Assembly (NCBI RefSeq): GCF_028369105.1
Contig: NZ_JAQNDO010000001.1
Coordinates: 11,192,501 to 11,256,500, forward strand
Direction: 5' to 3'
DNA length: 64,000 nucleotides
From: Polyangium mundeleinium
Lineage (GTDB): Bacteria; Myxococcota_A; Polyangia; Polyangiales; Polyangiaceae
Part shown: piece by piece, positions 1 through 64,000 of the stretch
Numbering within the stretch: the first letter of the stretch is position 1
How the letters are laid out: every line of letters begins with the position of its first letter
Program-made: the position numbers and the translations under genes
The notes under the pieces: model-generated
What the model was told of the DNA's origin: nothing
Database searches by the model: none
What the model saw: only the letters and a program-made list of their open reading frames with translations

Positions 1-871
1 CGAGCAGGGCAGCGAGGTCTGCCGCGGAGAGATCAAGGGCCATGTCCGTAAGCCGGGTGGCGCCCTCCTTGCGGAGCTGCGTGGCGAGGTTCTCACGCTC
101 GTCGCTGGTCAACGGCCGGGCGAGCCGTCGCTCGAACAGTCGCAAAACTGGCTCTAGGCTTCCTTCCGCGCGCCCTTCCTCGCGACCTTGCTGCACGTAC
201 TTGCGGGCAAATTCGCTCTGGTACTCGTAGTTCGGAATGCTCATGAGCTTCTCCAGGGCTGTCCGGGCAGCTTCGCCCAGCGAAAATAGCACGAGATCCG
301 CGTAGAGTTTCGCTCGCTCCGCATCCAGCCCCGCCCCCGCTGCCAGCGCCGCCACCGCGATGGAAATCCCTCCCTCCGTTCGTCCGTGCGCGAGCGCCGA
401 GAGGACCGACAGTTCCGGCCTTTCCTTGGCTTCGTCGATGTCCTTCACCACGGGCACCCCCTCCGGCCCCAGGACCAGAGGCGTGATCGAAGCCTGTCCG
501 GGGCCGAGCACGATCGGCTGCGAAAGACGCGCCGCGAGCGCTCCGTCGGGCGTGACGACCAGCAAGCACGCCGGGCACCGGTAACGCGCACGCGCACCGG
601 CGACGTACGCAGGCCAGGCAAAGGGCTTGTCCGCATCCCACGGGAGCTGCGCTTCGACGATGATGACCAGGACAGGTTGATCGTCGAGGAGCAAGACGAG
701 GAGATCGGCGCGAAGCTCGCGCGGGATGATGTTCGTCAGATCCGCCGAGGCAATCCGCGCCTCCGTGAACGGCGGCAACGGGATGTGCAGGGCCTCGTGA
801 AGGAGCTCCGCCGCCAGGACCGGACGGTTGCGGAAAAGCTCGATGATCGCCTCGTGCAAGAGGGAAGGCAC
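1..871 (-). CDS. PD-(D/E)XK-like (Rpn-type) protein, partial
   Basis: Reading frame open from a GTG at 869-871 to the left edge, so the 3' end is outside the window; about 290 codons are seen. An in-frame TAG at 881-883 fixes GTG 871 as the first possible start. The N-terminus begins MPSLLHEAIIELFRNRP, followed by a PD-(D/E)XK-like pattern: D56 in RADLLVLL and E73-x-Q75 in IIVEAQL. Near the visible end a charged stretch QQGREEGRAEGS resembles the spacer common in this family. Proteins of this layout are abundant, multicopy and mostly uncharacterised in myxobacteria; they resemble Rpn/transposase-type nuclease folds. No experimental function is known to me. The neighbouring downstream genes are not co-oriented, so no operon partner is visible. 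Confidence 0.7.
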   Translation of the reverse strand, partial: MPSLLHEAIIELFRNRPVLAAELLHEALHIPLPPFTEARIASADLTNIIPRELRADLLVLLLDDQPVLVIIVEAQLPWDADKPFAWPAYVAGARARYRCPACLLVVTPDGALAARLSQPIVLGPGQASITPLVLGPEGVPVVKDIDEAKERPELSVLSALAHGRTEGGISIAVAALAAGAGLDAERAKLYADLVLFSLGEAARTALEKLMSIPNYEYQSEFARKYVQQGREEGRAEGSLEPVLRLFERRLARPLTSDERENLATQLRKEGATRLTDMALDLSAADLAALL

Positions 872-947
872 GAGAGCGCTCTACTGCGAGAGCACGGGGG
901 GGACAAGGGATAGGTTCGTCGGGGAACGAATCGGTTTTACCGGAACC

Positions 948-1385
948 ATGCTGCTGCTGCCGCCGCTGCCGGTTCCGCTTCCGCCTCCCCCCGCTCCCGC
1001 GCGCAATCTGCTCAGTTGTTCGCGATGGTGTCGTCGATCCAATCCTTCTCCGCATCCCGAATCCGCCAAGAAACCTGCGCGCATTCCTTCCTCGCAAGCG
1101 TCTTTCGAGCGGTTTTACCGCGAATGCCGCCCCTTCGTCCGCTCCACCCTTCTCCAGCGCGGCGTCCCGGAGCGGGAGGTGGACGACCTCGTGCAGGAGG
1201 TCTTCATCATTGCCTGGCGTGACGGGTCTCCCCTCCCCCCGAGGCGGCGCGTGCGCTACCTATGGCCGACCTACAACTTCACGTGCGAATACAACTTTAC
1301 CGTGGTGGGACCGGCGTTTCTCTCCGGCGTAAGCAATTGCGCCGGCAACAAGCAGATGATGACCGCAGACCGCACCTGTCCCTGA
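948..1385 (+). pseudogene. truncated ECF sigma factor remnant
   Basis: The frame holds a recognisable sigma-70 region 2 segment at about 1093-1215 (FERFYRECRPFV, then VDDLVQEVFIIAWR). This is the core-binding and -10 helix motif of ECF sigma factors. Right after AWR the homology stops: region 2.4, the linker and region 4 are absent, and the frame continues into an unrelated Cys-containing tail (CEYNFTVVGP, SNCAGNKQMM) that ends at 1385. The first 45 residues are Pro/Leu-rich and look like read-through. Start codon choice is uncertain (ATG 948 is one candidate). Best read as a 5' fragment of an ECF sigma gene joined to the 3' end of another gene; a functional sigma factor is unlikely because region 4 is missing. 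Confidence 0.55.
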
Positions 1386-1421
1386 CGACCTCGAGCGCGC
1401 CGCTCGGGGTAAAGCGTCCGG

Positions 1422-4400
1422 TCAAAAGCAGCGCCCGCTCTTCAGGGCGGCAGACTGGCGATGGCGTAAGGCGAGCAGACCAAGGCCAAGCAAACCGAGG
1501 AGCGTGCCAGGGCTCCCGCTCGGAGTTCCAGGTGCGGCGCGGCAATCGCAGCCGCCCTCCTCGGCGATTGGGCCGCCGCCGCTCCCGCCGCTGCCGTCAC
1601 CGCCGCTCCCGCTGCCGCTTCCGCTCCCGCTGCCGCTTCCGCTTCCGCTGCCGCTTCCGCTTCCGCTGCCGCTTCCGCTGCCGCTTCCGCTCCCGCTGCC
1701 GCTTCCGCTGCCGCTTCCGCTTCCGCTGCCGCTTCCGCTTCCGCTGCCGCTTCCGCTCCCGCTTCCGCTGCTGCTTCCGCTGCTGCTTCCGCCGCCGCCG
1801 CCGCTCCCGCCGCCGCCGCCGCTCCCGCCGGTCCCCGACTCGCACGCGCCGCTCATGCAAACGCCTCCCTGGCACGGCGTTCCGTCGGACGCCTGCGCAT
1901 CCGCGGGGCAGCCATCCAGAGCTCCGTCGCACGTCTCCGCCACATCGCACGCTCCGGCCGACGCGCGGCATTCCGTGCCCGGCGCGGTTTTGGCATCCGC
2001 CGGGCAATCGGCCAGAGCTCCGTCGCACACCTCGGCCACATCGCACATGCCGGCCGGAGCGCGACATGGGATGCCGAAGGGCTTCTTGACATCGAACGGA
2101 CAATGGATCGTGAGGCCGTCGCACGTCTCCGGCACGTCACAGGCACCCGCCGCAGCGCGGCACTCGGCGCCGAAAAACTTTATGCCATCGGACGGGCAAC
2201 CTTTGAAAATGCCGGTGCATGTCTCCGCGGTGTCACATGCGCCCGCCGAAGCGCGGCATTCCGTGCCGAATGGCTTTACACCGTCGATCGGGCAATTTTT
2301 CGCCGTGCCGTCGCACGTCTCCGCCCTGTCGCATACGTCCGTCGAAGCGCGGCATTCCGTGCCCGCAGCGAGCGCCGCGCAGACCCCGTCCACGGCCGCG
2401 CCCATCATGACGCTGCACGCCTGACAATCGCTCGGAGACCCGCCGCCGCAGGCGTCGTCGCAGCACACGCCGTCGACGCAGATGCCGCTCGCGCAATACA
2501 GCCCGGCCGCGCAGGCCTCGCCGTTGCTCTTGAGCTCGCCGAAGAAAAACACGTACGCCGCGCCGGAGGCGTCGCCCTGGTCGTCGTCCGCGAGCGCCCC
2601 CACGAGCGCCGTATTCTCGGAGAGGGCGACGTCACGGCCGAAGAAGTTGTTCGCCGCCCCGTCGCTGGGCAGGAGCTTGGAATGCTGCGTCCAGACCGCG
2701 CCGCTCCGCATGAACACATACGCCGAGCCGTCGAGCAGAGCGTCGCCTCCCCCCACGAGCGCCATGTCCCCCGAGAGCGCGACGGCTCTGCCGAAGCCAT
2801 CGTACGCCGCCCCGTCGCTGGGCAGGAACTTGCTCTGCTGCATCCAGATTGCGCCACTCCGCACGAACACGTAGGCCGAGCCGGAGTTGGTCCCCTGGTC
2901 GTCGTTGCCCTGCGCCCCCACGAGCGCCGTGTCGCCCGCGAGCGCGACCGATATGCCGAACAAGTCGTTTGCCGCGCCGTCGCTGGGCAGGAGCTTGCTC
3001 TGCTGCATCCAGGCCGCGCCGCTCCGCACGAACACGTACGCCGAGCCGGAGGAGTTCCCCTGGTCGTTGCTGCCGTACGCCCCTACGAGCGCCGTGTCGC
3101 CCGAGAGCGCGACCGATATGCTGAAGGCGTCGTCTGCCGCTCCGTCGCTGGGCAGGAGCTTGGCCTGCTGCGCCCAGACCGCGCCGCTCCGCACGAACAC
3201 ATACGCCGAGCCGGAGCCGGTCCCCTGGTCGTCGTCACTCTCCGCCCCCACGAGCGCCGTGTCGCCCGAGAGCGCGACCGAGCTGCCGAAGAAGTCGCCT
3301 GCCGCGCCGTCGCTGGGCAGGAGCTTGGCCTGCTGCGTCCAGACCGCGCCGCTCCGCACGAACACATACGCCGAGCCGGAGGAGAGCCCCTGGTCGCTGT
3401 CGCCCCCCGCCCCCACGAGCGCCGTGTCGCCCGAGAGCGCGACGGAAAACCCAAACGCGTCGTTCGCCGCGCCGTCGCTGGGCAGGAGCTTGGCCTGCTG
3501 CGTCCAGACCTCGCCGCTCCGCACGAACACATACGCCGAGCCGGAGCCGGTCCCCTGGTCGTCGTCGCCCCGTGCCCCCACGAGCGCCGTGTCGCCCGAG
3601 AGCGCGACCGCGATGCCGAAGTAGTGTTCCGCCGCGCCGTCGCTGGGCAGGAGCTTGGCATGCTGCGTCCAGACCAACGGATCGATCGCGATGGGGTACA
3701 GAGCCCCTTCGTCCTCGACGTGGATCGCCGCTCGCCCCGCCTCCACCGAGAGCCACGCCGCGAGGCTCTTCCCCTGCGCGTCCTTCACCCACAGATCGGT
3801 ATAGGCGAGCGCCTTCCGACCCTCGGCGTCCACGAACCGGAGCGCCTCCCCACGGCCGTCGCCGTCCTCGTCCTCGAGCTCGGCGTCGAGCTCTCCGCCG
3901 AACGCGAGCGCGATCACCTTCGGCCCCGCGCAGCTCGGTGGCTCGTCGAGCACGAATCCCTGCTCCAGACCCAGCGGGCCATTGAGGTACCATTCCTCGA
4001 TCCGCTCGCGCCGATACCGAACCCGGTTGCCCGCCGCCTCGGGCTCCACCTCCGGCAACGGCGACAGCGCCCCCTCGCAGCCCAGGGCCGCCGCGCGCAT
4101 GGACAGAGACCCTTCGCGCGACGAGACCAAAACCCCCGACGGGCCCAGCGTCGCCGAGAACCGCTGGGCGTCATTCTCGGCGCGGAGGAGCCCCCGTCCG
4201 AGGTCCACAGCGGTATACGGCTCGGGCGCCGCTTGCTGCACCGCCTCGATGTAGGCGGCACGCAGCGCAGGCGGCAGGGACGCCGAGGATTCGGTCGCGG
4301 AAGACGGCGCCGGCGCCGCGCCCTCCGTCTTCGGTGGCGCGCTGTCGGCGCCGCAAGCGAAGAGCCAGGTCATGAGGGCGAAAACGAAGCCGCGACGCCG

Positions 4401-4436
4401 CCAGCCCCCGCGCTTCCGCTCCGTGTCCTTCCTCAT
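1422..4436 (-). CDS. FG-GAP repeat surface lipoprotein, MYXO-CTERM-like
   Basis: A protein of about 1004 residues. ATG 4436 is preferred over an in-frame ATG at 4472 because a GAGGAAGG ribosome site lies just upstream. A basic N-terminus and hydrophobic stretch end in a lipobox (WLFAC), so it should be an exported lipoprotein. Residues ~255-632 hold seven near-identical ~57-residue FG-GAP units (consensus KLLPSDGAANDAFG, VALSGDTALVGA, GSAYVFVRSG), a beta-propeller arrangement. Residues ~665-862 hold five Cys-rich repeats (GTECRASAGACDVAETCDG). A Gly-Ser linker follows, then a MYXO-CTERM-like end: a CDC motif, a short hydrophobic helix and an Arg-containing tail. Likely a cell-surface adhesion or recognition protein; the ligand cannot be told from sequence. 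Confidence 0.8.
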   Translation of the reverse strand: MRKDTERKRGGWRRRGFVFALMTWLFACGADSAPPKTEGAAPAPSSATESSASLPPALRAAYIEAVQQAAPEPYTAVDLGRGLLRAENDAQRFSATLGPSGVLVSSREGSLSMRAAALGCEGALSPLPEVEPEAAGNRVRYRRERIEEWYLNGPLGLEQGFVLDEPPSCAGPKVIALAFGGELDAELEDEDGDGRGEALRFVDAEGRKALAYTDLWVKDAQGKSLAAWLSVEAGRAAIHVEDEGALYPIAIDPLVWTQHAKLLPSDGAAEHYFGIAVALSGDTALVGARGDDDQGTGSGSAYVFVRSGEVWTQQAKLLPSDGAANDAFGFSVALSGDTALVGAGGDSDQGLSSGSAYVFVRSGAVWTQQAKLLPSDGAAGDFFGSSVALSGDTALVGAESDDDQGTGSGSAYVFVRSGAVWAQQAKLLPSDGAADDAFSISVALSGDTALVGAYGSNDQGNSSGSAYVFVRSGAAWMQQSKLLPSDGAANDLFGISVALAGDTALVGAQGNDDQGTNSGSAYVFVRSGAIWMQQSKFLPSDGAAYDGFGRAVALSGDMALVGGGDALLDGSAYVFMRSGAVWTQHSKLLPSDGAANNFFGRDVALSENTALVGALADDDQGDASGAAYVFFFGELKSNGEACAAGLYCASGICVDGVCCDDACGGGSPSDCQACSVMMGAAVDGVCAALAAGTECRASTDVCDRAETCDGTAKNCPIDGVKPFGTECRASAGACDTAETCTGIFKGCPSDGIKFFGAECRAAAGACDVPETCDGLTIHCPFDVKKPFGIPCRAPAGMCDVAEVCDGALADCPADAKTAPGTECRASAGACDVAETCDGALDGCPADAQASDGTPCQGGVCMSGACESGTGGSGGGGGSGGGGGSSSGSSSGSGSGSGSGSGSGSGSGSGSGSGSGSGSGSGSGSGSGSGSGSGSGSGSGSGSGSGGDGSGGSGGGPIAEEGGCDCRAAPGTPSGSPGTLLGLLGLGLLALRHRQSAALKSGRCF
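1600..1835 (-). repeat. Gly-Ser coding hexanucleotide repeat
   Basis: Imperfect tandem hexamers (GGAAGC, GGCAGC and GGGAGC on the coding strand) run for about 235 bp inside the FG-GAP protein gene and encode a (Gly-Ser)n linker followed by a Gly-rich part. Because the unit is six bases, gain or loss of units changes linker length without shifting frame. Confidence 0.85.
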
Positions 4437-4649
4437 CGCAAGCCCTTCCTCGGGATTGTTTCCAAAGCTCATCAGGACCAGGGAAGTATCACGACTCGCG
4501 GAGCACCGGAATCATGCGGATGGCGCGGCGAGGGCTTGGGCGGCAGTGGCAGAGCTCGCGAAGCTCGACGGGATGGGGCAATCTCCCCCTCCCCAGCTCC
4601 CCTCTCCGCAGCCTGGCCTCAGGCCTCGTTTGCGCTCACGATTCCCGAC

Positions 4650-5471
4650 ATGGCCGACCTCTTCTATACGCCATCCGGCGTCCGGCTCCGTCGTCACTCC
4701 CTCCGCCCCGGCGACCTGAACTGGCTGCTCCTGCCGGGAGGACCCGGCATCGGCTCGGAAAGCCTCGAAGGGCTGGCCGGCATCCTGGATGTGCCGGGGG
4801 CCATCTGGCTCGTCGATCTGCCGGGAGACGGCTCGAACCGCAACCCTCCAGGCAGCCCGAAGGCTCCTTTTGATGTCTGGCCCCAGGTCGTCGTCGAAGC
4901 GGCCAGGGCGCTCCCGCGCGTCGTCTTCGCCGGACATTCGACCGGCGGCATGTATCTGCTTTCGACGCCCGAGCTCGGGCCGCACCTCGAAGCCTTGGCG
5001 CTCCTGGACACCGCTCCGGACGCCCTCTGGCATCCTCGTTTCGTGGAAATGACCCGGGCGCATCCGTTGCCCGATGTCGAGGCGGCCACAGCGCTTTATG
5101 AAGCGGACCCGCGCGACGAGAACATCGCCGCGGTTGCGGTGGCGTCCGCGGAATGGAACTTCACCCCGGCCGGGCTTTCGGCGGGACGCGAGCTCCTCGC
5201 GAGAATGCCTTACAACAGCGCGGCGGTCGCGTGGTCGGAGGCCCATTTCGACCACGTCTACCAGGCCCGGTGGTGGCCCACGCGAATGCCGGTCCTTCGA
5301 TTGGCTGGCTCGGACGATCGGATCGTCTGGCAAGGCGGCTGGCACGAGCCGAGGTTCCAGACGCCCAACGTCATCGAGCGCGTCATCGCGGGCGCTGGGC
5401 ACTTCCCCTGGATCGAGAATCCCCAGGATGTGCGCGCGGCCTTCGCCGAACTCGCGCTCCGCATTCCCTGA
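4650..5471 (+). CDS. alpha/beta fold hydrolase
   Basis: 273 residues from ATG 4650. The fold elements are clear: an oxyanion strand LLPGGPGIGSE, a nucleophile elbow GHSTGGM with its Ser near residue 102, an acid loop AGSDDRIV and a C-terminal GAGHFPWIE with the catalytic His. The HGGPG-like loop recalls proline iminopeptidase-type hydrolases, but the substrate cannot be assigned. There is no signal peptide, so it is probably cytoplasmic. It stands alone between the divergent FG-GAP gene and decayed genes. A long overlapping frame covering 2103-4649 is a shadow of the FG-GAP gene and does not extend this protein. Confidence 0.85.
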   Translation: MADLFYTPSGVRLRRHSLRPGDLNWLLLPGGPGIGSESLEGLAGILDVPGAIWLVDLPGDGSNRNPPGSPKAPFDVWPQVVVEAARALPRVVFAGHSTGGMYLLSTPELGPHLEALALLDTAPDALWHPRFVEMTRAHPLPDVEAATALYEADPRDENIAAVAVASAEWNFTPAGLSAGRELLARMPYNSAAVAWSEAHFDHVYQARWWPTRMPVLRLAGSDDRIVWQGGWHEPRFQTPNVIERVIAGAGHFPWIENPQDVRAAFAELALRIP

Positions 5472-5478
5472 GCGTCCG

Positions 5479-5500
5479 CCATGGGACCTTGGTCCCATGG
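5479..5500. terminator. palindrome after hydrolase gene
   Basis: Near-perfect inverted repeat: CCATGGGACC, a TT loop, then GGTCCCATGG, starting 8 bp after the hydrolase stop. TTGGTCCCAT recurs at 5521-5530. There is no T-run, so a terminator is possible but not shown; it may also mark an old rearrangement end. Confidence 0.4.
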
Positions 5501-5509
5501 GTGAGCACG

Positions 5510-5692
5510 CGTGTAGGGCTTTGGTCCCATCACGCCCGCGGCGACGTCGACAAGGACGACATCGCGGCCGCCAACGCGCGGCTCACCGGCCCCGCAAGGC
5601 AACCAGAGAGCCGCAGCAGCCATCTCCTCGGGCTTGCCCATGCGCCCGATCGGCTCCTGCGCGATGCATTCGCTTCGCCGCCGACCGAACAT
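5510..5692 (-). pseudogene. 3' fragment of an SDR oxidoreductase
   Basis: Only the C-terminal signature of a short-chain dehydrogenase is present: QEPIGRMGKPEEMAAAALWL, followed by a degenerate LVDV stretch where family members have a VDGG end. The Rossmann glycine motif and the catalytic Tyr-Lys are absent. It lies in a run of broken genes between the hydrolase and the alcohol dehydrogenase remnant. Confidence 0.6.
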
Positions 5693-5763
5693 CGTCCAGC
5701 ATCATTGGTTTCGGATCTGGTACCGCAGCCAGACGACGCCCCCCTCCAGCGCCTCGCTGCTCA

Positions 5764-6172
5764 TCAGCTCGATGCTCTGCACGCGCGCACGCTGCCCCTC
5801 CTCCTCGCGTGCGGGGGCAACTTGACGATGCTGCTCAGCATCGGCTTCGTGGGCTGCTCGGGCGCCTGCCCCTTCGGGGCGTATGCACCTCTTGCGGTGC
5901 GATAGAAATCGAAGAACTCGCGCTGAACAGGGTCCGTGGTTTCGTCGAGCTGGTTGACAGTGCCGGGGATGTACTGGGGCTCGCCGCCCCGAAACTCGAC
6001 GAAACGTTGGTCCGTCGCCTTCTTGATGAGCGCTTTGCGCTGCTCGAGGCTCACGGAATGCCGCAGGCCGTTGCGCGCCGCGGCGCCCATGTCGTAGCAA
6101 GCAACGTCGGTGGGTCGCGGGGGACAGCTTGATGGTCTTCATGGTCTTCGTCGTCGTTGGCGTGTCGGCCAT
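5764..6172 (-). pseudogene. internal fragment of YcjY-like hydrolase
   Basis: Two frames are needed. One starts at ATG 6172 (MADTPTTTKTMKTIKLS). The other carries the recognisable part (YDMGAAARNGL, then FVEFRGGEP, then REFFDFYRTARGAY), which I recognise from YcjY/dienelactone-hydrolase-like proteins. The catalytic Ser, Asp and His regions are missing and the frames do not join. It sits 19 bp downstream of the alcohol dehydrogenase remnant in the same direction, which suggests both were once one operon. Calling it decayed is an inference from the missing parts and the frame break. Confidence 0.55.
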
Positions 6173-6190
6173 GACCTCGTCTCCCCAGCT

Positions 6191-7141
6191 CTACACCTGC
6201 GACGCGGCCCCCAAGCTCGCATTGTCGATGACGAAGCGATACTTCACGTCGCTCTTCTGCATTCGCGCATAGGCTTCTTCGATTTGCTGAACGCGAATCA
6301 ACTCGATGTCCGCGACGATTCCCTTCTCCGCGCAGTAGTCGAGCATCTCCTGTGTCTCGGCGATGCCGCCGATCATCGAGCCAGCGATCGTCCTGCGCTT
6401 GGAGACGAGGTGGAAGACGCTGGGCGACGGGTGGGCATGCTCCGGAACGCCCACGAGCACCAAGGCGCTGTTCCGCTTGAGCAGGCGCGTGAAGGCGTCG
6501 AGGTCGTGGCTCGTCGCGACCGTGTTCAGGATCAGGTCGAAGCTCTCCACGTGCGCGTCCATCTCGCTCGTGTTGCGCGACACGACGACCTCGTCGGCGC
6601 CGAGCGCCACGGCGGCTCTCCGCTTGGACTCCGACGTCGTGAACGCGACGGTGTGGGCGCCCATCGCGTGCGCCAGCTTGATGCCCATGTGGCCGAGCCC
6701 GCCGATGCCGACGACCCCCACCTTCTTGCCGGGCCCAGCGTTCCAGTGCCTGAGCGGAGAGTAGGTGGTGATGCCGGCGCAGAGCAGCGGAGCGACGGCC
6801 GCGAGTTGCTCCTCGTGGTGACGGATCTGGAGGACGTACTTGTCCTTGACGACGATCCGCTGGGCGTAGCCGCCGAGCGTGTGTCCGGGCGCATCGGGCG
6901 TCGCGAAATTGTACGTGCCGGTCATGCCCGCCTCGCAATACTGCTCCAGGTCGGCCGCACAGGCCGAGCACTGGCCGCAGCTATCGACGATGCAGCCGAC
7001 GCCCACCCGATCGCCGATCTTGAAGCCGGTCACGTGCGCGCCGACGGCGGACACGCGCCCCACGATCTCGTGGCCTGGCACGCTGATCGGCGACCAGCGG
7101 TTCGAGCCATCGCGTCCGAGCGAACCTCCCATCTCGTCCAC
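6191..7141 (-). pseudogene. 5'-truncated zinc alcohol dehydrogenase
   Basis: 316 residues of an NAD(P)-dependent zinc alcohol dehydrogenase of the YahK/cinnamyl-alcohol type (family about 350). Homology starts at VPGHEIVGRV, contains the four structural-zinc cysteines (CGQCSACAADLEQYC), the Rossmann loop GIGGLGHMG and a normal C-terminus. The first ~40 residues are missing, including the GICHSD segment that supplies the first catalytic-zinc Cys. In their place are about 18 residues read from the 64-bp repeat array. Without that Cys normal catalysis is unlikely. The rest of the frame is intact, so the truncation may be recent. Confidence 0.7.
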
Positions 7142-7440
7142 GCGAACCCCTCTCGCGCCCTCGCCCTCCCCGTTCGCGTCCGAGCCCTCTCCATTCGCGC
7201 CCTCGCGAACCCCCCATCACGTTCGCGCCCTCTCCGTTCGCGCCCCAGCGAACCCCCATCGCGCCCTCGCCCTCCTCGTTCGCGTCCGAGCGAACCTCCT
7301 CTTTCGTCCACGCGAACCCCTCTCGCGCCCTCGCCCTCCCCGTTCGCGTCCGAGCGAACCTCCTCTTTCGTCCACGCGAACCCCTCTCGCGCCCTCGCCC
7401 TCCCCGTTCGCGTCCGAGCGAACCTCCTCTCTCGTTCTCA
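7104..7440. repeat. 64-bp tandem repeat array
   Basis: The word GCGTCCGAG starts at 7112, 7176, 7282, 7346 and 7410. Spacing is exactly 64 bp except for a 106-bp interval containing a rearranged unit. Each unit includes CGCGAAC and, about 30 bp later, GTTCGCG, which can pair as a hairpin. The array fills most of the 415 bp between the dehydrogenase remnant and the next gene; the remaining ~115 bp (7441-7556) shows nothing else. The units are too long and lack the repeat/spacer alternation expected of CRISPR. Confidence 0.85.
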
Positions 7441-7556
7441 CCCTCTGCGTGGCCGCCCACAGAGCAAGATTCCGCCGCCAATAAAAGCATCGAGCTTCTG
7501 TTTCTCTTCCTGCCCGTCCCCCAACTCGTCCCGCTCCTTCCCTGAGGGTGCGGGCC

Positions 7557-8087
7557 ATGGAGGTTTTCGTGAACGACATCATTGCTCCGTATATGGGCCC
7601 CAGCATCATCGACGTTTCCAAGGTTCGCCCGAAGCTCGTGGATCTCACCAATGGCACGCTCACGGGCGCGCAGCGTGAGAAGCCCGGTTTCCTGGGTGTC
7701 TTCGACGAACTTTCGAAGGCCATCCCGCAGTACGGCGAGACCCTCGGCATGCACCCCGGCATCTGGCTGAACATCGTCGACAAGACGGCCACGCTCGACG
7801 AGATCCGCGCGCTCAAGAAAGATGTCCTCAAGCTCGCGGAGGTCCTCGAGGAGAGCGAGCTCTACTACGAGGACGCACGCGAAGCCGACATCAGCCGCAT
7901 CGGCCAATTCGTCGACGCCACCGCCCGGCACGGCGACCCGTCCGTGCAAGCGGCCTTCAACAAGACCCTGGAGTACCGCTCCCAGTACGCCAAGAAGGCC
8001 GCCGACAAGCGCCGCAAGAACAAGCAAGCGCGCGCCGAGACAGACGCCGCTCGTCCCACGGAAGCCAAGGACCCGAACCCCACCTGA
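7557..8087 (+). CDS. hypothetical protein, Lys/Arg-rich C-terminus
   Basis: 176 residues from ATG 7557, chosen because a GAGG site lies 9 bp upstream; a GTG at 7548 is the other option. The protein is mostly helical in appearance (for example EIRALKKDVLKLAEVLEESE) and ends in a basic tail RRKNKQARAE and then a Pro-rich end. There is no signal peptide or membrane segment. I do not recognise the family. Codon use looks native. A partial second copy of its last ~25 codons lies at 10201-10279 beyond the ATPase cassette, so it belongs to a duplicated family in this genome. Confidence 0.7.
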   Translation: MEVFVNDIIAPYMGPSIIDVSKVRPKLVDLTNGTLTGAQREKPGFLGVFDELSKAIPQYGETLGMHPGIWLNIVDKTATLDEIRALKKDVLKLAEVLEESELYYEDAREADISRIGQFVDATARHGDPSVQAAFNKTLEYRSQYAKKAADKRRKNKQARAETDAARPTEAKDPNPT

Positions 8088-8208
8088 GCGCCCCGCGGAC
8101 CCCGCCGCCGCCGCCTCAGCAGCGGCGGCAGCGCCAGCGCCAGCAGACGCAGGCGACCCTGGATCCCTCGGATCCCGCCCTCTGAACGTCTCCCGCCTCT
8201 CCCGCAAC
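8008..8208 (+). repeat. left copy of cassette-flanking duplication
   Basis: Last ~25 codons of the preceding gene plus about 120 bp downstream, including GAACGTCTCCCGCCTCTCCC at 8184. A diverged copy in the same orientation occurs at 10201-10405. The two bracket the AAA/Toprim gene pair. Confidence 0.7.
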
Positions 8209-8286
8209 CTGTTCGTACAGACTCTCCACGCGACCAACCTTCCCCTGGCGCAGGGGGTCGGTTAGAGTTCCCATACGGCGAGGAAG

Positions 8287-9462
8287 ATGCGTATCCACAG
8301 CTTCTCGTTCCAGGATCGCTCGACGGGCTGGCAGCTCGAGGAGACGACGTTCGACCCGTTCAACCTGTTGGTTGGTGTCTCGGGTGTTGGAAAAACGAAA
8401 ATCCTGCGTGCACTCGAGCAGGTGCGGAGTGCGATTCAGCCGAGCGCACCAGGCTTGCCGAGCGATGTCGAGTGGACGATGCGCTTCGAGCACGAAGGGC
8501 ATCGGTATCGCTGGCATGCGGTGTTCGTCGAGCCCGCTCAGGGAGATGTGGAGGACGAACAACCTCGGCGGATGAACCGCATGGGTCGGGGGCATGGCCC
8601 AGGTGCTCATTTCCAGCGGGAGGAGGTGGACCTCGACGATGTCGAGCTCGTGCGGCAAGACGGTGGCGTATTTCGTTTCAAGGGGGCGGATTTGCCGAAG
8701 CTCAACCCGTCCGAGTCCGCCTTGGCGCTGCTTTCCGGCGAAGCCGAGGTGGCGCGGGCTGCCACGGGGCTGAAGAGCGTCACGGACCACCGGGCCCTGG
8801 GTTCTCTGGACGTCTTTGCGGGCACTTCCAGCACGGATGCGCGTGTTTTCAGCGGTCTTCGGCGGGGCTCGATGAGTCTCCCTGCAATCCAGCAGAGCCC
8901 CTATTCCGACATCATGCTGCGAACGTACATGTTGCAGGAGGCTCTTCCGGAGCAGTGGCGAGACGTCCGGGAGACGTTCGCGTCGATCTTTCCGACGGTG
9001 GAGGATTTGCGGATTGCTCGTTTCGACCGATCGGTCGGAGGGAGGGTATCCGCGCAATTCATCCTCCTGCTCCGTGAGCGCGGCGCGAGCGACTGGATCG
9101 TCGGAGCAGACGTGTCGGGGGGGATGCGCCGTGTGCTCGCGACGATCCTCGGACTGCGCCTCACGCCGCCCGGGTCGGTGATACTCATTGACGAATTCGA
9201 GAACAGCCTCGGCAAGAACTGCCTCCCGGCGCTGGTGGATTTGATTCTCGAGTCTGCGCCGCAAATGCAATTCATCATCACGAGCCATCACCCGTACGTC
9301 ATCAACAACATCCCCATTTCAGAGTGGAAACTCGTTCAACGCCGCGGCAGTGCCGTACGTGTGCGGAGCGCGCGTGACGTGCCGGCGCTCCAACGCGCGT
9401 CTCATTTTGATGCATTCGATCGGTTGCTGAATTTGCCCGAGTTCGACGAAGGTATCACGTGA
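8287..9462 (+). CDS. AAA (ABC/SMC-like) ATPase, OLD-type
   Basis: 391 residues. Walker A GVSGVGKT at residues 30-37, an ABC-like signature DVSGGMRRVLA near 270-285, Walker B VILIDEFEN at 298-306 and a switch histidine in ITSHHP at about 334. This is the layout of AAA_15/AAA_21 ATPases related to OLD, RloA and the ATPase of PARIS. The 140-260 region is an insertion with no recognised domain. A GAGGAAG site lies just before ATG 8287. The stop overlaps the next gene's GTG by 4 bp, so the two are translationally coupled. Probably a sensor or motor ATPase that controls the partner nuclease-like protein; this role is inferred from analogous gene pairs. Confidence 0.85.
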   Translation: MRIHSFSFQDRSTGWQLEETTFDPFNLLVGVSGVGKTKILRALEQVRSAIQPSAPGLPSDVEWTMRFEHEGHRYRWHAVFVEPAQGDVEDEQPRRMNRMGRGHGPGAHFQREEVDLDDVELVRQDGGVFRFKGADLPKLNPSESALALLSGEAEVARAATGLKSVTDHRALGSLDVFAGTSSTDARVFSGLRRGSMSLPAIQQSPYSDIMLRTYMLQEALPEQWRDVRETFASIFPTVEDLRIARFDRSVGGRVSAQFILLLRERGASDWIVGADVSGGMRRVLATILGLRLTPPGSVILIDEFENSLGKNCLPALVDLILESAPQMQFIITSHHPYVINNIPISEWKLVQRRGSAVRVRSARDVPALQRASHFDAFDRLLNLPEFDEGIT

Positions 9463-10145
9463 ACTTGTACTTCTTGGTCGAGGGGAGGCACACCGAGCGC
9501 AGGGTGTACGAGGCATGGATCCGCCATACGTTCCCCGACATGCGATCCGTGCGAGATCTCGCCGATGTGGAATCGAACTGTTACTGCATCTTTTCGGGGT
9601 ACGGGAACCCGTCGTATTTGAAGCGCATCGAAAGCGCGCTACGGGACATATGCGATCGTCCCGTGATCGATCATTTCTTCGTGTGCAGCGATTCGGAGGA
9701 GATGCGCTACGAAGACGCGTTCGATCTCACACGGGGTGTCCTCGACGACGCCGCGCGCGCTTGCTCGCTGGTCGAAAAAGCCCCGAACATCGGATTGCAC
9801 GTCGTCGTGCAACATTGCTGCATCGAGACGTGGTTTCTGGGGCACGGGAGGATGTTGCGTCGAAACCCCACCTCCCCGGAACTCGTGGAGATGAAGCGGT
9901 TTTACGATGTGAGCAACAGCGATCCGGAGATCATGGGCAAGCCGGACGGGTACACCACGAAAGCCAGTTTTCATGGAAAGTACTTGAAGGAGATGCTCCT
10001 CGAGCATGGGATGAGGTACTCGAAGGAGCACCCCGGCGTCGTCGTCAGGAAAGATTATCTGGACGCATTGCGCCAGCGATGTGCCTCGACCGGGCACTTG
10101 CAGAGCCTCTCCGCTTTGCTCACGACGTGGGATGCCTTGCGATAA
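9459..10145 (+). CDS. Toprim-like (RloB/DUF4276-type) effector
   Basis: 228 residues from a GTG inside the ATPase stop (GTGA). It opens with YFLVEGRHTERRVYEAWI, the pattern E8-G-x2-T-E13 that starts RloB/DUF4276 and other Toprim-like proteins. An acidic motif FVCSDSEEM (D78, E80) stands where the second Toprim metal site is expected, and IETWFLGHG follows near residue 125. In known pairs (RloA-RloB, AriA-AriB, OLD-type) such a protein is the nuclease or effector held by the ATPase. The family match rests on motifs only. A stem (AAGGGCA at 10144-10150 and TGCCCTT at 10164-10170) overlaps the stop codon. Confidence 0.7.
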   Translation: MNLYFLVEGRHTERRVYEAWIRHTFPDMRSVRDLADVESNCYCIFSGYGNPSYLKRIESALRDICDRPVIDHFFVCSDSEEMRYEDAFDLTRGVLDDAARACSLVEKAPNIGLHVVVQHCCIETWFLGHGRMLRRNPTSPELVEMKRFYDVSNSDPEIMGKPDGYTTKASFHGKYLKEMLLEHGMRYSKEHPGVVVRKDYLDALRQRCASTGHLQSLSALLTTWDALR

Positions 10146-10200
10146 GGGCATCCCATAGCAAGTTGCCCTTGACAGCGTCGCTGGCGTTGGTGCCCGCCCA

Positions 10201-10405
10201 GCGCCGCAAGAACAAGCAGGCGCGCGCTGAGAAAGACGCCGAGCGCGCCACGGAAGCCAAGCCCCCGAACCCCACCTGAACGAACCGCTGAAGCCGCAGC
10301 GGCAGCGGCAGCAGCAGCCCCCGCCCCCGCGCAGTGCGCCCGCTGCCGGCTCCCCCCACCTCTCCCGCCCCGCCCCCTGAACGTCTCCTGCCTCTCCCGC
10401 AACCA
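10201..10405 (+). pseudogene. duplicate 3' end of the 7557-8087 gene
   Basis: Frame ending at 10279 reads RRKNKQARAEKDAERATEAK, closely matching the end of the protein encoded at 7557-8087. About 100 bp after the stop the word GAACGTCTCCTGCCTCTCCC repeats the sequence at 8184. The 5' part of this copy is absent and is replaced by the ATPase cassette. The remaining stretch 10406-10495 before gmd shows no feature. Confidence 0.75.
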
Positions 10406-10495
10406 AGCCTTTCATGAGCCCGCGCTCGTCTTGGCGCCCCCCACCCCCGATGCTACGGTCCGCCTCCCGGGTCGCCGGATGAACCGTACACCCGC

Positions 10496-11494
10496 ATGAA
10501 ACGCGCGCTCATCACCGGCATCACGGGCCAGGACGGCTCGTACCTCGCGGAGCTGCTCCTCGGCAAAGGCTACGAGGTCCACGGCATCATCCGGCGCTCC
10601 TCCTCCTTCAACACCGAGCGCATCGACCACCTCTACCGCGACCCCCACGAGCGCGGCGTCCGCCTCTTCTTGCATCACGGCGACCTCAACGACGCCTCCT
10701 CGCTCCAGTCGATCCTCGCCGAGGTCCAGCCGGACGAGATCTACAACCTCGGCGCGCAGAGCCACGTCCGCGTCTCCTTCGACATCCCCGAGTACACCGG
10801 CGAGGTCACCGCGCTCGGCGCCATTCGCCTCCTCGAAGCCATGCGCAAGATGCGCGTCGCGGCGCGCTTCTACCAGGCGAGCTCGAGCGAGCTTTACGGC
10901 AAGGTCGCCGAGATCCCGCAGCGCGAGACCACGCCCTTCCACCCGCGCAGCCCGTACGCCGCGGCCAAGGCGTATGCCTTTTACGTCGCGCAGAACTACC
11001 GCGAGGCGTATGGCATGCACGTCTCGAACGGCATCCTCTTCAACCACGAGAGCGAGCGCCGCGGCGAGACCTTCGTCACCCGCAAGATCACCCGCGCCGT
11101 CGGCCGCATCAAACAGGGCCTCCAGCGCGAGCTCTGGCTCGGCAACCTGGACGCCCGCCGCGATTGGGGCCACGCCGAGGATTACGTCGAGGCCATGTGG
11201 CGCATGCTCCAGCAGGAGCAGGCCGACGATTACGTCATCGGTATGGGCGAGACGCACGCGGTGCGCGAGTTTCTGGAGCTCGCGTTTCGCCATGCGGGCC
11301 TCGATTGGCAGGAGTACGTGCGCATCGATCCCAAGTATTTCCGGCCGGCCGAGGTCGACGTCTTGCTCGCGGACCCGACGAAGGCGCGGGAAAAGCTCGG
11401 GTGGACGCCGAAGGTCACGTTCCCGGAGCTCGTGCGGCGCATGGTGGATTCGGACGTCGAGCTCGCGGCGCGGGAAAAGCGGGCGCGGGGATGA
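10496..11494 (+). CDS. gmd: GDP-mannose 4,6-dehydratase
   Basis: 332 residues, an extended SDR. The NADP-binding loop is [10 protein letters not shown] at residues 7-16; [11 protein letters not shown] is the Gmd-specific NADP phosphate region; the catalytic set includes the S-S-S-E-L-Y segment and [21 protein letters not shown] is diagnostic. It converts GDP-D-mannose to GDP-4-keto-6-deoxymannose, the precursor of GDP-fucose, GDP-rhamnose or GDP-perosamine. No following reductase (Fcl/Rmd type) is in the window, although the epimerase at 17781 could act later. It opens the polysaccharide operon and its stop overlaps the next start (ATGA). Confidence 0.95.
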
Positions 11495-12855
11495 ACGGCT
11501 CGTTCGGGTACGTCAGCGGCAGGCCGGGCTCCCCGATCGACGAGGCCCGGTTCTCCCCGAATGCCGTGACGTCCGCGGACGGCCGTTTCACGCTCGTTTT
11601 TGAAGGCGACCGCGAAACCCCCGAAGGCGTCCTCGCCGCGTATGCCGCCCGCGGCAAGCGCGCGATCGAAGAACTTCGGGGCGGGTTTGCGCTCGGTCTC
11701 TGGGACGCGACCGAGCGCACGCTCCTGCTCGCGCGGGATCCGATCGGCATCAAATCCCTCTATTTCGCGACGGCCCACGGAAAGCTCGCGTTCGCCTCCG
11801 AGGTGTGGACCCTCGCCGCGCAGGGTTTTGCCGAGAAACGTTTGTCCCGCCGCGCGGTCGCGAGCTTCCTCGCCACGGGCGCCGTCGCCGAACCCGACAC
11901 GATCCTCGAAGGTGTCTCGCCCCTCCCGCCCGCCACGATTCTCACGTACCGCGAGGGCCATACGCGCAGCGCGACGTACTGGAAGCTCCCGAGCGAGCCC
12001 GGCACGACACACGCCGCAGCGCCGCTCGAAGCCGCGCTCGCCGAGACCCTGTCTACTCCGGCGACCCCGCCCCTCGCCCCCGACGAGCGCGAGATCACGG
12101 AGGCCATCGAGGCGCTCGATCAACCTTCCACGTCGTTCCCCCAGGCCTTCCGCGCCGCGAAATCTGCGGGCGAGGCGGCCTTTTCGGGCCTCGGCCGGAG
12201 CGCGCTTTTCCCCGCGGCGAGCCGCCTCCTTCATTTCGGAGCGCTCTTCGCGAGGGACCGGTCCGTCGAGCGCGCCTACGCCGGGCTCCGCTGCAAGGAA
12301 ATGACGGACGCGCTCGCCGCGGCCTCCTTTCGCGACGGTGCAATCGCCACGCACCCGAGCCTGCTCCACCTCGAAGGCTACACGCTCCTGCCGGTCAGGA
12401 TCCCCGAGGAGCTCGAGCCCTCCCTTGCGCGGCGGAAAATCCGCCTCGATCGCGCGCTCGCTGTGCTCGACCTCGCGAACGACCTCCACGGCACGGCCCT
12501 GCGCGACGCCGACCTCGCGTGCCGCCGCCATGGCCTTCTGCTCCGCGCCCCGCTTCTCGATCGTGCCGTCGTGGAGCATGCCCTCGGCCTCCCGCTCCGC
12601 GGCGCGCTCCGCCATACCCGCGCTCGCTCGGCGCCCGCGCCTCCGCTCGCCGCGTGGCTCCGGGGCCCCCTCCGCGCCTGGGCTGAACGAACGCTCCTCG
12701 ACGAGGCCCGGCGCTACGCTCCGTTCCTCGACGCGCACGTCCTCGCCGTTTTCTGGCGCGGCCTCTTCGACGACAAAGGCACGTACGCCGCGCCCAACGT
12801 CTTCGCCTGGGCCACGCTCATCGCCTATCTGAAAAGCCATGACGCAACGATCTGA
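11491..12855 (+). CDS. degenerate asparagine-synthetase-like protein
   Basis: 454 residues from ATG 11491, overlapping the gmd stop by 4 bp. The N-terminal half follows the class II glutamine amidotransferase fold of AsnB ([36 protein letters not shown]), but residue 2 is Asn where AsnB has the nucleophile Cys. In the second half the ATP/PPi loop (SGGLDSS) is missing, and the region that is normally SGLGGDELFGG reads [11 protein letters not shown]. The protein is also shorter than AsnB (about 550-650). Both active sites therefore appear lost. AsnB paralogues occur in many polysaccharide loci, often assumed to amidate uronic acids; this one may be a scaffold or regulatory pseudoenzyme. Confidence 0.75.
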
Positions 12856-12872
12856 CGGAGGACTCTGCTGAC

Positions 12873-13844
12873 ATGGGACTCGGCGCTGCACGCAAGACCG
12901 CGCTCGTCACGGGCGCCGCGGGTTTCCTCGGATCCCACCTCGTCGATCGCTTGCTCGACGAGGGCTACGAGGTCGTCGGCATCGACAACCTCATGACCGG
13001 CGACCTCGGCAACCTCGAGCGCGCCGGCCGCGACCCGCATTTCCACTTCCAGATGGGCGACGTCCGCCAGTCGATTCACGTCTACGCCGAGCTCGTCTTC
13101 AACTTCGCCTGCCCCGCCTCGCCCGTCCATTACCAGAGCGACCCGCACGCCACGCTCACCACGAGCGTCCTCGGCGCCCTCCGCCTCGTCGAAATGGCCC
13201 GCGGCCGCCGCTGCACGATCGTCCACGCCTCGACCTCCGAGGTTTACGGCGACCCCACGGTCCACCCGCAGCCCGAGAGCTACTGGGGCAACGTCAATCC
13301 CATCGGCGAGCGCTCCTGCTACGACGAAGGAAAACGTTGCGCCGAGACCCTCCTCAACGACGCCCGCCGCGCCTGGGGCGTCGACGTCCGCATCGCGCGT
13401 ATCTTCAACACCTATGGCCCGCGCATGGCCTTCGACGACGGCCGCGTCGTCTCGAATTTCATCGTCCAGGCGCTCCGCGAGAAACCCCTCACCCTCTTCG
13501 GCGACGGCAAACAGACCCGCTCCTTCTGCTTCGTGAAGGACCTCATCGAAGGCATCGTCGCCCTCGCCCGCCCCGAGCCCATCGAGGGCCCCGTGAACCT
13601 CGGCAACCCCGAGGAGTTCACCATTCGTGAGCTCGCCGAAGAGGTCCTCCGGCTCCTCGGCTCGGACCTCGAAATCATCCACGCGCCCTTGCCCGCCGAC
13701 GACCCGCGCCAGCGCAAGCCCGACATCACCCGCGCCCGCGAGCTGCTCGGCTTCTCGCCGCGGATTGGCCTCCGCGACGGGCTCCGCGCCACCGTCGTCG
13801 ATTTCCAGGCCCGGCTCGCCGAGCGCAGCCCGAAAGGACGATAG
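12873..13844 (+). CDS. uxs: UDP-glucuronate decarboxylase (UDP-xylose synthase)
   Basis: 323 residues, extended SDR. NAD loop GAAGFLGSHL; the UXS hallmark is unusually clear: STSEVYGDP, then HPQPESYWGNVNPIG, then RSCYDEGKRCAETL with the catalytic Tyr-Lys. RSFCFVKDLIEG and a short C-terminus complete the family length. It converts UDP-glucuronate to UDP-xylose, so the polymer probably contains xylose or a derivative. It is 17 bp after the preceding gene and 7 bp before the next. Confidence 0.92.
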   Translation: MGLGAARKTALVTGAAGFLGSHLVDRLLDEGYEVVGIDNLMTGDLGNLERAGRDPHFHFQMGDVRQSIHVYAELVFNFACPASPVHYQSDPHATLTTSVLGALRLVEMARGRRCTIVHASTSEVYGDPTVHPQPESYWGNVNPIGERSCYDEGKRCAETLLNDARRAWGVDVRIARIFNTYGPRMAFDDGRVVSNFIVQALREKPLTLFGDGKQTRSFCFVKDLIEGIVALARPEPIEGPVNLGNPEEFTIRELAEEVLRLLGSDLEIIHAPLPADDPRQRKPDITRARELLGFSPRIGLRDGLRATVVDFQARLAERSPKGR

Positions 13845-13851
13845 GCTCGCC

Positions 13852-15024
13852 ATGGTCCGAATCGCGATCCTCGCAACGCACCCGATCCAGTACCAGGCGC
13901 CGCTCTATCGCGCGCTCGCCGCCCGTGACGACGTCGCCATCAAGCTCTTCTTCTGCTGGGACTTCGGCGTCAAGGAGACCCGCGACCCCGGCTTCGGCCA
14001 GACCATCCGCTGGGACGTCCCCCTCCTCGAAGGTTACGACCACGAATTCGTGCCGAACGTCTCGAAGCGCCCCGGCACGGACCATTTCTTCGGCCTCGTC
14101 AACCCCGGCGCCTTCGCGCGCATGTCCGCGTTCCGCCCCGACGTCATCCTCGTCCACGGCTACGCCCATTTCACCGAGCACGAGGTCATGGCGCGGGCCC
14201 ACCAGAAGGGCATCCCCGTCCTGCTCCGCGGCGAATCGAACCTGCTCGCCAAACGCCCGCCGCACGTCGCCCTCGCCAAGCGCCTCGGCCTCCCCCCGAT
14301 CTTCCGCCGCCTCGGCGGCGCCCTCGCGATCGGCGCCCTCTCCGCGCACTACTTCGAGCATTACGGCGTCCCGAAAGAGCGCGTCTTCCTCGCGCCCTAC
14401 ACCGTCGACAACTCGTTCTTCCAATCCCAGGCCGATAACGTCCGCGAAGAGGCCCGCGCCTTCCGCCGGGAGCTCGGCATTCCCGCGGACGACCTCGTCG
14501 TCACTTACGCCGCCAAGCTCATCCCCGTGAAGGGCTGCGCCGATCTGATCCGCGCCTTCGCCGCGCGCCCGCGCCCCGGCGCCCACCTCGTCCTCGTCGG
14601 CGACGGCCCGCTCCGCGGCGAGCTCGAATCGCTCGCCAAATCCCTCTCCGCGCGGGTCCATTTCGTCGGCTTCGTCAACCAGAAGCGCATGCCGGCCGCG
14701 TATGCCCTCGGCGACGTCTTCGTCTTGCCCTCGCGCTTCGAGCCCTGGGGCCTCGCCGTCAACGAGGCCATGAACCTCGGCCTGCCCATCATCGCCTCCG
14801 ATCAGGTCGGCGCCGTCCCCGACCTCGTCGGCCCCGACAATGGCTGGGTCTTCCCCGCCGGCAGCGTCCCTGCGCTGACGCGTGTCCTCGACGAGGCCCT
14901 CGCGCAACACGACGGTCGCGCCTCGCGTGGAAAAGCCTCCCTGCGCCGCATCGCGGACTGGGACATCCCGCACACCGCCGAAGGCTTCGTCCGCGCGGCC
15001 CGCGCCGTCTCGTCGCGCGCATGA
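13852..15024 (+). CDS. GT4-family glycosyltransferase
   Basis: 390 residues from ATG 13852. N-terminal acceptor domain opens AILATHPIQYQAPLYRALA; the C-terminal GT-B donor domain has KLIPVKGCADLIRAF, LVGDGPLRGELE and FEPWGLAVNEAMNLG (the E-x7-E-type donor-binding region). Transfers a sugar from a nucleotide donor to the lipid-linked repeat unit on the cytoplasmic membrane face; donor and linkage cannot be read from sequence. The stop overlaps the next gene by 4 bp. Confidence 0.88.
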   Translation: MVRIAILATHPIQYQAPLYRALAARDDVAIKLFFCWDFGVKETRDPGFGQTIRWDVPLLEGYDHEFVPNVSKRPGTDHFFGLVNPGAFARMSAFRPDVILVHGYAHFTEHEVMARAHQKGIPVLLRGESNLLAKRPPHVALAKRLGLPPIFRRLGGALAIGALSAHYFEHYGVPKERVFLAPYTVDNSFFQSQADNVREEARAFRRELGIPADDLVVTYAAKLIPVKGCADLIRAFAARPRPGAHLVLVGDGPLRGELESLAKSLSARVHFVGFVNQKRMPAAYALGDVFVLPSRFEPWGLAVNEAMNLGLPIIASDQVGAVPDLVGPDNGWVFPAGSVPALTRVLDEALAQHDGRASRGKASLRRIADWDIPHTAEGFVRAARAVSSRA

Positions 15025-16166
15025 AGATCACGTTCCTCTGCCCCGATCTCGTCGACGCGCCCCACGGCGGCATCCCCACCGTGAGCCGCCAGCTTTTGCG
15101 CCAGCTCGAACGAATCGCCGCAGAGCGCCGTGTCCCGCTCGCCTTCGACGTCTGGGCCCTGCACGACGCGCCCCACGACACGCGCGACGTCGCCCGCGAA
15201 GTCGGCCTGCAAACCCCGCCGCGACGCTTCCGCTCCTTTGGCGGCTCGCGCCTCGGGATGCTCGCCGCCGCCGCGCGCGAGCGCTCGGATGCGGACCTCG
15301 TCTTCACGACGCACATCGGCCTCGGCCCTGTCGCCCGCCTTCTCCGCCCGCGCGCTGCGCCCGTCGTCCAGTTCCTCCACGGCGTGGAGTGCTGGCGCCC
15401 CTTGCCGGCGCACCAGCGCGTCGGTCTTTGGGGCTCCGATCTTTTGATCAGCAACAGCGCCTTCACGCTCGATCGCTTCCTCGACTGGAATCCCGAGCAT
15501 CGCTCGATCCCGAGCAAGGTCTTCTGGCTCGGCCTTTCGAATGATCGGGCCACGTTCGAGGTCGCGCCCCCTGCCGAAGACGCCGGCCTCTCCGCCCTGA
15601 TCGTCGGCCGCATCCACCCCGAGGAGCGCTACAAGGGCCACGCCGAGCTCATCTCGGTCTGGAACCACGTCCGCCGCCAGTGCCCCGGCGCGCGCCTCGA
15701 CATCGTCGGCGACGGCGCCGCGCGCCCCGCGTACGAGGCCCAGGCCAAGCGCCTCGGCCTGCTCGAAAGCGGCGCCGTCCGCTTCTGGGGCCGCATCCCC
15801 GACGACGACCTCCGCGCCCTCTACCAGCGCACCACCGTCTTCGCGATGCCGAGCCGCGGCGAAGGCTTTGGCCTCGTCTACCTCGAAGCCATGGCCGCGG
15901 GCGTCCCTTGCATCGGCTCGCTCGACGACGCCGCGCGCGAGGTCATCGTCGACGGCGAGACCGGCCTCTCCGTGCGCTACGGCGATCACGAAGGCCTCGC
16001 GCGTGCCCTCGTCGAGCTCTTCAGCGACGCGTCCTATCGCGACCGCCTCGGCCGCGCCGCCCGCGCGCGTGTCCTCGCCTCCTTCACCGAAGACCATTTC
16101 GGCGCGCGCATCTGGGACGCCCTCACAGAGCTTCACCCGCGCGCCTTCGCGGCAGGCACCGCATGA
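15021..16166 (+). CDS. GT4-family glycosyltransferase
   Basis: 381 residues from ATG 15021 (ATGA overlap). Starts KITFLCPDLVDAPHGGIPTV with the glycine-rich loop common to GT4 acceptor domains. The donor domain has LIVGRIHPEERYKGH, IVGDGAARPAYE, FWGRIPDDDL and PSRGEGFGLVYLEAMA, the E-x7-E motif. It is in the same tightly packed operon as the preceding transferase and precedes the flippase with another 4-bp overlap. The sugar is unknown. Confidence 0.88.
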   Translation: MKITFLCPDLVDAPHGGIPTVSRQLLRQLERIAAERRVPLAFDVWALHDAPHDTRDVAREVGLQTPPRRFRSFGGSRLGMLAAAARERSDADLVFTTHIGLGPVARLLRPRAAPVVQFLHGVECWRPLPAHQRVGLWGSDLLISNSAFTLDRFLDWNPEHRSIPSKVFWLGLSNDRATFEVAPPAEDAGLSALIVGRIHPEERYKGHAELISVWNHVRRQCPGARLDIVGDGAARPAYEAQAKRLGLLESGAVRFWGRIPDDDLRALYQRTTVFAMPSRGEGFGLVYLEAMAAGVPCIGSLDDAAREVIVDGETGLSVRYGDHEGLARALVELFSDASYRDRLGRAARARVLASFTEDHFGARIWDALTELHPRAFAAGTA

Positions 16167-17749
16167 GCGTCGCGCAGGCCGAGCACGGGACCGAACGGCT
16201 CGGCGCGCCCGGCATGGCCGAGCGTGTGCTTCGTGGCGTCGCGGCCATGAGCGTCGTCGCGATCGTCGGTTACGTCGGCCAGCTCGTCGTCGTCCCCGTC
16301 GGCATGCACGCCTGGGGTCCTTCGCGGTATGGCGAATGGACCTCGCTCTCGGCCCTCGTCGCGTTCCTGACGATGACCGACCTCGGCGTCCAGTCGCATG
16401 TCGTCAACCGCATGTGCGCGCATCACGCGCGTGGGGATCACGACCTCTTCCTCGCCGACCTCCACAGCGCGCTTCGCCTCCAGGGCCCGCTCGCGATCGG
16501 CATCTGGATCCTCGCCGCGCTCGTCACCGCGGTCTTGCCGCTCGAGACGTGGCTCGGCATCACCACCGCGACGCACTTCGAGACGTACCTCACGCTCGCG
16601 CTCCTCGGCTTCGAGCTCCTCCTCGGCGTCCCGCTCGGCGCCCTCCGCGGCACCTACCGCGCCACGGGCCAGCTCGTCCGCGCCGCCTACCTCACGGCCT
16701 TGAAGCGCGGCGTCGAGATCGCCTTGCCCGTCGTGCTCATGCTCGCCGGCGCGCGGTTCCCCGTCGTCGCGCTCGCCCGTGTCGTGTGGGCCCTCGCGCT
16801 CGACGTGTACGTCGTGCGCGACCTGCACCGCCAAAACCCCTGGTTTCGCCTCACGCCCCTCGGCGGCGATAGCAAAGCGGGCCTGCGCATGCTCGCGCCC
16901 GGCGCGCTCTTCTTGCTCGCGGGCCTCGGCGAGTTCCTCGCCAACCAGGGCAACCTCCTCGTCATCCAGTCCGTCATCGGCGGCGAGGAGGTCTCTCGCT
17001 TCGCGACCCATCGCAACATCGCGAACATGGGCCGCATGCTCTCGATCCAGCTCACGACCGTCGTCTGGCCCGAGCTCACCGCGCTCGACGCGCTCGGCGA
17101 TCCCTCACGGCTCGTGCGCGCGCATCGCACCACGACCAAGCTCTCGGGCTTCCTCATCGGCCTCGCGCTCCTCGGCTTCTTGCCCCTCGCCGAGCCCGTC
17201 TACACCGCGTGGACCCTGAAAAAGCTCACGCTCGACCTTCCCACGCTCGGGATGCTCGTCGCGCAGGCCGTCCTGTGGGGCTTCTGGGGCGTCGGCTCCA
17301 CCGCGCTGCTCGCGACGAACCGCCAGGGCCGCGTCGCGGTCTTGCTCACGGCGAACGCGGCGCTCGTGTTCGTCCTGTCCGTCCTGCTCGTCCCGCGCTT
17401 CGGCATGCGGGGCGTCGCGGCGGCCGCGCTCCTCGCGGATCTCGCGCTCGCGGCCTGGATCGTCCCGCGCGCCGCTTGCCAGGCGCTCGGCGACCGGTTC
17501 GGCGGCTACGCCCGCGAAATCCTGGGCGCGCTGGGCCTTGGTTTGCTCGTCCCGGCCGCGCTCTCGGCCGTGCTCTGGTGGTTTTTGCCCGAGGGGATCG
17601 TCCGGGCCGTCCTCGTGCCGCCCGTCTTTGGCGCCCTCGCGCTTTTGCTCTTCTGGATCGCGCTCGCCCCCGAGGAGCGCGAAACTGCCCGGGGGCTCGC
17701 CGGGAAGATCCGTCGAAAGCTCGGCGGCACGCGGGGAGATGCCGCATGA
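16163..17749 (+). CDS. wzx: Wzx-type polysaccharide flippase
   Basis: 528 residues with 12 or more hydrophobic segments spread over the whole length, for example VVAIVGYVGQLVVVPVGM, LLAGLGEFLANQGNLLVI and VFVLSVLLVPRFGMRGVAAA. The layout and DLGVQSHVVNR in the first part match MATE/PST-type lipid-linked oligosaccharide flippases. It should move undecaprenyl-diphosphate-linked repeat units across the inner membrane. It follows two glycosyltransferases and overlaps the upstream gene by 4 bp. Confidence 0.88.
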   Translation: MSVAQAEHGTERLGAPGMAERVLRGVAAMSVVAIVGYVGQLVVVPVGMHAWGPSRYGEWTSLSALVAFLTMTDLGVQSHVVNRMCAHHARGDHDLFLADLHSALRLQGPLAIGIWILAALVTAVLPLETWLGITTATHFETYLTLALLGFELLLGVPLGALRGTYRATGQLVRAAYLTALKRGVEIALPVVLMLAGARFPVVALARVVWALALDVYVVRDLHRQNPWFRLTPLGGDSKAGLRMLAPGALFLLAGLGEFLANQGNLLVIQSVIGGEEVSRFATHRNIANMGRMLSIQLTTVVWPELTALDALGDPSRLVRAHRTTTKLSGFLIGLALLGFLPLAEPVYTAWTLKKLTLDLPTLGMLVAQAVLWGFWGVGSTALLATNRQGRVAVLLTANAALVFVLSVLLVPRFGMRGVAAAALLADLALAAWIVPRAACQALGDRFGGYAREILGALGLGLLVPAALSAVLWWFLPEGIVRAVLVPPVFGALALLLFWIALAPEERETARGLAGKIRRKLGGTRGDAA

Positions 17750-17780
17750 TCCGGACCCACGACGCGAAGGACAACGTTTC

Positions 17781-18767
17781 ATGAAAGACAAACACATCCT
17801 CGTGACGGGAGGCTTCGGCTTCCTGGGAAGCCATCTCGTCGAGCGCCTGCTCGCGGACGAAGACGCGCGCGTCCACGTCGTCGACAACCTCAGCACGAGC
17901 CCCCTCGATCACGAGGCCTTCGTGCGCCGCGTGAACAACCCGCGCCTCACGTACGACATCCTCTCCGTCGAGGACTACTACGCACGCGGCTCGTTCGCGC
18001 CCTTCGGCGAGATCTACCACCTCGCCTCGGTCGTCGGCCCTGTCGGCGTCCTCGCTCATTCCGGCAAGATCACGAAGAGCATCACGGACGACACCTACCG
18101 CGTGATCGACATCGCGAACCGCACGGGCGCGCGCCTCTGCGACGTCTCCACGAGCGAGATCTACGGCGGCGGCCGCGACGGCTACTGCTCCGAGAACGAC
18201 AACAAGATCATCACGCCCAAGGTCTCGGTCCGCCTCGAGTACGCCGTGGCCAAGCTCGCGTGCGAGATCGCGCTCGTCAACACGTGCAGGGTCTCGGAGC
18301 TCTTCGCCGTGATCATCCGCCCCTTCAACATCGCGGGGCCACGCCAGTCGGGCAAGGGCGGCTTCGTCCTGCCGCGCTTCATCAAGCAATGCCTCGCGGG
18401 CGAGCCGCTCACGGTCTACGGCGACGGCGGCATGATCCGCGCCTTCACGCACGTCGACGACGTCGCCGAGGGCATCGTCCGGGCGTTGCGCCTCGGCCGC
18501 CGCGGCGAGGCCTACAACATCGGCAACCCGCAGAACAAGATCAGCATCCGCGACCTCGCCGAGCGCACCGTGCGCATCACCGCCTCCGAGAGCCGCATCG
18601 ATTACGTGGACCCGAAGGCCCTCTTCGGCCCGCTCTTCGAGGAGGCGAACGACAAGTACCCCGACGCCGACAAGGCCATGGGCGAGCTCGGCTGGCGCCC
18701 TCGCTTCGACCTCGACACCGTCATTCGCGACAGCGTGGAGTACATTCGTGCGGGGCGCCTCGACTGA
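17781..18767 (+). CDS. NAD-dependent sugar epimerase/dehydratase
   Basis: 328 residues from ATG 17781. NAD loop GGFGFLGSHL at residues 10-19, a DVSTSEIYGGG segment carrying the catalytic Ser/Thr, and YAVAKLACE with the Tyr-x3-Lys pair. HLASVVGPVGV and GGMIRAFTHVDDV are typical of GalE/RmlB-like extended SDRs. It resembles UXS/ArnA-type decarboxylases and 4-epimerases; the substrate could be the GDP-6-deoxy-4-keto sugar or a UDP-sugar. Its end overlaps the next gene by 20 bp. Confidence 0.85.
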   Translation: MKDKHILVTGGFGFLGSHLVERLLADEDARVHVVDNLSTSPLDHEAFVRRVNNPRLTYDILSVEDYYARGSFAPFGEIYHLASVVGPVGVLAHSGKITKSITDDTYRVIDIANRTGARLCDVSTSEIYGGGRDGYCSENDNKIITPKVSVRLEYAVAKLACEIALVNTCRVSELFAVIIRPFNIAGPRQSGKGGFVLPRFIKQCLAGEPLTVYGDGGMIRAFTHVDDVAEGIVRALRLGRRGEAYNIGNPQNKISIRDLAERTVRITASESRIDYVDPKALFGPLFEEANDKYPDADKAMGELGWRPRFDLDTVIRDSVEYIRAGRLD

Positions 18768-19758
18768 TCTTCCTCCTCCGCCAAAGCTCTCGCCTCGGCC
18801 CCCTCGCCGCGATGGAGACGTGCGCCCGCGCGTCTCCGTCGTGATGCCGACGTACAAGCGCGCGCGCCTGCTCGGCGCGACGTTGCGCTCGATCCTCGCC
18901 CAGTCGTTCAGCGATTTCGAGCTGCTCGTCCGCGACGACGGCCCGGGCGGCGACGGCACCGAGGAGGCCGTGCGCGAGGCCGCGGCCGGGGATCCGCGGG
19001 TCAAATACCACCGCAATCCGAAGAACCTGCGCATGCCGGCGAACCTCAACGCCGGCATCGAGGACGCCGTCGGCGAGCTCATCGCGGTCTGCCACGACCA
19101 CGACCTTTACCACCCGGATTTCCTCGCCGAGCTCGTGCGCCTGCTCGATCGCCACCCGCGCGCGCTCTTCGCGCACACGGGCCTCGAAATGGTCGACCAG
19201 GACGATAGGCCCCTCGGCGCGGTCCACGTCGGCCCCTGGCCCGAGCTCACGCGTGGCCGGGCTTGGCTCGACTTCATGCTCCGGAGCTTCAGCTCCCCCG
19301 TCTGCGCGCTCACCCTCGTCCGGCGCGACGCGCACGAGCGGCTGGGCCTCTACGACCCCGCGTTTGGCTTCATCGCCGACGTCGAGATGTGGATGCGCCT
19401 CTGCGAGCACGGCGACGTCGCGTATGCGGCCCGCCCGCTCGTCCGCGTGCGCAACCGCGAAGACGGCCACGACGTCGACGTCAACCCGTGGCCGATCCAC
19501 GCGTTCTCCTTCGCCATTCACCGCAAGTACGTCCCGCGCCATTTCCAGGGACCGATGCGCCTCGCCAAGGAAGCCGCGCTCGCGCTCCGCGCCGACAAGC
19601 AGGTCCTGCACGAGGTCGCCTCGCGCCTCCGCCACGGAAAACCCATCGGCCTCGGCGCCTCGCTCGGCCCCCTGCGCGATCATGCGGGCCCCCTCTCCCG
19701 TGCCCTTTTGCCCCTCGTGGGCCCTCTGGAATCCCTTCTTTCGGAGAAACGCTCGTGA
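18748..19758 (+). CDS. GT2-family glycosyltransferase
   Basis: 336 residues from GTG 18748, within the end of the epimerase gene; a later start is possible because homology begins only at RVSVVMPTYKRARLL near residue 28. GT-A motifs are present: RDDGPGGDGT, CHDHDLYHPDFL in place of the DXD metal site, and a C-terminal EMWMRLCEHG (the ED-type catalytic base region). No membrane helices. Adds one sugar to the repeat unit; donor unknown. It overlaps the methyltransferase start by 4 bp. Confidence 0.85.
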   Translation: MRGASTDLPPPPKLSPRPPRRDGDVRPRVSVVMPTYKRARLLGATLRSILAQSFSDFELLVRDDGPGGDGTEEAVREAAAGDPRVKYHRNPKNLRMPANLNAGIEDAVGELIAVCHDHDLYHPDFLAELVRLLDRHPRALFAHTGLEMVDQDDRPLGAVHVGPWPELTRGRAWLDFMLRSFSSPVCALTLVRRDAHERLGLYDPAFGFIADVEMWMRLCEHGDVAYAARPLVRVRNREDGHDVDVNPWPIHAFSFAIHRKYVPRHFQGPMRLAKEAALALRADKQVLHEVASRLRHGKPIGLGASLGPLRDHAGPLSRALLPLVGPLESLLSEKRS

Positions 19759-20567
19759 AGACCTCGCTCCTCGTCGGCCAGAGCCCCCTCGACATGATCC
19801 CGCGCGTCCTCGACGAGATCGTGGGCACGCGGATCCTCGACGTCGGCTGCGGCGTCGGCGTCTATGGCTTCATGCTCCGGCATCGCTGGCAGGACACGCC
19901 GATCGGCTTTCGTCAGGTCCGCGAATACGACCGCCGCGACCCGCGCCTCGACGAGCCCGAGCTGCTCAGCGGCTGCGACCTCACGGTCCACAACCTCCGC
20001 CGCACGAGCCACCACCGGAGCTACGACGAGCTCGTCCTCGCCAGCGCCGACGCCCTCCCCTACCCCGACGATTACGTCGACACCCTGCTCTGCATCGAGG
20101 TCCTCGAACACCTCGACAAACCCGCGGCCCTGCGCGCCCTCCGCAATTTCGAGCGTATCGCCCGCAAGCGTATCGTCATCACCGTCCCGCGCGAGTCGCT
20201 CGACCCGCACACCGGCCACGACGAGCGCGCCTTCTTGCGCCTCGAGAACCCCGATCCCGACGTCCAGGCCTGGACCTTCGCCGAGACGCACCGCTCGGCC
20301 TTCACGCCCTCCGAGCTGCGCTCCCTCGGCTTTCGTTGCGGCCGCAAGGTCGAGCCGGGCCCGCGCGCCCCGCTCCAGCTCGCGATGGCGCTCTGGCAGA
20401 CGTATGGCCCGCCCGGCGGCCAGCTCCTCGCCGTGAAGGACCTCGACAAACCCGAACGCCAGAGCCGCGGCGCGCTCCCGCCGCCGCCCGCGATCACCGA
20501 GGGATTCCCCGATTACCGGCCCGCGGAGCGCCGCCCCGCGCACACCCCCGCCGCCGAGGTCGGCTGA
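19755..20567 (+). CDS. class I SAM-dependent methyltransferase
   Basis: 270 residues from GTG 19755, coupled to the preceding stop (GTGA). SAM loop RILDVGCGVGVYGFML, followed by DALPYPDDYVDTLLCIEVLEHL, the acidic post-II and motif IV pair of the methyltransferase 11 family, then KRIVITVPRES. The last 60 residues are Pro-rich and unlike typical members. Probably O-methylates a sugar or a polymer end; this is inferred from its place between glycosyltransferase and polymerase genes. Confidence 0.82.
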   Translation: MKTSLLVGQSPLDMIPRVLDEIVGTRILDVGCGVGVYGFMLRHRWQDTPIGFRQVREYDRRDPRLDEPELLSGCDLTVHNLRRTSHHRSYDELVLASADALPYPDDYVDTLLCIEVLEHLDKPAALRALRNFERIARKRIVITVPRESLDPHTGHDERAFLRLENPDPDVQAWTFAETHRSAFTPSELRSLGFRCGRKVEPGPRAPLQLAMALWQTYGPPGGQLLAVKDLDKPERQSRGALPPPPAITEGFPDYRPAERRPAHTPAAEVG

Positions 20568-20580
20568 ACCTCCGGGGCCC

Positions 20581-22038
20581 ATGGACGCGACGATCGCCCG
20601 GCCATTCGCCACCACGGCGGGAGCCCGCCCGGGAGGCCTCCTCGACCGTCGTTACGGCCCGCTCGTCCTCCATGCGTTCCTCGTTTTGCTCGGCTTCACC
20701 ACGCTCGGCTTCGCCGAATCGCCCGCCACCACGCTCTACGTCACCGGCGCCGCCGTCACCGTCGTCTTTCCGTGGATCATTCTCCTCGAAATTCGACGCG
20801 CGCCGCTCGGCCTGAGCCCGATCTCTTTTTACTTCGGCTGGAACACCGTGTCCCTCGGCCTCGCGGCCATCCACCACGGCAACAAGCTTGCCGACGGCAT
20901 CCCCATTCGCTTCAGCGTCCAGACGATCTATCCGGACGAGCTCGCCGCGGGGTATGTCATGTACCTCCTCGGCTCGTTCGGCCTCCACGCGGGGCTCCAG
21001 TTCGTACGACCGATTCCGAAGCCCGGGGAGCGCTCGCCGTCCGGCGGCTCGGGCTTCTTGCTTCTCTGGGTGATCGGCATCCTCGTCCGGTTCGGCGACA
21101 AATTCATCGTCGGGATCGGCGCGTTCGGCGGCCTCTTGCAATGGGGTTCGCTCGCGGCGCTCACCCGATACGTCATTTTCGAGTCCAAGGACTACCGGCG
21201 GGCCTCGTTCTGGCTCCTCATCACCCTCGGCACGGCCATCGAGTTCGCGGTCAACCTGCGCGCGGGCTCGAAGGCGTTCCTCATGTTCAGCTTCCTCCCC
21301 GCCGGCCTCCTCTTCGCCCGCGAGCGCGCCTTGCGCCGCTGGCTGCCGGTCCTCGGGCTCGCGCTCACGGCATTTTACCTCGGCGTCGTCGCGCCCGTCG
21401 TCGCCGCCTCCCGCCAGGCGACGGAGCTCGCCGGCGAGAGCCAGAGCGATCGTATCGTCCGCACCTATTCGCAGGGTGAGTATGGCGAAGGCGACGGCAT
21501 CGAAGAGCAGGCCACCGCCTTCTTCGAGCGCTCCTTCGAGCCGATCCCCGCCTCGTTCCTGTACGGTGAGGTCGAGCGGCACGGCCTCCGCTGGGGCGAT
21601 ACCTTCGATTACCTGGCCTACGCCTTCGTCCCCCGCATCTTCTGGCCCGACAAACCGACCGTCTCCCGCGGCGGCTGGTTCTACTATTACATCGGCGCCG
21701 CCCGCACCGAGGCCGAGGCCACGACCTCCATCGCGCAGACCGCCGCCGGCGAGATGTACTGGAACTTCGGCTTCCCCGGGGTCATCCTCGGCCTCGCCGC
21801 GATTGGCGCGCTGTTTGGCTCCCTCTGGCGGCTCACGACGGCGTTCCCCGAGCAGGATCCGATCCGGCTCGTGCTTTACATCGGCATCGTCTTCAACATG
21901 ATCGACATGTCCGAGGCGGGGACCACCGTCGTCAACATTGCCTTCCGCACCATTGTCCTCGTCCCGTCGATGTACCTCCTCGACCGCACGGCGAAAAGGC
22001 GCGCGGAGGCCCTCGCCGGAGTACGGTCCCCCTCATGA
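20581..22038 (+). CDS. wzy: Wzy-type O-antigen/EPS polymerase
   Basis: 485 residues with about ten hydrophobic segments and a long hydrophilic periplasmic loop (about residues 270-380: ATELAGESQSDRIVR, then EGDGIEEQATAFFERSFEP) and the conserved PRIFWPDKP motif seen in oligosaccharide repeat-unit polymerases. It should join flipped repeat units at the outer face of the inner membrane. The stop overlaps the acyltransferase start by 4 bp. Confidence 0.85.
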   Translation: MDATIARPFATTAGARPGGLLDRRYGPLVLHAFLVLLGFTTLGFAESPATTLYVTGAAVTVVFPWIILLEIRRAPLGLSPISFYFGWNTVSLGLAAIHHGNKLADGIPIRFSVQTIYPDELAAGYVMYLLGSFGLHAGLQFVRPIPKPGERSPSGGSGFLLLWVIGILVRFGDKFIVGIGAFGGLLQWGSLAALTRYVIFESKDYRRASFWLLITLGTAIEFAVNLRAGSKAFLMFSFLPAGLLFARERALRRWLPVLGLALTAFYLGVVAPVVAASRQATELAGESQSDRIVRTYSQGEYGEGDGIEEQATAFFERSFEPIPASFLYGEVERHGLRWGDTFDYLAYAFVPRIFWPDKPTVSRGGWFYYYIGAARTEAEATTSIAQTAAGEMYWNFGFPGVILGLAAIGALFGSLWRLTTAFPEQDPIRLVLYIGIVFNMIDMSEAGTTVVNIAFRTIVLVPSMYLLDRTAKRRAEALAGVRSPS

Positions 22039-23078
22039 GCCGCGACGAACGAGGGACGAACGAGCCGGCCCGCATCGCCGGCCTCGACACGCTCCGCTTC
22101 TTCGCGGCGGCGATGGTCGTCCTGAGTCACCTCGGCCCGCCGCCCTTGCTCGCGGGCCTCGAACGCACGAACCGCGTCGCCTGGTTCCTCTCCGCCTCGT
22201 ATGGCGTCGCCTGGAATGGCCCGGCCGCGGTCATCGTCTTTTTCGTCATCTCGGGCCTCTGCATCCACTGGCCCACGCTCACGCGGCGCCCCCACTGGCC
22301 CGAGTATTTCGTCCGCCGCTACGTCCGGATCGGCATTCCCCTCCTCGCCTCGATTGCCCTCTCGTCCGCCGTCGGCATCCCTTACGTCGGCCTCTCCGCG
22401 TCGATCCTGTGGAGCCTCCAGTGCGAGCTCATTTACTACACCCTTTATCCGCTCCTCCTCGCCCTTCGTGATCGGTTTGGCTGGCGCCCGCTCCTCGCGG
22501 GCTCGTTTGCCCTCGCGACGGCGGTGATCGTCCTCGTCGATCCGCGCGCGCTCCCGTACCCGGCGTATGGCTGGGCGCTGCAATGGGTCATCGGCTTGCC
22601 CTGCTGGCTGCTCGGTTGCTTGCTCGCCGAACGAATTCAAGAGCGCCCGGCCCGAACGAACCCCCGCATCTGGGCCTTCCGCCTCGCCGTCTGGCTCGCG
22701 AGCGCGGGGGCCCTCGCGCTCCGGTTCCATTCTCCGATCGGGTATCCCTGGACCCTGAACGCCTTCTCGCTCCTCGTGTATGCGTGGCTCCTCGTGGAGA
22801 TCCCGCACCTCGCGGCCTCGCGCGTGCCCCGTTTCTCCGAGCGCCTCGGCCTCTTCAGCTACTCGCTTTACCTCGTCCACCTCGCGGCGTGGGAGCTCTT
22901 CAAGAAATACTATCGCCTCAACCTCGGCTACTTCGTCGATTGGGCGCTCCTCATGGCCCTCTCGCTCGGCGTCGCCTATGTGTTTTTCCTCGTCTGCGAG
23001 GACCCGTCGCAGAAGCTCGCGCGGCGCCTCGCGAAATCCCTCCGCCCGAAACCCGCGGCGCCGCTGCCGACCGCCTGA
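22035..23078 (+). CDS. acyltransferase 3 family (OafA-like) protein
   Basis: 347 residues from ATG 22035. RIAGLDTLRFFAAAMVVLSH near the start is the family signature with its conserved Arg and the catalytic-type His; about ten membrane helices follow; FFVISGLCIHWPTL matches the second conserved block. These inner-membrane proteins O-acetylate sugars. It lies between the polymerase and an acetylesterase, so the polymer probably carries acetyl groups that can be added and removed. Confidence 0.88.
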   Translation: MSRDERGTNEPARIAGLDTLRFFAAAMVVLSHLGPPPLLAGLERTNRVAWFLSASYGVAWNGPAAVIVFFVISGLCIHWPTLTRRPHWPEYFVRRYVRIGIPLLASIALSSAVGIPYVGLSASILWSLQCELIYYTLYPLLLALRDRFGWRPLLAGSFALATAVIVLVDPRALPYPAYGWALQWVIGLPCWLLGCLLAERIQERPARTNPRIWAFRLAVWLASAGALALRFHSPIGYPWTLNAFSLLVYAWLLVEIPHLAASRVPRFSERLGLFSYSLYLVHLAAWELFKKYYRLNLGYFVDWALLMALSLGVAYVFFLVCEDPSQKLARRLAKSLRPKPAAPLPTA

Positions 23079-23086
23079 CGCGCGCC

Positions 23087-23986
23087 ATGCGCAGAAACCT
23101 CCGCGCCGCCGCGATCCTCGCCCTCCCCTTCGCCGCCGGAGCGCTCGCCAGCGCGCTCGTGTTTCGCCACATGGCCAAACCCGCCCCGGCGCCGCGCCCC
23201 GAGGCCACGATCCCCGCCCGCGTCACGCTCCCGCCCGAGCACCTCGGCGTGCTTTCGTTGTTCGTGCTTGCCGGCCAGTCCAACATGTCGGGCCGGGCGG
23301 CTTTGCCGAACCCGCTTCCTGCGCCGGTTCCCGGCGTCTACATCTTCGGCAACGACGGCCGCTGGCACGAGGGCCGCGAGCCGGTTGATTTCGCCGAAGG
23401 CCAGATCGACGACGTCTCTGCCGACCCCGGCGCGGGCGCCGGCCCTTCCGTGGCATTCGCCGCCGCGCTCCGCGACAAACACAAAGATCGACCCATCGGC
23501 CTGATTCCTTGCGCGAAAGGCGGCTCGTCCCTCGCGGAATGGCGCCGCCACCTCGGCGACGACACCCTGTACGGCGCGTGCTTGAAGCGCGCCCGCGCGG
23601 CGTCCACCGCGGGCACGGTCTCCGGCGTCCTGTTCTTTCAGGGCGAAACGGACGCCATGGATCCCGCCCTCACGGCGGCGGAGGCGCACCCCGATCCGTC
23701 GAAATGGGCCGCTGCATTCGGAGCTTTCGTCGCCGACCTCCGCCGCGACCTCGGCGCGCCCGATCTGCCCGTCGTGTTCGCCGAGCTCGGTTCGCGCCCG
23801 ACGGACAGCCGTTTCCCCGCGTGGGAGCGCGTCAAGGAGCAGCAACGTGCGGTCGCGATTCCGGGCGTCGCGCGCATTCGCACGGACGACCTGCCGCTCC
23901 AGGATGCCGTGCATTTCGGAGGGGAAGGGCAGGAGGCCATCGGGAGGCGATTTGCGGAGGCGATGGAGGGGTTGCTCCGACGATGA
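23087..23986 (+). CDS. SASA/SGNH-type carbohydrate acetylesterase
   Basis: 299 residues from ATG 23087. A single N-terminal hydrophobic segment (LPFAAGALASALVF) suggests a membrane-anchored periplasmic protein. The esterase domain has FVLAGQSNMSGR with the catalytic Ser in block I, GGSSLAEWR, FFQGETDA, and DAVHFGGEGQEAIG with the Asp-x2-His pair. Sialate O-acetylesterase-like enzymes remove O-acetyl groups from sugars. It is the last gene of the first polysaccharide block. Confidence 0.88.
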   Translation: MRRNLRAAAILALPFAAGALASALVFRHMAKPAPAPRPEATIPARVTLPPEHLGVLSLFVLAGQSNMSGRAALPNPLPAPVPGVYIFGNDGRWHEGREPVDFAEGQIDDVSADPGAGAGPSVAFAAALRDKHKDRPIGLIPCAKGGSSLAEWRRHLGDDTLYGACLKRARAASTAGTVSGVLFFQGETDAMDPALTAAEAHPDPSKWAAAFGAFVADLRRDLGAPDLPVVFAELGSRPTDSRFPAWERVKEQQRAVAIPGVARIRTDDLPLQDAVHFGGEGQEAIGRRFAEAMEGLLRR

Positions 23987-23992
23987 GTTCGC

Positions 23993-24581
23993 CTACTCGT
24001 CCACGACGCGAATGGGCATCCAATCGAACCCGGTGACGCCCGCGTCGTGGAAGATGCGCCACACCTTGGGAGTGACGAGGAACCAGGGGTACGGGAAGAG
24101 AGCGTCGCTCACGTCGCCGTCGAAGCGCGCATCGCCGAACCATTCCCAGGTCACGTTGACGTCACGAATGTCGGCCAGGTCCGAGGCGCGGTAGACGAGG
24201 CGGAGGGGGACCTCCGAGGGCGTATCGAAGCCGCTCCGGCCGCATGCGCAAAGTTCGGAGGGCTCGATTCCCGTCGAACGTGGTGACAGCGGCGGCATCG
24301 TGTGCGCAGCGCAGATCTGCCGCCACGGGAGCTGAATGTGGCCCCTCTTTTCGAAGGCTGCGAAGACACCTCGGAACGAGATCCCGGTCAAGCCGCTTTC
24401 CGCGAGCGTGCCGGCCAGCTTCTCGTCGACGAGCATGTCTGTTTCGTCGAGGGTGACGATGGTGAAGAACGCGCCTTCTTCGATACTCTGCCACGTCGGG
24501 ACCGCATCCCACCGGGTCCAGGAGCGTGTGTGGCCCCCCTTGGATGTCGTTGCTGATCAGGAGTCGAACCTCTGTCCTCAT
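23993..24581 (-). pseudogene. frameshifted immunity-like protein gene
   Basis: Two frames complement each other. One starts at ATG 24581 (MRTEVRLLISNDIQG); the other continues from about 24540 (RWDAVPTWQSIEEGAFF) through SGLTGISFRGVFAA, CACGRSGFDTPSE and PWFLVTPKVW to the stop at 23993. They change over near a C6 tract at 24534-24539, so a one-base indel explains the split; the whole would be about 195 residues. The shape (a CxCG pair and a terminal VTGFDWMPIR segment) resembles myxobacterial immunity proteins paired with polymorphic toxins, but the match is weak. An alternative short protein from ATG 24436 (147 residues) is possible. Confidence 0.5.
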
Positions 24582-24599
24582 GTCGCGCCTCGATGGCAG

Positions 24600-24722
24600 T
24601 TACTTTCCGAAATACGGCCTGATGGCGTCGAGCCAGTGCGCGTGGTCCTTGTAGACCTTTTGGTACACCCTCCACAGCTCCTCAGGGCGCCTCGTCCTCA
24701 TGATCTGCTCCAGCGAGCCCAT
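24600..24722 (-). pseudogene. 3' end of a possible toxin gene
   Basis: About 40 codons from ATG 24722 (MGSLEQIMRTRRPEELW) ending HWLDAIRPYFGK, 19 bp upstream of the immunity-like gene on the same strand. Farther upstream the frame is antisense to the lectin-like fragment on the other strand, so real homology seems to stop near 24725-24750. Size, charge and position fit the last part of a toxin whose immunity gene follows; no toxin family is identified. Confidence 0.35.
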
Positions 24723-24749
24723 GGGGACCAAGGTCGCCACCAGCACGCC

Positions 24750-24888
24750 CGTGGTGAGCCGCGTCGGTGACGGCCGGCTCGTGGTCTTCATCTGGTCCGG
24801 ATCGGAGCTCGCCTACGCCGTGCAATCCACCGCTGGCTGGACGCAGTGGTCCAACTGGCAGACGCTCCCTTTGCCCGCCGGCTTCTGA
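24750..24888 (+). pseudogene. 3' fragment of beta-propeller lectin-like gene
   Basis: About 45 codons reading DGRLVVFIWSGSELAYAV then GWTQWSNWQTLPLP, the blade pattern of PLL/sialidase-like propellers common in myxobacteria. Only the last blade is present and no start is credible. It abuts the minus-strand toxin fragment, so the junction near 24725-24750 looks like a rearrangement point. Confidence 0.45.
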
Positions 24889-24903
24889 CGCTCCCGCCGC
24901 GAC

Positions 24904-26028
24904 TTAATTGCAGGTAGCGCCGTCCACGAAGCACTTCTGAAAGTTGCAGCGGCATTGCACCTGCCGGCCACCCGGCAGGTCCGTGCTCCAGCCGTCCTTG
25001 GAGCAATCCGAGAACGAGCAACGCGTCCGCGCCGTCTCCCCGCCGGGCAAATCCGTGTCCCAGCCGTTTTTCAGGCAATCCGAGAACGAACACCGCGTCC
25101 GCGCCGTCGCCCCGTCCGAAAAGCTCGTCTCCCAGCCGTCCTTCATGCAATTGGAAAACGAGCACCGCGTCCGCGCCGTCGTTCCATCGGGGAAGCGGGC
25201 TTCCCAGCCGTCTTTCATGCAGTCGCCGAAGGAGCAACGCACGTCGACGTCGCCCTCCGGGGTCGAGGTCGTCCAGCCGTCCTTCAAGCAATTGCTGAAC
25301 TTGCACCGGCCCGAGGCGAAGACCGCGGCAGCCACGTAACGCGCCGTCTTCGCCTGGGCTTTTCGTTCGACCTCCTGCGCCGCGGCCTCGGCGGCGACAC
25401 GCTCGGCTTCGAGCTTGCGAAACCTGGCGACGTCGCTGGCCGCGCTGGCCCATTTCAGCTTCTTCGCGTCGTCCCCCGCGCGATGGAGGCATTCTCCCAC
25501 GAAGGAAGGGACATCGTCCGCGGACACGTTCGGCCTCACGCGGGCGCAAGCCCGAAGGACGACGGCGTCAGCCTCGGGGCTCACGGCGACGTTGACGAGG
25601 ACGTCGAAAAGCTCGAGCGAGGGCGCCTTTTCGAGGGCCTTGTCGAGGTAACCCACGGCCTCCGTTTCGAGCTTGCCCACCTCCATTTCGCCGGTTCTCG
25701 CCGCTTTCGTCCGCCGGGCTTCGATCACGAGCTCGGCGAAGGACCTGGCGTCGCCGACCAGGTCCTTGCCATCTGCGATCTTGGTGCGCAGCGACGTGAG
25801 TTCCGCCTGAATCTCCTCGACGCGCGTATCCTCTGCCGCAGCTTCTTGTTCTGCCTCCGCGGCCCGCGCGGCGGAGCGATTCTCCGCGGGGACCTGGATC
25901 GGCTCGGGCTCGTTAAAGCCGCTCGTCTGCATTTGCAGGGGGATGAGCGAACACCCCATGCCGAAAACGACGGGGAGCGCAGCAACCAGCGCGCGCATCT
26001 GCCTCGCTCGGATCCCGGGACGTGCCAT
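24904..26028 (-). CDS. lipoprotein with CxFxxC-KDGW repeats
   Basis: 374 residues from ATG 26028. The signal peptide ends in a lipobox (ALPVVFGMGC), so the product is an exported lipoprotein. Residues ~40-240 are Ala/Glu-rich, partly coiled-coil (AARAAEAEQEAAAEDTRVEE). The last ~125 residues hold five ~22-residue repeats plus a partial sixth, consensus RCSFSDCxKDGWxTxxPxG, each with two cysteines four apart. I do not know this repeat family by name. The cysteine pairs could form disulfides or bind metal. It stands alone, divergent from the downstream polysaccharide block. Confidence 0.75.
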   Translation of the reverse strand: MARPGIRARQMRALVAALPVVFGMGCSLIPLQMQTSGFNEPEPIQVPAENRSAARAAEAEQEAAAEDTRVEEIQAELTSLRTKIADGKDLVGDARSFAELVIEARRTKAARTGEMEVGKLETEAVGYLDKALEKAPSLELFDVLVNVAVSPEADAVVLRACARVRPNVSADDVPSFVGECLHRAGDDAKKLKWASAASDVARFRKLEAERVAAEAAAQEVERKAQAKTARYVAAAVFASGRCKFSNCLKDGWTTSTPEGDVDVRCSFGDCMKDGWEARFPDGTTARTRCSFSNCMKDGWETSFSDGATARTRCSFSDCLKNGWDTDLPGGETARTRCSFSDCSKDGWSTDLPGGRQVQCRCNFQKCFVDGATCN

Positions 26029-26169
26029 GGAAGGAATGCTACCGCGGTGAGGCGCACGGGCGCAATCCGCGCCGCGGTCGCGCGAGGACCACGTGATGCC
26101 CCCGCGCAGGGGAAACCGCTGCGCGCCCTTGCCTCGGCGCTCCGGCTTCTTCACCATGCGCTCCGGCAC

Positions 26170-26904
26170 ATGGCGTCGCTCGATGACATCACCAAGCGCT
26201 ACTACGAGACGACGGCCTCGCGTGGCCACCGCCCGACCGCCGAGCACTACGCCACGAGCGCCGCGGGCCTCCTGCGCCGCCTCGGTCCTTGGATCCCGAG
26301 CGATCGCACGACGCCGTGCCTCGACCTCGCCTGCGGCTGCGGCGAGCTCATCTACGCGCTCGAACAACGCGGGTTCGCCCGTACACACGGCGTCGACCTC
26401 TGCGTCGAGGAGCTCGACGAGGCCCGCAAGTTCGTGCGCGCCGAGCTCGTCGTCAGCGACGTGATCGATCACCTCGCGGCCCAGCGCGAGGGCTCCTTCG
26501 GCTTCGTGACGGCCTTCAACATCGTCGAGCATCTGCCCAAGGAGCGGCTCGTCGACTTCTTCCGCGAGGCGCGCCGCGTGCTGCGCCCCGGAGGCGCGCT
26601 CGTGGGCATGGTGCCGAACGCGGTCTCTCCGTTCGGCGCGGCGGCGCGCTACTGGGACATCACGCACCAGATCGCGTTCACGCCGAACAGCCTCACGCAG
26701 CTCGCGGCGATGACGGGCTGGGGCGACCGCGTGGAGTTCCGCGAGTGCGGCCCGGTGCCGTACGGCGTGAAGAGCGCGATCCGATATGTCGCCTGGCGCG
26801 CGCTGCGCGGCGCGATCGCGGCGTGGTTTCTCGTGGAGAACGGGGCGCCGCGTGACGGGATTTATTCGTCGGACATGCTCTTCCGGCTGCGAAAGGAATC
26901 CTGA
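26170..26904 (+). CDS. class I SAM-dependent methyltransferase
   Basis: 244 residues from ATG 26170. SAM loop CLDLACGCGELIYAL, acidic DLCVEELDEARK, and FGFVTAFNIVEHLPKERLVDF followed by RRVLRPGGALVGMVPN, the methyltransferase 11/23 pattern. WDITHQIAFTPNSLTQLA is typical of methyltransferases in capsule and O-antigen loci. It opens the second polysaccharide block and is 6 bp from the next gene. Probable sugar or polymer-end methylation. Confidence 0.85.
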   Translation: MASLDDITKRYYETTASRGHRPTAEHYATSAAGLLRRLGPWIPSDRTTPCLDLACGCGELIYALEQRGFARTHGVDLCVEELDEARKFVRAELVVSDVIDHLAAQREGSFGFVTAFNIVEHLPKERLVDFFREARRVLRPGGALVGMVPNAVSPFGAAARYWDITHQIAFTPNSLTQLAAMTGWGDRVEFRECGPVPYGVKSAIRYVAWRALRGAIAAWFLVENGAPRDGIYSSDMLFRLRKES

Positions 26905-26910
26905 GGCGCC

Positions 26911-27891
26911 ATGCGTGTCCTCGTCCTCGGCCCTCGATTCGCGGACGGCTTTGCCGACAACGTCGCCGAGACGCTCGTGGAGATGGGCCACGAGGTCCTG
27001 GGCGCGGAAGAGGTCGATCACGCCGCGTATTGGTCGGTCCCTCGCCGCGCGCTCCGCATGGTGGAAGAGCGGGTCTTCGGGGACGCGCCCTTGCCGCAGG
27101 ACCGCAAGCTCCTCCGCTTCGTCAAGGATCGCCGCCCGGACGTCTTGCTCGCGCTCACGTGGGACGTGCACCCCGAGGTCCTCGACGCGCTCGGCCGCTT
27201 CGTCCCGGGCCGGCGGATTCTCTGGTGGGGCGACGCGCCCGCGAACAGCCGCAGGTTCGGGCTCGTGAATCCCTTTTGGGACAAAGTGTACGTCAAGGAC
27301 CCGGACGCCGTGAAAAAGCTACGGCTCGCGGGCAAGGAGTGCGCGCTCCTGCACGAGGCGATGAACCCGCGCTGGCATCGGCCGCTCGCGAAGCAGACGA
27401 GCGACGCCGTGGTCGTCGCGGGGAACTATTATGCCTTCCGCCAGGCCGTCCTCATGCGCCTGCTCCGCGACGGCGCGCGGCTCGAACTTTATGGCGCCGA
27501 GCCGCCGCCCTGGTCGGCGAAGGAGATCCGCGCGAGTTTTTCCGGGAAATACGTCGTCCGCGAGGAGAAGAGCCGCGTGTTCGGGGCGGGGATGGCTTGC
27601 CTCAACACGTTCGCGCTGGCGGAGGGCAATTCGCTGAATTGCCGCGCGTTCGAGATCGCGGGCGCCGGCGGGCTCCAGCTCGTGGAGTTCCGGCCGACGT
27701 TGCTCCAGTGCTTCGAGCCAGGAAAAGAGGTGCTCGCGTTCGAAACGTACGAGGAGCTCCGGGGCCACCTCGAACACGCGCGCCGCTTCCCGGCCGACAT
27801 GCTCGCGATCCGCGAGGCCGGCGCGCGCCGCGCCCTCGCCGAGCACACGTATCGGCACAGGCTCGAAACCATCCTCGCGGATTTCGCCTGA
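26911..27891 (+). CDS. CgeB-like glycosyltransferase
   Basis: 326 residues from ATG 26911. N-terminus VLVLGPRFADGFADNVAETL; DVLLALTWDVHPEVLDAL and RRILWWGDAPANS match the DUF3880 half of CgeB/spore-maturation glycosyltransferases; LNTFALAEGNSLNCRAFEIA and GKEVLAFETYEELRGHL match the C-terminal GT1-like half. The Bacillus CgeB group glycosylates spore surface proteins or polysaccharide; here, placed between a methyltransferase and a GT4, it most likely builds the same polymer. Confidence 0.8.
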   Translation: MRVLVLGPRFADGFADNVAETLVEMGHEVLGAEEVDHAAYWSVPRRALRMVEERVFGDAPLPQDRKLLRFVKDRRPDVLLALTWDVHPEVLDALGRFVPGRRILWWGDAPANSRRFGLVNPFWDKVYVKDPDAVKKLRLAGKECALLHEAMNPRWHRPLAKQTSDAVVVAGNYYAFRQAVLMRLLRDGARLELYGAEPPPWSAKEIRASFSGKYVVREEKSRVFGAGMACLNTFALAEGNSLNCRAFEIAGAGGLQLVEFRPTLLQCFEPGKEVLAFETYEELRGHLEHARRFPADMLAIREAGARRALAEHTYRHRLETILADFA

Positions 27892-27898
27892 CGTTTCC

Positions 27899-29050
27899 AT
27901 GTCCCTCCGCGTCCTCCACGTCATTCCGAGCTTTTGGCCCGCGACGCGGTATGGCGGGCCGATCGAAGGCGTGCTGCGTCTTTGCCAGCGGCTCCTCGGC
28001 CTCGGCGTGACCGTCGAGGTCGTCACGACGGACGCCGACGGCACGGGCGATCTCGCCGTGCCCCACGCGGAACAGACGCTCGCCGAAGGCGTGCCCGTCC
28101 GGTATTTCCCGCGCAGGCCTCGCACGCGGTTTGCCGTCTCCGCGCCGCTCGCGCTCCACCTCGCGCGGGAGATCACGCGCTGGGATCTGGTCCATGTCAC
28201 GGCCCTGTTCTCGTTTTCCTCGGCCGCGGCCATGGCCCTCGCGCGGCGCGCGGGTGTGCCCGCCGTCCTCTCGCCGCAGGGCACGCTCATGCCCTGGGCC
28301 ATCGGCTCGAAGCGCTGGAAAAAGGCTCCCTATTTCGAGCTCGTCGAGCGAAAAAACATCCTCTCCGCCGCGGGCGTGCACGCGACGAGCGACGAGGAGA
28401 CGCGCGAGATCCTCCGCCACGTCCCCGGCGCGCGTACCTTCGTCGTGCCCAATGGCGTCGACTTGCCCGACGTGCTCCCCGACGTGCCGCGCGAGAAGGC
28501 GCGAATCGTTTTTCTGGGCCGCATCCACCCGGTGAAGGGATTCGACGTGCTCGTCCCTGCCCTCGCCCGCGTCGCCGCCGTCCTGCCCGAGGTGGAGACC
28601 CTCGTCGCCGGCCCGGACGAGGACGGCGAACAAGCGCGCGTCGAGGCCCTCCTCGCCCGCGTCACGCCCCGGCCCCGCGTGCGGTTTCTCGGGCCTGTGT
28701 ACGGGAAGGACAAACAGGAGCTCCTCGCGTCGGCGACGGTCCTCGTGTTGCCCTCGCACGGCGAGAACTTCGGCATCGTCGTGGCCGAGGCGCTCGCCGC
28801 GGGTACGCCCGTCGTCGTGAGCAAGGCTTGTCCCTGGAAGATCCTGGAAGAGCGCGGCGCGGGCGCCTGGGTCGAGAACACGCCCGAGCGTATTGCCGAG
28901 GCGCTGCTTTGGATGCTCGAAGACCCCGCGCGGGCCCGGCGCATGGGAGAAGCAGGTCGCGCCGTGGCCGCGGAATTCGGCTGGGACGCCATGGCAAAAC
29001 AGATGCTCGGGGAGTACGAGGCCATCGCCCTGCGCGGGAGGCGGCCTTGA
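27899..29050 (+). CDS. GT4-family glycosyltransferase
   Basis: 383 residues from ATG 27899. RVLHVIPSFWPATRYGGPIE is the GT4 acceptor-side loop; FLGRIHPVKGFDVLVPAL, LVAGPDEDGEQA and SHGENFGIVVAEALAAGTP give the donor site with the E-x7-E pair. Cytoplasmic, membrane-associated enzyme of repeat-unit assembly. Its stop overlaps a TTG start of the next gene by 4 bp. Confidence 0.9.
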   Translation: MSLRVLHVIPSFWPATRYGGPIEGVLRLCQRLLGLGVTVEVVTTDADGTGDLAVPHAEQTLAEGVPVRYFPRRPRTRFAVSAPLALHLAREITRWDLVHVTALFSFSSAAAMALARRAGVPAVLSPQGTLMPWAIGSKRWKKAPYFELVERKNILSAAGVHATSDEETREILRHVPGARTFVVPNGVDLPDVLPDVPREKARIVFLGRIHPVKGFDVLVPALARVAAVLPEVETLVAGPDEDGEQARVEALLARVTPRPRVRFLGPVYGKDKQELLASATVLVLPSHGENFGIVVAEALAAGTPVVVSKACPWKILEERGAGAWVENTPERIAEALLWMLEDPARARRMGEAGRAVAAEFGWDAMAKQMLGEYEAIALRGRRP

Positions 29051-29493
29051 AGATCCTCGTCGTCTCCTCGGTCGGCGGTCACTTGACCGAGATCATGCAG
29101 CTCGCCCCGGTCCTCGCGGGCCACGAGGTCGTCCTCGTCCTCAACGACGAGGCCGCATTGCCAGATTTTCCGTTCGCCCGGGTGTACCGCATCGTGCACG
29201 CCGAGCGGGACGCGCGCGTGCTCTTCAACCTGCTCGAAGCCGCGCGCATCCTGCGCCACGAGGATCCCGACATCGTGCTCTCGACCGGCGCGGGCCCGGC
29301 GGTCCCGGTCGCGTTCGTGGCGCGGCTCGGCACGCGGGCGCGGATCGTGTTCGTCGAGACGGCCGCGGCGATCGTCCGCCCGACGCTCACAGGCCGGCTG
29401 ATGGCGCCGCTCGCGCACCATTTCTTTTATCAATGGGACACGCTCGCGCGGTTCTTCCCGCGGGCCGAGAAGGCGAGCATTCATTTCGGATGA
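29047..29493 (+). CDS. pssD: PssD/Alg14-like glycosyltransferase subunit
   Basis: 148 residues from a TTG start overlapping the previous stop (TTGA). KILVVSSVGGHLTEIMQL is the PssD/Alg14 signature; STGAGPAVPVAFVAR and RIVFVETAAAI continue the family pattern. PssD anchors the catalytic partner PssE to the membrane and binds the acceptor. In rhizobia the pair adds glucuronic acid in exopolysaccharide; Alg14 with Alg13 adds GlcNAc. The partner follows directly with a 4-bp overlap, as expected of a two-part enzyme. Confidence 0.85.
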   Translation: MKILVVSSVGGHLTEIMQLAPVLAGHEVVLVLNDEAALPDFPFARVYRIVHAERDARVLFNLLEAARILRHEDPDIVLSTGAGPAVPVAFVARLGTRARIVFVETAAAIVRPTLTGRLMAPLAHHFFYQWDTLARFFPRAEKASIHFG

Positions 29494-30068
29494 GGATCTT
29501 CGTCACCGTCGGCAATGCGCTCGTCCCCTTCGACCGGCTCCTCGGCTGGGTCGACGAGGCCACGTCGACGCTCCCCGTGCCCGTGGAAGGCCTCTGCCAG
29601 CACGGACCGAGCCGGGTTCGTCCGCGCGCGCTCACGCCACGCGAGAACCTCTCCCGCGCCGAATTCGAGCGCGAAATGAATCACGCTGACGTGGTCGTCT
29701 GCCACGCGGGCGTCGGCACGCTCTCCGATGCCCTCCGCCGCGGCCACCGCCCGATCGTCGCGCCGCGCCGCGCCGGGTTTGGGGAGATCGTGAACGACCA
29801 CCAGCTCGAAATCGTCGCGGCCCTCGGGCATGAAGGGCGGATCGAGGTTGCCGAGGATGCCGAATCCCTCCGCGCAGCGCTCCTGCGTCATGCGCGGGGC
29901 GAGGCGCGGCGTGGTCCTCCGCGGGACGAGGATCCTGCGCGGCTCTTGCCCGTGGCGCGCGCGATCGCCGAAGGTCCGGCCCGCGAGCGCCCGCTGCTGC
30001 TCGGAAAACTCGCCATGAGCGCGCTCGCGGCGCTGGGTCCGCGGCTCGATCGGCTACGCGTGCGATGA
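29490..30068 (+). CDS. pssE: PssE/Alg13-like glycosyltransferase subunit
   Basis: 192 residues from ATG 29490. RIFVTVGNALVPFDRLLGWV and HADVVVCHAGVGTLSDALRRG are the donor-binding PssE/Alg13 blocks (GT28 C-terminal domain). RPIVAPRRAGFGEIVNDHQ follows. The last ~50 residues exceed the usual length (about 160) and are Arg/Ala-rich. It should form one enzyme with the preceding PssD-like subunit. Confidence 0.85.
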   Translation: MRIFVTVGNALVPFDRLLGWVDEATSTLPVPVEGLCQHGPSRVRPRALTPRENLSRAEFEREMNHADVVVCHAGVGTLSDALRRGHRPIVAPRRAGFGEIVNDHQLEIVAALGHEGRIEVAEDAESLRAALLRHARGEARRGPPRDEDPARLLPVARAIAEGPARERPLLLGKLAMSALAALGPRLDRLRVR

Positions 30069-30117
30069 AACCGCGCGCTTGCCCCCGCGCCGCGCTCCCG
30101 CTACGTTCGGCGGCGCG

Positions 30118-30999
30118 ATGAGCATGACCCGCGAAAACGCGCGTTCCGCGTGCCGGATCTGCGGGGCGCGTGGAGCGCCGGAGGAGTCCTTCGAGGAGAT
30201 CGCCTGTTTCCGCTGCGGCACCTGCGGCACCGTGCAATCGAACGTTCTGCCTACGGTGGAAGAGCTGGCAAACCATTACGCTGGTTTTTCGGAGAGCTAC
30301 ACAGCAGGCATGGGCGCCGAGCGGTTCGCCCGCGAGATGCCGAAGCGCCACGCCGCGAAGCTCGCGCTCGTGCGTCATCATCAGCCCCAAGGCCGCCTGC
30401 TCGACGTCGGCTGCGGGGAAGGCGGGTTCCTCTCACAAGCCCTCGAAGCCGGCTTCGACGCCGTCGGCTGCGATTACTCCGTGCGGAAAGAATATTCGCC
30501 CGGCGTCCAAGTTTTTCCCGGCAACCTCGACACCGAGGGGGGCTTGCCGTTCGAGGACGCGAGCTTCGATGTCGTCACGTCCTGGGCCGTGATCGAGCAC
30601 GTGCGCGATCCACACGCGGCGATGCGCGAAGTGCGCCGTGTCCTCAAGCCGGGCGGTTTTTTCTTTTGCGACACGCCCCTCTGCGGCGACGCCTCGGAGC
30701 GCGACGTCGCGGCGCGCTCGCACTGGTTCTGCCCGCCCGAGCACATTCACGTGTTCTCGTACGGGTCGCTCTCGCGCCTCGTCTGGGCCGCGGGCCTCGA
30801 CGTCGTGTATTCGACGCCCTCGTTCGAGCGCTCGGCGCCGAGGTACGTGGCGCGGCGCCTGCGAAACGTGCTCGTCGGCGTCGTCCTCGGGCGCGCGCTG
30901 CGCCATTTCGACCCGGGCGCGTGGGAGCGCCGGAGGCAGAGCGTGGTCACGCAGATCGGCGACATCCAGCTCCTCGTCGCGCAGAAGCCGCGGGGCTGA
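30118..30999 (+). CDS. SAM methyltransferase with zinc-ribbon N-terminus
   Basis: 293 residues from ATG 30118. Residues ~11-40 carry two Cys-x2-Cys pairs (CRICG and CGTCG), a probable zinc ribbon. Then LLDVGCGEGGFLSQALEAG (SAM loop) and FEDASFDVVTSWAVIEHV with RRVLKPGGFFFCDTP. Ribbon-bearing methyltransferases of this type are frequent in sugar-modifying loci. It ends the co-directional glycosylation run; a 58-bp gap separates it from the AAA module. Confidence 0.82.
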   Translation: MSMTRENARSACRICGARGAPEESFEEIACFRCGTCGTVQSNVLPTVEELANHYAGFSESYTAGMGAERFAREMPKRHAAKLALVRHHQPQGRLLDVGCGEGGFLSQALEAGFDAVGCDYSVRKEYSPGVQVFPGNLDTEGGLPFEDASFDVVTSWAVIEHVRDPHAAMREVRRVLKPGGFFFCDTPLCGDASERDVAARSHWFCPPEHIHVFSYGSLSRLVWAAGLDVVYSTPSFERSAPRYVARRLRNVLVGVVLGRALRHFDPGAWERRRQSVVTQIGDIQLLVAQKPRG

Positions 31000-31057
31000 C
31001 CGTGCCACCCGCTTGCCCCCCGACCGCGAGGCCGCTAGTTTCATCGGAGGTGCCGGC

Positions 31058-32326
31058 ATGAGCCTCGATCCTCGAGCGAAATTCCGCGCGTTGACCCGGG
31101 TCTTCGACCCGATTTACCGGCCGTACCTCGACGCCGACGACGGCCCCGGCTCCTCGTACGTCCCCGAAGCCCACGAGCACTATCGCGCCGAGCTCGAAGC
31201 CGCGCTCGACCTGAACGACAACGCGAAGCTGCTGCTCGCCGGCCAGCCCGGATGCGGCAAGACCACGCTCCTGCTCAGCATCGCCCACCGGCTGCGGCGC
31301 GAGGGGCGGCTCGTCGCGTTCGTCGACCTCGAAGCGCAGACGGCCGTGCAGGACCTCGGCTCGCTCGAGATGTACCTCGCTGCCAAGGCCGAGCTCATCG
31401 CGGAGGCGAAAAAAGCGGGAATCGGCCTCTCGGAAAAGGCGACCGAGATGCTGCGCAGCGCCCTCGAACGCCTGCTCGGCTCGTCCGTCGCGCCCGACCT
31501 CGACGCCCTCGGCGCCGCGCTACGCCGGCTGCTCTCCACGGTGCGCGAGAGCAAGCTCCTGCGCGACGAGCTGCGGCGGCAAATCAAGGAATCGGGCTTC
31601 GAGCCAATCGACATGCTCGCCGGCCTGCTCGACGACCTCGAAGAGCACAGGCCCGTCGTGCTGCTCGACGGCCTCGACAAACTGCCGCCCGTGCAGGCGC
31701 GCGACGCGTTCCTCGGCGACGAGAAGAAGCCAATGGTCGAGGCGCCGGGCGCGGCGATTTTGACGATCCCGATTTCGCTGATCTACGAGCCCACGTTCAA
31801 CGTCCTCTCCGAGAGGTACAACAACGCGGGTAGCGCGGTCCTGCCTGCCGTGCGTCTCTACGATCTCAACCCGCACACGAACACGCGGCGGCGCTCCGAG
31901 CAGGGCGTGAGCATCATGCGTCGCATCGTGGAGGCGCGCGTCGAGCCGATCGACGCGCGGATCGTGATGCCCGAGGCCGTCGAGCGCGCGATCGTGGGAT
32001 CGGGCGGCAACATCCGCGAGCTCGCGCGGCTCGTGCAATCGAGCGTGGTGAAGGCGCACGTCCGCCGCGGCACGTTCATCGAGGAGCAGGACGTGACCGC
32101 CGCGATCGCCGACCAGCGCGAGTCGTTCCGCCGCGCGTACGATCCCCGCTTCTTGCCGGTGCTCGAAAAGGTGCGACGCGAGTTCCGGCTCGAAGGCCAG
32201 GGCGATGTGACGAAGCAGCTCCTCTACGGGCTCTGGGTGATCGAATATCGCAATGGCATCGCCTGGTATTCGCTGCCCGATCCCGTCGAGCAGCTCCTCC
32301 GGCAAATGGAGACCTGGGCCGGATGA
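31058..32326 (+). CDS. Orc1/Cdc6-like AAA ATPase
   Basis: 422 residues from ATG 31058. Walker A GQPGCGKTT at 62-70, Walker B VVLLDGLDK at 200-208, a sensor-like ILTIPISLIY strand near 235, and GSGGNIRELARLVQ (sensor-2 type Arg) near 310. The last ~70 residues (FLPVLEKVRREFRLEG, then LLYGLWVIEYRNG) look like a winged helix. This is the build of STAND/Cdc6-like signalling ATPases rather than a replication protein. It overlaps the next gene by 4 bp, so the pair is co-translated. No signal peptide. The role as regulator of the partner effector is inferred from the coupling. Confidence 0.8.
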   Translation: MSLDPRAKFRALTRVFDPIYRPYLDADDGPGSSYVPEAHEHYRAELEAALDLNDNAKLLLAGQPGCGKTTLLLSIAHRLRREGRLVAFVDLEAQTAVQDLGSLEMYLAAKAELIAEAKKAGIGLSEKATEMLRSALERLLGSSVAPDLDALGAALRRLLSTVRESKLLRDELRRQIKESGFEPIDMLAGLLDDLEEHRPVVLLDGLDKLPPVQARDAFLGDEKKPMVEAPGAAILTIPISLIYEPTFNVLSERYNNAGSAVLPAVRLYDLNPHTNTRRRSEQGVSIMRRIVEARVEPIDARIVMPEAVERAIVGSGGNIRELARLVQSSVVKAHVRRGTFIEEQDVTAAIADQRESFRRAYDPRFLPVLEKVRREFRLEGQGDVTKQLLYGLWVIEYRNGIAWYSLPDPVEQLLRQMETWAG

Positions 32327-34518
32327 CGCCGGAAGCGCGCATGGAGGAACTCTCGGCGCGGCTCTCGCTGGCGCAGGGATCGCCGTCCCTGCTCGTCGTG
32401 GTGGCCGAATCCGATGCGACGCTCGACGAGGCGCGCGGCCTGCTCGTGGGCATTTTGCAGCGAGCGCCGATGCACATGGAGGACCTCGGCGCGTGTGACG
32501 TCGACATGGGCCCGGCGCGCTGGGTGGAGCTCACGCACGAGCGCGCGGCCGACGCCTACGTGCTCTCCGCGGCGCCGTGGGGCCCGTTCAGCGGCGGCGC
32601 ATTCGCGGGCCTCCTGAACGCCGAGCGCGAGTTTTTGCGGCGGCTCGCGGGCCCCGTGCTGCTCGTCGTCTCCCGCGAGACGGAGCGAATCCTCCGGCAA
32701 AAGGCACCCGATTTCTTCACGTGGGCCGCGCGGACGTACGAGCTGCCCGCACCCGCGGAGCTCGTCGCGATGGCCCGAAGGCTCGGCGCCTTGCCCGAGC
32801 GCACGCCCGGGGTGCCCTCGGAAGAACCTCCCCTTCGATTCCTCCACCTCTCGGACCTCCATTTGAGGCCCCAGCGGGTGAAACGATACGACCAGGACCG
32901 CGTTCTCCGCGGCCTCATCGATTTCCTCGCGCAGGACCGCGCGCGTTTCCCGCTCGATCTGATTTTCGTGACGGGCGACCTCGCCCATAGCGGGAAGCCG
33001 GAAGAGTTCGCGCTCGTGGTCGACCTCTTCCAGCACCTCCTCGACGTGACGGGCGTCGCGCCGTCCCATTTCTTCGTCGTCCCCGGCAACCACGACGTCG
33101 ACCGCGAGGTGGGCCGCTGGCTCCGGCGCACGCTCGACAAGGACGAGGAGGCGATTGCATTCTTCGAGGACGAGCACGCCCGACGGTTCCACATGCAAAA
33201 GCTCGAAGCGTATCGCGCGGCGCTCGCGCCGCTGCTCGGGCAAGACCGCGCGCTCGGGCTCGGCGTCGGCGCGCAGGCGGTGGAAGTCGTGACGGTGCGC
33301 GGGGTGCGGATCGCGGTTGCGTCGTTCAATTCAGCATTTTTCGCGCAGGGCGACGACGATCACGGAAAACTCTGGCTCGGCGAGCCGAATGTGGATCGCG
33401 CCGGTGACCGCATCGCCGACGAGGGCGCGCGGGCCGCGATCGCGCTCATGCACCACCCGTTCGAAGAGCTGCACGAGCTCGAGCGCGACATCATCGAGCA
33501 CCGCTTCGAGCGCCTCTTCGACCTCGTGCTGCGCGGCCACATGCACCAGCCGAAGAGCCGCGGCATTGCCTCGCAGCGGGGCGGCTTCGTCGAGCTCGCG
33601 GCGCCGTCGGCCTACCAGGGCAGCCCGTGGCCCAATGGCTGCCTGCTCGGCGAGCTTCGGCCGCGCTCGGGCAAGGTGCGAATCACCCCGTACATGTACG
33701 CCTCGGGCGCGGATCCCTGGGTGCTCGATACCAAGGTTTTCCCCGACGACGCAAAGGACGGCTACGCGCACACGTTCGGCGTGGCCGAAAAGAAACGGAC
33801 GCCGAGCACCTTGCGGAGGCATCTGGCCCGGGCGACGGAGGAGGCGGTGGAAGCCGCGCCGGAGGCCGTGCAAAGGCAGGTGGCGAAGGTGCTCGGCATC
33901 GAGGCACCGAGCAGCCGGATGTCGAAAGCGGTGGCGAAAAAGGTCGCGCGGGCCGCGGCTGCGAAGGTGGACGATCCGGCGCTGCTCGCGAATGTGGTGG
34001 ACGAACGGCGCATGAGCACGGCGCTGAGCAAGACGGCTGCCGACGAACTCGAAGCGGAAGGGCCGACGCGGATTCCGCGATCGGATCCGCACTTCTTGGA
34101 GAAGGCGCTCGGGCGGGTGGCGGAGTTCATTCACCGCAAGGTCCGCGGCAAGGTGGCGAAGGACGCGGCCCGCGAGGAAATGCTCGTGCAGCTCATCGCC
34201 ACGGCGCTGAGCCATGTGGTGGATGGGCCCGTATCCGTGGAGCGCTCGTTCCCTGAGGCGACGCGGCCGGACATTCTCATCGGGAATCCGAACGACGCCC
34301 CGGCGATCCGCTCGATCATCGAGGTGCATCTGTTACGGAGGATCGGGGATGCCCTGCCGAAGCAATTCGAGCAGATCGAGCGCTGCTTGAAGAGCGGCGA
34401 GGTCGCGCACGGCGCGCTCGTGGTGGTTCACACGGGCGAGGGGGACGAGGAGGCGCGCATCGAGCACGAGAAGACTCCGGCAGGGCGGGAGGTCCTCGTG
34501 TTGCATTTGTTCTGGTAG
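32323..34518 (+). CDS. metallophosphoesterase with PD-(D/E)XK-like C-terminus
   Basis: 731 residues from ATG 32323 (ATGA overlap). Residues 1-150 form an N-terminal domain with LLNAEREFLRRLAGP and ILRQKAPDFFTWAA, a pattern I associate with N-terminal domains of NTPase signalling proteins. Residues ~170-430 are a complete calcineurin-like phosphoesterase: D178-x-H180, GD at 218-219, GNHD 255-258, H377/H378 and GHMH 405-408. Residues ~500-570 are Ala/Lys-rich helices. Residues ~640-700 resemble a PD-(D/E)XK nuclease core: D650 in RPDILIGN and E667-x-H669 in IIEVHL, with His instead of Lys. This architecture suggests nucleic-acid or nucleotide cleavage controlled by the AAA partner. Confidence 0.75.
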   Translation: MTPEARMEELSARLSLAQGSPSLLVVVAESDATLDEARGLLVGILQRAPMHMEDLGACDVDMGPARWVELTHERAADAYVLSAAPWGPFSGGAFAGLLNAEREFLRRLAGPVLLVVSRETERILRQKAPDFFTWAARTYELPAPAELVAMARRLGALPERTPGVPSEEPPLRFLHLSDLHLRPQRVKRYDQDRVLRGLIDFLAQDRARFPLDLIFVTGDLAHSGKPEEFALVVDLFQHLLDVTGVAPSHFFVVPGNHDVDREVGRWLRRTLDKDEEAIAFFEDEHARRFHMQKLEAYRAALAPLLGQDRALGLGVGAQAVEVVTVRGVRIAVASFNSAFFAQGDDDHGKLWLGEPNVDRAGDRIADEGARAAIALMHHPFEELHELERDIIEHRFERLFDLVLRGHMHQPKSRGIASQRGGFVELAAPSAYQGSPWPNGCLLGELRPRSGKVRITPYMYASGADPWVLDTKVFPDDAKDGYAHTFGVAEKKRTPSTLRRHLARATEEAVEAAPEAVQRQVAKVLGIEAPSSRMSKAVAKKVARAAAAKVDDPALLANVVDERRMSTALSKTAADELEAEGPTRIPRSDPHFLEKALGRVAEFIHRKVRGKVAKDAAREEMLVQLIATALSHVVDGPVSVERSFPEATRPDILIGNPNDAPAIRSIIEVHLLRRIGDALPKQFEQIERCLKSGEVAHGALVVVHTGEGDEEARIEHEKTPAGREVLVLHLFW

Positions 34519-34528
34519 GAGCGCGCTC

Positions 34529-35158
34529 TTAGAACGAAAGCGCAAACCCGTCCGCCGTGGGCATGAACCGGACGTTGCTCTCGTCCTTCCGCGCCGATTT
34601 GTTCGGGCTCGACGAGCGCGTCGCCACGAAAACGATGCCGACGATCGTGAGCGGCAAACCCACGAGCATGGCCGTTCCGCCCGTCGAGATGAGCACGATG
34701 CCGAGCGGGTCCTTTCCCTTGTCCCGCACCCGATCGATGCCCCAGGCGAGGCTCGCAGTGCCCATCCCGAGCGTGACGGCGCCGCCGATCAGGAGCCCCA
34801 CGCCCGACGAGCGCGTCTTCTTCTTCTTTTGCTTCGGTCGCCGCAGCCGCTCGAGATCGACCTCCACGGGGGCCGCGGAGACGGCGGGCATCTGCGGGAC
34901 GTCGATCGTCACCGAAGCGCACGCGCAAAGCGAGAAGATGCCCCGCGAATCGCAGGTCTGCGTGCCCGGCCGCCCATCCTGGCACACGCAACGAGCCTGC
35001 GCGCCGGTCCTGCACATCTGCGGCGCCGCCGCGAGGAACGTGGGATCGTAGGTGAACGGCGCGGCAGGCGTCGAGGGCGAAGGCTCCTCCGCGCGCACGA
35101 ACGACGTGAGCGTCAGGAGCGCCGCGACCATCAAGCAAATACCAAGCGATCTCGCCAT
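34529..35158 (-). CDS. exported membrane protein with Cys-rich domain
   Basis: 209 residues from ATG 35158, chosen over an in-frame start at 35236 because GAGGAA lies 8 bp upstream and a signal peptide follows (LGICLMVAALLTLTSF). The next ~60 residues contain seven cysteines, including CVCQDG and LCACA. A basic KQKKKKTR stretch is followed by two hydrophobic helices (GLLIGGAVTLGMGTASLAWG and IVLISTGGTAMLVGLPLTIV). This fits a small envelope protein of myxobacterial type; I do not recognise a named family. It ends 11 bp from the convergent phosphoesterase gene, with no clear terminator. Confidence 0.65.
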   Translation of the reverse strand: MARSLGICLMVAALLTLTSFVRAEEPSPSTPAAPFTYDPTFLAAAPQMCRTGAQARCVCQDGRPGTQTCDSRGIFSLCACASVTIDVPQMPAVSAAPVEVDLERLRRPKQKKKKTRSSGVGLLIGGAVTLGMGTASLAWGIDRVRDKGKDPLGIVLISTGGTAMLVGLPLTIVGIVFVATRSSSPNKSARKDESNVRFMPTADGFALSF

Positions 35159-35261
35159 GATGCCATTCCTCGGCGGAAATGCGATATCCCAAGGTACCAC
35201 GAAGCGGACGGGCGGCGCAATCTCGCGCCGCGTCACGTGTGCTGGATCTGCGCGAAGCCGA

Positions 35262-35846
35262 TCAGGAGACGAGCTCGGGCACCTCGAAGGCTCCGCGGTA
35301 GACCGCGTCCACCGAAAGCGAACAGCCGATCGATTCGAGGTCGATCGACCCGCTCTGCGCCTCGTGCAGAATCCAGGCGCCTCCGTCGGCCCGGCGGTAC
35401 ACCTCGATCTGCTTCGTCTTGTGCGAAACGAGAACGTATTCGCGGAGAGAGGGAATCCGCCGGTAATGCGTGAATTTCATGCCGCGGTCGTAGGCCTCTG
35501 TGCTCTCCGAAAGGACCTCCACGAGCACGATGGGATTCACGACGCCGTTCTTGTCCTCGGCATCCACCTGGAGCTGGCCGCAGACGACGCTGACGTCGGG
35601 GTACGTCGATAGGCCGGTCGCTTGGACCCGGATCCGAACGTCTGCGGGGTGCACACGGCAAGGGCGCCCCTCGAGCTGGTTGCCAAGCGCTCGGGCCACG
35701 TTTCCTGCGAGGAGCCCATGATTCGGCGTACCCCCGGCCATGTCGTAGATCTGTCCGTCCAGGAACTCGTGCTTCGTCTCGCTCCCCTCTTCGAGGGCCA
35801 GGTACTCGGCGAACGTGACCTTCAGCTTCCCCGCCGGCTCCGCCAT
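35262..35846 (-). CDS. Uma2 family (DUF820) nuclease-like protein
   Basis: 194 residues from ATG 35846. VTFAEYLALEEGSETKHEFL near the start, then YPDVSVVCG and PIVLVEVLSEST form the PD-(D/E)XK core of Uma2, and GMKFTHYRRIPSLREYVLV is the family's conserved helix region. Uma2 proteins are numerous in cyanobacteria and myxobacteria; the cellular role is not known. It may be a separate transcription unit or the tail of the carbamoyltransferase transcript 44 bp upstream. Confidence 0.85.
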   Translation of the reverse strand: MAEPAGKLKVTFAEYLALEEGSETKHEFLDGQIYDMAGGTPNHGLLAGNVARALGNQLEGRPCRVHPADVRIRVQATGLSTYPDVSVVCGQLQVDAEDKNGVVNPIVLVEVLSESTEAYDRGMKFTHYRRIPSLREYVLVSHKTKQIEVYRRADGGAWILHEAQSGSIDLESIGCSLSVDAVYRGAFEVPELVS

Positions 35847-35890
35847 GATGAAACCTCTCCCCTCAGCATAGCACGCCCGTCCCTTCGCCG

Positions 35891-37645
35891 TCAGCCCCCC
35901 TCCCCGCCCGGTTTTTCCAGCCAGAACGACCCGATTCCCAGCGCATCCATCTTCGTGCGCCGATAACAATCGATCGCCTCGTCCGGCGTGTGCACGATCG
36001 GCTCGTTTTCGTTGAACGACGTGTTGAGCAGGACCGGGATCCCCGTCTTCTCCTCGAAGACCCCGAGCAGGTCGTAATACAGCTCGTTGTCGGCCCGCCG
36101 CACCGTCTGCACGCGGCCCGTGCCGTCCTCGTGCGTGATCGCCGAGAGTTTGTCCTTCCATTCCGGGCGTACCTTGTAGACGATGATCATGAACGGCACC
36201 TCGTGATCCCCGCGGAAACAGGTGCTCAGCTTTTCGAGCCGAATGACGGGCGCGAACGGGCGGAAGGGCTCGCGGTTCTTGATGCGCGCGTTCAGCGTGG
36301 CCTTCATCCCCGGCCAGCCCGGATGGCACAAAATGCTCCGGTTGCCGAGTGCGCGCGGGCCCCATTCCTCGCGGCCCTGGAACCAGCCGACGATCTTGCC
36401 CTCGGAAAGCGCCTGCGCAGCCGCCGCGAGCAAGCCGTCCCGGCCGAGCTTCTTGAACGGGAGGCCCGCGTTCACGAGCGCCGTCTCGATTTCGTGGTCC
36501 TGGAAGCTCGTCCCCCAGTACGCATGCCGCACCTCGGGCGTCCGCACCTCGCCGTGCACGCCGTGCTTCACCCATAACGCCGCGCCCACGGCCGTGCCGT
36601 CGTCCGAGGCCGCGGGCTGGAAATAGGCCCGGTCGACCCAGCCCTCGGTGATCATGCGACCATTGCCCACCGAATTCAGCACCGACCCGCCCGCCATCGC
36701 CACGCTGCGCACACCCGTCCGCTCGACCGCGTCCCCCACGAGCGCGAGATAAATCTCCTCGAACCGCGTCTGCAACGACGCCGCGATGTCCCGCTCCCGA
36801 TCCGTGATCGGCTCCCCGCGCCGCCGCGCAGGGCCGAAGAGCGAGGCCATCGCGTCCGACCAGAGCCGCGGGACCTGGATCTCCGCGCCCTCCACGGTCT
36901 CCATCCCCTCGCTCGTCTTGTGGTGCCGAAACCACGTCAAATCGAGCCGGATGCCCTGCTCTGGATGAAAACGCACGACACGCCGCATTTCCCTGGCGAA
37001 TCGATTGACGCCGTACGCCGACAGACCCATCACCTTGTATTCCTCGCCGAACTTGTCGAAGCCGAGGAACTGGCAGATGGCCGTGTAAAACACGCCGAGC
37101 GAATGAGGCCAGAGGTTCTTTCGCAGGATCTCGATGCGATTGCCCTCGCAAAGGCCGATGAGGCTCGTCGCGAAATCCCCGGCGCCGTCGCAGGTGATCG
37201 TCGTAGCGCGGTCGAACGGGGACCAGTAATACGCGCTCGCCGCGTGGGCGAGGTGATGCTCGACCCGGTGGAATTTCGCCCGAATCGAGGCCTCCGGGAC
37301 GCCGAGCGCCTCGGCCACGAGGTCCCCGCTCGTCGCGACCTCGCGGTGCACCGCGAGCCGCTTCACCGCGCTCGGGACGCCCGTGAACGGCCTCGACGCG
37401 ATGAACGCGACCTTCGCCGCCACGTTCGCCCGCGGATCCCGCGCGACCGCGATGTCCGTGAGGTCCTGCGGCGTCGCCCCCGCGAGGCGCAGGACCTCGG
37501 CCACGGCGAGGCGCGGAAAACCTGCGCAGTGCTTTTTCCGGTTGATCCTCTCCTCGGCGATCGCCGCGACGATGCCCCCCTCACCGATGAGCGCCGCCGA
37601 CGCATCCCCGTGGGCCGAATTGATGCCCAAGACCAGACGAGACAT
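35891..37645 (-). CDS. NodU/TobZ-family carbamoyltransferase
   Basis: 584 residues. LVLGINSAHGDASAALIGEG starts the N-terminal Kae1-like ATP domain; HRVEHHLAHAASAYYWSPF carries the metal-binding histidines; TITCDGAGDFATS and EEYKVMGLSAYG follow; the C-terminal YrdC-like half has WFQGREEWGPRALGNRSIL and LLNTSFNENEPIV. The length is near the family norm (570-600). The family O-carbamoylates sugars from carbamoyl phosphate, so the polymer or a lipid-linked intermediate is probably carbamoylated. It is divergent from the next glycosyltransferase (100-bp shared promoter region). Confidence 0.92.
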   Translation of the reverse strand: MSRLVLGINSAHGDASAALIGEGGIVAAIAEERINRKKHCAGFPRLAVAEVLRLAGATPQDLTDIAVARDPRANVAAKVAFIASRPFTGVPSAVKRLAVHREVATSGDLVAEALGVPEASIRAKFHRVEHHLAHAASAYYWSPFDRATTITCDGAGDFATSLIGLCEGNRIEILRKNLWPHSLGVFYTAICQFLGFDKFGEEYKVMGLSAYGVNRFAREMRRVVRFHPEQGIRLDLTWFRHHKTSEGMETVEGAEIQVPRLWSDAMASLFGPARRRGEPITDRERDIAASLQTRFEEIYLALVGDAVERTGVRSVAMAGGSVLNSVGNGRMITEGWVDRAYFQPAASDDGTAVGAALWVKHGVHGEVRTPEVRHAYWGTSFQDHEIETALVNAGLPFKKLGRDGLLAAAAQALSEGKIVGWFQGREEWGPRALGNRSILCHPGWPGMKATLNARIKNREPFRPFAPVIRLEKLSTCFRGDHEVPFMIIVYKVRPEWKDKLSAITHEDGTGRVQTVRRADNELYYDLLGVFEEKTGIPVLLNTSFNENEPIVHTPDEAIDCYRRTKMDALGIGSFWLEKPGGEGG

Positions 37646-37745
37646 TCATTTCTCCGTTGCGCCCAGGCCGCGCGGAGGCGAAAGGTACCGACCCAAAGCG
37701 GGCAACGTCAAGCCGCCATGGCCCGCGCCCGCAGGATCCCTTCGC

Positions 37746-38978
37746 ATGCGCGTCGTCGCCGTCAACCAATTTTATGCCCCCGACCACGCCGCCACCTCGC
37801 AGCTCCTCACGGAGCTCTGCGAGGACCTCGCCGCCGCGGGCGAAGACGTGACGGTCATTGCGAGCCGCGGCGGATACCTCGGCGGCGAAGCGCTCCCCGC
37901 CCGCGAGCACCTCCGCGGCGTCGACGTCGTCCGCCCCTACGCCACGCGCTTCGGCAAGGCCACGATGGCCGGCCGCCTCGCCGATTACCTGTCGTTCTGG
38001 GCCACGAGCGTGCTCGCCGCCGCCCTCGAAGCCAAACCCGACGTGCTGCTCGTGCTCACGACGCCGCCCATGATCGCCGCCGGCGGCGCGCTCGTCGCCC
38101 TCGCCCGCCGCCTGCCGCTCGTCACGTGGGTGCAGGACGTCTATCCGGAGGCGGCCATCCAGCTCGGTTACCTCGCGCCCCGCGGCCCGGCGTCGCTCGC
38201 GCTGCTCGGCCTCGGCCGCGCCACGCACCACGCCGCCGCCCGCATCGTCGCGCTCTCCGAAGGCATGGCCGACCGCCTCGTCGCGCAAGGCGCGCCCCGT
38301 GAGCGCATCCGCGTCCTGCCAAACTGGTCCGACGGCCGCCTCGTGTCGCCCCGCGGACGCGAGGACCATCCTTTCCGAAAAACCCACGGTTCGGACGGAC
38401 GATTTCTGGCGATGTACAGCGGCAACCTCGGCATCGGGCACGACGTCCGGACCTTCGTCGAGGCCGCGCGACGCCTGAAAGACCGGCTGCCCGAGCTCCT
38501 CGTGCTCTTCATCGGCGACGGTGTGCGGCGCGCCGAGGCCGAGGCGCTCGCGAAGGGCCTCGAAAACGTGCGTTTCCTGCCGTATCAGCCTCACGACGCG
38601 ATCGGCGAGAGTCTCTCGGCCGCGGACGTACATCTCGTCTCGCTACGCGAGGATCTCGAAGGGCTGCTCGTCCCGAGCAAGCTGTACGGCGCGCTCGCCG
38701 CGGGAAGGCCCGTGATCTATCTCGGACCGCCGCGTTGCGAAGTTGCCCGCGTGGTGCGCGAGCACGATCTCGGCTGGACCGGCCACCCCGGCGACGTCGA
38801 GGGCCTATGCCGCGCGCTCGAAGACGCGGTCACGCGCAGAACGTCCTGGGATGAAAAGGGCGCGCGGGCCCGCAGGATCTTCGACGAACACTACGATCGC
38901 CCCGTATCCTCAGCCCGCTTCCGCGCCCTGTTGGAGGAGGCGTCGAAAGAGCCACCGCCGCTCGCGCAGCGCGCTTGA
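37746..38978 (+). CDS. GT4 glycosyltransferase, WbuB/WcaI-like
   Basis: 410 residues from ATG 37746. RVVAVNQFYAPDHAATSQLL and VTWVQDVYPEAAIQLGYL are characteristic of the WbuB/WcaI subgroup of GT4 enzymes, with a hydrophobic central segment that sits on the membrane; YSGNLGIGHDVRTFVEA and LLVPSKLYGALAAGRPVIYLG form the donor region. In E. coli relatives add a deoxyaminosugar or fucose early in repeat-unit assembly. It precedes the WecA homologue, which fits an early step. Confidence 0.88.
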   Translation: MRVVAVNQFYAPDHAATSQLLTELCEDLAAAGEDVTVIASRGGYLGGEALPAREHLRGVDVVRPYATRFGKATMAGRLADYLSFWATSVLAAALEAKPDVLLVLTTPPMIAAGGALVALARRLPLVTWVQDVYPEAAIQLGYLAPRGPASLALLGLGRATHHAAARIVALSEGMADRLVAQGAPRERIRVLPNWSDGRLVSPRGREDHPFRKTHGSDGRFLAMYSGNLGIGHDVRTFVEAARRLKDRLPELLVLFIGDGVRRAEAEALAKGLENVRFLPYQPHDAIGESLSAADVHLVSLREDLEGLLVPSKLYGALAAGRPVIYLGPPRCEVARVVREHDLGWTGHPGDVEGLCRALEDAVTRRTSWDEKGARARRIFDEHYDRPVSSARFRALLEEASKEPPPLAQRA

Positions 38979-39033
38979 ATGTGGCAAGCCCACCGAACAA
39001 CCAAGATCCAGCGATGATGGGAGGCATCGGATC

Positions 39034-40554
39034 ATGAGGACCTACCTGGCGGCGTTCGCGTTCTCGGCGCTCGTCAGTGGGATCCTCACGCCGCTCGTGC
39101 GCCTCCTCGCGTTCCGTCTCGGCGCGGTCTCTCGGCCCGGCGGAAGGCACGTGCATCGCCACGAGACGCCCAGGCTCGGCGGCCTCGCGATTTTCGTGGG
39201 GTTCTTCGCGCCGCTCGTGGGCCTCTTTTTCGTCCAATCGGTGGTGGCGCAGGCGTTCACGCAGGACGTCCGCAAGGTCATCGGCCTCTTCGCGGGCGGC
39301 GCGATCCTCTGCGGCGTGGGGGCAATCGACGACACGCGTGGCCTCCGCGCGCTGCACAAGCTCTATGCGCAGGTCGTGGTGGCCGTGCTCGCGTTCGCCT
39401 GCGGATTCCGGATCGAGGCGATTTCCTTGCCCTTCGTGGGCGAGCTCTCGATGGGCATCTTCGCCCTGCCGGTCACGGTGCTCTGGATCGTGGGCATCGT
39501 GAATGCGGTGAACCTCATCGACGGGCTCGACGGGCTCGCCGCGGGTGTGGTGTTTTTCGCGGCCCTGACGAACTTCGTCGTCGCGTATCTGTCGTTCGGC
39601 ACGCTGCCGGCGCTGTTCATGGCGACGATGATGGGCGCGATCATCGGGTTTCTTTTTTACAACTTCAACCCCGCGCGCATCTTCATGGGCGACTCGGGGA
39701 GTTATTTCCTCGGCTACGTGATCGCTGCGACGTCGCTCATCGGCGCGACGCAGAAGGCGTCGACCACGGTCTCGCTGCTCGTGCCGGTGGTGGCGCTCGG
39801 CGTGCCGATCTTCGACACGCTCTTCGCGATGGTGCGCCGCTGGCTCGAACGACGGCCGCTGTTCTCGCCGGATCGCGGGCACATCCATCACCGCCTGCTC
39901 GACATGGGCATCACGCACCGCCGCGCGGTGCTCATCATTTACGGCGTGAGCGTGCTGCTCACGGTGGCCGCAATCGGAATCTCGCTCGGCCGGAGCTGGC
40001 AGGTGGGGCTCGCGCTCGTGGCGAGCAGCGTGGTGTTCATCGGGCTCGTGCGCGCCGTGGGGTATTTCGAGCAGGTCCACGGGCGGAGGCGGCAAAAAGA
40101 GCGGCTCCGCTCGCGTGACAGCGAAGTCCTGCGGCGCCTCCTGCCGCGGCTCCCCGCGCGCTTCGAGGCGGCGCGATCCGAGGTCGACGTGCTCTCCGCG
40201 CTCGGGCTCTTCGCGCTCGAAGGACAGCTCGCCTACGTCGAGATTCTCCCTGTGGTCGGCGGCGAACCGACGGCGTATCGCTGGACGAACCCGACGGACG
40301 ACGATCCCTACGGCCGGGACGTGGTGTCGGCGCGTTATCCGATCGGCCGGGACGACGCGGCGCGCGCGGAGCTGAAATTCGGCCTGCGCAGCGATTTCGG
40401 CGACGTCTCGCCGCAAACCGAGGTGCTCCTCCAGGTCGTGACGGACATGGTGGAGGCGAGCCTCACGCGCGTGAAGAGCCACCTCGCGCCGCGGGTGCTC
40501 GCGGAAGCGGCGGCGGCCGAAGCGCCAGCGCTGGAGGCAGCGTCGGGGACTTGA
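39034..40554 (+). CDS. WecA/MraY-type sugar-1-phosphate transferase
   Basis: 506 residues from ATG 39034 with about eleven helices in the first ~350 residues. Motifs in order: HRHETPRLGGLAIFVGF, VGAIDDTRGLRALHK, NLIDGLDGLAAGV, FNPARIFMGDSGSYFLG and the WecA-type DRGHIHHRLLDMG. It transfers a sugar-1-phosphate (GlcNAc type in WecA) to undecaprenyl phosphate and so starts the repeat unit. Unlike WecA (about 365 residues), it has an extra ~150-residue cytoplasmic C-terminus of unknown fold (from about EVLRRLLPRLPARFE onward). Confidence 0.88.
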   Translation: MRTYLAAFAFSALVSGILTPLVRLLAFRLGAVSRPGGRHVHRHETPRLGGLAIFVGFFAPLVGLFFVQSVVAQAFTQDVRKVIGLFAGGAILCGVGAIDDTRGLRALHKLYAQVVVAVLAFACGFRIEAISLPFVGELSMGIFALPVTVLWIVGIVNAVNLIDGLDGLAAGVVFFAALTNFVVAYLSFGTLPALFMATMMGAIIGFLFYNFNPARIFMGDSGSYFLGYVIAATSLIGATQKASTTVSLLVPVVALGVPIFDTLFAMVRRWLERRPLFSPDRGHIHHRLLDMGITHRRAVLIIYGVSVLLTVAAIGISLGRSWQVGLALVASSVVFIGLVRAVGYFEQVHGRRRQKERLRSRDSEVLRRLLPRLPARFEAARSEVDVLSALGLFALEGQLAYVEILPVVGGEPTAYRWTNPTDDDPYGRDVVSARYPIGRDDAARAELKFGLRSDFGDVSPQTEVLLQVVTDMVEASLTRVKSHLAPRVLAEAAAAEAPALEAASGT

Positions 40555-40609
40555 GCGTGCCGAGGAGAAGGCTTGACGGCCGCTTTCGGATCGCCAAGGC
40601 TGCCCCGCG

Positions 40610-41359
40610 GTGATTCTGCTTTATCATCATATCCTGCCCGAGGGCGACGCCGCAGGATTCTCCGCCGAGGATGGGCTCACGTTCCGGCACAGCCCCGAGG
40701 CGTTCCGATTTCACCTGGAGGAGCTCCAACGGCGAGGATATCGGTTCGGCTCGCTCGATCACCTCGTGCGTCAGCTCGACGACGGCATCGCGGAGGACGA
40801 TCGGTCGGCGTTCGTGACGTTCGACGACGGCTGGCGAAACCAGTACGAGTACGCCTTGCCGATCCTGCGGGCGCTCGGGATCCCGGCGACGTTTTTCGTC
40901 ACGACGGACCACCTGCGCCAGGGTGCTTCGTGCGCGAAGCGGATGGGGCCCGCGGAATTGCGGGCGCTCGTGGACGCCGGCATGACGATCGGCTCGCACA
41001 CGCGGACGCACCCAGATCTCGCGCGCCTCGACGAACCACGCCTGGAGGACGAGCTCCGCGGGAGCCGGCAGGACCTCGAGGATTTGCTCGGCAAACCCGT
41101 CACATTGTTCGCCTATCCGGGCGGCTCGCTCTCCGCGCGCGTGGTCCGCGCCGTGCGCCGCGCCGGCTACGAGGCCGCATGTTGTAGTTTCGGACCGGCG
41201 CGGAACGACGCCACCTCGCTCTTCTGGATGTATCGCGACGTGATCAGCGCGTCGATGCGCAGCCCGCGGGATCGTTATCGTCTCTCGCCCCTCGCGCGGC
41301 AACTCCTCACGTTCCGCGTCGAACGCCGCTTGCGCGCGAGCCTGCACCGCCGCGCTTGA
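40610..41359 (+). CDS. polysaccharide deacetylase (CE4, NodB-like)
   Basis: 249 residues from GTG 40610, the first start before ILLYHHILPEG. NodB motifs: FVTFDDGW (catalytic-base Asp and metal Asp), SHTRTHPDL (the two metal histidines in H-x3-H) and FAYPGGS. No signal peptide is visible, so it may act in the cytoplasm on a lipid-linked sugar, or be exported another way. It should remove N- or O-acetyl groups from sugars of the polymer. It precedes the GNAT gene by 7 bp. Confidence 0.88.
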   Translation: MILLYHHILPEGDAAGFSAEDGLTFRHSPEAFRFHLEELQRRGYRFGSLDHLVRQLDDGIAEDDRSAFVTFDDGWRNQYEYALPILRALGIPATFFVTTDHLRQGASCAKRMGPAELRALVDAGMTIGSHTRTHPDLARLDEPRLEDELRGSRQDLEDLLGKPVTLFAYPGGSLSARVVRAVRRAGYEAACCSFGPARNDATSLFWMYRDVISASMRSPRDRYRLSPLARQLLTFRVERRLRASLHRRA

Positions 41360-41366
41360 GGAGTCC

Positions 41367-42401
41367 ATGACGAAGCCTTTGATTCGTGCCGTCACGCGCG
41401 ACGAGGTCCGAGAGCACGTCGCGTCGTTCGCGTTGCTCCACGGCGTGCGGCCGGAAGAATTCGACGCCGATTTCATGGACTGGTGGTTCTTCCAGAACCC
41501 CACACACGAGGGGCTGCTCGCGGGCGCGTTCGACGGCGACAGGCTGGTCGGCTACGTGGGTTTCGCCGCGCAGCACCTTCGCGTGCAGGGGCGGCGCGTC
41601 TCCGCCGCGATCCTGAGCAGCGCGTTCACGCATCCCGACTACCGCGGCAAAGGGCTCTTCCAGCGATTGATCCGGTTCCTCGTCGAGGCCGCGGGCACAC
41701 GTGGCCTCGACGCCGTCTTCGGCTGGCCGAACGAAACGGCGCTGCGGATTTATCTGGGCCGCCTCGGCTTCTCGGCGATGTTCCACGTGGACCGATCCGC
41801 CCGTCCGGTGTCGTGGGGCCCGCTGGGCGCGCGATTCGGCCGACCGGGCATCTTCGCCGCAGAATGTGCAGGCGCCGCGCTCGATCGAATGCTGCCGCTG
41901 CGCCTCGGGCGCTACCGGGACGAGATGGGGCCTCCTGACGAGCACGAATGGCAAGGTTTCATGGCGAGGGTCCTCGCCGCCTCCGATTGCATGCTCGAAC
42001 GCCCGCATGCGTACGTCCGCTGGCGCCTGTCGCGTCCCCGACGCGAATACATCGAGGTGCTGCTCCGCGACGAGAGGGACGTGCTTCGCGCCTGGGCTGC
42101 GGCCCGCCTGCCCATGCCGGGCGAGCCGCCGCGCTTGCACGTCGGCGATTTTCTCGTCGACCCGCGGAGCCGCGGCGCGCTCCGGGCGCTGTTTGCGGCC
42201 TGCGCCGTGGAGGCCCGGCGTCGCGGCCTCGAACAGGTCTACACAATCGCGCGCTCGGCCCGGCTCGGGAGTTCGCTCGCCGGGCTCGGCTTTTTGTCGA
42301 GACGCTCCGCGACGCCCATCGTGGCAATCGCGACGACGAACGCGGATCTCTCGCTGTATCAGACGTGGGAGTACCGCGACGCCGACATGGACATGTTCTG
42401 A
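41367..42401 (+). CDS. GNAT-family N-acetyltransferase
   Basis: 344 residues from ATG 41367. The acetyl-CoA site is ILSSAFTHPDYRGKGLFQRL (the Q/R-x2-G-x-G/A-type loop reads RGKGLF). FGWPNETALRIYLGRLGFSA follows. The C-terminal half (RRGLEQVYTIARSARLG) may be a second degenerate acetyltransferase fold. With the deacetylase before it, the protein could re-acylate an amino sugar. The substrate is unknown. The next gene is convergent after 22 bp. Confidence 0.82.
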   Translation: MTKPLIRAVTRDEVREHVASFALLHGVRPEEFDADFMDWWFFQNPTHEGLLAGAFDGDRLVGYVGFAAQHLRVQGRRVSAAILSSAFTHPDYRGKGLFQRLIRFLVEAAGTRGLDAVFGWPNETALRIYLGRLGFSAMFHVDRSARPVSWGPLGARFGRPGIFAAECAGAALDRMLPLRLGRYRDEMGPPDEHEWQGFMARVLAASDCMLERPHAYVRWRLSRPRREYIEVLLRDERDVLRAWAAARLPMPGEPPRLHVGDFLVDPRSRGALRALFAACAVEARRRGLEQVYTIARSARLGSSLAGLGFLSRRSATPIVAIATTNADLSLYQTWEYRDADMDMF

Positions 42402-42423
42402 GCCACGTCCGGGCGGTTCGCCG

Positions 42424-43986
42424 TTATCGGGGATTCACGTCGGAACAGGGTTCCAAGGCGACCACGCCCTCGCTTCGCCGCCGGAGCACGATGAGATCGG
42501 CCGGCCCGGCGCACCGCTCGAACCGGGCGAGGACGGCGGGATCGAGGTCCCGCCCGAAAAAACCGTAATCCACGGCGATATCGAGGTCCGAAGCAGCGAG
42601 CCACGTGGCGAAGTTACCCCCGCGAATGGCCGCGAGGACACGCCGATCCATCTTGCCGTCGAGGTTCACGACGCCGGGACGCACCCACCCCGGGAGCCCG
42701 CTCTGCAGCGCGCCGATCCGCGTCCCCGCCGGTTGGCGCGCGACGAACGCGGCGAGATCCACGGTATTCGTGCGAAAACTCCCGCCGCCGCTCGAAATGC
42801 GCCGCACCTCGACACCAAGCTTTGCCACGTAAAGCAACACGGTGAAGGCCGCAAAGGCATGCAGGGCGCGCGGGCGCTTCGAGGCGGCGAGCGCCGTCGC
42901 TCCGAGGATCCCCCCCACCACGAGCGGCGCGAGCCACCGCCGGACCATGTGCGCCGCGCCAAACGCGCTTCCGTAGACGAGGACGAGGACGAGCGAGGCC
43001 GCCACGGCGCACCGGAGCACGGTGGAAGCGCGATGCTCGATGCGCCACAGGAGCACGAGACCCGCGAGCGCGAGGGGGACGCCGAGGAGGATCACGATGT
43101 GGCCGAGCCACGCGGGCGAATCGACGGGAAGGTTGGCAACGGCCAAATTGACGACGGCGGACACGGCGACGGCGCGCCATTGCGCCATTCGACCGGCGTC
43201 GTACAGGCTACCCACGGCCTCGGCGGCGCCGCTCTGCGGCATGGGTGAGCCGAAAAGGACGAGGTTTCGGAGGAGCCATGGCGAGGTGAGGATCACCATG
43301 ACGACACCCGCGATCGAGGCGAACCGCACCCGATCGCGGAGCGAAGTCTCCGCCGAGGACGCGCCGAGCATCCGCGGGAAAACCATGGAAAGGACGGCCA
43401 GACCGCAGAGGACGGCGATGTCGTTCCGCGCCAGAAACGCAACCCCCCCGGCCACGCCGAGCCACCCCGCGGCGCGGAGGGACGGGCCCGCGTGGTAATC
43501 GTGCAAAGCCGTGAGGACCCAGAGCCATCCACAAAGCGCGAGGGGCGTCTCCAGCCCCGTATAACTCAAAAGCCCCGCGCCCGAGGCATTCCAAAGAACG
43601 GCGAGCGAGACGACGAGCGGCACGCTCACAGGCACGAGGCGAGACACGAGGCGCACGAGGAGCCACGTCCCGAGCAGGTGAAACACAGCCAGGTTGAAGA
43701 AGACGAGCGCCATCGGCGCGAGCTGCTGGTCGAAGCCCGTGATCAGACCGAGCACGACACACACCGCCATCTGGAGCGGGTGAAAGCCGTTCGTCGGGGC
43801 GCCGTCGTAGGTGATCCCCTGTCCCTCTCCGATGTTCCGCGCGACGGTCAGGTAATAAAATGCGTCGTCGCCGAGAGGCCGGGAAAGCCAATCACCGCTG
43901 CGCAGGGGGCAAAGGAGGAGCTTGCTCGCGCAGAAGGCCGCCGCGACGAGGAGGGCGCCCCGGACCGCGGATGCGGGACGAGTCAA
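42424..43986 (-). CDS. GT39-like integral membrane glycosyltransferase
   Basis: 520 residues with 11 or more hydrophobic segments. A conserved acidic first loop GDDAFYYLTVARNIGEGQG carries the DD pair used by GT-C enzymes (ArnT/PMT type), followed by TNGFHPLQMAVCVVL. The last ~80 residues form a soluble periplasmic part (SGLPGWVRPGVVNLDG). These enzymes use a polyprenyl-phosphate sugar in the periplasm. It is coupled by a 4-bp overlap to the tyrosine kinase gene, so a polymer-modifying role is likely. Confidence 0.75.
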   Translation of the reverse strand: MTRPASAVRGALLVAAAFCASKLLLCPLRSGDWLSRPLGDDAFYYLTVARNIGEGQGITYDGAPTNGFHPLQMAVCVVLGLITGFDQQLAPMALVFFNLAVFHLLGTWLLVRLVSRLVPVSVPLVVSLAVLWNASGAGLLSYTGLETPLALCGWLWVLTALHDYHAGPSLRAAGWLGVAGGVAFLARNDIAVLCGLAVLSMVFPRMLGASSAETSLRDRVRFASIAGVVMVILTSPWLLRNLVLFGSPMPQSGAAEAVGSLYDAGRMAQWRAVAVSAVVNLAVANLPVDSPAWLGHIVILLGVPLALAGLVLLWRIEHRASTVLRCAVAASLVLVLVYGSAFGAAHMVRRWLAPLVVGGILGATALAASKRPRALHAFAAFTVLLYVAKLGVEVRRISSGGGSFRTNTVDLAAFVARQPAGTRIGALQSGLPGWVRPGVVNLDGKMDRRVLAAIRGGNFATWLAASDLDIAVDYGFFGRDLDPAVLARFERCAGPADLIVLRRRSEGVVALEPCSDVNPR

Positions 43987-46370
43987 GCCGGCGGAGCGCT
44001 CCCCGCGCCGTGCTCGTCCTCGGCGGCCGCTTTTGCCCGTGCCGCCTTCCGCGCGGGCCGCGCCGCCGCCGCGTCCTCGCCCTCGTAATACCCTTCGCGA
44101 CGGTAGTAATAATATCGATACTTGTATTCGTCGCGGTTGAAGTTCACGGCGTTGAGCACCGCGCCCGCCTTCGTCGCGCTGATGTCCTGCAGCGCGCGCA
44201 CCGCGTGCCGCGCGAGGTCCTTCGTCGTCTTGAAGGCGCGCACGACGAGCACCGTGCCGTCGACGAGCGTGGAGAGCACGGCCGCGTCCGTGACCGGTAC
44301 GATCGGCGGGCTGTCGATGATCACCCGGTCGAAGCGCTTCTTCACGTCGTCGAGGAACTTCTTGAACTTTTCGCTGTGGAGCAGCTCCGCCGGATTGGGC
44401 GGAATCGGGCCGGCGGGGATGACCGACAGGTTCGGCACGTCCGTCTCGAGCACGGCCTCGTCGAGCGAATCTTCGAGCATCGCCGTGGTCACGCCGACCT
44501 CGGAGGTCTTCCGGAAGACCCGATGCACGCGCGGCCGGCGCAAATCACAATCGATGAGCGCGACCTTCTGCCCCGCCTGGGCCATGACGATCGCAATACA
44601 CGTGGCCACCGTGGTCTTGCCCTCCGAAGGCCCCGCGCTCGTGATGAGCAGCGTGCGGTAGGGTTTGTCGGGGGCCATGAAGAGCAGGTTCGTCCGAATG
44701 GTGCGCGCCGCCTCGGCGATGCCGCTCGTCGGCTGTTCGTGCACGATGAGCTCGGAGTTCATCACGCGCACGGGTTTGCCGCGCTGCCGCCGCGGCGAAT
44801 GCGCCCCGGGCTTCGCGCCGTCGTCGATCTCGGGTAGGAGGCCGAGGAACGGCAAGCCGAGGTCTTTTTCGACCTCGTCGGGCGTCTTCAAGCTGCGATC
44901 GAGGAGCCCGCGGGCGAGCGCCGTCGCAATGCCGAGGAGGACGCCCAAAAACACGCCGATCGCGATGCTGCGCGTGACCTGCGGCCGCACCGGCGCGCGC
45001 GGGACGAGCGGCCGATCGAGGACGCGGATGTTGTTGACGCGGAGGACACGCGCGAGATCGCTCTCCTTCGTGCGTTCGAGGACGAGCGAATAAAGCTTTT
45101 CGTTGTTCTCTTTCGAGCGTCGGAGGCGATTGTATTCGATTTCGAGCAGGTTCAGATCGAGCGCCTGCTTTTTCGACCGCTCGAAGAGCCCCGAGAGGCC
45201 CGCCTCCTGGCGCTTCAGGACGGCGAGATCCTTGTCGAGGGCGCGCTGGATGTTCTTCACCTCGGCGAGCAATGCCTTCTTCGCCGCCTCGGCCCGCGCG
45301 TCGGCCTCCTTCACGTCGGGGTAATTGCGCCCCTTGCCCTCGCCGAGCAGGCCGTCCCGCGTGCGAATCGCCTCCTCGTACGAGGTCCGGAGGCCCATCA
45401 AGACATGGCTCTCCAGAAGCTCGCTCGCCGGCAAATCCGTGGGGTTTTCCCCCTTCACCTTCGCGAGCTCGTCCCGCCGCGCCTGGAACTCTTCTTTCCG
45501 CGTCCGGACCGTCGTCAGCGTGTCATTGAGCTGCTTCATCTCCTCGCGCAGCATGTTCGACTGATCGTCGATCGCGACGGAGAGGATGTTCTTCGTCTCC
45601 TTGTACTCGTGCAGCGCCATTTCGCTCGACTCGAGGTCGACCTTGAGTTTGTCGAGCTGGCTGCGCAGCCAATCCGCGGCCGTCGCGGTCGAGGTCACCG
45701 CGTCGTCGAGGTTTTGCTGGACGTACGTATCGACGAGGACGTTGAGAATACGCTGAGCGCGCTGCGGATCGGCGTCCTCGAGCTTGATCACGGCAAGCCG
45801 GCTCTCCTTGACCGGATCAACCTTGATCCGACTTCGGAGCACCTCCGCCGCGATTTCCTCGGGCACGCTCGTGTCCGGCGAGGGCGTGCCCGGCGGGAGG
45901 TTGCCGAGAAAGCCGCCGTCGTGCTGGAGCCCGAGCTCGCTCACCACGGCCGTCGTGACCTTCATCGATTGGATGATCTTGTATTGGGTCTCGTAATACT
46001 CGCGGTTGTCCCAGAAGCTGCCCGAGCCGAGGTCCACGATGTTCTCGACCTTCTGGCCGAGGGGACGCGGCGGGTTCGGGTCGAAGAGGATCGTCGACTG
46101 CGCCTGGTAGATTTTGACCTGGCCGAGCGTGTTGAACGTCGCCGCGAGCGAGACCACGAGCGCCGCCCCGAGCGCCGTGGACCAGTACTTGCGAACCATC
46201 TGCCAGACGACGGCAGGGCTCAGGGCCCCCTCGGGCGCGCGCTCCACGGCCTGGGTCGGCTTGGGCGTCGTCAGGGTCGAGGTTCCAGGTGCGTCCGTCA
46301 CGGTGGCAAGTGGGGTGCGGCCGAGCTGGCCGGCTCCGCCTAAGGTGCGCCTACGCCCCCAGATGTTCAA
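43983..46370 (-). CDS. wzc: Wzc/BY-kinase chain-length regulator
   Basis: 795 residues if started at TTG 46370; GTG 46301 gives 772 and neither start has a strong ribosome site. Wzz domain with helices near residues 60 and 470 (IAIGVFLGVLLGIATALA), and long coiled-coil between. The C-terminal kinase has Walker A SAGPSEGKTTVAT, Walker A' LIDCDLRRPRVH and Walker B RVIIDSPPIVP, and ends in a tyrosine cluster (YKYRYYYYRREGYYEGE) that is the autophosphorylation tail. It sets chain length and export with Wzx and Wzy; BtkA-type kinases do this in Myxococcus. Confidence 0.92.
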   Translation of the reverse strand: MNIWGRRRTLGGAGQLGRTPLATVTDAPGTSTLTTPKPTQAVERAPEGALSPAVVWQMVRKYWSTALGAALVVSLAATFNTLGQVKIYQAQSTILFDPNPPRPLGQKVENIVDLGSGSFWDNREYYETQYKIIQSMKVTTAVVSELGLQHDGGFLGNLPPGTPSPDTSVPEEIAAEVLRSRIKVDPVKESRLAVIKLEDADPQRAQRILNVLVDTYVQQNLDDAVTSTATAADWLRSQLDKLKVDLESSEMALHEYKETKNILSVAIDDQSNMLREEMKQLNDTLTTVRTRKEEFQARRDELAKVKGENPTDLPASELLESHVLMGLRTSYEEAIRTRDGLLGEGKGRNYPDVKEADARAEAAKKALLAEVKNIQRALDKDLAVLKRQEAGLSGLFERSKKQALDLNLLEIEYNRLRRSKENNEKLYSLVLERTKESDLARVLRVNNIRVLDRPLVPRAPVRPQVTRSIAIGVFLGVLLGIATALARGLLDRSLKTPDEVEKDLGLPFLGLLPEIDDGAKPGAHSPRRQRGKPVRVMNSELIVHEQPTSGIAEAARTIRTNLLFMAPDKPYRTLLITSAGPSEGKTTVATCIAIVMAQAGQKVALIDCDLRRPRVHRVFRKTSEVGVTTAMLEDSLDEAVLETDVPNLSVIPAGPIPPNPAELLHSEKFKKFLDDVKKRFDRVIIDSPPIVPVTDAAVLSTLVDGTVLVVRAFKTTKDLARHAVRALQDISATKAGAVLNAVNFNRDEYKYRYYYYRREGYYEGEDAAAARPARKAARAKAAAEDEHGAGSAPPA

Positions 46371-46464
46371 GCGGGCCGCGATCGCGGGAGGAGCTTCCTC
46401 CCTGGCAAGGATCGCGGCCGAAAATTGGGGGGTTCGGGGGCGGGCGGGCTACGGTCGGCCCTGC

Positions 46465-46728
46465 GTGCTCGGTGATCTCGTCAAGCGCCTGGTGAACGGC
46501 GTGGTGCTCCTGCTCGGGAGCCTCGCGTTTTTCCTCGTCCCCGTCGGGAGCAAGACGTCAGCGCAGCACGTCGTGGCGATCTTCTCCACGAAGCCGGCGC
46601 GCGAAGCCGCGCAAGCCTTCGCCCACGCGGCGCGCGACCTCGCCCACGAGGTGGCCGCGAACGTCGAACGAGCCAAACGCGCCCCGGCCCTGCCCGACGC
46701 GAAGCCGAAGCCCGCGAACGAGCGTTAG
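46465..46728 (+). CDS. small single-helix membrane protein
   Basis: 87 residues from GTG 46465. One hydrophobic segment at residues ~11-26 (GVVLLLGSLAFFLVPV) after a basic N-terminus, then a helical Ala-rich soluble part (AAQAFAHAARDLAHEVAAN). No known family. It is divergent from the Wzc gene and its last 4 bp overlap the convergent ferredoxin gene. Frame continuity farther upstream is antisense to wzc and is not counted. Confidence 0.55.
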   Translation: MLGDLVKRLVNGVVLLLGSLAFFLVPVGSKTSAQHVVAIFSTKPAREAAQAFAHAARDLAHEVAANVERAKRAPALPDAKPKPANER

Positions 46729-47087
46729 CCCTTCTTCTTGCGCGGGTCCGTGTACTGCGGGTGCTCGTTGTAGAAGGCGTCGAGGCTCTCGCGCGTGATC
46801 TCGGCCTCGATGTCGCCCTCGCGATGGATCTTCGCCTGGCAGCCGAGCCGCGAGCTCAGCCGCACGTCGAAGGCCTTGTCGAGGATGTCCTCCTCGTCCT
46901 CCTCCGCCTCGGAGAGCAGCTCTTTGCCGCGCAACACGTAGACGTGACACGTCGAGCACGCGCACACGCCGCCGCACGCCGAGCCCTCGGGCGCCTCGAC
47001 CTTGCGCGCCGCTTCGAGGAGCGAAGTCCCGATCGGTACCTCGACGTCGTACGTCGACCCGTGCGCCAAAAACCGTACCTTTGCCAT
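46725..47087 (-). CDS. fdx: ISC-type [2Fe-2S] ferredoxin
   Basis: 120 residues. Ligands C38, C44, C47 and C83 (pattern C-x5-C-x2-C, then LGCQAK) match Isc ferredoxins, with an extra Cys at 42. RLSSRLGCQAKI and YNEHPQYTDP are close to bacterial Fdx. It supplies electrons for cluster assembly on IscU. The start overlaps the hscA stop by one base (TGATG). Last gene of the ISC operon. Confidence 0.92.
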   Translation of the reverse strand: MAKVRFLAHGSTYDVEVPIGTSLLEAARKVEAPEGSACGGVCACSTCHVYVLRGKELLSEAEEDEEDILDKAFDVRLSSRLGCQAKIHREGDIEAEITRESLDAFYNEHPQYTDPRKKKG

Positions 47088-49045
47088 CAGCTCCCCGTCC
47101 CGGAGGCGTCGCCGTCCGGTGCATTGTGCCCCGCATGCTCGGCGAGGTGCGCCTCGACGCCCCTCGCCTTCGCCACGGTGCCTTCGATCGCCGTCACGTC
47201 CTTGCCCGCGATCGCCCGAGCGATCGCGCGATCCATGCGCCTGCCGGCCCAGCCGTGCGTGACATCGTCGAGGACCTCGGTGCGGCCGCGGATGATCGCA
47301 GCGCGCGTCCCACGGATGGCCTCTTCGAGCCCGGCGAGCGCCTCGTCGATGCGCGCGCGCTCCTCGTCGCCTTCGAGCAAGTCGGCGTCGGCGACGAGCG
47401 CCTTCCTCGTGGCGAGCACGACCCGCTCGGCCTCGACGCGCGCCTCGATGAGCTGACGTTTTTCGAGGTCCTCCTCGCCGTGATCGAGCGCGGCCATGAG
47501 CATCGCCTCGACCTCCTCGTCCGTGAGGCCGTAGCTCGGCTTGACCTCGACCTTCTGCTCGACGCCCGTCGTGAGCTCGTTCGCAGTCACGCTGAGGAGG
47601 CCGTCCGCATCCACGCGGAACGTGACTTCGAGTCGCGCGAGGCCCGCGGGCATGGGCGGGATTCCTTTGAGGACAAAGCGAGCCAGGGAGCGGCAGTCGA
47701 TCGCGAGCTCGCGCTCCCCCTGGACGATGTGGAGATCGAAGCCGGTCTGGTTGTCGGCGTACGTCGTGAAGGTTTGTCGCGCGCCGGCCGGGATCGTGGT
47801 GTTGCGCGGGAGGATCTTTTCGACGACGCCGCCCATCGTTTCGAGGCCGAGCGAGAGCGGGAGGACGTCGAGCAGGAGGACCTCGTCGGCGCGCTCCTTC
47901 GTGCCGGCGAGGATGTCGGCCTGGATCGCAGCGCCGAGCGCGACGACCTCCTCGGGGTCGAGGTCGCAGAGCGGTGGCTTGCCGAAGAGTTTTTCCACGT
48001 ACTGCCGCACGTACGGCACGCGGGTCGAGCCGCCGACGAGGATGACGCCGTCGAGCTCGTCAGCCGTCACGCCAGCGTCGCGGAGCGCGCGCCGGCAAGC
48101 GACGCCCGTGCGCTCGACGATCGGTTTGATCAACGCCTCGAACTCGTCCCGCGTGACGGTGAGCTTGCGCGTGCCGCCCGGGACCTCGATCTCGGCCTCG
48201 ACACGATCGTTCTCGGTGAGCCCGTGCTTGATCTTGCGCGCCGTATCGAGCGCGAGCCGCACGAGCTCGCGAGGACGGTTCTCCGCGGGAACACCGAGGT
48301 CCTGGAGCAGCCTCTCGGCGAGCGCGCGGTCCATGTCGTCGCCGCCGAGGGCGCTGTCGCCGCCGGTCGAGCGCACCTGGAAGACGCCGTCGTCGAGCAG
48401 GAGGATCGTCACGTCGAAGGTGCCGCCGCCGAGGTCGTACACGGCGAACAGGCCGTTCTTCTGTTTTTCGAGACCATACGCGAGCGCCGCGGCGGTCGGC
48501 TCGTTGAGGAGCCGGAGCACGTCGAGGCCCGCGAGCTTGCCCGCGTCCTTCGTCGCCTGTCGCTGCGCGTCGTCGAAGTACGCAGGCACGGTGATCACCA
48601 CGCCGCCGACGGAGCGCAGCTCGTCCTCGGCGAGCGAACGGAGGACCTTGAGGACCTCGGCCGAGACCTCGACGGGCGTGACCGAGCGATCGCGGATCTT
48701 GAACCGCACGCTCTTCGCCTCCTCGGGCGTCTTCGGCTCGACGAAGTCGTACGTGCCGAGCCTGCGCGTCTCGGGATCGTCGGCCCCTCGCCCCATGAAG
48801 CGCTTCACGCTGACGATGGTCTCGCGCGGAAAATCGACCGCGAGGCGCTGCGCGTCCACGCCGACGATCACGCGGCCGCGCGGGTCGTAGTGCACGACCG
48901 AAGGGACGAGCTTCTCCGCGTTGCAGTCGGTGATGACGACGGGCTTGCCGTCACGGACACGCGCGACGAGCGAGTTCGTGGTGCCGAGGTCGATGCCGAT
49001 CGGCCTCGGGGCCGCCTTGGGGTCGAAGATTTCGAGTAGAGCCAT
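47087..49045 (-). CDS. hscA: HscA, Hsp70-type Fe-S chaperone
   Basis: 652 residues. ATPase blocks GIDLGTTNSLVARV and YDLGGGTFDVTILLL, linker LLLDVLPLSLGLETMGG, and substrate-domain NTTIPAGARQTFTTY. The length is close to E. coli HscA (616) with some C-terminal extension. It uses ATP to help move the cluster from IscU to acceptors with HscB. Flanked by hscB (66 bp upstream) and fdx. Confidence 0.95.
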   Translation of the reverse strand: MALLEIFDPKAAPRPIGIDLGTTNSLVARVRDGKPVVITDCNAEKLVPSVVHYDPRGRVIVGVDAQRLAVDFPRETIVSVKRFMGRGADDPETRRLGTYDFVEPKTPEEAKSVRFKIRDRSVTPVEVSAEVLKVLRSLAEDELRSVGGVVITVPAYFDDAQRQATKDAGKLAGLDVLRLLNEPTAAALAYGLEKQKNGLFAVYDLGGGTFDVTILLLDDGVFQVRSTGGDSALGGDDMDRALAERLLQDLGVPAENRPRELVRLALDTARKIKHGLTENDRVEAEIEVPGGTRKLTVTRDEFEALIKPIVERTGVACRRALRDAGVTADELDGVILVGGSTRVPYVRQYVEKLFGKPPLCDLDPEEVVALGAAIQADILAGTKERADEVLLLDVLPLSLGLETMGGVVEKILPRNTTIPAGARQTFTTYADNQTGFDLHIVQGERELAIDCRSLARFVLKGIPPMPAGLARLEVTFRVDADGLLSVTANELTTGVEQKVEVKPSYGLTDEEVEAMLMAALDHGEEDLEKRQLIEARVEAERVVLATRKALVADADLLEGDEERARIDEALAGLEEAIRGTRAAIIRGRTEVLDDVTHGWAGRRMDRAIARAIAGKDVTAIEGTVAKARGVEAHLAEHAGHNAPDGDASGTGS

Positions 49046-49111
49046 GGGGTTCGCGGGCCAAGCTCGGCTTGTCCGAGCGTAGCCCTCACGTGGAATGAGG
49101 GCCTTTCAAGA

Positions 49112-49642
49112 TCAGGAAGAGAGCTCTTCCTCGATCGCGCTCGCCTCGTCGAGGAAGCGCCGAAGATAACGGAGCTCGCCGAGCTCGGGCAGGACGACCG
49201 CGAGCTTGGTCGCGTCCGGATCGGACGCTGCAAACTGGCGGCCCATCGACGCGAGCACCTCACGCTCACGCCCGCGGATCGCCTCCGCGAGCGCACCGAC
49301 GGCCGCGAGATCCTTCCGCCGCCGCGCATCCCCGAGCTCCTCGCGCCGCTCCATCATCTCCATCAGGAGATCGGGCGACGGCTTCGGCTCGGCGGTCTCC
49401 CCGACGGGCACGCCGGCGCGGCGAAGGAGCGCCTCGGCGCGGCGGATCGGGTCCTTCAGGACGCGGAAGGCGTCGTTCACTTCGATCGCGCGCGACAGGG
49501 ACAAACGCCGCTCGGCCGCGGGCGCGCCTGCGTAGCGGTCGGGGTGGAGCGCACGCGAGAGGTCACGGTGCCGGCGCGCGAGGTCGTCCGGATCGAGGTC
49601 GAAGCGGGCCTCGACGCCCAGCGTCTGGAAGGGATCGATCAT
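49112..49642 (-). CDS. hscB: HscB co-chaperone (J domain)
   Basis: 176 residues. J domain with the HPD motif in RALHPDRYAG (residues ~32-36), preceded by DPFQTLGVEARFDLD, and a C-terminal three-helix IscU-binding part (LGELRYLRRFLDEASAIEEE). It stimulates HscA ATPase and delivers IscU. Lies 66 bp before hscA and 52 bp after iscA. Confidence 0.93.
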   Translation of the reverse strand: MIDPFQTLGVEARFDLDPDDLARRHRDLSRALHPDRYAGAPAAERRLSLSRAIEVNDAFRVLKDPIRRAEALLRRAGVPVGETAEPKPSPDLLMEMMERREELGDARRRKDLAAVGALAEAIRGREREVLASMGRQFAASDPDATKLAVVLPELGELRYLRRFLDEASAIEEELSS

Positions 49643-49694
49643 CGTGAGAGGAGCGGTGGGATGCAGCGTCCGCGCCGCGGCGGAAGGAGCCTGC

Positions 49695-50114
49695 TCAGCC
49701 GACGGTGAAGGAGTGGCCGCAGCCGCAACGGCTTGCTTCCTTGGGGTTCTTGAACTTGAAGCCCTGGAACATCAGGGTCTTCTCCCAGTCGAGCACCGAG
49801 CCGCCGAGGTAAAGGATGCTCTTCTTGTCGCAGTAGACGCGGACCGTGCTCTTGCCTTCCTCGGGGTACTCGAGGACCAGGTCGCCCTTGCGCGGGGCGT
49901 CGTCGTCGAACTCGATGACGTACGAGAAACCCGAGCAGCCACCGCCCCGGATCCCGATGCGGATCGCAGCGTCGGGCGTGCCGCGCTTGGCGAGGTTCGT
50001 CCGCATCGCGTCGACCGCGGCCGACGTCACGCCGATCGTCTTCTTCGCGTCGGTCGGCGCGGGCGCTCGCTGCTCCGTCTGGTTGCTCTGCGAAACTTCG
50101 CTGGTCGCGTTCAT
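49695..50114 (-). CDS. iscA: IscA-type Fe-S carrier
   Basis: 139 residues from ATG 50114 with GGAG 8 bp upstream. The three cluster cysteines are in IRGGGCSGFSY and RCGCGHSFTV; the core is about 107 residues with a ~30-residue Gln/Thr-rich N-terminal extension. Carries Fe-S clusters or iron between IscU and target apoproteins. Confidence 0.92.
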   Translation of the reverse strand: MNATSEVSQSNQTEQRAPAPTDAKKTIGVTSAAVDAMRTNLAKRGTPDAAIRIGIRGGGCSGFSYVIEFDDDAPRKGDLVLEYPEEGKSTVRVYCDKKSILYLGGSVLDWEKTLMFQGFKFKNPKEASRCGCGHSFTVG

Positions 50115-50149
50115 CGTACGTTCTCCGTCCACCTTCCCGAAGGGCGCCG

Positions 50150-50554
50150 TCACTGCCCCGGGAGGGCCTTCTTCGCCGCCTGCTTCGACCGGAAGTCGGC
50201 GATCGCGCTCTTGATCGCGTCCTCGGCGAGCACCGAGCAGTGGATCTTCACCGGCGGCAGGTGGAGCTCCTCCGCGATCATGCTGTTCTTGATCTGCTCG
50301 GCCTCGTCGATCGTCTTGCCCTTGAGCCACTCGGTGGCGAGGGACGAAGAGGCGATCGCCGAGCCGCAGCCGAACGTCTTGAACTTCGCGTCCTCGATGA
50401 CGCCCGCGTCGCTCACCTTGATCTGCAGGCGCATCACGTCGCCGCAAGCCGGAGCACCGACGAGCCCCGTGCCGACGTGCTCGTCGTTCTTGTCGAGGGT
50501 GCCCACGTTGCGCGGGTTCTCGTAGTGCTCGATGACTTTCTCGCTGTATGCCAT
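50150..50554 (-). CDS. iscU: IscU scaffold protein
   Basis: 134 residues from ATG 50554 behind AGGAGAG. Starts YSEKVIEHYENPRNVG. Cluster ligands: GAPACGDVM (Cys with the stabilising Asp), TFGCGSAIASSS and KIHCSVLAEDAI. Scaffold on which IscS sulfur and iron form the cluster. Typical length for the family. Confidence 0.95.
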   Translation of the reverse strand: MAYSEKVIEHYENPRNVGTLDKNDEHVGTGLVGAPACGDVMRLQIKVSDAGVIEDAKFKTFGCGSAIASSSLATEWLKGKTIDEAEQIKNSMIAEELHLPPVKIHCSVLAEDAIKSAIADFRSKQAAKKALPGQ

Positions 50555-50578
50555 GGCTCGAAACTCTCCTACCTCAAA

Positions 50579-51802
50579 TCAATGCGCGGCCCACTGCACG
50601 GAAGCGAGATCGATGCCTTCCTTGTGCATCTCGTAGAGCGGGGACATCTCGCGGAGCTTGTTCACCTTGCGGATCACGAGGTCGGCCACGTAGTCGACCT
50701 CCTCCTCGGTGGTGAAACGACCGAGGCCAAACCGAATCGACGAGTGGGCGAGGTCGTCGCCGATGCCCATCGCGTGCAGCACGTATGAGGGTTCGAGGCT
50801 CGCGCTCGTGCAAGCCGAGCCGCTCGACACCGCCACGTCCTTGATCGCCATGATCATGGCCTCGCCCTCGACGAACGCGAACGAGAGGTTGAGGTTGCCC
50901 GGGAGCCGGTGCTCGAGCGAGCCGTTCACGATGACCTCGTCGAGCTCGCTCGTGATGCGCCGGCGGAGTTTTTCACGCAGCGCGAGGATGCGCTCGCTCT
51001 CCGCGCGTCCCTCCTCCAGCATGATCTCCGCGGCCCTGGCGAAGCCCACGATGCCCGGCACGTTCAACGTGCCCGAGCGCATGCCGTACTCGTGCCCGCC
51101 ACCGTCCATCTGCGCGACGAGGCGCACGCGCGGCTTCGACCGGCGCACGTAGAGACCACCAACGCCTTTGGGCCCATACATCTTGTGCGCGGTGATCGAG
51201 GCGAGATCGACGTGCATCGCCTCGACGTCGAAGGGCACCTTGCCCACGCCCTGCACCGCGTCGGAGTGCAGAAGGACGCCGCGTGACCGCGTGATCTTGC
51301 CGATCTCCGCGATCGGCTGCACCGTGCCGACCTCGTTGTTCGCGAGCATCACCGAGACGAGGATCGTCTTGTCCGTGATCGCCTTCGCGACGTCGTCAGG
51401 ATCGACGCGACCATCCTTGCCGACGGGCAGGTACGTCACGTCATAGCCCTGCTTCTCCAGGCGCTTGCACGTGTCGAGCACGGCCTTGTGCTCGATCACC
51501 GTGGTGACGATGTGGTTGCCCTTCTCCTTGTAGAGCTCGGCGACGCCCTTGATCGCGAGGTTGTTGCTCTCGGTCGCGCCCGACGTGAAGACGATCTCCT
51601 TCGGATTCGACGCGCCCACGAGCTTCGCCAGGATCTCCCGCGAGCGCGAGACCGCTTCCTCCGCCGTCCACCCGAACACGTGGCTCCGGCTGGCCGCGTT
51701 GCCGAACCGGGCGTTGAAATACGGCAGCATCGCCTCCACGACGCGCGGATCGACCGGCGTCGTGGCGTGGTAGTCCATGTAAATCGGGATCTGGATCGAC
51801 AT
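50579..51802 (-). CDS. iscS: cysteine desulfurase IscS
   Basis: 407 residues from ATG 51802; an in-frame start at 51826 precedes no conserved residue. [20 protein letters not shown] starts the fold-type I PLP domain; the Schiff-base Lys is in [12 protein letters not shown]; the mobile Cys loop is [14 protein letters not shown]. Donates persulfide to IscU. Follows the merR-type gene by 27 bp and precedes iscU by 24 bp. Confidence 0.95.
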
Positions 51803-51829
51803 CGGTTTCGTCTCTCTTCGAAGCACCCT

Positions 51830-52477
51830 CTAGCGGTCCGCGCCACCTCGGGAGTGCCCGTTTCCGCCGTGAATTCCGGCCACCAGCTCGGGCTCGGCCT
51901 GCGTCCGATCATGCACGTTGCAGTCGGTGCAAGCGGCCACGAGCTCGTCGGGTGCACACGTGTCGCACGTGTCGAGGTAATCGATGCTCGCCTCGAGCTC
52001 ACGCTCGAGCGAGGAGAGCCGCGCGATCTGCGCGCGCGTCTCTTCGAGCTTCTGCTGGTAGATCGACCGGACCTGCGCCATCGCCTCGGGGGCCGAAGGC
52101 GCGCTCTCCCAGAACGCGACGATCTCCTGGATCTGCGAGAGGCTGAGGCCGAGATCGTGCAGCTTGCCGATCCACCGGACCCGCGTGACCGCCGCCTGAT
52201 CGTAGAGCCGATACCGGCCCTTCGACCGCGCGTGCGGCCGGAGCAAACCCACGTCCTCGTAGTGGTGGATCGCTCGCACCGTCTTGCCGACGGCCCGCGC
52301 GATGTCCCCGACCTGGAGAAGGCGCTCGGCCCCGTGCCCGTCCCGATCCTCGTCGAGATCCGGCGGCACGAGCCCCACGTCGGCCCGATGCGCACCCGCA
52401 CGAACGCCATTCGGGAGAGGAAGGACACCTCTCTCGTCGAGTCCACGCGCTAAAGGTAGGTGGCGAATCGGCCGCAT
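51830..52477 (-). CDS. MerR-family regulator with C-terminal Cys cluster
   Basis: 215 residues from ATG 52477, which has GGAG six bases upstream. The MerR DNA-binding domain begins at LLQVGDIARAVGKTVRAIHH (about residue 53), later RPHARSKGRYRLYDQ, and a long dimerisation helix (IYQQKLEETRAQIARL). The C-terminus has TCDTCAPDELVAACTDCN, pattern C-x2-C-x8-C-x2-C, a likely metal or Fe-S site. The first ~50 residues have no homology and may be untranslated, so a start at a downstream GTG is possible. As the first gene of the ISC operon it probably controls it, in the place that IscR holds in other bacteria. Confidence 0.8.
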   Translation of the reverse strand: MRPIRHLPLARGLDERGVLPLPNGVRAGAHRADVGLVPPDLDEDRDGHGAERLLQVGDIARAVGKTVRAIHHYEDVGLLRPHARSKGRYRLYDQAAVTRVRWIGKLHDLGLSLSQIQEIVAFWESAPSAPEAMAQVRSIYQQKLEETRAQIARLSSLERELEASIDYLDTCDTCAPDELVAACTDCNVHDRTQAEPELVAGIHGGNGHSRGGADR

Positions 52478-52487
52478 CCAAAACTCC

Positions 52488-52511
52488 AACCCTCACGCAT
52501 GCGTGAGGGTT
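52488..52511. promoter_or_regulatory. 24-bp palindrome, probable MerR operator
   Basis: Perfect inverted repeat with half-site AACCCTCACGCA, centred between 52499 and 52500, in the gap between the divergent merR-type gene and the 52568 gene. Its edge is 11 bp from the merR ATG and 57 bp from the other start. MerR regulators bind such palindromes between the -35 and -10 boxes. No clear -35/-10 pair is visible. A further weak inverted repeat (CCTAA...TTTAGG) lies at about 52513-52530. Confidence 0.7.
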
Positions 52512-52567
52512 ACCTAACGGAAGGTTTAGGCGCCCCTCGGGAGGCTGTCAACCGGAGCAGGACGAAA

Positions 52568-53509
52568 ATGCATGCGATCGAGCTGAGGAGGCGCGCGATC
52601 CCTGAGGTGCTCGCGCTCGGCCCCGCGCTTGTCGAGCGAGCCGAGCAGGCCCAGGCGGCGCACCTCGCGCTGAGCCTGGTCGACGGAGCCGCGGTGGTGC
52701 TCGGCGCGGCGCAGCGAGCAGGCCGCGTCTTGGACCTCGCAGCGTGCGCGCAGAGGGGCATCCCGATCCTGCGGCGCGCGACGACGGGGACGGCAGCCTG
52801 GCTCGGCGGCCGGGGCCTCGTGGTGACGCTCGCGTTGCCGCACGTCGCAGCGCTCGTCGCAGACGCGACGCCGCGGACGCTGCTGAACCGGAACGTGCGC
52901 CCGCTCCTCGGCGCGTTGACCCGCGCAGGAATGCTCGCACATTATTTCGGACGCGAATGGATCACGCTGCGTCGTCGGCCGGCGGCGCTGCTCGGCTTCG
53001 ACGTCGCCGCGTCGGGTGCCGTCCTCGTGGAGGCGTTCGTCGGGTACGACGCGGCGATCGCGTTGCCCGACGAGATCACGACCGAGAGCGAGCGAGCTGT
53101 CGATCGGTTCCTCGGCAAGAAGCCCGCGTCCCTCGCCGAACTCGCGGCCGACGCGCCGCTCGACCTCGATCGGTTCGCGCACGCTCTTCTCGATGCGTTG
53201 CGCGCACGCACCGAGCCCACGATCACGACGCCGACGATCGGAGCGGACGAGCTCGACACGCGCCCCTTCGCCCCGATCGAGCGCGCGCGCGATCCCGTCC
53301 CCGAAAGATTGCTCCTCAAACCAGCCGTGCGTGTCCCGATCGGCTGGATCGAATCCGCAGTCGAGCCCGATGGTGCACGGCGCGCATGGCTCGGCGGAGA
53401 CGTGCTCGCGCCGCGCTGGGCGCTCGCGCGCATCGCAACCCAAGGAGACGCGGGCCTGCCGGAGATCGCGCTCGAAGGCGCGACGATGGCCGATCTGCTC
53501 ACCTGCTGA
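52568..53509 (+). CDS. hypothetical protein, possible LplA-like fold
   Basis: 313 residues from ATG 52568, behind GGAG. RRATTGTAAWLGGRGLVVTL resembles the RRxSGGG region of lipoate/biotin ligases, and LLNRNVRPLLGALTRAG with a conserved-looking RPAALLGFDVAASGAVLVEAF follows the same order, but the key Lys of LplA is not evident. The similarity is weak and unverified. It is divergent from the ISC operon across the palindrome and may share its control. Confidence 0.45.
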   Translation: MHAIELRRRAIPEVLALGPALVERAEQAQAAHLALSLVDGAAVVLGAAQRAGRVLDLAACAQRGIPILRRATTGTAAWLGGRGLVVTLALPHVAALVADATPRTLLNRNVRPLLGALTRAGMLAHYFGREWITLRRRPAALLGFDVAASGAVLVEAFVGYDAAIALPDEITTESERAVDRFLGKKPASLAELAADAPLDLDRFAHALLDALRARTEPTITTPTIGADELDTRPFAPIERARDPVPERLLLKPAVRVPIGWIESAVEPDGARRAWLGGDVLAPRWALARIATQGDAGLPEIALEGATMADLLTC

Positions 53510-53533
53510 GGATCGATCGTTCACCCCCAAAAG

Positions 53534-53563
53534 AAAAACGCCCCGCGTTGGCAGGGCGTTTTT
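53534..53563. terminator. bidirectional intrinsic terminator
   Basis: Perfect 10-bp stem AAAAACGCCC / GGGCGTTTTT around a 10-base loop between convergent genes. The A- and T-rich ends give a U-run on both strands. Confidence 0.9.
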
Positions 53564-53584
53564 CCTCGAAGCGAGCGGGTCAGC

Positions 53585-54877
53585 TCACTTGGGATCTTCG
53601 ATCGGATCCGTGCCGACGACGACCGTGCCGCCGTTCGCGACCCACTCGAACCCGTCGACGAGGACCGTCGAGTCCCACGCGGTGTCGCCCGTGTCCCAGA
53701 TGGCCCAGCGGATCGTCACCTCGTCGCCGCCCTTGATCGGGGCCTGCGTCTGCAACCACGACGTGCCGCCCGCCTCGTCCCACGTGCCGAAGCCCGTGCC
53801 CTCCATCTCGCCCGGGCCGGACGGGCAGGTGAACTGCGGGTAGAACGAGTCGTACGAGCAGACGTCGAAGTACGCGATGTTGACGCTCACCGGGTTCGTG
53901 TTCTTGTCGAAGGAGATGTTGCCGTTGATCGAGCCCTGCGGCTCCGGCGTCACGAGCGCGATGAACTGATCGTTGAACGCCGTGCAGACGTACTCCGGGA
54001 ACTCCATCGAGTAGAACTTGAACTTGAACTTGTAGCCCGTCGCGTTCTTCGGCGACCGGATCTTCACCTGGAGCCCGACGTCGTCGTTGATGTCCGGATC
54101 GCCCGAGCAGCCGGGCACGTCCTGCGGGAAGCCGGGCGGCGGGGTGCCGGCGCCGATCTCGCTGCAGCTCAGGCTGCCGCAAGCGCCCGCTTGGTTCGGA
54201 AGGCGCGCGTAGCCAGAGGAGAGCGTGAGCATGCGCGTGCCCTTCTGCACGTTCACGTTCGGCCCGAAGCCGCTCTGGATGCCGATGTGCCTCGTGTACG
54301 AGGCGGGGTTGCCGTTCGCGCGCACGTACTGCGCGCTGAGCACGCCCCACTTCTTGTCGGCCGGCGTGGTGAACTGGCAGAGGTCGAGCGCGCGTGCGCC
54401 GTTCTGCGGATCCGTGTCCTGGAGCCCGATGTTGTCGTCGCACGACGCAGGCGCGACGTTGTCGACGACCGAGTCGCAGTCCTCGTCCGCAGGCTTCGCC
54501 ATCGGATCGTTCGGATCCGTAGCAACCTCGATCGAGCCCGGCGAGACGTTGGGGTCGCAGTCGTTGCAGTCGCCCTGCGCTTCAGAGAATCCGTCGCCGT
54601 CGTTGTCGACGTTCGTATCGTTGCTGCACTGCGCTTCGCCGCCGGTGCCGTTGCCGCCCGAGCCGACGAACGTGCCGCCCACACCATCCGAGGCCGAGCC
54701 CCCGGTGCCAGGTTGCCCGGAGGAGCCCGAGCCGCCGTTGCCCCCCGAGTCCTCTCCACCGGACCCGCCGTCGCCGAACACGTTGCGACCGCCGGTCGCC
54801 CCGCAACCGGCGGAGCCTGCCGCGGCGACGCCCAAAACCGCGGCGAGACCGAACAGAACCAGATGGCTACGCTTCAT
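53585..54877 (-). CDS. MopE/choice-of-anchor-L type lipoprotein
   Basis: 430 residues from ATG 54877. The signal peptide ends AAAGSAGC, a lipobox. A Gly/Ser-rich tether of ~60 residues is followed by a thrombospondin-type-3/MopE acidic segment (DTNVDNDGDGFSE, DCNDCDPNV, DEDCDSVVD). The rest (GARALDLCQF, FKFKFYSMEFPEYV, FNDQFIALVTP, ISFDKNTNPV) follows the choice-of-anchor L domain of myxobacterial surface proteins. Probable outer-surface lipoprotein with calcium-binding repeats. Paralogue of the next gene. Confidence 0.8.
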   Translation of the reverse strand: MKRSHLVLFGLAAVLGVAAAGSAGCGATGGRNVFGDGGSGGEDSGGNGGSGSSGQPGTGGSASDGVGGTFVGSGGNGTGGEAQCSNDTNVDNDGDGFSEAQGDCNDCDPNVSPGSIEVATDPNDPMAKPADEDCDSVVDNVAPASCDDNIGLQDTDPQNGARALDLCQFTTPADKKWGVLSAQYVRANGNPASYTRHIGIQSGFGPNVNVQKGTRMLTLSSGYARLPNQAGACGSLSCSEIGAGTPPPGFPQDVPGCSGDPDINDDVGLQVKIRSPKNATGYKFKFKFYSMEFPEYVCTAFNDQFIALVTPEPQGSINGNISFDKNTNPVSVNIAYFDVCSYDSFYPQFTCPSGPGEMEGTGFGTWDEAGGTSWLQTQAPIKGGDEVTIRWAIWDTGDTAWDSTVLVDGFEWVANGGTVVVGTDPIEDPK

Positions 54878-55052
54878 GATCCTTCTCCATCCCCGCTCAC
54901 ACGGAGACAAGCCAAGCCGGACGCGAACACAGCGCCGCACACCACACGCGCGCGGACTGCGCTCAAAGTGTACCAACGCGTTGACGTTCTTGAACAGAGA
55001 TCGCGTCCGGAGCGCCGCGAGGGGAGAGGACGCTCCGGACACGCGCAGCGGG

Positions 55053-56378
55053 TCACTTCGGGATGATGACCTCGGTCACCGTGGTGCCGGCCTTGCCCGA
55101 CCAGCGCCAGTTGTCGATCAACGCGGAGGAGTCGACCTTCCCGTCCGAGGAATCGTACGTGACGAGGCGCAGGCGGATCGGAGCGCCCGGCGTCACGGCC
55201 GTCGTCGTACGCAGCCACCCCGTCGAGCCGTGTGTCCAGCCGGCATTCGCTTCGTCCTTCTCGAACGTGGTCCCGAGGAGCTGCTTCGTCTCGAGAGCGC
55301 ACTTGAACGAGAACCCGCTCGCCACGCACTCCCCCGTGGGCCCCACGGGGTTCCCCGGGCAACCGCACGCCTCGAAGAATTTATTGTTCACGCTGATCGG
55401 CGCGCCGAACATGTCGAACGCAATGTTCCCGTCGCTCTGCCCCATCGGGAACGGGACCATGTACGCGACGAAGAAGTCGTTGTACTCGCGGCACAGGAAG
55501 TCCGGCCACTCGTAGCTCAAGAACTGGAAGTCGAACGAGACGCTGAGCGCGTTCGACGGGACGTCGACCTCCATCTCCAGGCCCGTCGCGTCGTGCGGTA
55601 GGCCCGTGAGCACGTTGGGGCACGAGGGGCTCGCCTTCGGGAAGCCGAAGGGCGCGTTGCTCGTGTACCCCTTGTCGAACGTGCGGTACGTGGCGTCCAC
55701 GTCGCCCTTGTCCCGCGCCTTGCCCGACGACAGGAGGAGCATCGAGTTGCCCTCCTGCGGGTTGTTGTTCGTCCCGAGCTTCGGGACGATCCCGTGCCCG
55801 AGGTGGAAGTTCGCCTGTTGCGCCGCGTTGACCGGCGGCGGGGTCCCGTCCGCGAGCACCCACTTCGCGCTCTTCAGGAACCTGCAGACGCCGATCGCCT
55901 TCGCCGCGTCGGCGGGATCCATGCTGGCGAGCGCGAGTCCGCTGTCGCAGGGAGGCGGCAGGACGTCGACCGTGCCGTCGCAGTCCTCGTCCGCAGGCTC
56001 GGGGAGGTTGCCGTTCTCGTCCTTCTCCGCGATGACCTCGACCGCGTTCGGATTGACGAACTTGTCGCAGTCGTTGCAGTCGCCTTCGAGCTCGGTGTAG
56101 CCGTCGCCGTCGTTGTCCGCGTCGGGCGCGCCTTCGTCACAAGCACTGCCGCCCGCGCCGCCCGTGCCGGTCGACGAGGTGCTCGTCGTGATGAGGATGT
56201 TTCCATCGCCACCCTGACCGAAGTTGCCGGCACCGCCCATGCCGCCGGCGCCGCCGGTTCCACCCTCCCCCCCGGAGTTGCCGCTGCCGCCGCCCGCCGC
56301 GCATGCGCCCGCCGTCGTCGCGGCGACGACGCACAACCCGACGAGCCCGAACCATGTGGATGTTCTCGACCGCTTCAT
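55053..56378 (-). CDS. MopE/choice-of-anchor-L type lipoprotein (paralogue)
   Basis: 441 residues from ATG 56378. Lipobox VVAATTAGAC; Gly/Ser tether; acidic DADNDGDGYTE, DCNDCDKFVN and DEDCDGTVD segments; then SFDFQFLSYEWPDFLC, YNDFFVAYMVPFP and VNNKFFEAC. Same order and spacing of blocks as the protein encoded at 53585, with clear divergence, so the pair arose by an old tandem duplication. Likely outer-surface. Confidence 0.8.
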   Translation of the reverse strand: MKRSRTSTWFGLVGLCVVAATTAGACAAGGGSGNSGGEGGTGGAGGMGGAGNFGQGGDGNILITTSTSSTGTGGAGGSACDEGAPDADNDGDGYTELEGDCNDCDKFVNPNAVEVIAEKDENGNLPEPADEDCDGTVDVLPPPCDSGLALASMDPADAAKAIGVCRFLKSAKWVLADGTPPPVNAAQQANFHLGHGIVPKLGTNNNPQEGNSMLLLSSGKARDKGDVDATYRTFDKGYTSNAPFGFPKASPSCPNVLTGLPHDATGLEMEVDVPSNALSVSFDFQFLSYEWPDFLCREYNDFFVAYMVPFPMGQSDGNIAFDMFGAPISVNNKFFEACGCPGNPVGPTGECVASGFSFKCALETKQLLGTTFEKDEANAGWTHGSTGWLRTTTAVTPGAPIRLRLVTYDSSDGKVDSSALIDNWRWSGKAGTTVTEVIIPK

Positions 56379-56642
56379 GACGACGCCCTCGTGATGCAAA
56401 AGGATTCTTCGGGGACTCACGGTCGCCGTCGTCGCCCGATGGCCCGCCGGATCGGCCACGTCGAGCAAGCGGTACCTCGGGGAAAGGAAGACGCACGTAT
56501 CGATGGACACGGCGAGCGCAAGCATGCCTAGCGTAGCCGAACGGCCAGCAGGCTGTCACGCGCTCGGGGCGCTTCCGGGGTCCTGGAGGGGGGAGCGTGC
56601 GGTGGGACGGTAGGAGAGCGCGCCGCGTGGACGCGCCGTCAC

Positions 56643-57899
56643 TCAGGCTTCGGGCGAGGCCGAGGAAGCCTTCTTGCGCTTCTTCTGGTCCTTCTTGCTG
56701 CTGCCGTTCGCGTGCGACGAGCCGTTCGTGGTCGACACACTCGGACGGAGCAGGTCGTCGGCCATCTTCGCGGCCCGATCCGTCTTCTCCCAGGAGAAGT
56801 CGTCCCGGCCGAAATGCCCGTACGCCGCGGTCTTGCGGTAGATCGGCTTGAGCAGGTCGAGCTGATCGATGATCGCCTTCGGCCGCATGTCGAAGCTCTC
56901 GAGGATGTACTTCTCGAGCACCTCGTCGGCGACGCGGCCCGTGCCGAAGGTGTTCACGTGGACGCCGACCGGCTGCGCGACGCCGATCGCGTAGGCGATC
57001 TGCACCTCGCAGCGCGCCGCGAGCTTGGCCGCGACGACGTTCTTCGCGACGTACCGCGCGTAGTAGCAAGCCGAGCGGTCGACCTTCGTCGGGTCCTTGC
57101 CGCTGAAGGCGCCGCCGCCGTGCCGGCCCATGCCGCCGTACGTGTCGACGATGATCTTGCGGCCCGTGAGGCCCGCGTCGCCGTAGGGGCCGCCGATGAC
57201 GAACCGGCCCGTGGGGTTGATGAAGAACTTCGTGTTCTTGTCGACGAGCTTCTGCGGGAGGACCTTGTCGATGACGAGCGTGCGCATCGCCTCGACGATC
57301 TCCTTGTGCTTCACGTCCGGCCCGTGCTGCGTCGAGAGCACGACCGCGGCGATGCGCGCGGGGACGTCGTTCTCGTACTCGACCGTCACCTGCGTCTTGC
57401 CGTCCGGCCGGAGCCAGTTGACCTTCTTCGACTTGCGGACCTCGGCGAGCTTGCGGGCCATGCGGTGCGCGAACGAGATCGGGGCCGGCATGAGCTCGGG
57501 GGTCTCGTCCGTCGCGTACCCGAACATCAGGCCCTGGTCTCCCGCCCCCTGCTCCTTGAACAGGCCCTCGCCCTCCGTCACGCCGCGCGAGATGTCCGGG
57601 CTCTGCTTCTCGATCGCCGTGAGCACCGCGCACGTCTCGTAGTCGAAGCCCATCGACGAGTCCGTGTACCCGATGTCCTTGATCGTGCTTCGAACGACCA
57701 CGGGCATGTCGACCCACGCGGAGGTCGTGATCTCGCCGGCCACGATCGCCATGCCGGTCTTGACCATCGTCTCGCAGGCGACACGCGCCGTCGGATCCTG
57801 CGCGAGGATGCCGTCGAGGATGGCGTCGGAGATCTGGTCGCAAATCTTGTCGGGGTGGCCTTCCGTGACGGACTCGGACGTGAACTGGTAACGGCGCAT
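56643..57899 (-). CDS. metK: S-adenosylmethionine synthetase
   Basis: 418 residues from ATG 57899 with AAGGAG upstream. Motifs [25 protein letters not shown] (ATP) and [20 protein letters not shown] (P-loop-like metal site) are complete. The last ~30 residues are a Ser/Lys-rich extension ([14 protein letters not shown]) not found in E. coli MetK (384). It makes SAM for the methyltransferases, including those in the polysaccharide locus. No SAM riboswitch structure was seen upstream. Confidence 0.96.
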
Positions 57900-57980
57900 G
57901 GATGCTCCTTGGGACGGACGGGGCGTACGCATACGCCGTGGACGATGCACCGTCAACGCGCCGAATACGACAAAAGCGAA

Positions 57981-58010
57981 GCGCCGGGCCTCTTGAAGGC
58001 GACCCGGCGC
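57981..58010 (-). terminator. putative terminator after dctP
   Basis: Stem GCGCCGGG / CCCGGCGC with a 14-base loop, 26 bp after the TRAP-protein stop; reading on that strand it is followed by TTCGCTTTTG. Moderately convincing Rho-independent terminator between dctP and metK. Confidence 0.55.
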
Positions 58011-58035
58011 ACGCGACACTGTCTCTGGAAATCCG

Positions 58036-59037
58036 TCAGCCGCCCAGCCCCTCGAGCTTGGCGACGAGGTCGGGCGAGAAGGTGCCCTGCGAGAGGCGCG
58101 AGCGCACCTGCTTGAAGAGGCCTTGCCACTTGGTCTTCTGGTCGGCCGTGAGTTCGACGACCGTCATCTTGCCCTTCAGGCGACCGAACGCGGCGTCGTC
58201 CTCGCTGCGGATGCGCTTCGTGAGCGCCGTGGCGGCCACCTTGCCAGTGTCCTGGAGGATGGTCTTGAGGTCGGCCGGCAGCGCGTCGAGCTTCTTGCTC
58301 GACAGAACGAGCGCGCCGACCGCGAAGCCGGACGCGTCGGCGACGATGGTGTCGAGCTTCGACGCCCACTGGAGCTGCTCGGCGACGAGCGCGGGCGCGA
58401 CGAGCGCGTTGACGGCGCCCGTGCCGAGGTTCGGCAGGACCTCGGGGATGCCGAGCGGAACGGGCGTCACGCCGCCGATGACCTGGAAAAACACCGGCAT
58501 CACCGCGTCGTCGCGCCACACGTAGGGCTTCGTGCCCTTGAAGTCGTCGGGCGTTCGCACCGCGACACCCTTCGTGATGAGGTGCGCCTGGCCGACATCG
58601 CCCCAACCGAGGATGCGGAAACCAGCGTCCTCCGCGCCCTTCTCGAACTCGGGCCGCATGGTTTCGCGCGCGGCGTCGAGCTTCGCCCACGAGGAGAAGA
58701 GGCCCGGCATCTGCAGCGCGAGGATGGGCTTGTGGACCTTGCCGAGCCCAACCGCGGTGACCGCGGCGCCGTCGAGCTGGCCGGACTTCATCTTGCCGAC
58801 CATCGCGGCTTCATCGCCCTGCTGGCCGTTGTAGTAGAAGCGGAGCTCCAGCCGGCCGCCGCTCTTCTCGGCCACCGCCTTCTCCCAAACACTGAACACC
58901 TGCCCCCAGGGGCTCGACTTCGGCGCAAGCGTGCCGATCGTGATCACTTCCGCAGCACTCGCATCCTGCGACGCACCGATCCCCGCAAGGACCGTCAGGG
59001 CGCCGAGGAGTTTCACCATCGCTCTTCGCAGCATCAT
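58036..59037 (-). CDS. TRAP transporter DctP-type binding protein
   Basis: 333 residues from ATG 59037, which has GGAGG six bases upstream (ATG 59034 is next). Signal peptide [20 protein letters not shown]. Family motifs: [58 protein letters not shown] and [13 protein letters not shown]. Periplasmic capture of an organic acid for a TRAP permease; the ligand is unknown. No DctQ/DctM permease gene is adjacent, so it is an orphan in this window. Confidence 0.85.
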
Positions 59038-59286
59038 CAGAAGCCTCCGTCTCGGTTCTTCCGACCCTCGTACGCGACGTGTCTCGAGGGTTCCTCCTGG
59101 CCTGCGCGTGTTCGTATACCGGAGCTCGTCGCTCTCGAACAGACAGGCTCGCCCCGCACGCACGCACGATGCACCGCAGCATCGAGCATCGCGTTCCAGG
59201 AAGAGGGCGGCACGGGACAGTGGACGATGGGCCCACGACGTTATTCACGTTGCCGCATCGCGAAAAACCCTGATGATAGCGACCCG

Positions 59287-59682
59287 ATGACCCTGGATGA
59301 GATCCGCGCCGTCCTCGAGGCGCAAGGATGGCCGGTCGAGCGGCTCTCCGAGGCCACGCTGCGCAGCCGCTTCCGCAGCAAGGACCGGATTTTTCCGCTG
59401 TTCGTACACCTCGAACCTCTCTTCGTGACGTTCGCGGTGATCCCCTACGCGCGTTTGCCCGAGGACCCCGATTCAGCCGAGGCGCTCATGACGCGCCTGC
59501 TCAAGCTCAACCGGGAGATCAACCTCGCCAAGTACTCCGTCGACGATGACGGCGACATCATCCTGAGCGTCGAGTACCGGATCGAGCATCTCGACCCGAG
59601 CGAGATCCGCGACGCCGTGGACGTGCTCTCGTTCTACGCGGACAAACACCACGAGGACGTGCACAAACTCTCGGGGCAGTGA
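59287..59682 (+). CDS. YbjN/T3SS-chaperone-like protein
   Basis: 131 residues from ATG 59287. TLDEIRAVLEAQGWPVERL and NREINLAKYSVDDDGDIILS have the alternating pattern of YbjN/CesT-like chaperone folds; ends EDVHKLSGQ. No signal peptide. Function unknown in myxobacteria. Convergent with the PDZ gene (48 bp). Confidence 0.65.
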   Translation: MTLDEIRAVLEAQGWPVERLSEATLRSRFRSKDRIFPLFVHLEPLFVTFAVIPYARLPEDPDSAEALMTRLLKLNREINLAKYSVDDDGDIILSVEYRIEHLDPSEIRDAVDVLSFYADKHHEDVHKLSGQ

Positions 59683-59730
59683 CGCGTTCGGGTGCGGAGC
59701 GTTCGGGGCGAACTCCGGTAGGACGAACCT

Positions 59731-60111
59731 TCACTCGGTGATCGTCTCGGTGCGTGGACGCTCTTCCTTCTTCGCGTCGAGCAGCGCGCGACGCTCGACA
59801 CGCACGCGGCGTACTTCTTCGCCACGCACGACGGTGAGGCGCACGGACGAACCGACGTCGCCGCGCAGGAGCACGCGGATCTCCTTGGCGTCGAGGTCAC
59901 GCACGTAGCGGCCTTCGATCATGACGAGCTCGTCGCCCGGCAAGAGCCCCGCGCGCTCGGCGGCGAGGCCTGGCGACAGGTCGCGCACGTAGAGCGCGCC
60001 CGTGTCGTTGTCGCGCGAGAGCACGGCGCCGATGGAGCCCTTCTTCTCCGCCGCGCAGGCGAGCCCTACGAACAGCAACGACGCGAGGAGCGGCGCTCGG
60101 GCGACGCGCAT
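59731..60111 (-). CDS. PDZ-domain lipoprotein
   Basis: 126 residues. Lipobox in LLFVGLACA; the remainder is a single PDZ domain: SIGAVLSRDNDTGALYV, LSPGLAAERAGLLPGDELVM, VRLTVVRGEEVRRV. No protease domain. Periplasmic protein likely to bind C-termini or regulate a partner. Single gene. Confidence 0.78.
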   Translation of the reverse strand: MRVARAPLLASLLFVGLACAAEKKGSIGAVLSRDNDTGALYVRDLSPGLAAERAGLLPGDELVMIEGRYVRDLDAKEIRVLLRGDVGSSVRLTVVRGEEVRRVRVERRALLDAKKEERPRTETITE

Positions 60112-60519
60112 GCCGTCATCGTAGCGGACGTCATGACGAACGAGCCGCCTTGCAGCACGGCAGGCGCTCGGATGAGCAGGCGCGCATGCACGCGCGAGGT
60201 CTCCTCATGCTGCTCGTCCGTTGCATGTCGAGCGACGCGGGCACGGACGTGAACGACGGTGCGTAGAGGATTTCCGAGAGCGAGACGACAGCGCATCCAG
60301 CTACGCGCTCCGTTCCCTCTTGCCCTACGTCGTTCCGTCGAATTCGACAAAACCTCGACGTTTCGCGCGTGTTCGACGGGCGCCGATCTTGCTTGAGCCC
60401 GCCGCACTTCCCATGGCGATGAAGCCTCGACCTGATGGGTCTTCCCCCTTAGACTGCGCCGCGTCATCTCCCGCGGCGTCGAGGTTCGTCGCTGGATCCC
60501 GGCCACGCGGAGAGAACAA
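60112..60519. other. intergenic stretch without a gene
   Basis: 408 bp between the divergent PDZ and PAP2 genes. Short frames here lack family motifs or start signals. It should hold the promoters of both genes; no clear -35/-10 pair, repeat or RNA gene was seen. Confidence 0.6.
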
Positions 60520-61563
60520 GTGAGTACCTCCACGCACCAAAACGGACTTTGGAGCCCGTCGGACATGCGTGCCTCCGAAGAGCACGTCGAGGGAGCCCCC
60601 TCGCAGATCACCGCCATGCAAGGCGGGTGGATCAAGTTCTTGCTCGGTAGCTTCACCGTGCAGGACCTCATCCTGCTCGTCTACCTCACGGTCGTGCGGC
60701 TGCTCTTGACGCAGCGGCAAGCGACGGCCGATCAGGTGTCGTGCGCCCGGACGACGGAGCTCTGCATCGGGGTGATCCTCGGCGCCGTGCTGATCGGCCG
60801 CGTGATCCCCGGCATCCCGCCGATCGTCCGGAAGATCGTCTACCGCGTGAGCATCGTCGGCGTGCTCGTGCAGAACTACCTCGTGCTGCGCTGGCTCTTG
60901 CCCGTGGTGCGGCCGGACTCGGTGGATGCGACGCTCCTCCGGATCGACGAGGCGATCTTCGGACGCGAGCCCGCGCTCGTGCTCGAGGCGCTCAACGTGC
61001 GACCCGTGGTCGAGTGGTTCTCGTTCTTCTACTTCAGCTACTTCTTCATCGGCGCGACCTACATGGTCGTGGGCCTGTGGCTGACGAAGCCGAGCCGCCG
61101 GACGACCGCGTTCGCGATCGGAACATTGCTCGTCTTCAGCATCGGCCAGCTCGGGTACATGGCGGTGCCCGGCTTCGGCCCGCACCAGTACCTGGCCGAT
61201 CAGTTCAAGGGGCCGATCAACGGCGGTTTTTTCTGGGGCTGCGTCTGGGACACGGTGCAGGCCGGCAGCGCGATGAAGGACATCTTCCCCTCGCTGCACA
61301 CGGCCGCGCCGACGTGGTTCACGCTGCACGCGCTCCAGAACGCGAAGACGGATCGACGCTGGTTCTGGCCCGCGATCGTGACGGGCTTCTTCGCGGCGAA
61401 CATCATCTTCTCGACGGTGTTCCTGCGCTGGCACTACGCGATCGACGTCCTCGCAGGCCTGACGCTCGCCTTCACCGTCGGCGCACTCGCGCCCTGGATC
61501 GCGAAGCGTGAAGAGGCGTGGCGCCTCGCGCGAGGTTTCCGCGGCGCCTGGGTCTTCGACTGA
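60520..61563 (+). CDS. PAP2-family phosphatase/phosphotransferase
   Basis: 347 residues from GTG 60520. Six or so membrane helices. The PAP2 (Aur1/Ipt1-like) catalytic pieces are KDIFPSLHTAAPTW (Ser and His) and FLRWHYAIDVLAG (second His and Asp). Could dephosphorylate a lipid phosphate or pass a phosphoalcohol head group, as the inositol-phosphotransferase branch does. Stop is 31 bp before the convergent ferredoxin. Confidence 0.85.
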   Translation: MSTSTHQNGLWSPSDMRASEEHVEGAPSQITAMQGGWIKFLLGSFTVQDLILLVYLTVVRLLLTQRQATADQVSCARTTELCIGVILGAVLIGRVIPGIPPIVRKIVYRVSIVGVLVQNYLVLRWLLPVVRPDSVDATLLRIDEAIFGREPALVLEALNVRPVVEWFSFFYFSYFFIGATYMVVGLWLTKPSRRTTAFAIGTLLVFSIGQLGYMAVPGFGPHQYLADQFKGPINGGFFWGCVWDTVQAGSAMKDIFPSLHTAAPTWFTLHALQNAKTDRRWFWPAIVTGFFAANIIFSTVFLRWHYAIDVLAGLTLAFTVGALAPWIAKREEAWRLARGFRGAWVFD

Positions 61564-61594
61564 CGAAGACGCGAACGACGCGCCGCACCGTCGA

Positions 61595-61909
61595 TCATTC
61601 GTCACTCCCCGCCCACCGAAGCCGTACGAGCCCCTCCCCCTGCGCGACGAGACGCGCCGCGCAGGCGAGCCGCTGGGAAGGCGGCGCGTCGAAGAGGTCG
61701 AGCACCTCCGATTCGTCGGCCTTGGGGGGTGCGAGGAGCGCGGCGCCTTCGAGGACCTCGACGAGGCACGTACCGCAACTCGCCGAGCGACACGAGAACG
61801 AGACGGGCGCGCGGCATGCGTCGCTGACGTCGACGAGCGCGTCGCCCGGCTCGGCGTCCACACCCGCGGCGGGGCCGAGCTCGTTCGCCAGGAACTCCAC
61901 CCGGATCAC
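61595..61909 (-). CDS. plant-type [2Fe-2S] ferredoxin
   Basis: 104 residues. Ligands C40, C45, C48 and C83 (C-x4-C-x2-C, then LACAAR), closer to plant/xanthine-type ferredoxins than to the ISC one. Divergent from the flavin oxidoreductase across ~86 bp and could be its electron donor; this is inferred from position alone. Confidence 0.85.
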   Translation of the reverse strand: MIRVEFLANELGPAAGVDAEPGDALVDVSDACRAPVSFSCRSASCGTCLVEVLEGAALLAPPKADESEVLDLFDAPPSQRLACAARLVAQGEGLVRLRWAGSDE

Positions 61910-61995
61910 GAGGCACCTCTAACGGAAGGCGCGCGCGTCGTCGACTCCACTGCTCGGGCATTGGCGAGGCCGAGCGACCGCGATATCCAGGGGCC

Positions 61996-63243
61996 ATGGC
62001 GGATCATGGGTGGGATGCATTGATCCTGGGGGGCGGGCCCGGTGGCTCCACGCTCGCCGCGAGCCTCGCGCGGAGAGGCCGGCGGGCGCTCGTGCTGGAG
62101 CGGGAGAAGTTCCCGCGGTTCCACATCGGCGAGTCGCTCCTGCCTCGATCCCGCGAGATCTTCGTCGAGCTCGGCGTGGACGAGGAGCTCGATCGCAGGT
62201 TCTTGCGCAAGTACGGCGCGCGGTTCCTCTGCTGCGCGACCGGGCGCGAGAGCACGTATCGCTTCGAGGAGAGCTTCGACCCGAAGTTCACGTACGCCTA
62301 TCAAGTCCCGCGGGCCGAGTTCGATCACGTGCTGCTCGAACACGCGCGCAAGCTCGGCGCCGAGGTGCGCGAGCAGTGGGAAGCGACGGACGTGCTCTTC
62401 GAAGGCAGCCGCGCCGTCGGCGTGCGCGCGAAAAACCTCCTGAACCCCTCCGAGGTGGTGGAGCTCTTCGCGCCGATCGTCGTCGACGCGACGGGGCGCG
62501 ACACGCTCCTGGCCTCACGCACGCGGCGCAAAGCGAACATCGCGCGGCTCGACAAGACCGCGCTGTTCTCGCACTACCGCGGCACGTTCCGGCCGAGCGG
62601 GCAGGACGAAGGGAACATCCAGCTCGTCATCTTCGAACACGGCTGGTTCTGGTTCATCCCGTTCCGCGGCGACGTGACGAGCGTGGGCGTGGTCGTATCG
62701 TCGGAGTGGATCCGGCAGAAGCAAAAAGGCGAATCACTCGATTCTTTTTACGATCGTACGTTCGCGCAATCGGCGATGGCGCGCGAGATCCTCGGAGGCG
62801 CGACGCGGCTGCGGCCCGTGGGCGCGCTGGCGGACTTTTCGTATCGGATCGATCAGCTCGCGGGTGACGGGTGGCTCTTCGTCGGCGACGCCGGCGGCTT
62901 CCTCGATCCGCTGTTCTCGACGGGCGCGCACCTCGCCATCAAGGGCGCCGCGCTCGCGGCCGAGGCGATCGATCACGCGCTCACGACGGGCGACGTGTCG
63001 CGCGCGGCGTTCGCCACGTACGAGGCGAACGTGCGCTACGCGGTCGATCTGTTCCTGGGCGTCGTGCAGAGCTTCTACGCGGGGCGGTTCCGCGAGACGT
63101 TGTTCGAGCCGAACCAGCGACCGACGATCCGCAAGCTCATCACGTCGATCCTCGCGGGCGACGTGTTCCACGTGGAGCGCCGTCCTCCGTGGGCCTCGTT
63201 CCTCCGCGAGCACTACCCGGCCGAAGTGCCCACGTTCGTCTGA
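61996..63243 (+). CDS. flavin-dependent halogenase-like oxidoreductase
   Basis: 415 residues from ATG 61996. FAD loop LILGGGPGGSTLAASLARRG, then GWFWFIPF (W217-x-W219-x-I-P), which matches the WxWxIP motif of flavin-dependent halogenases, and FLDPLFSTGAHLA near the C-terminus. A Lys at 72 (RKYGARF) is in the place of the catalytic Lys, to be checked by alignment. Members of this branch include CmlS-type halogenases and FAD monooxygenases. No biosynthetic cluster is adjacent. Confidence 0.75.
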   Translation: MADHGWDALILGGGPGGSTLAASLARRGRRALVLEREKFPRFHIGESLLPRSREIFVELGVDEELDRRFLRKYGARFLCCATGRESTYRFEESFDPKFTYAYQVPRAEFDHVLLEHARKLGAEVREQWEATDVLFEGSRAVGVRAKNLLNPSEVVELFAPIVVDATGRDTLLASRTRRKANIARLDKTALFSHYRGTFRPSGQDEGNIQLVIFEHGWFWFIPFRGDVTSVGVVVSSEWIRQKQKGESLDSFYDRTFAQSAMAREILGGATRLRPVGALADFSYRIDQLAGDGWLFVGDAGGFLDPLFSTGAHLAIKGAALAAEAIDHALTTGDVSRAAFATYEANVRYAVDLFLGVVQSFYAGRFRETLFEPNQRPTIRKLITSILAGDVFHVERRPPWASFLREHYPAEVPTFV

Positions 63244-63250
63244 ACGCGCG

Positions 63251-63556
63251 CTACTTCGTGGGCACGGTCGCGAGGTTCTCCTTGCACGTCGCGGCGAGCC
63301 CTTCCTTGCCGCCGGGCGCTTGCGCGGCCTCACGCCAGGCCTGGCGCATTGCCTTGAAGCCGGGCTCACGCGCGGCGCGCGCCTCCTCGGGCAAACCATC
63401 GAGGAAGGCTTCCATCTTCTTCACGTACGCGTCGCACTCGGCGACGCCGATCGCGCCCTCGGATGTGGCAGCGGTCCCCTCGCCTTCGCTGCCCTTCTTG
63501 CAACCGAACATCGTCAGAGAAACCGCAAAGACCACCGCGATCGTCTCACGCCGCAT
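63251..63556 (-). CDS. small Lys/Glu-rich lipoprotein
   Basis: 101 residues from ATG 63556 with GGAGA upstream (an in-frame start at 63598 lacks a signal). Lipobox in VSLTMFGCKKG, a short Gly/Thr tether, then a helical domain with two further cysteines (VAECDAYVKKMEAFLDGLP and AATCKENLAT). Myxobacterial-type lipoprotein of unknown role. Convergent with the halogenase-like gene (8 bp). Confidence 0.7.
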   Translation of the reverse strand: MRRETIAVVFAVSLTMFGCKKGSEGEGTAATSEGAIGVAECDAYVKKMEAFLDGLPEEARAAREPGFKAMRQAWREAAQAPGGKEGLAATCKENLATVPTK

Positions 63557-63640
63557 CTCGAACGTCTCCGTGGGAAAGCGGCGGGCATCCTGCCACACGA
63601 GGGCAGGACGGGGACAGTTCGTCGCGACTCCGCCCGGGTG

Positions 63641-64000
63641 CTAGGCGCGGACGAGCAGGATCGCGTGTTCTTGACGCGGACGTGATTCGAACGCGCGACG
63701 CGTGGGCGCATGGAAGTGCGGGCGCGGCTGCGAGGCGACGGTGTCCACGCGAAGGCGCGCGCGCGGCGCGACGCGGCGGATCACGTCGACGGAGTAGACG
63801 GGGCGGCCCGCGACGACGCTGTCAGCGAGGAGGAGGATCGCAGACGCGTCGGGGCGCATGACGCGGGCGAGCGCGGCGAGGGTGTCGCCGATCTCGCGCT
63901 CCCAGCGGGCCACGCCTTCGTCGGGGCCCATGGGATCGAGGCGGCGACGCGCGCCGATCTCGGCACGCTCGAAGCGCTCGGGGCGAAGGCGCAACCAACG
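63641..64000 (-). CDS. partial protein, possible methyltransferase C-terminus
   Basis: About 118 codons in frame to the right edge; the N-terminus is outside. The visible part has WEREIGDTLAALARVMRPDA, ILLLADSVVAGRPVYSVD and RPRQEHAILLVRA. The RVMRP/ILLLADS strand-turn order and the end are like the last part of class I or DNA/RNA methylases. No catalytic motif is in view, so the call is tentative. Confidence 0.45.
   Translation of the reverse strand, partial: RWLRLRPERFERAEIGARRRLDPMGPDEGVARWEREIGDTLAALARVMRPDASAILLLADSVVAGRPVYSVDVIRRVAPRARLRVDTVASQPRPHFHAPTRRAFESRPRQEHAILLVRA

Follow-up and report, generated by a model that had tools for sequence, protein, structure and literature searches.

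A MerR-family protein with a four-cysteine loop very probably autoregulates the isc operon of Polyangium mundeleinium and its relatives

Which protein controls iron-sulfur cluster assembly in Polyangium mundeleinium, where the first gene of the isc operon encodes a MerR-family protein and not IscR? The window, i.e. the whole 64-kb stretch of DNA that was analysed (C1:11192501–11256500 of a 13.25-Mb genome in two contigs), contains a full isc operon on the minus strand, headed by a MerR-family gene (51830–52477; Pfam MerR_1 and MerR-DNA-bind), with a 24-bp palindrome over the merR promoter. The regulator gene is followed by iscS (cysteine desulfurase, 50579–51802; NF010611, 665.7 bits), iscU (scaffold, 50150–50554; TIGR01999, 229.7 bits), an iscA-type A-type carrier gene (49695–50114; PF01521, and TIGR00049 at 91.4 bits), hscB (49112–49642; PF07743, and TIGR00714 at 68.8 bits) and hscA (47087–49045; TIGR01991, 812.7 bits), all above the respective cut-offs, and by fdx, for a [2Fe-2S] ferredoxin (46725–47087; PF00111, and TIGR02007 at 77.7 bits, below the cut-off of 132.1), all on the minus strand. 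No IscR gene is present in the merR-isc operon, as the initial annotation had stated. IscR and RisR, the ISC regulators for which we found descriptions, both belong to the Rrf2 family. Judged on titles and abstract openings, the literature searches yielded no report of isc being regulated by a MerR protein; both MerR proteins and feedback regulators of Fe-S assembly are known, and their union at isc did not come up in these searches.

The regulator matches MerR_1 with an E value of 9.3e-15 and MerR-DNA-bind with 4e-11, and scores above the cut-offs of PF13411, PF09278 and PF00376, i.e. the N-terminal MerR winged helix-turn-helix and the dimerisation helix are both present. Its Pfam matches are to MerR families only, the Rrf2 domain (PF02082) being absent, and its best named match is from Polyangium fumosum (98%). 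It falls below the cut-off of every named subfamily: CueR (70.2 against 147.4 bits), CadR-PbrR (60.8 against 151.45) and SoxR (41.8 against 116.9). An IscR or RisR hidden elsewhere in the genome was considered and rejected: the sole Rrf2 match (E ≤ 0.001) lies away from isc, before a cysteine-synthase gene, and has, by eye, two cysteines in its domain. A cysteine-synthase set adjoins the Rrf2 gene in this genome (L229, 4912–5817), and another stands behind an isc-type MerR operator in a relative (G214; L274, 4133–6967).

Conservation of the gene and its place was examined with a 162-residue core as the query. Among 60 genomes of the family, 58 gave some match, 54 an ortholog (at least 104.9 bits, the next match listed scoring 74.6) and six none; in one of the six (G030) the contig begins just before iscU. 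Fifty of the 54 orthologs were fetched, and all 50 lie immediately ahead of iscS in the same orientation; between the merR and iscS matches there is at one extreme an overlap of 9 bases and at the other a gap of 219. In a collection of named relatives (the best 80 of 239), iscS adjoins merR at 79 of 80 loci, and the lone exception has a contig edge within 160 bases of the gene. These relatives are labelled myxobacteria, delta-proteobacteria or Proteobacteria and include Sorangium, Polyangium, Minicystis, Labilithrix and Sandaracinaceae. Thirty ortholog loci from outside the family were also read: at 23 the gene is the first of an isc operon (iscU being present in 22 of these), at three it stands before a lone iscS-like gene and at four before a sigma-70-type gene, with no isc gene. 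Pairwise distances of MerR track those of IscS (r = 0.70) and HscA (r = 0.75) over 64 loci, as for co-inherited genes. A 66-row tree contains an isc-linked clade of 55, with two side groups inside and support of 100/100; the SoxR row sits on a very long branch and its placement is unsure.

Some members of the wider group occur in other settings. In one family (L188, L190, L192, L193) a second isc-type MerR copy with its own operator precedes a sigma-70-type (ECF-like) gene in four of four cases, and at three loci (L194, L195, L196) the MerR gene is followed by a lone iscS-like gene (38–39% identity), two of these three genomes (G172, G213) also having SufB. A paralogous MerR group carrying the same C-x2-C...C-x2-C loop lies away from isc (L034, L209–L211, L213–L217), one member in the same genome at C1:11738011–11738424 (L034). 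Most of these paralogs have an LPRAxRLLW-like tail, and they are without the isc operator; their neighbours include GTP cyclohydrolase I (L034, L209) and LON-domain genes (L209, L214, L216).

The candidate operator is a perfect 24-bp palindrome, AACCCTCACGCATGCGTGAGGGTT, at 52488–52511 (no strand being assigned), as had been noted from the sequence. It is the sole copy in the window: no second copy of AACCCTCACGCATGCGTGAGGGTT was found in the 64 kb at up to three mismatches, and none in 100 shuffles. For the relatives, a pattern with 20 fixed bases, ACCCTNACGCATACGTNAGGGT, was scanned at a threshold of 14 over the upstream regions of 102 different loci. A family operator of the form ACCCTNACG-N4-CGTNAGGGT was present in 101 of 102, the threshold being reached by 4 of 510 dinucleotide shuffles and, within iscS, by 1 of 98 stretches; the lone miss belongs to a genome represented by L022 and L094, L094 scoring 10 of 20. 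A search for the half-site in relatives had been recommended as a check; conservation attaches not to the exact half-site AACCCTCACGCA but to the family consensus ACCCTNACG. Beyond the family, 22 of 23 isc loci score at least 14 and the remaining one (L182) 13; the four sigma-linked merR copies all reach 14 or more, and the three copies with a lone iscS-like gene have no operator match. Chance was rejected as the origin of the palindrome by the shuffles, the upstream-region scan and a strict-pattern genome search described below. Two other assignments of regulatory sites were also rejected. A divergent lipoyl-ligase-like gene (52568–53509, plus strand; PF21948, 1.5e-7) has its intergenic region in common with merR-isc; its catalytic lysine is hard to spot by eye, and Polyangium shares this divergent arrangement with a small number of relatives (L072, L077, L080). 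An LplA-like match is present at 8 of 80 named loci, and near in six, compared with an operator at nearly all, which argues against the operator being that gene's. For the RisR-type site GAC-N7-GTC, two matches were found in L002 against 2.22 expected by chance, neither at the merR promoter.

A strict operator, ACYCTNACSNNNNCGTNAGRGT, was then searched with zero mismatches in 80 genomes having the gene, of 100 chosen. It occurs 47 times in 45 of the 80 genomes and is missed in 35; 45 of the sites adjoin an isc-type merR by coordinates, and the reversed pattern gave no site in the 80 genomes. Of the two extra sites, one precedes erpA (above the curated ErpA cut-off; G276) and the other a cysM-like gene with JAB, ThiS and ThiF genes behind it (G214), the gene set of a thiocarboxylate cysteine pathway; no strict site precedes an efflux gene. 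A clear operator before erpA was seen in just 2 of 22 genomes, the other 20 scoring below 14. In the P. mundeleinium genome a longer pattern, with up to three mismatches, matches the isc site alone; a 24-bp pattern with three mismatches misses 4 of 14 genomes. Because 45 of 47 strict sites lie beside merR and the genome itself has a single site, the regulator seems to serve isc almost exclusively, and the rare extra sites seem to point to Fe-S or sulfur genes. The cysM site would suit a sensor of thiol, persulfide or cysteine status, whose cysteine pairs would react with sulfane sulfur or oxidants and so report the supply of sulfur for IscS; CxxC pairs are redox-prone. Only this one of the 47 strict sites hints at sulfur supply, however, and another precedes erpA, which encodes an Fe-S carrier, so that we regard such a sensor as distinctly improbable.

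The position of the operator within the promoter was assessed over 101 aligned promoters. The best-scoring −35/−10 pair begins three bases ahead of the motif, has a spacer of 19 bp, reads toward merR and averages 4.72 of 12 matches; the mirror orientation with the same spacing averages 4.38, as expected of a palindrome. The advantage of the merR direction is small, and the hexamers are weak. In the window the putative elements are GTAACC (−35, 52508–52513) and TGGAGT (−10, 52483–52488), both weak matches on the minus strand, between which the putative operator would sit inside the 19-bp spacer. Spacers of 19–20 bp are described as typical of MerR promoters (PMC9909328).

In 95 of 101 relatives the reading frame stays open as far as the operator, and in-frame ATG codons occur most often 20–24 nucleotides beyond the operator centre. 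The open reading frame from TTG 52489 (51830–52489, minus strand) encodes 219 residues, and ATG 52477 is the more likely start, judged from these comparisons; the merR mRNA would then be almost leaderless. Nucleotide-by-codon comparison of the N-terminal extension was confounded by indels, the in-frame translation being the informative one.

Taken together, these data link a MerR regulator, an operator and the isc operon lineage-wide, and very probably the regulator acts on its own promoter. The initial annotation had suggested a MerR protein that regulates itself and isc in the place of IscR, and this now appears very likely, the regulator and operator being kept beside isc in relatives (79 of 80 named loci and 101 of 102 upstream regions). 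A simple repressor, or an autoregulator that acts constitutively, in which the cysteines only stabilise the dimer while isc follows demand by another route, would also make sense of a palindrome in a promoter, which may simply occlude RNA polymerase. Such a protein would be hard to reconcile with four cysteines invariant in 50 of 50 orthologs at 49–100% identity and with a MerR-type spacer of 19 bp, and we consider it highly improbable. The gene, its operator, its position, the lineage-wide linkage and the near-private target are supported by the sequence comparisons; DNA binding, DNA distortion, cluster ligation and the sign of the response are what we infer from them.

What the regulator senses would depend on its C-terminal cysteines. 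The motif has the exact form C-D-T-C-x8-C-T-D-C (C175, C178, C187 and C190, numbered in the 219-residue open reading frame; 51920–51967, minus strand, at the end of the dimerisation helix), in agreement with the C-x2-C-x8-C-x2-C first read from the sequence. The four cysteines that are invariant among the 50 family orthologs are also kept in all 50 rows of a second alignment (A2). Two or three residues separate the cysteines of the first pair (C-x2-C or C-x3-C), usually eight residues lie between the two pairs, and a histidine stands three residues beyond the motif in 46 of 50; outside the family, one locus (L186) is without the fourth, last cysteine. Core residues 60–95 contain no cysteine in 49 of 50 orthologs, and the column equivalent to Cys77 of metal-sensing MerR proteins, located by alignment with CadR, holds methionine or alanine. 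Cys77 is the metal ligand of CadR and marks the start of the dimerisation helix in divalent sensors. An AF2 model (mean pLDDT 90.9) has a long dimerisation helix (76–114) followed by the cysteine loop, and the closest solved chains include CadR (Z 12.6) and SoxR (2zhh, Z 12.2), a tie. Because the Cys77 column is without cysteine and the modelled cysteine loop comes after the helix, the model favours a metal or cluster site that would lie within the C-terminal loop, as in SoxR, and would fit a cluster and zinc alike. A classical metal sensor was rejected on the curated profiles, all below cut-off, and on the missing Cys77 counterpart.

Were the four cysteines to bind zinc or a different metal, structurally or as a sensor, isc would answer to metal stress and not to Fe-S status. 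The C-x2-C-x8-C-x2-C spacing is compatible with a zinc knuckle, and it differs from that of SoxR, as had been remarked from the start (x2-x8-x2 compared with x2-x1-x5), and it suits a zinc site as well; paralogs away from isc share the motif, which is thus not specific to Fe-S control. Both points count against Fe-S sensing, and the zinc reading gains further from the histidine three residues past the motif and from the best named profiles and structures, which are those of metal sensors (CueR, CadR, MerR). On the other side stand the missing counterpart of CadR Cys77, with no cysteine in core residues 60–95 in 49 of 50 orthologs, and operator sites that precede Fe-S and cysteine genes, never an efflux gene. 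We regard zinc or another metal as rather unlikely.

On balance we favour a dedicated, autoregulatory MerR regulator of ISC that senses Fe-S status. A cluster, most simply a SoxR-like [2Fe-2S] one, would be ligated by the four C-terminal cysteines where the dimerisation helix ends. Lack of iron, or oxidants, would cause loss or oxidation of the cluster and so an altered dimer, and isc transcription would rise; once cluster supply was restored, the regulator would return to its held state. Besides the cysteine spacing and the paralogs, several observations weigh against this reading: the orthologs before a sigma-factor gene, those with no operator match or below its threshold, the locus without the fourth cysteine, the six family genomes that gave no ortholog, the six MerR genomes with SufB, the weak hexamers, the genomes missed by the operator patterns and the rarity of sites before erpA.

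How far such a regulator extends was assessed in 235 sampled Myxococcota genomes (MerR at 120 bits or more, HscA above cut-off, SufB at E 1e-100), of which 67 have the MerR, 58 HscA and 120 SufB. MerR and HscA occur together in 56, MerR without HscA in 11, and HscA without MerR in two, one of which is the genome with the contig break before iscU. SufB is absent from 61 of the 67 MerR genomes and accompanies the MerR in six; when 17 MerR genomes were tested further at E 0.001, none of them gave a SufB match. HscA (E 1e-200) and SufB (1e-100) were found together in none of the 235 genomes; M. xanthus reportedly has both (PMC9973013). Fifteen other genomes have a lower-scoring HscA with neither SufB nor an isc-type MerR, and in the seven of these sister isc operons that were read, an Rrf2 gene stands immediately before iscS in three and none was found in four. 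A study of M. xanthus describes both ISC and SUF, no iscR ortholog in the isc locus, and repression of both isc and suf by RisR, the Rrf2-family product of a gene located with suf (PMC9973013). The idea of a 'myxobacterial' variant of IscR control may therefore hold for a large branch of soil myxobacteria but is too broad as worded, since M. xanthus uses RisR and only 6 of the 120 SufB genomes have the isc MerR. Given that SufB is mostly absent, that three of the seven sister isc operons have an Rrf2 gene and that M. xanthus has RisR, ISC in this branch seems to have recruited separately an autoregulatory MerR regulator, with a SoxR-box-like operator and a promoter spacer of 19 bp; on this comparative evidence a different regulator would have come to head isc, perhaps at about the time SUF was lost.

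The conservation of a MerR protein in this position across many Myxococcota families, SufB being mostly missing from them, suggests that the ISC feedback loop was rebuilt with other parts. IscR and RisR are thought to leave the isc promoter upon cluster loss. It is conceivable, and we propose it tentatively as possible rather than probable, that a further Fe-S assembly feedback sensor exists beside the Rrf2 proteins (IscR, RisR) and the ArsR-like SUF regulator: one built on MerR, unrelated to these, with a new four-cysteine cluster site, which would stay bound and twist the promoter to activate isc on cluster loss or oxidation, in a lineage most of whose members have ISC but not SUF. With the operon the same, derepression could be compared cleanly with activation by DNA distortion; the proteins form a new family in which to seek a non-SoxR cluster site in a MerR scaffold, and the cultured hosts (Sorangium, Polyangium, Minicystis) make the system testable.

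Among known systems, SoxR is similar with respect to the MerR fold (2zhh, Z 12.2), the cysteines after the dimerisation helix and the recognition helix A-[IL]-H-x-Y-E, which is T-I-R-Y-Y-E in CadR and Bacillus megaterium MerR; the L034 row of the SoxR comparison is in a wrong frame and was set aside. In half-site and spacing the operator of the window, CCTCA-N8-TGAGG, is identical to that of E. coli soxS; the family consensus frame is CCTNA-N8-TNAGG. In contrast, identity to SoxR is 25% (41.8 bits against the cut-off of 116.9), its target is soxS instead of isc, and its cysteines, which are its cluster ligands, are spaced C-x2-C-x-C-x5-C, compared with C-x2/3-C-x8-C-x2-C here. CadR, CueR and MerR are among the best sequence and fold matches and share the logic of a 19–20-bp spacer (PMC9909328), whereas the regulator falls below all curated cut-offs (best CueR, 70.2 against 147.4 bits), has no Cys77-type ligand and heads an operon with no efflux or detoxification gene. 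E. coli IscR is likewise the first isc gene, with presumed autoregulation and feedback on ISC, but it belongs to the Rrf2 family, an unrelated protein with an unrelated operator; the holo form of IscR is described as repressing isc (PMC9973013). RisR is an isc regulator from the same phylum, reported in the same source to bind an Fe-S cluster and to respond to iron lack and oxidants; it differs in its Rrf2 fold, its GAC-N7-GTC site and its gene, which is encoded with suf and not with isc (PMC9973013).
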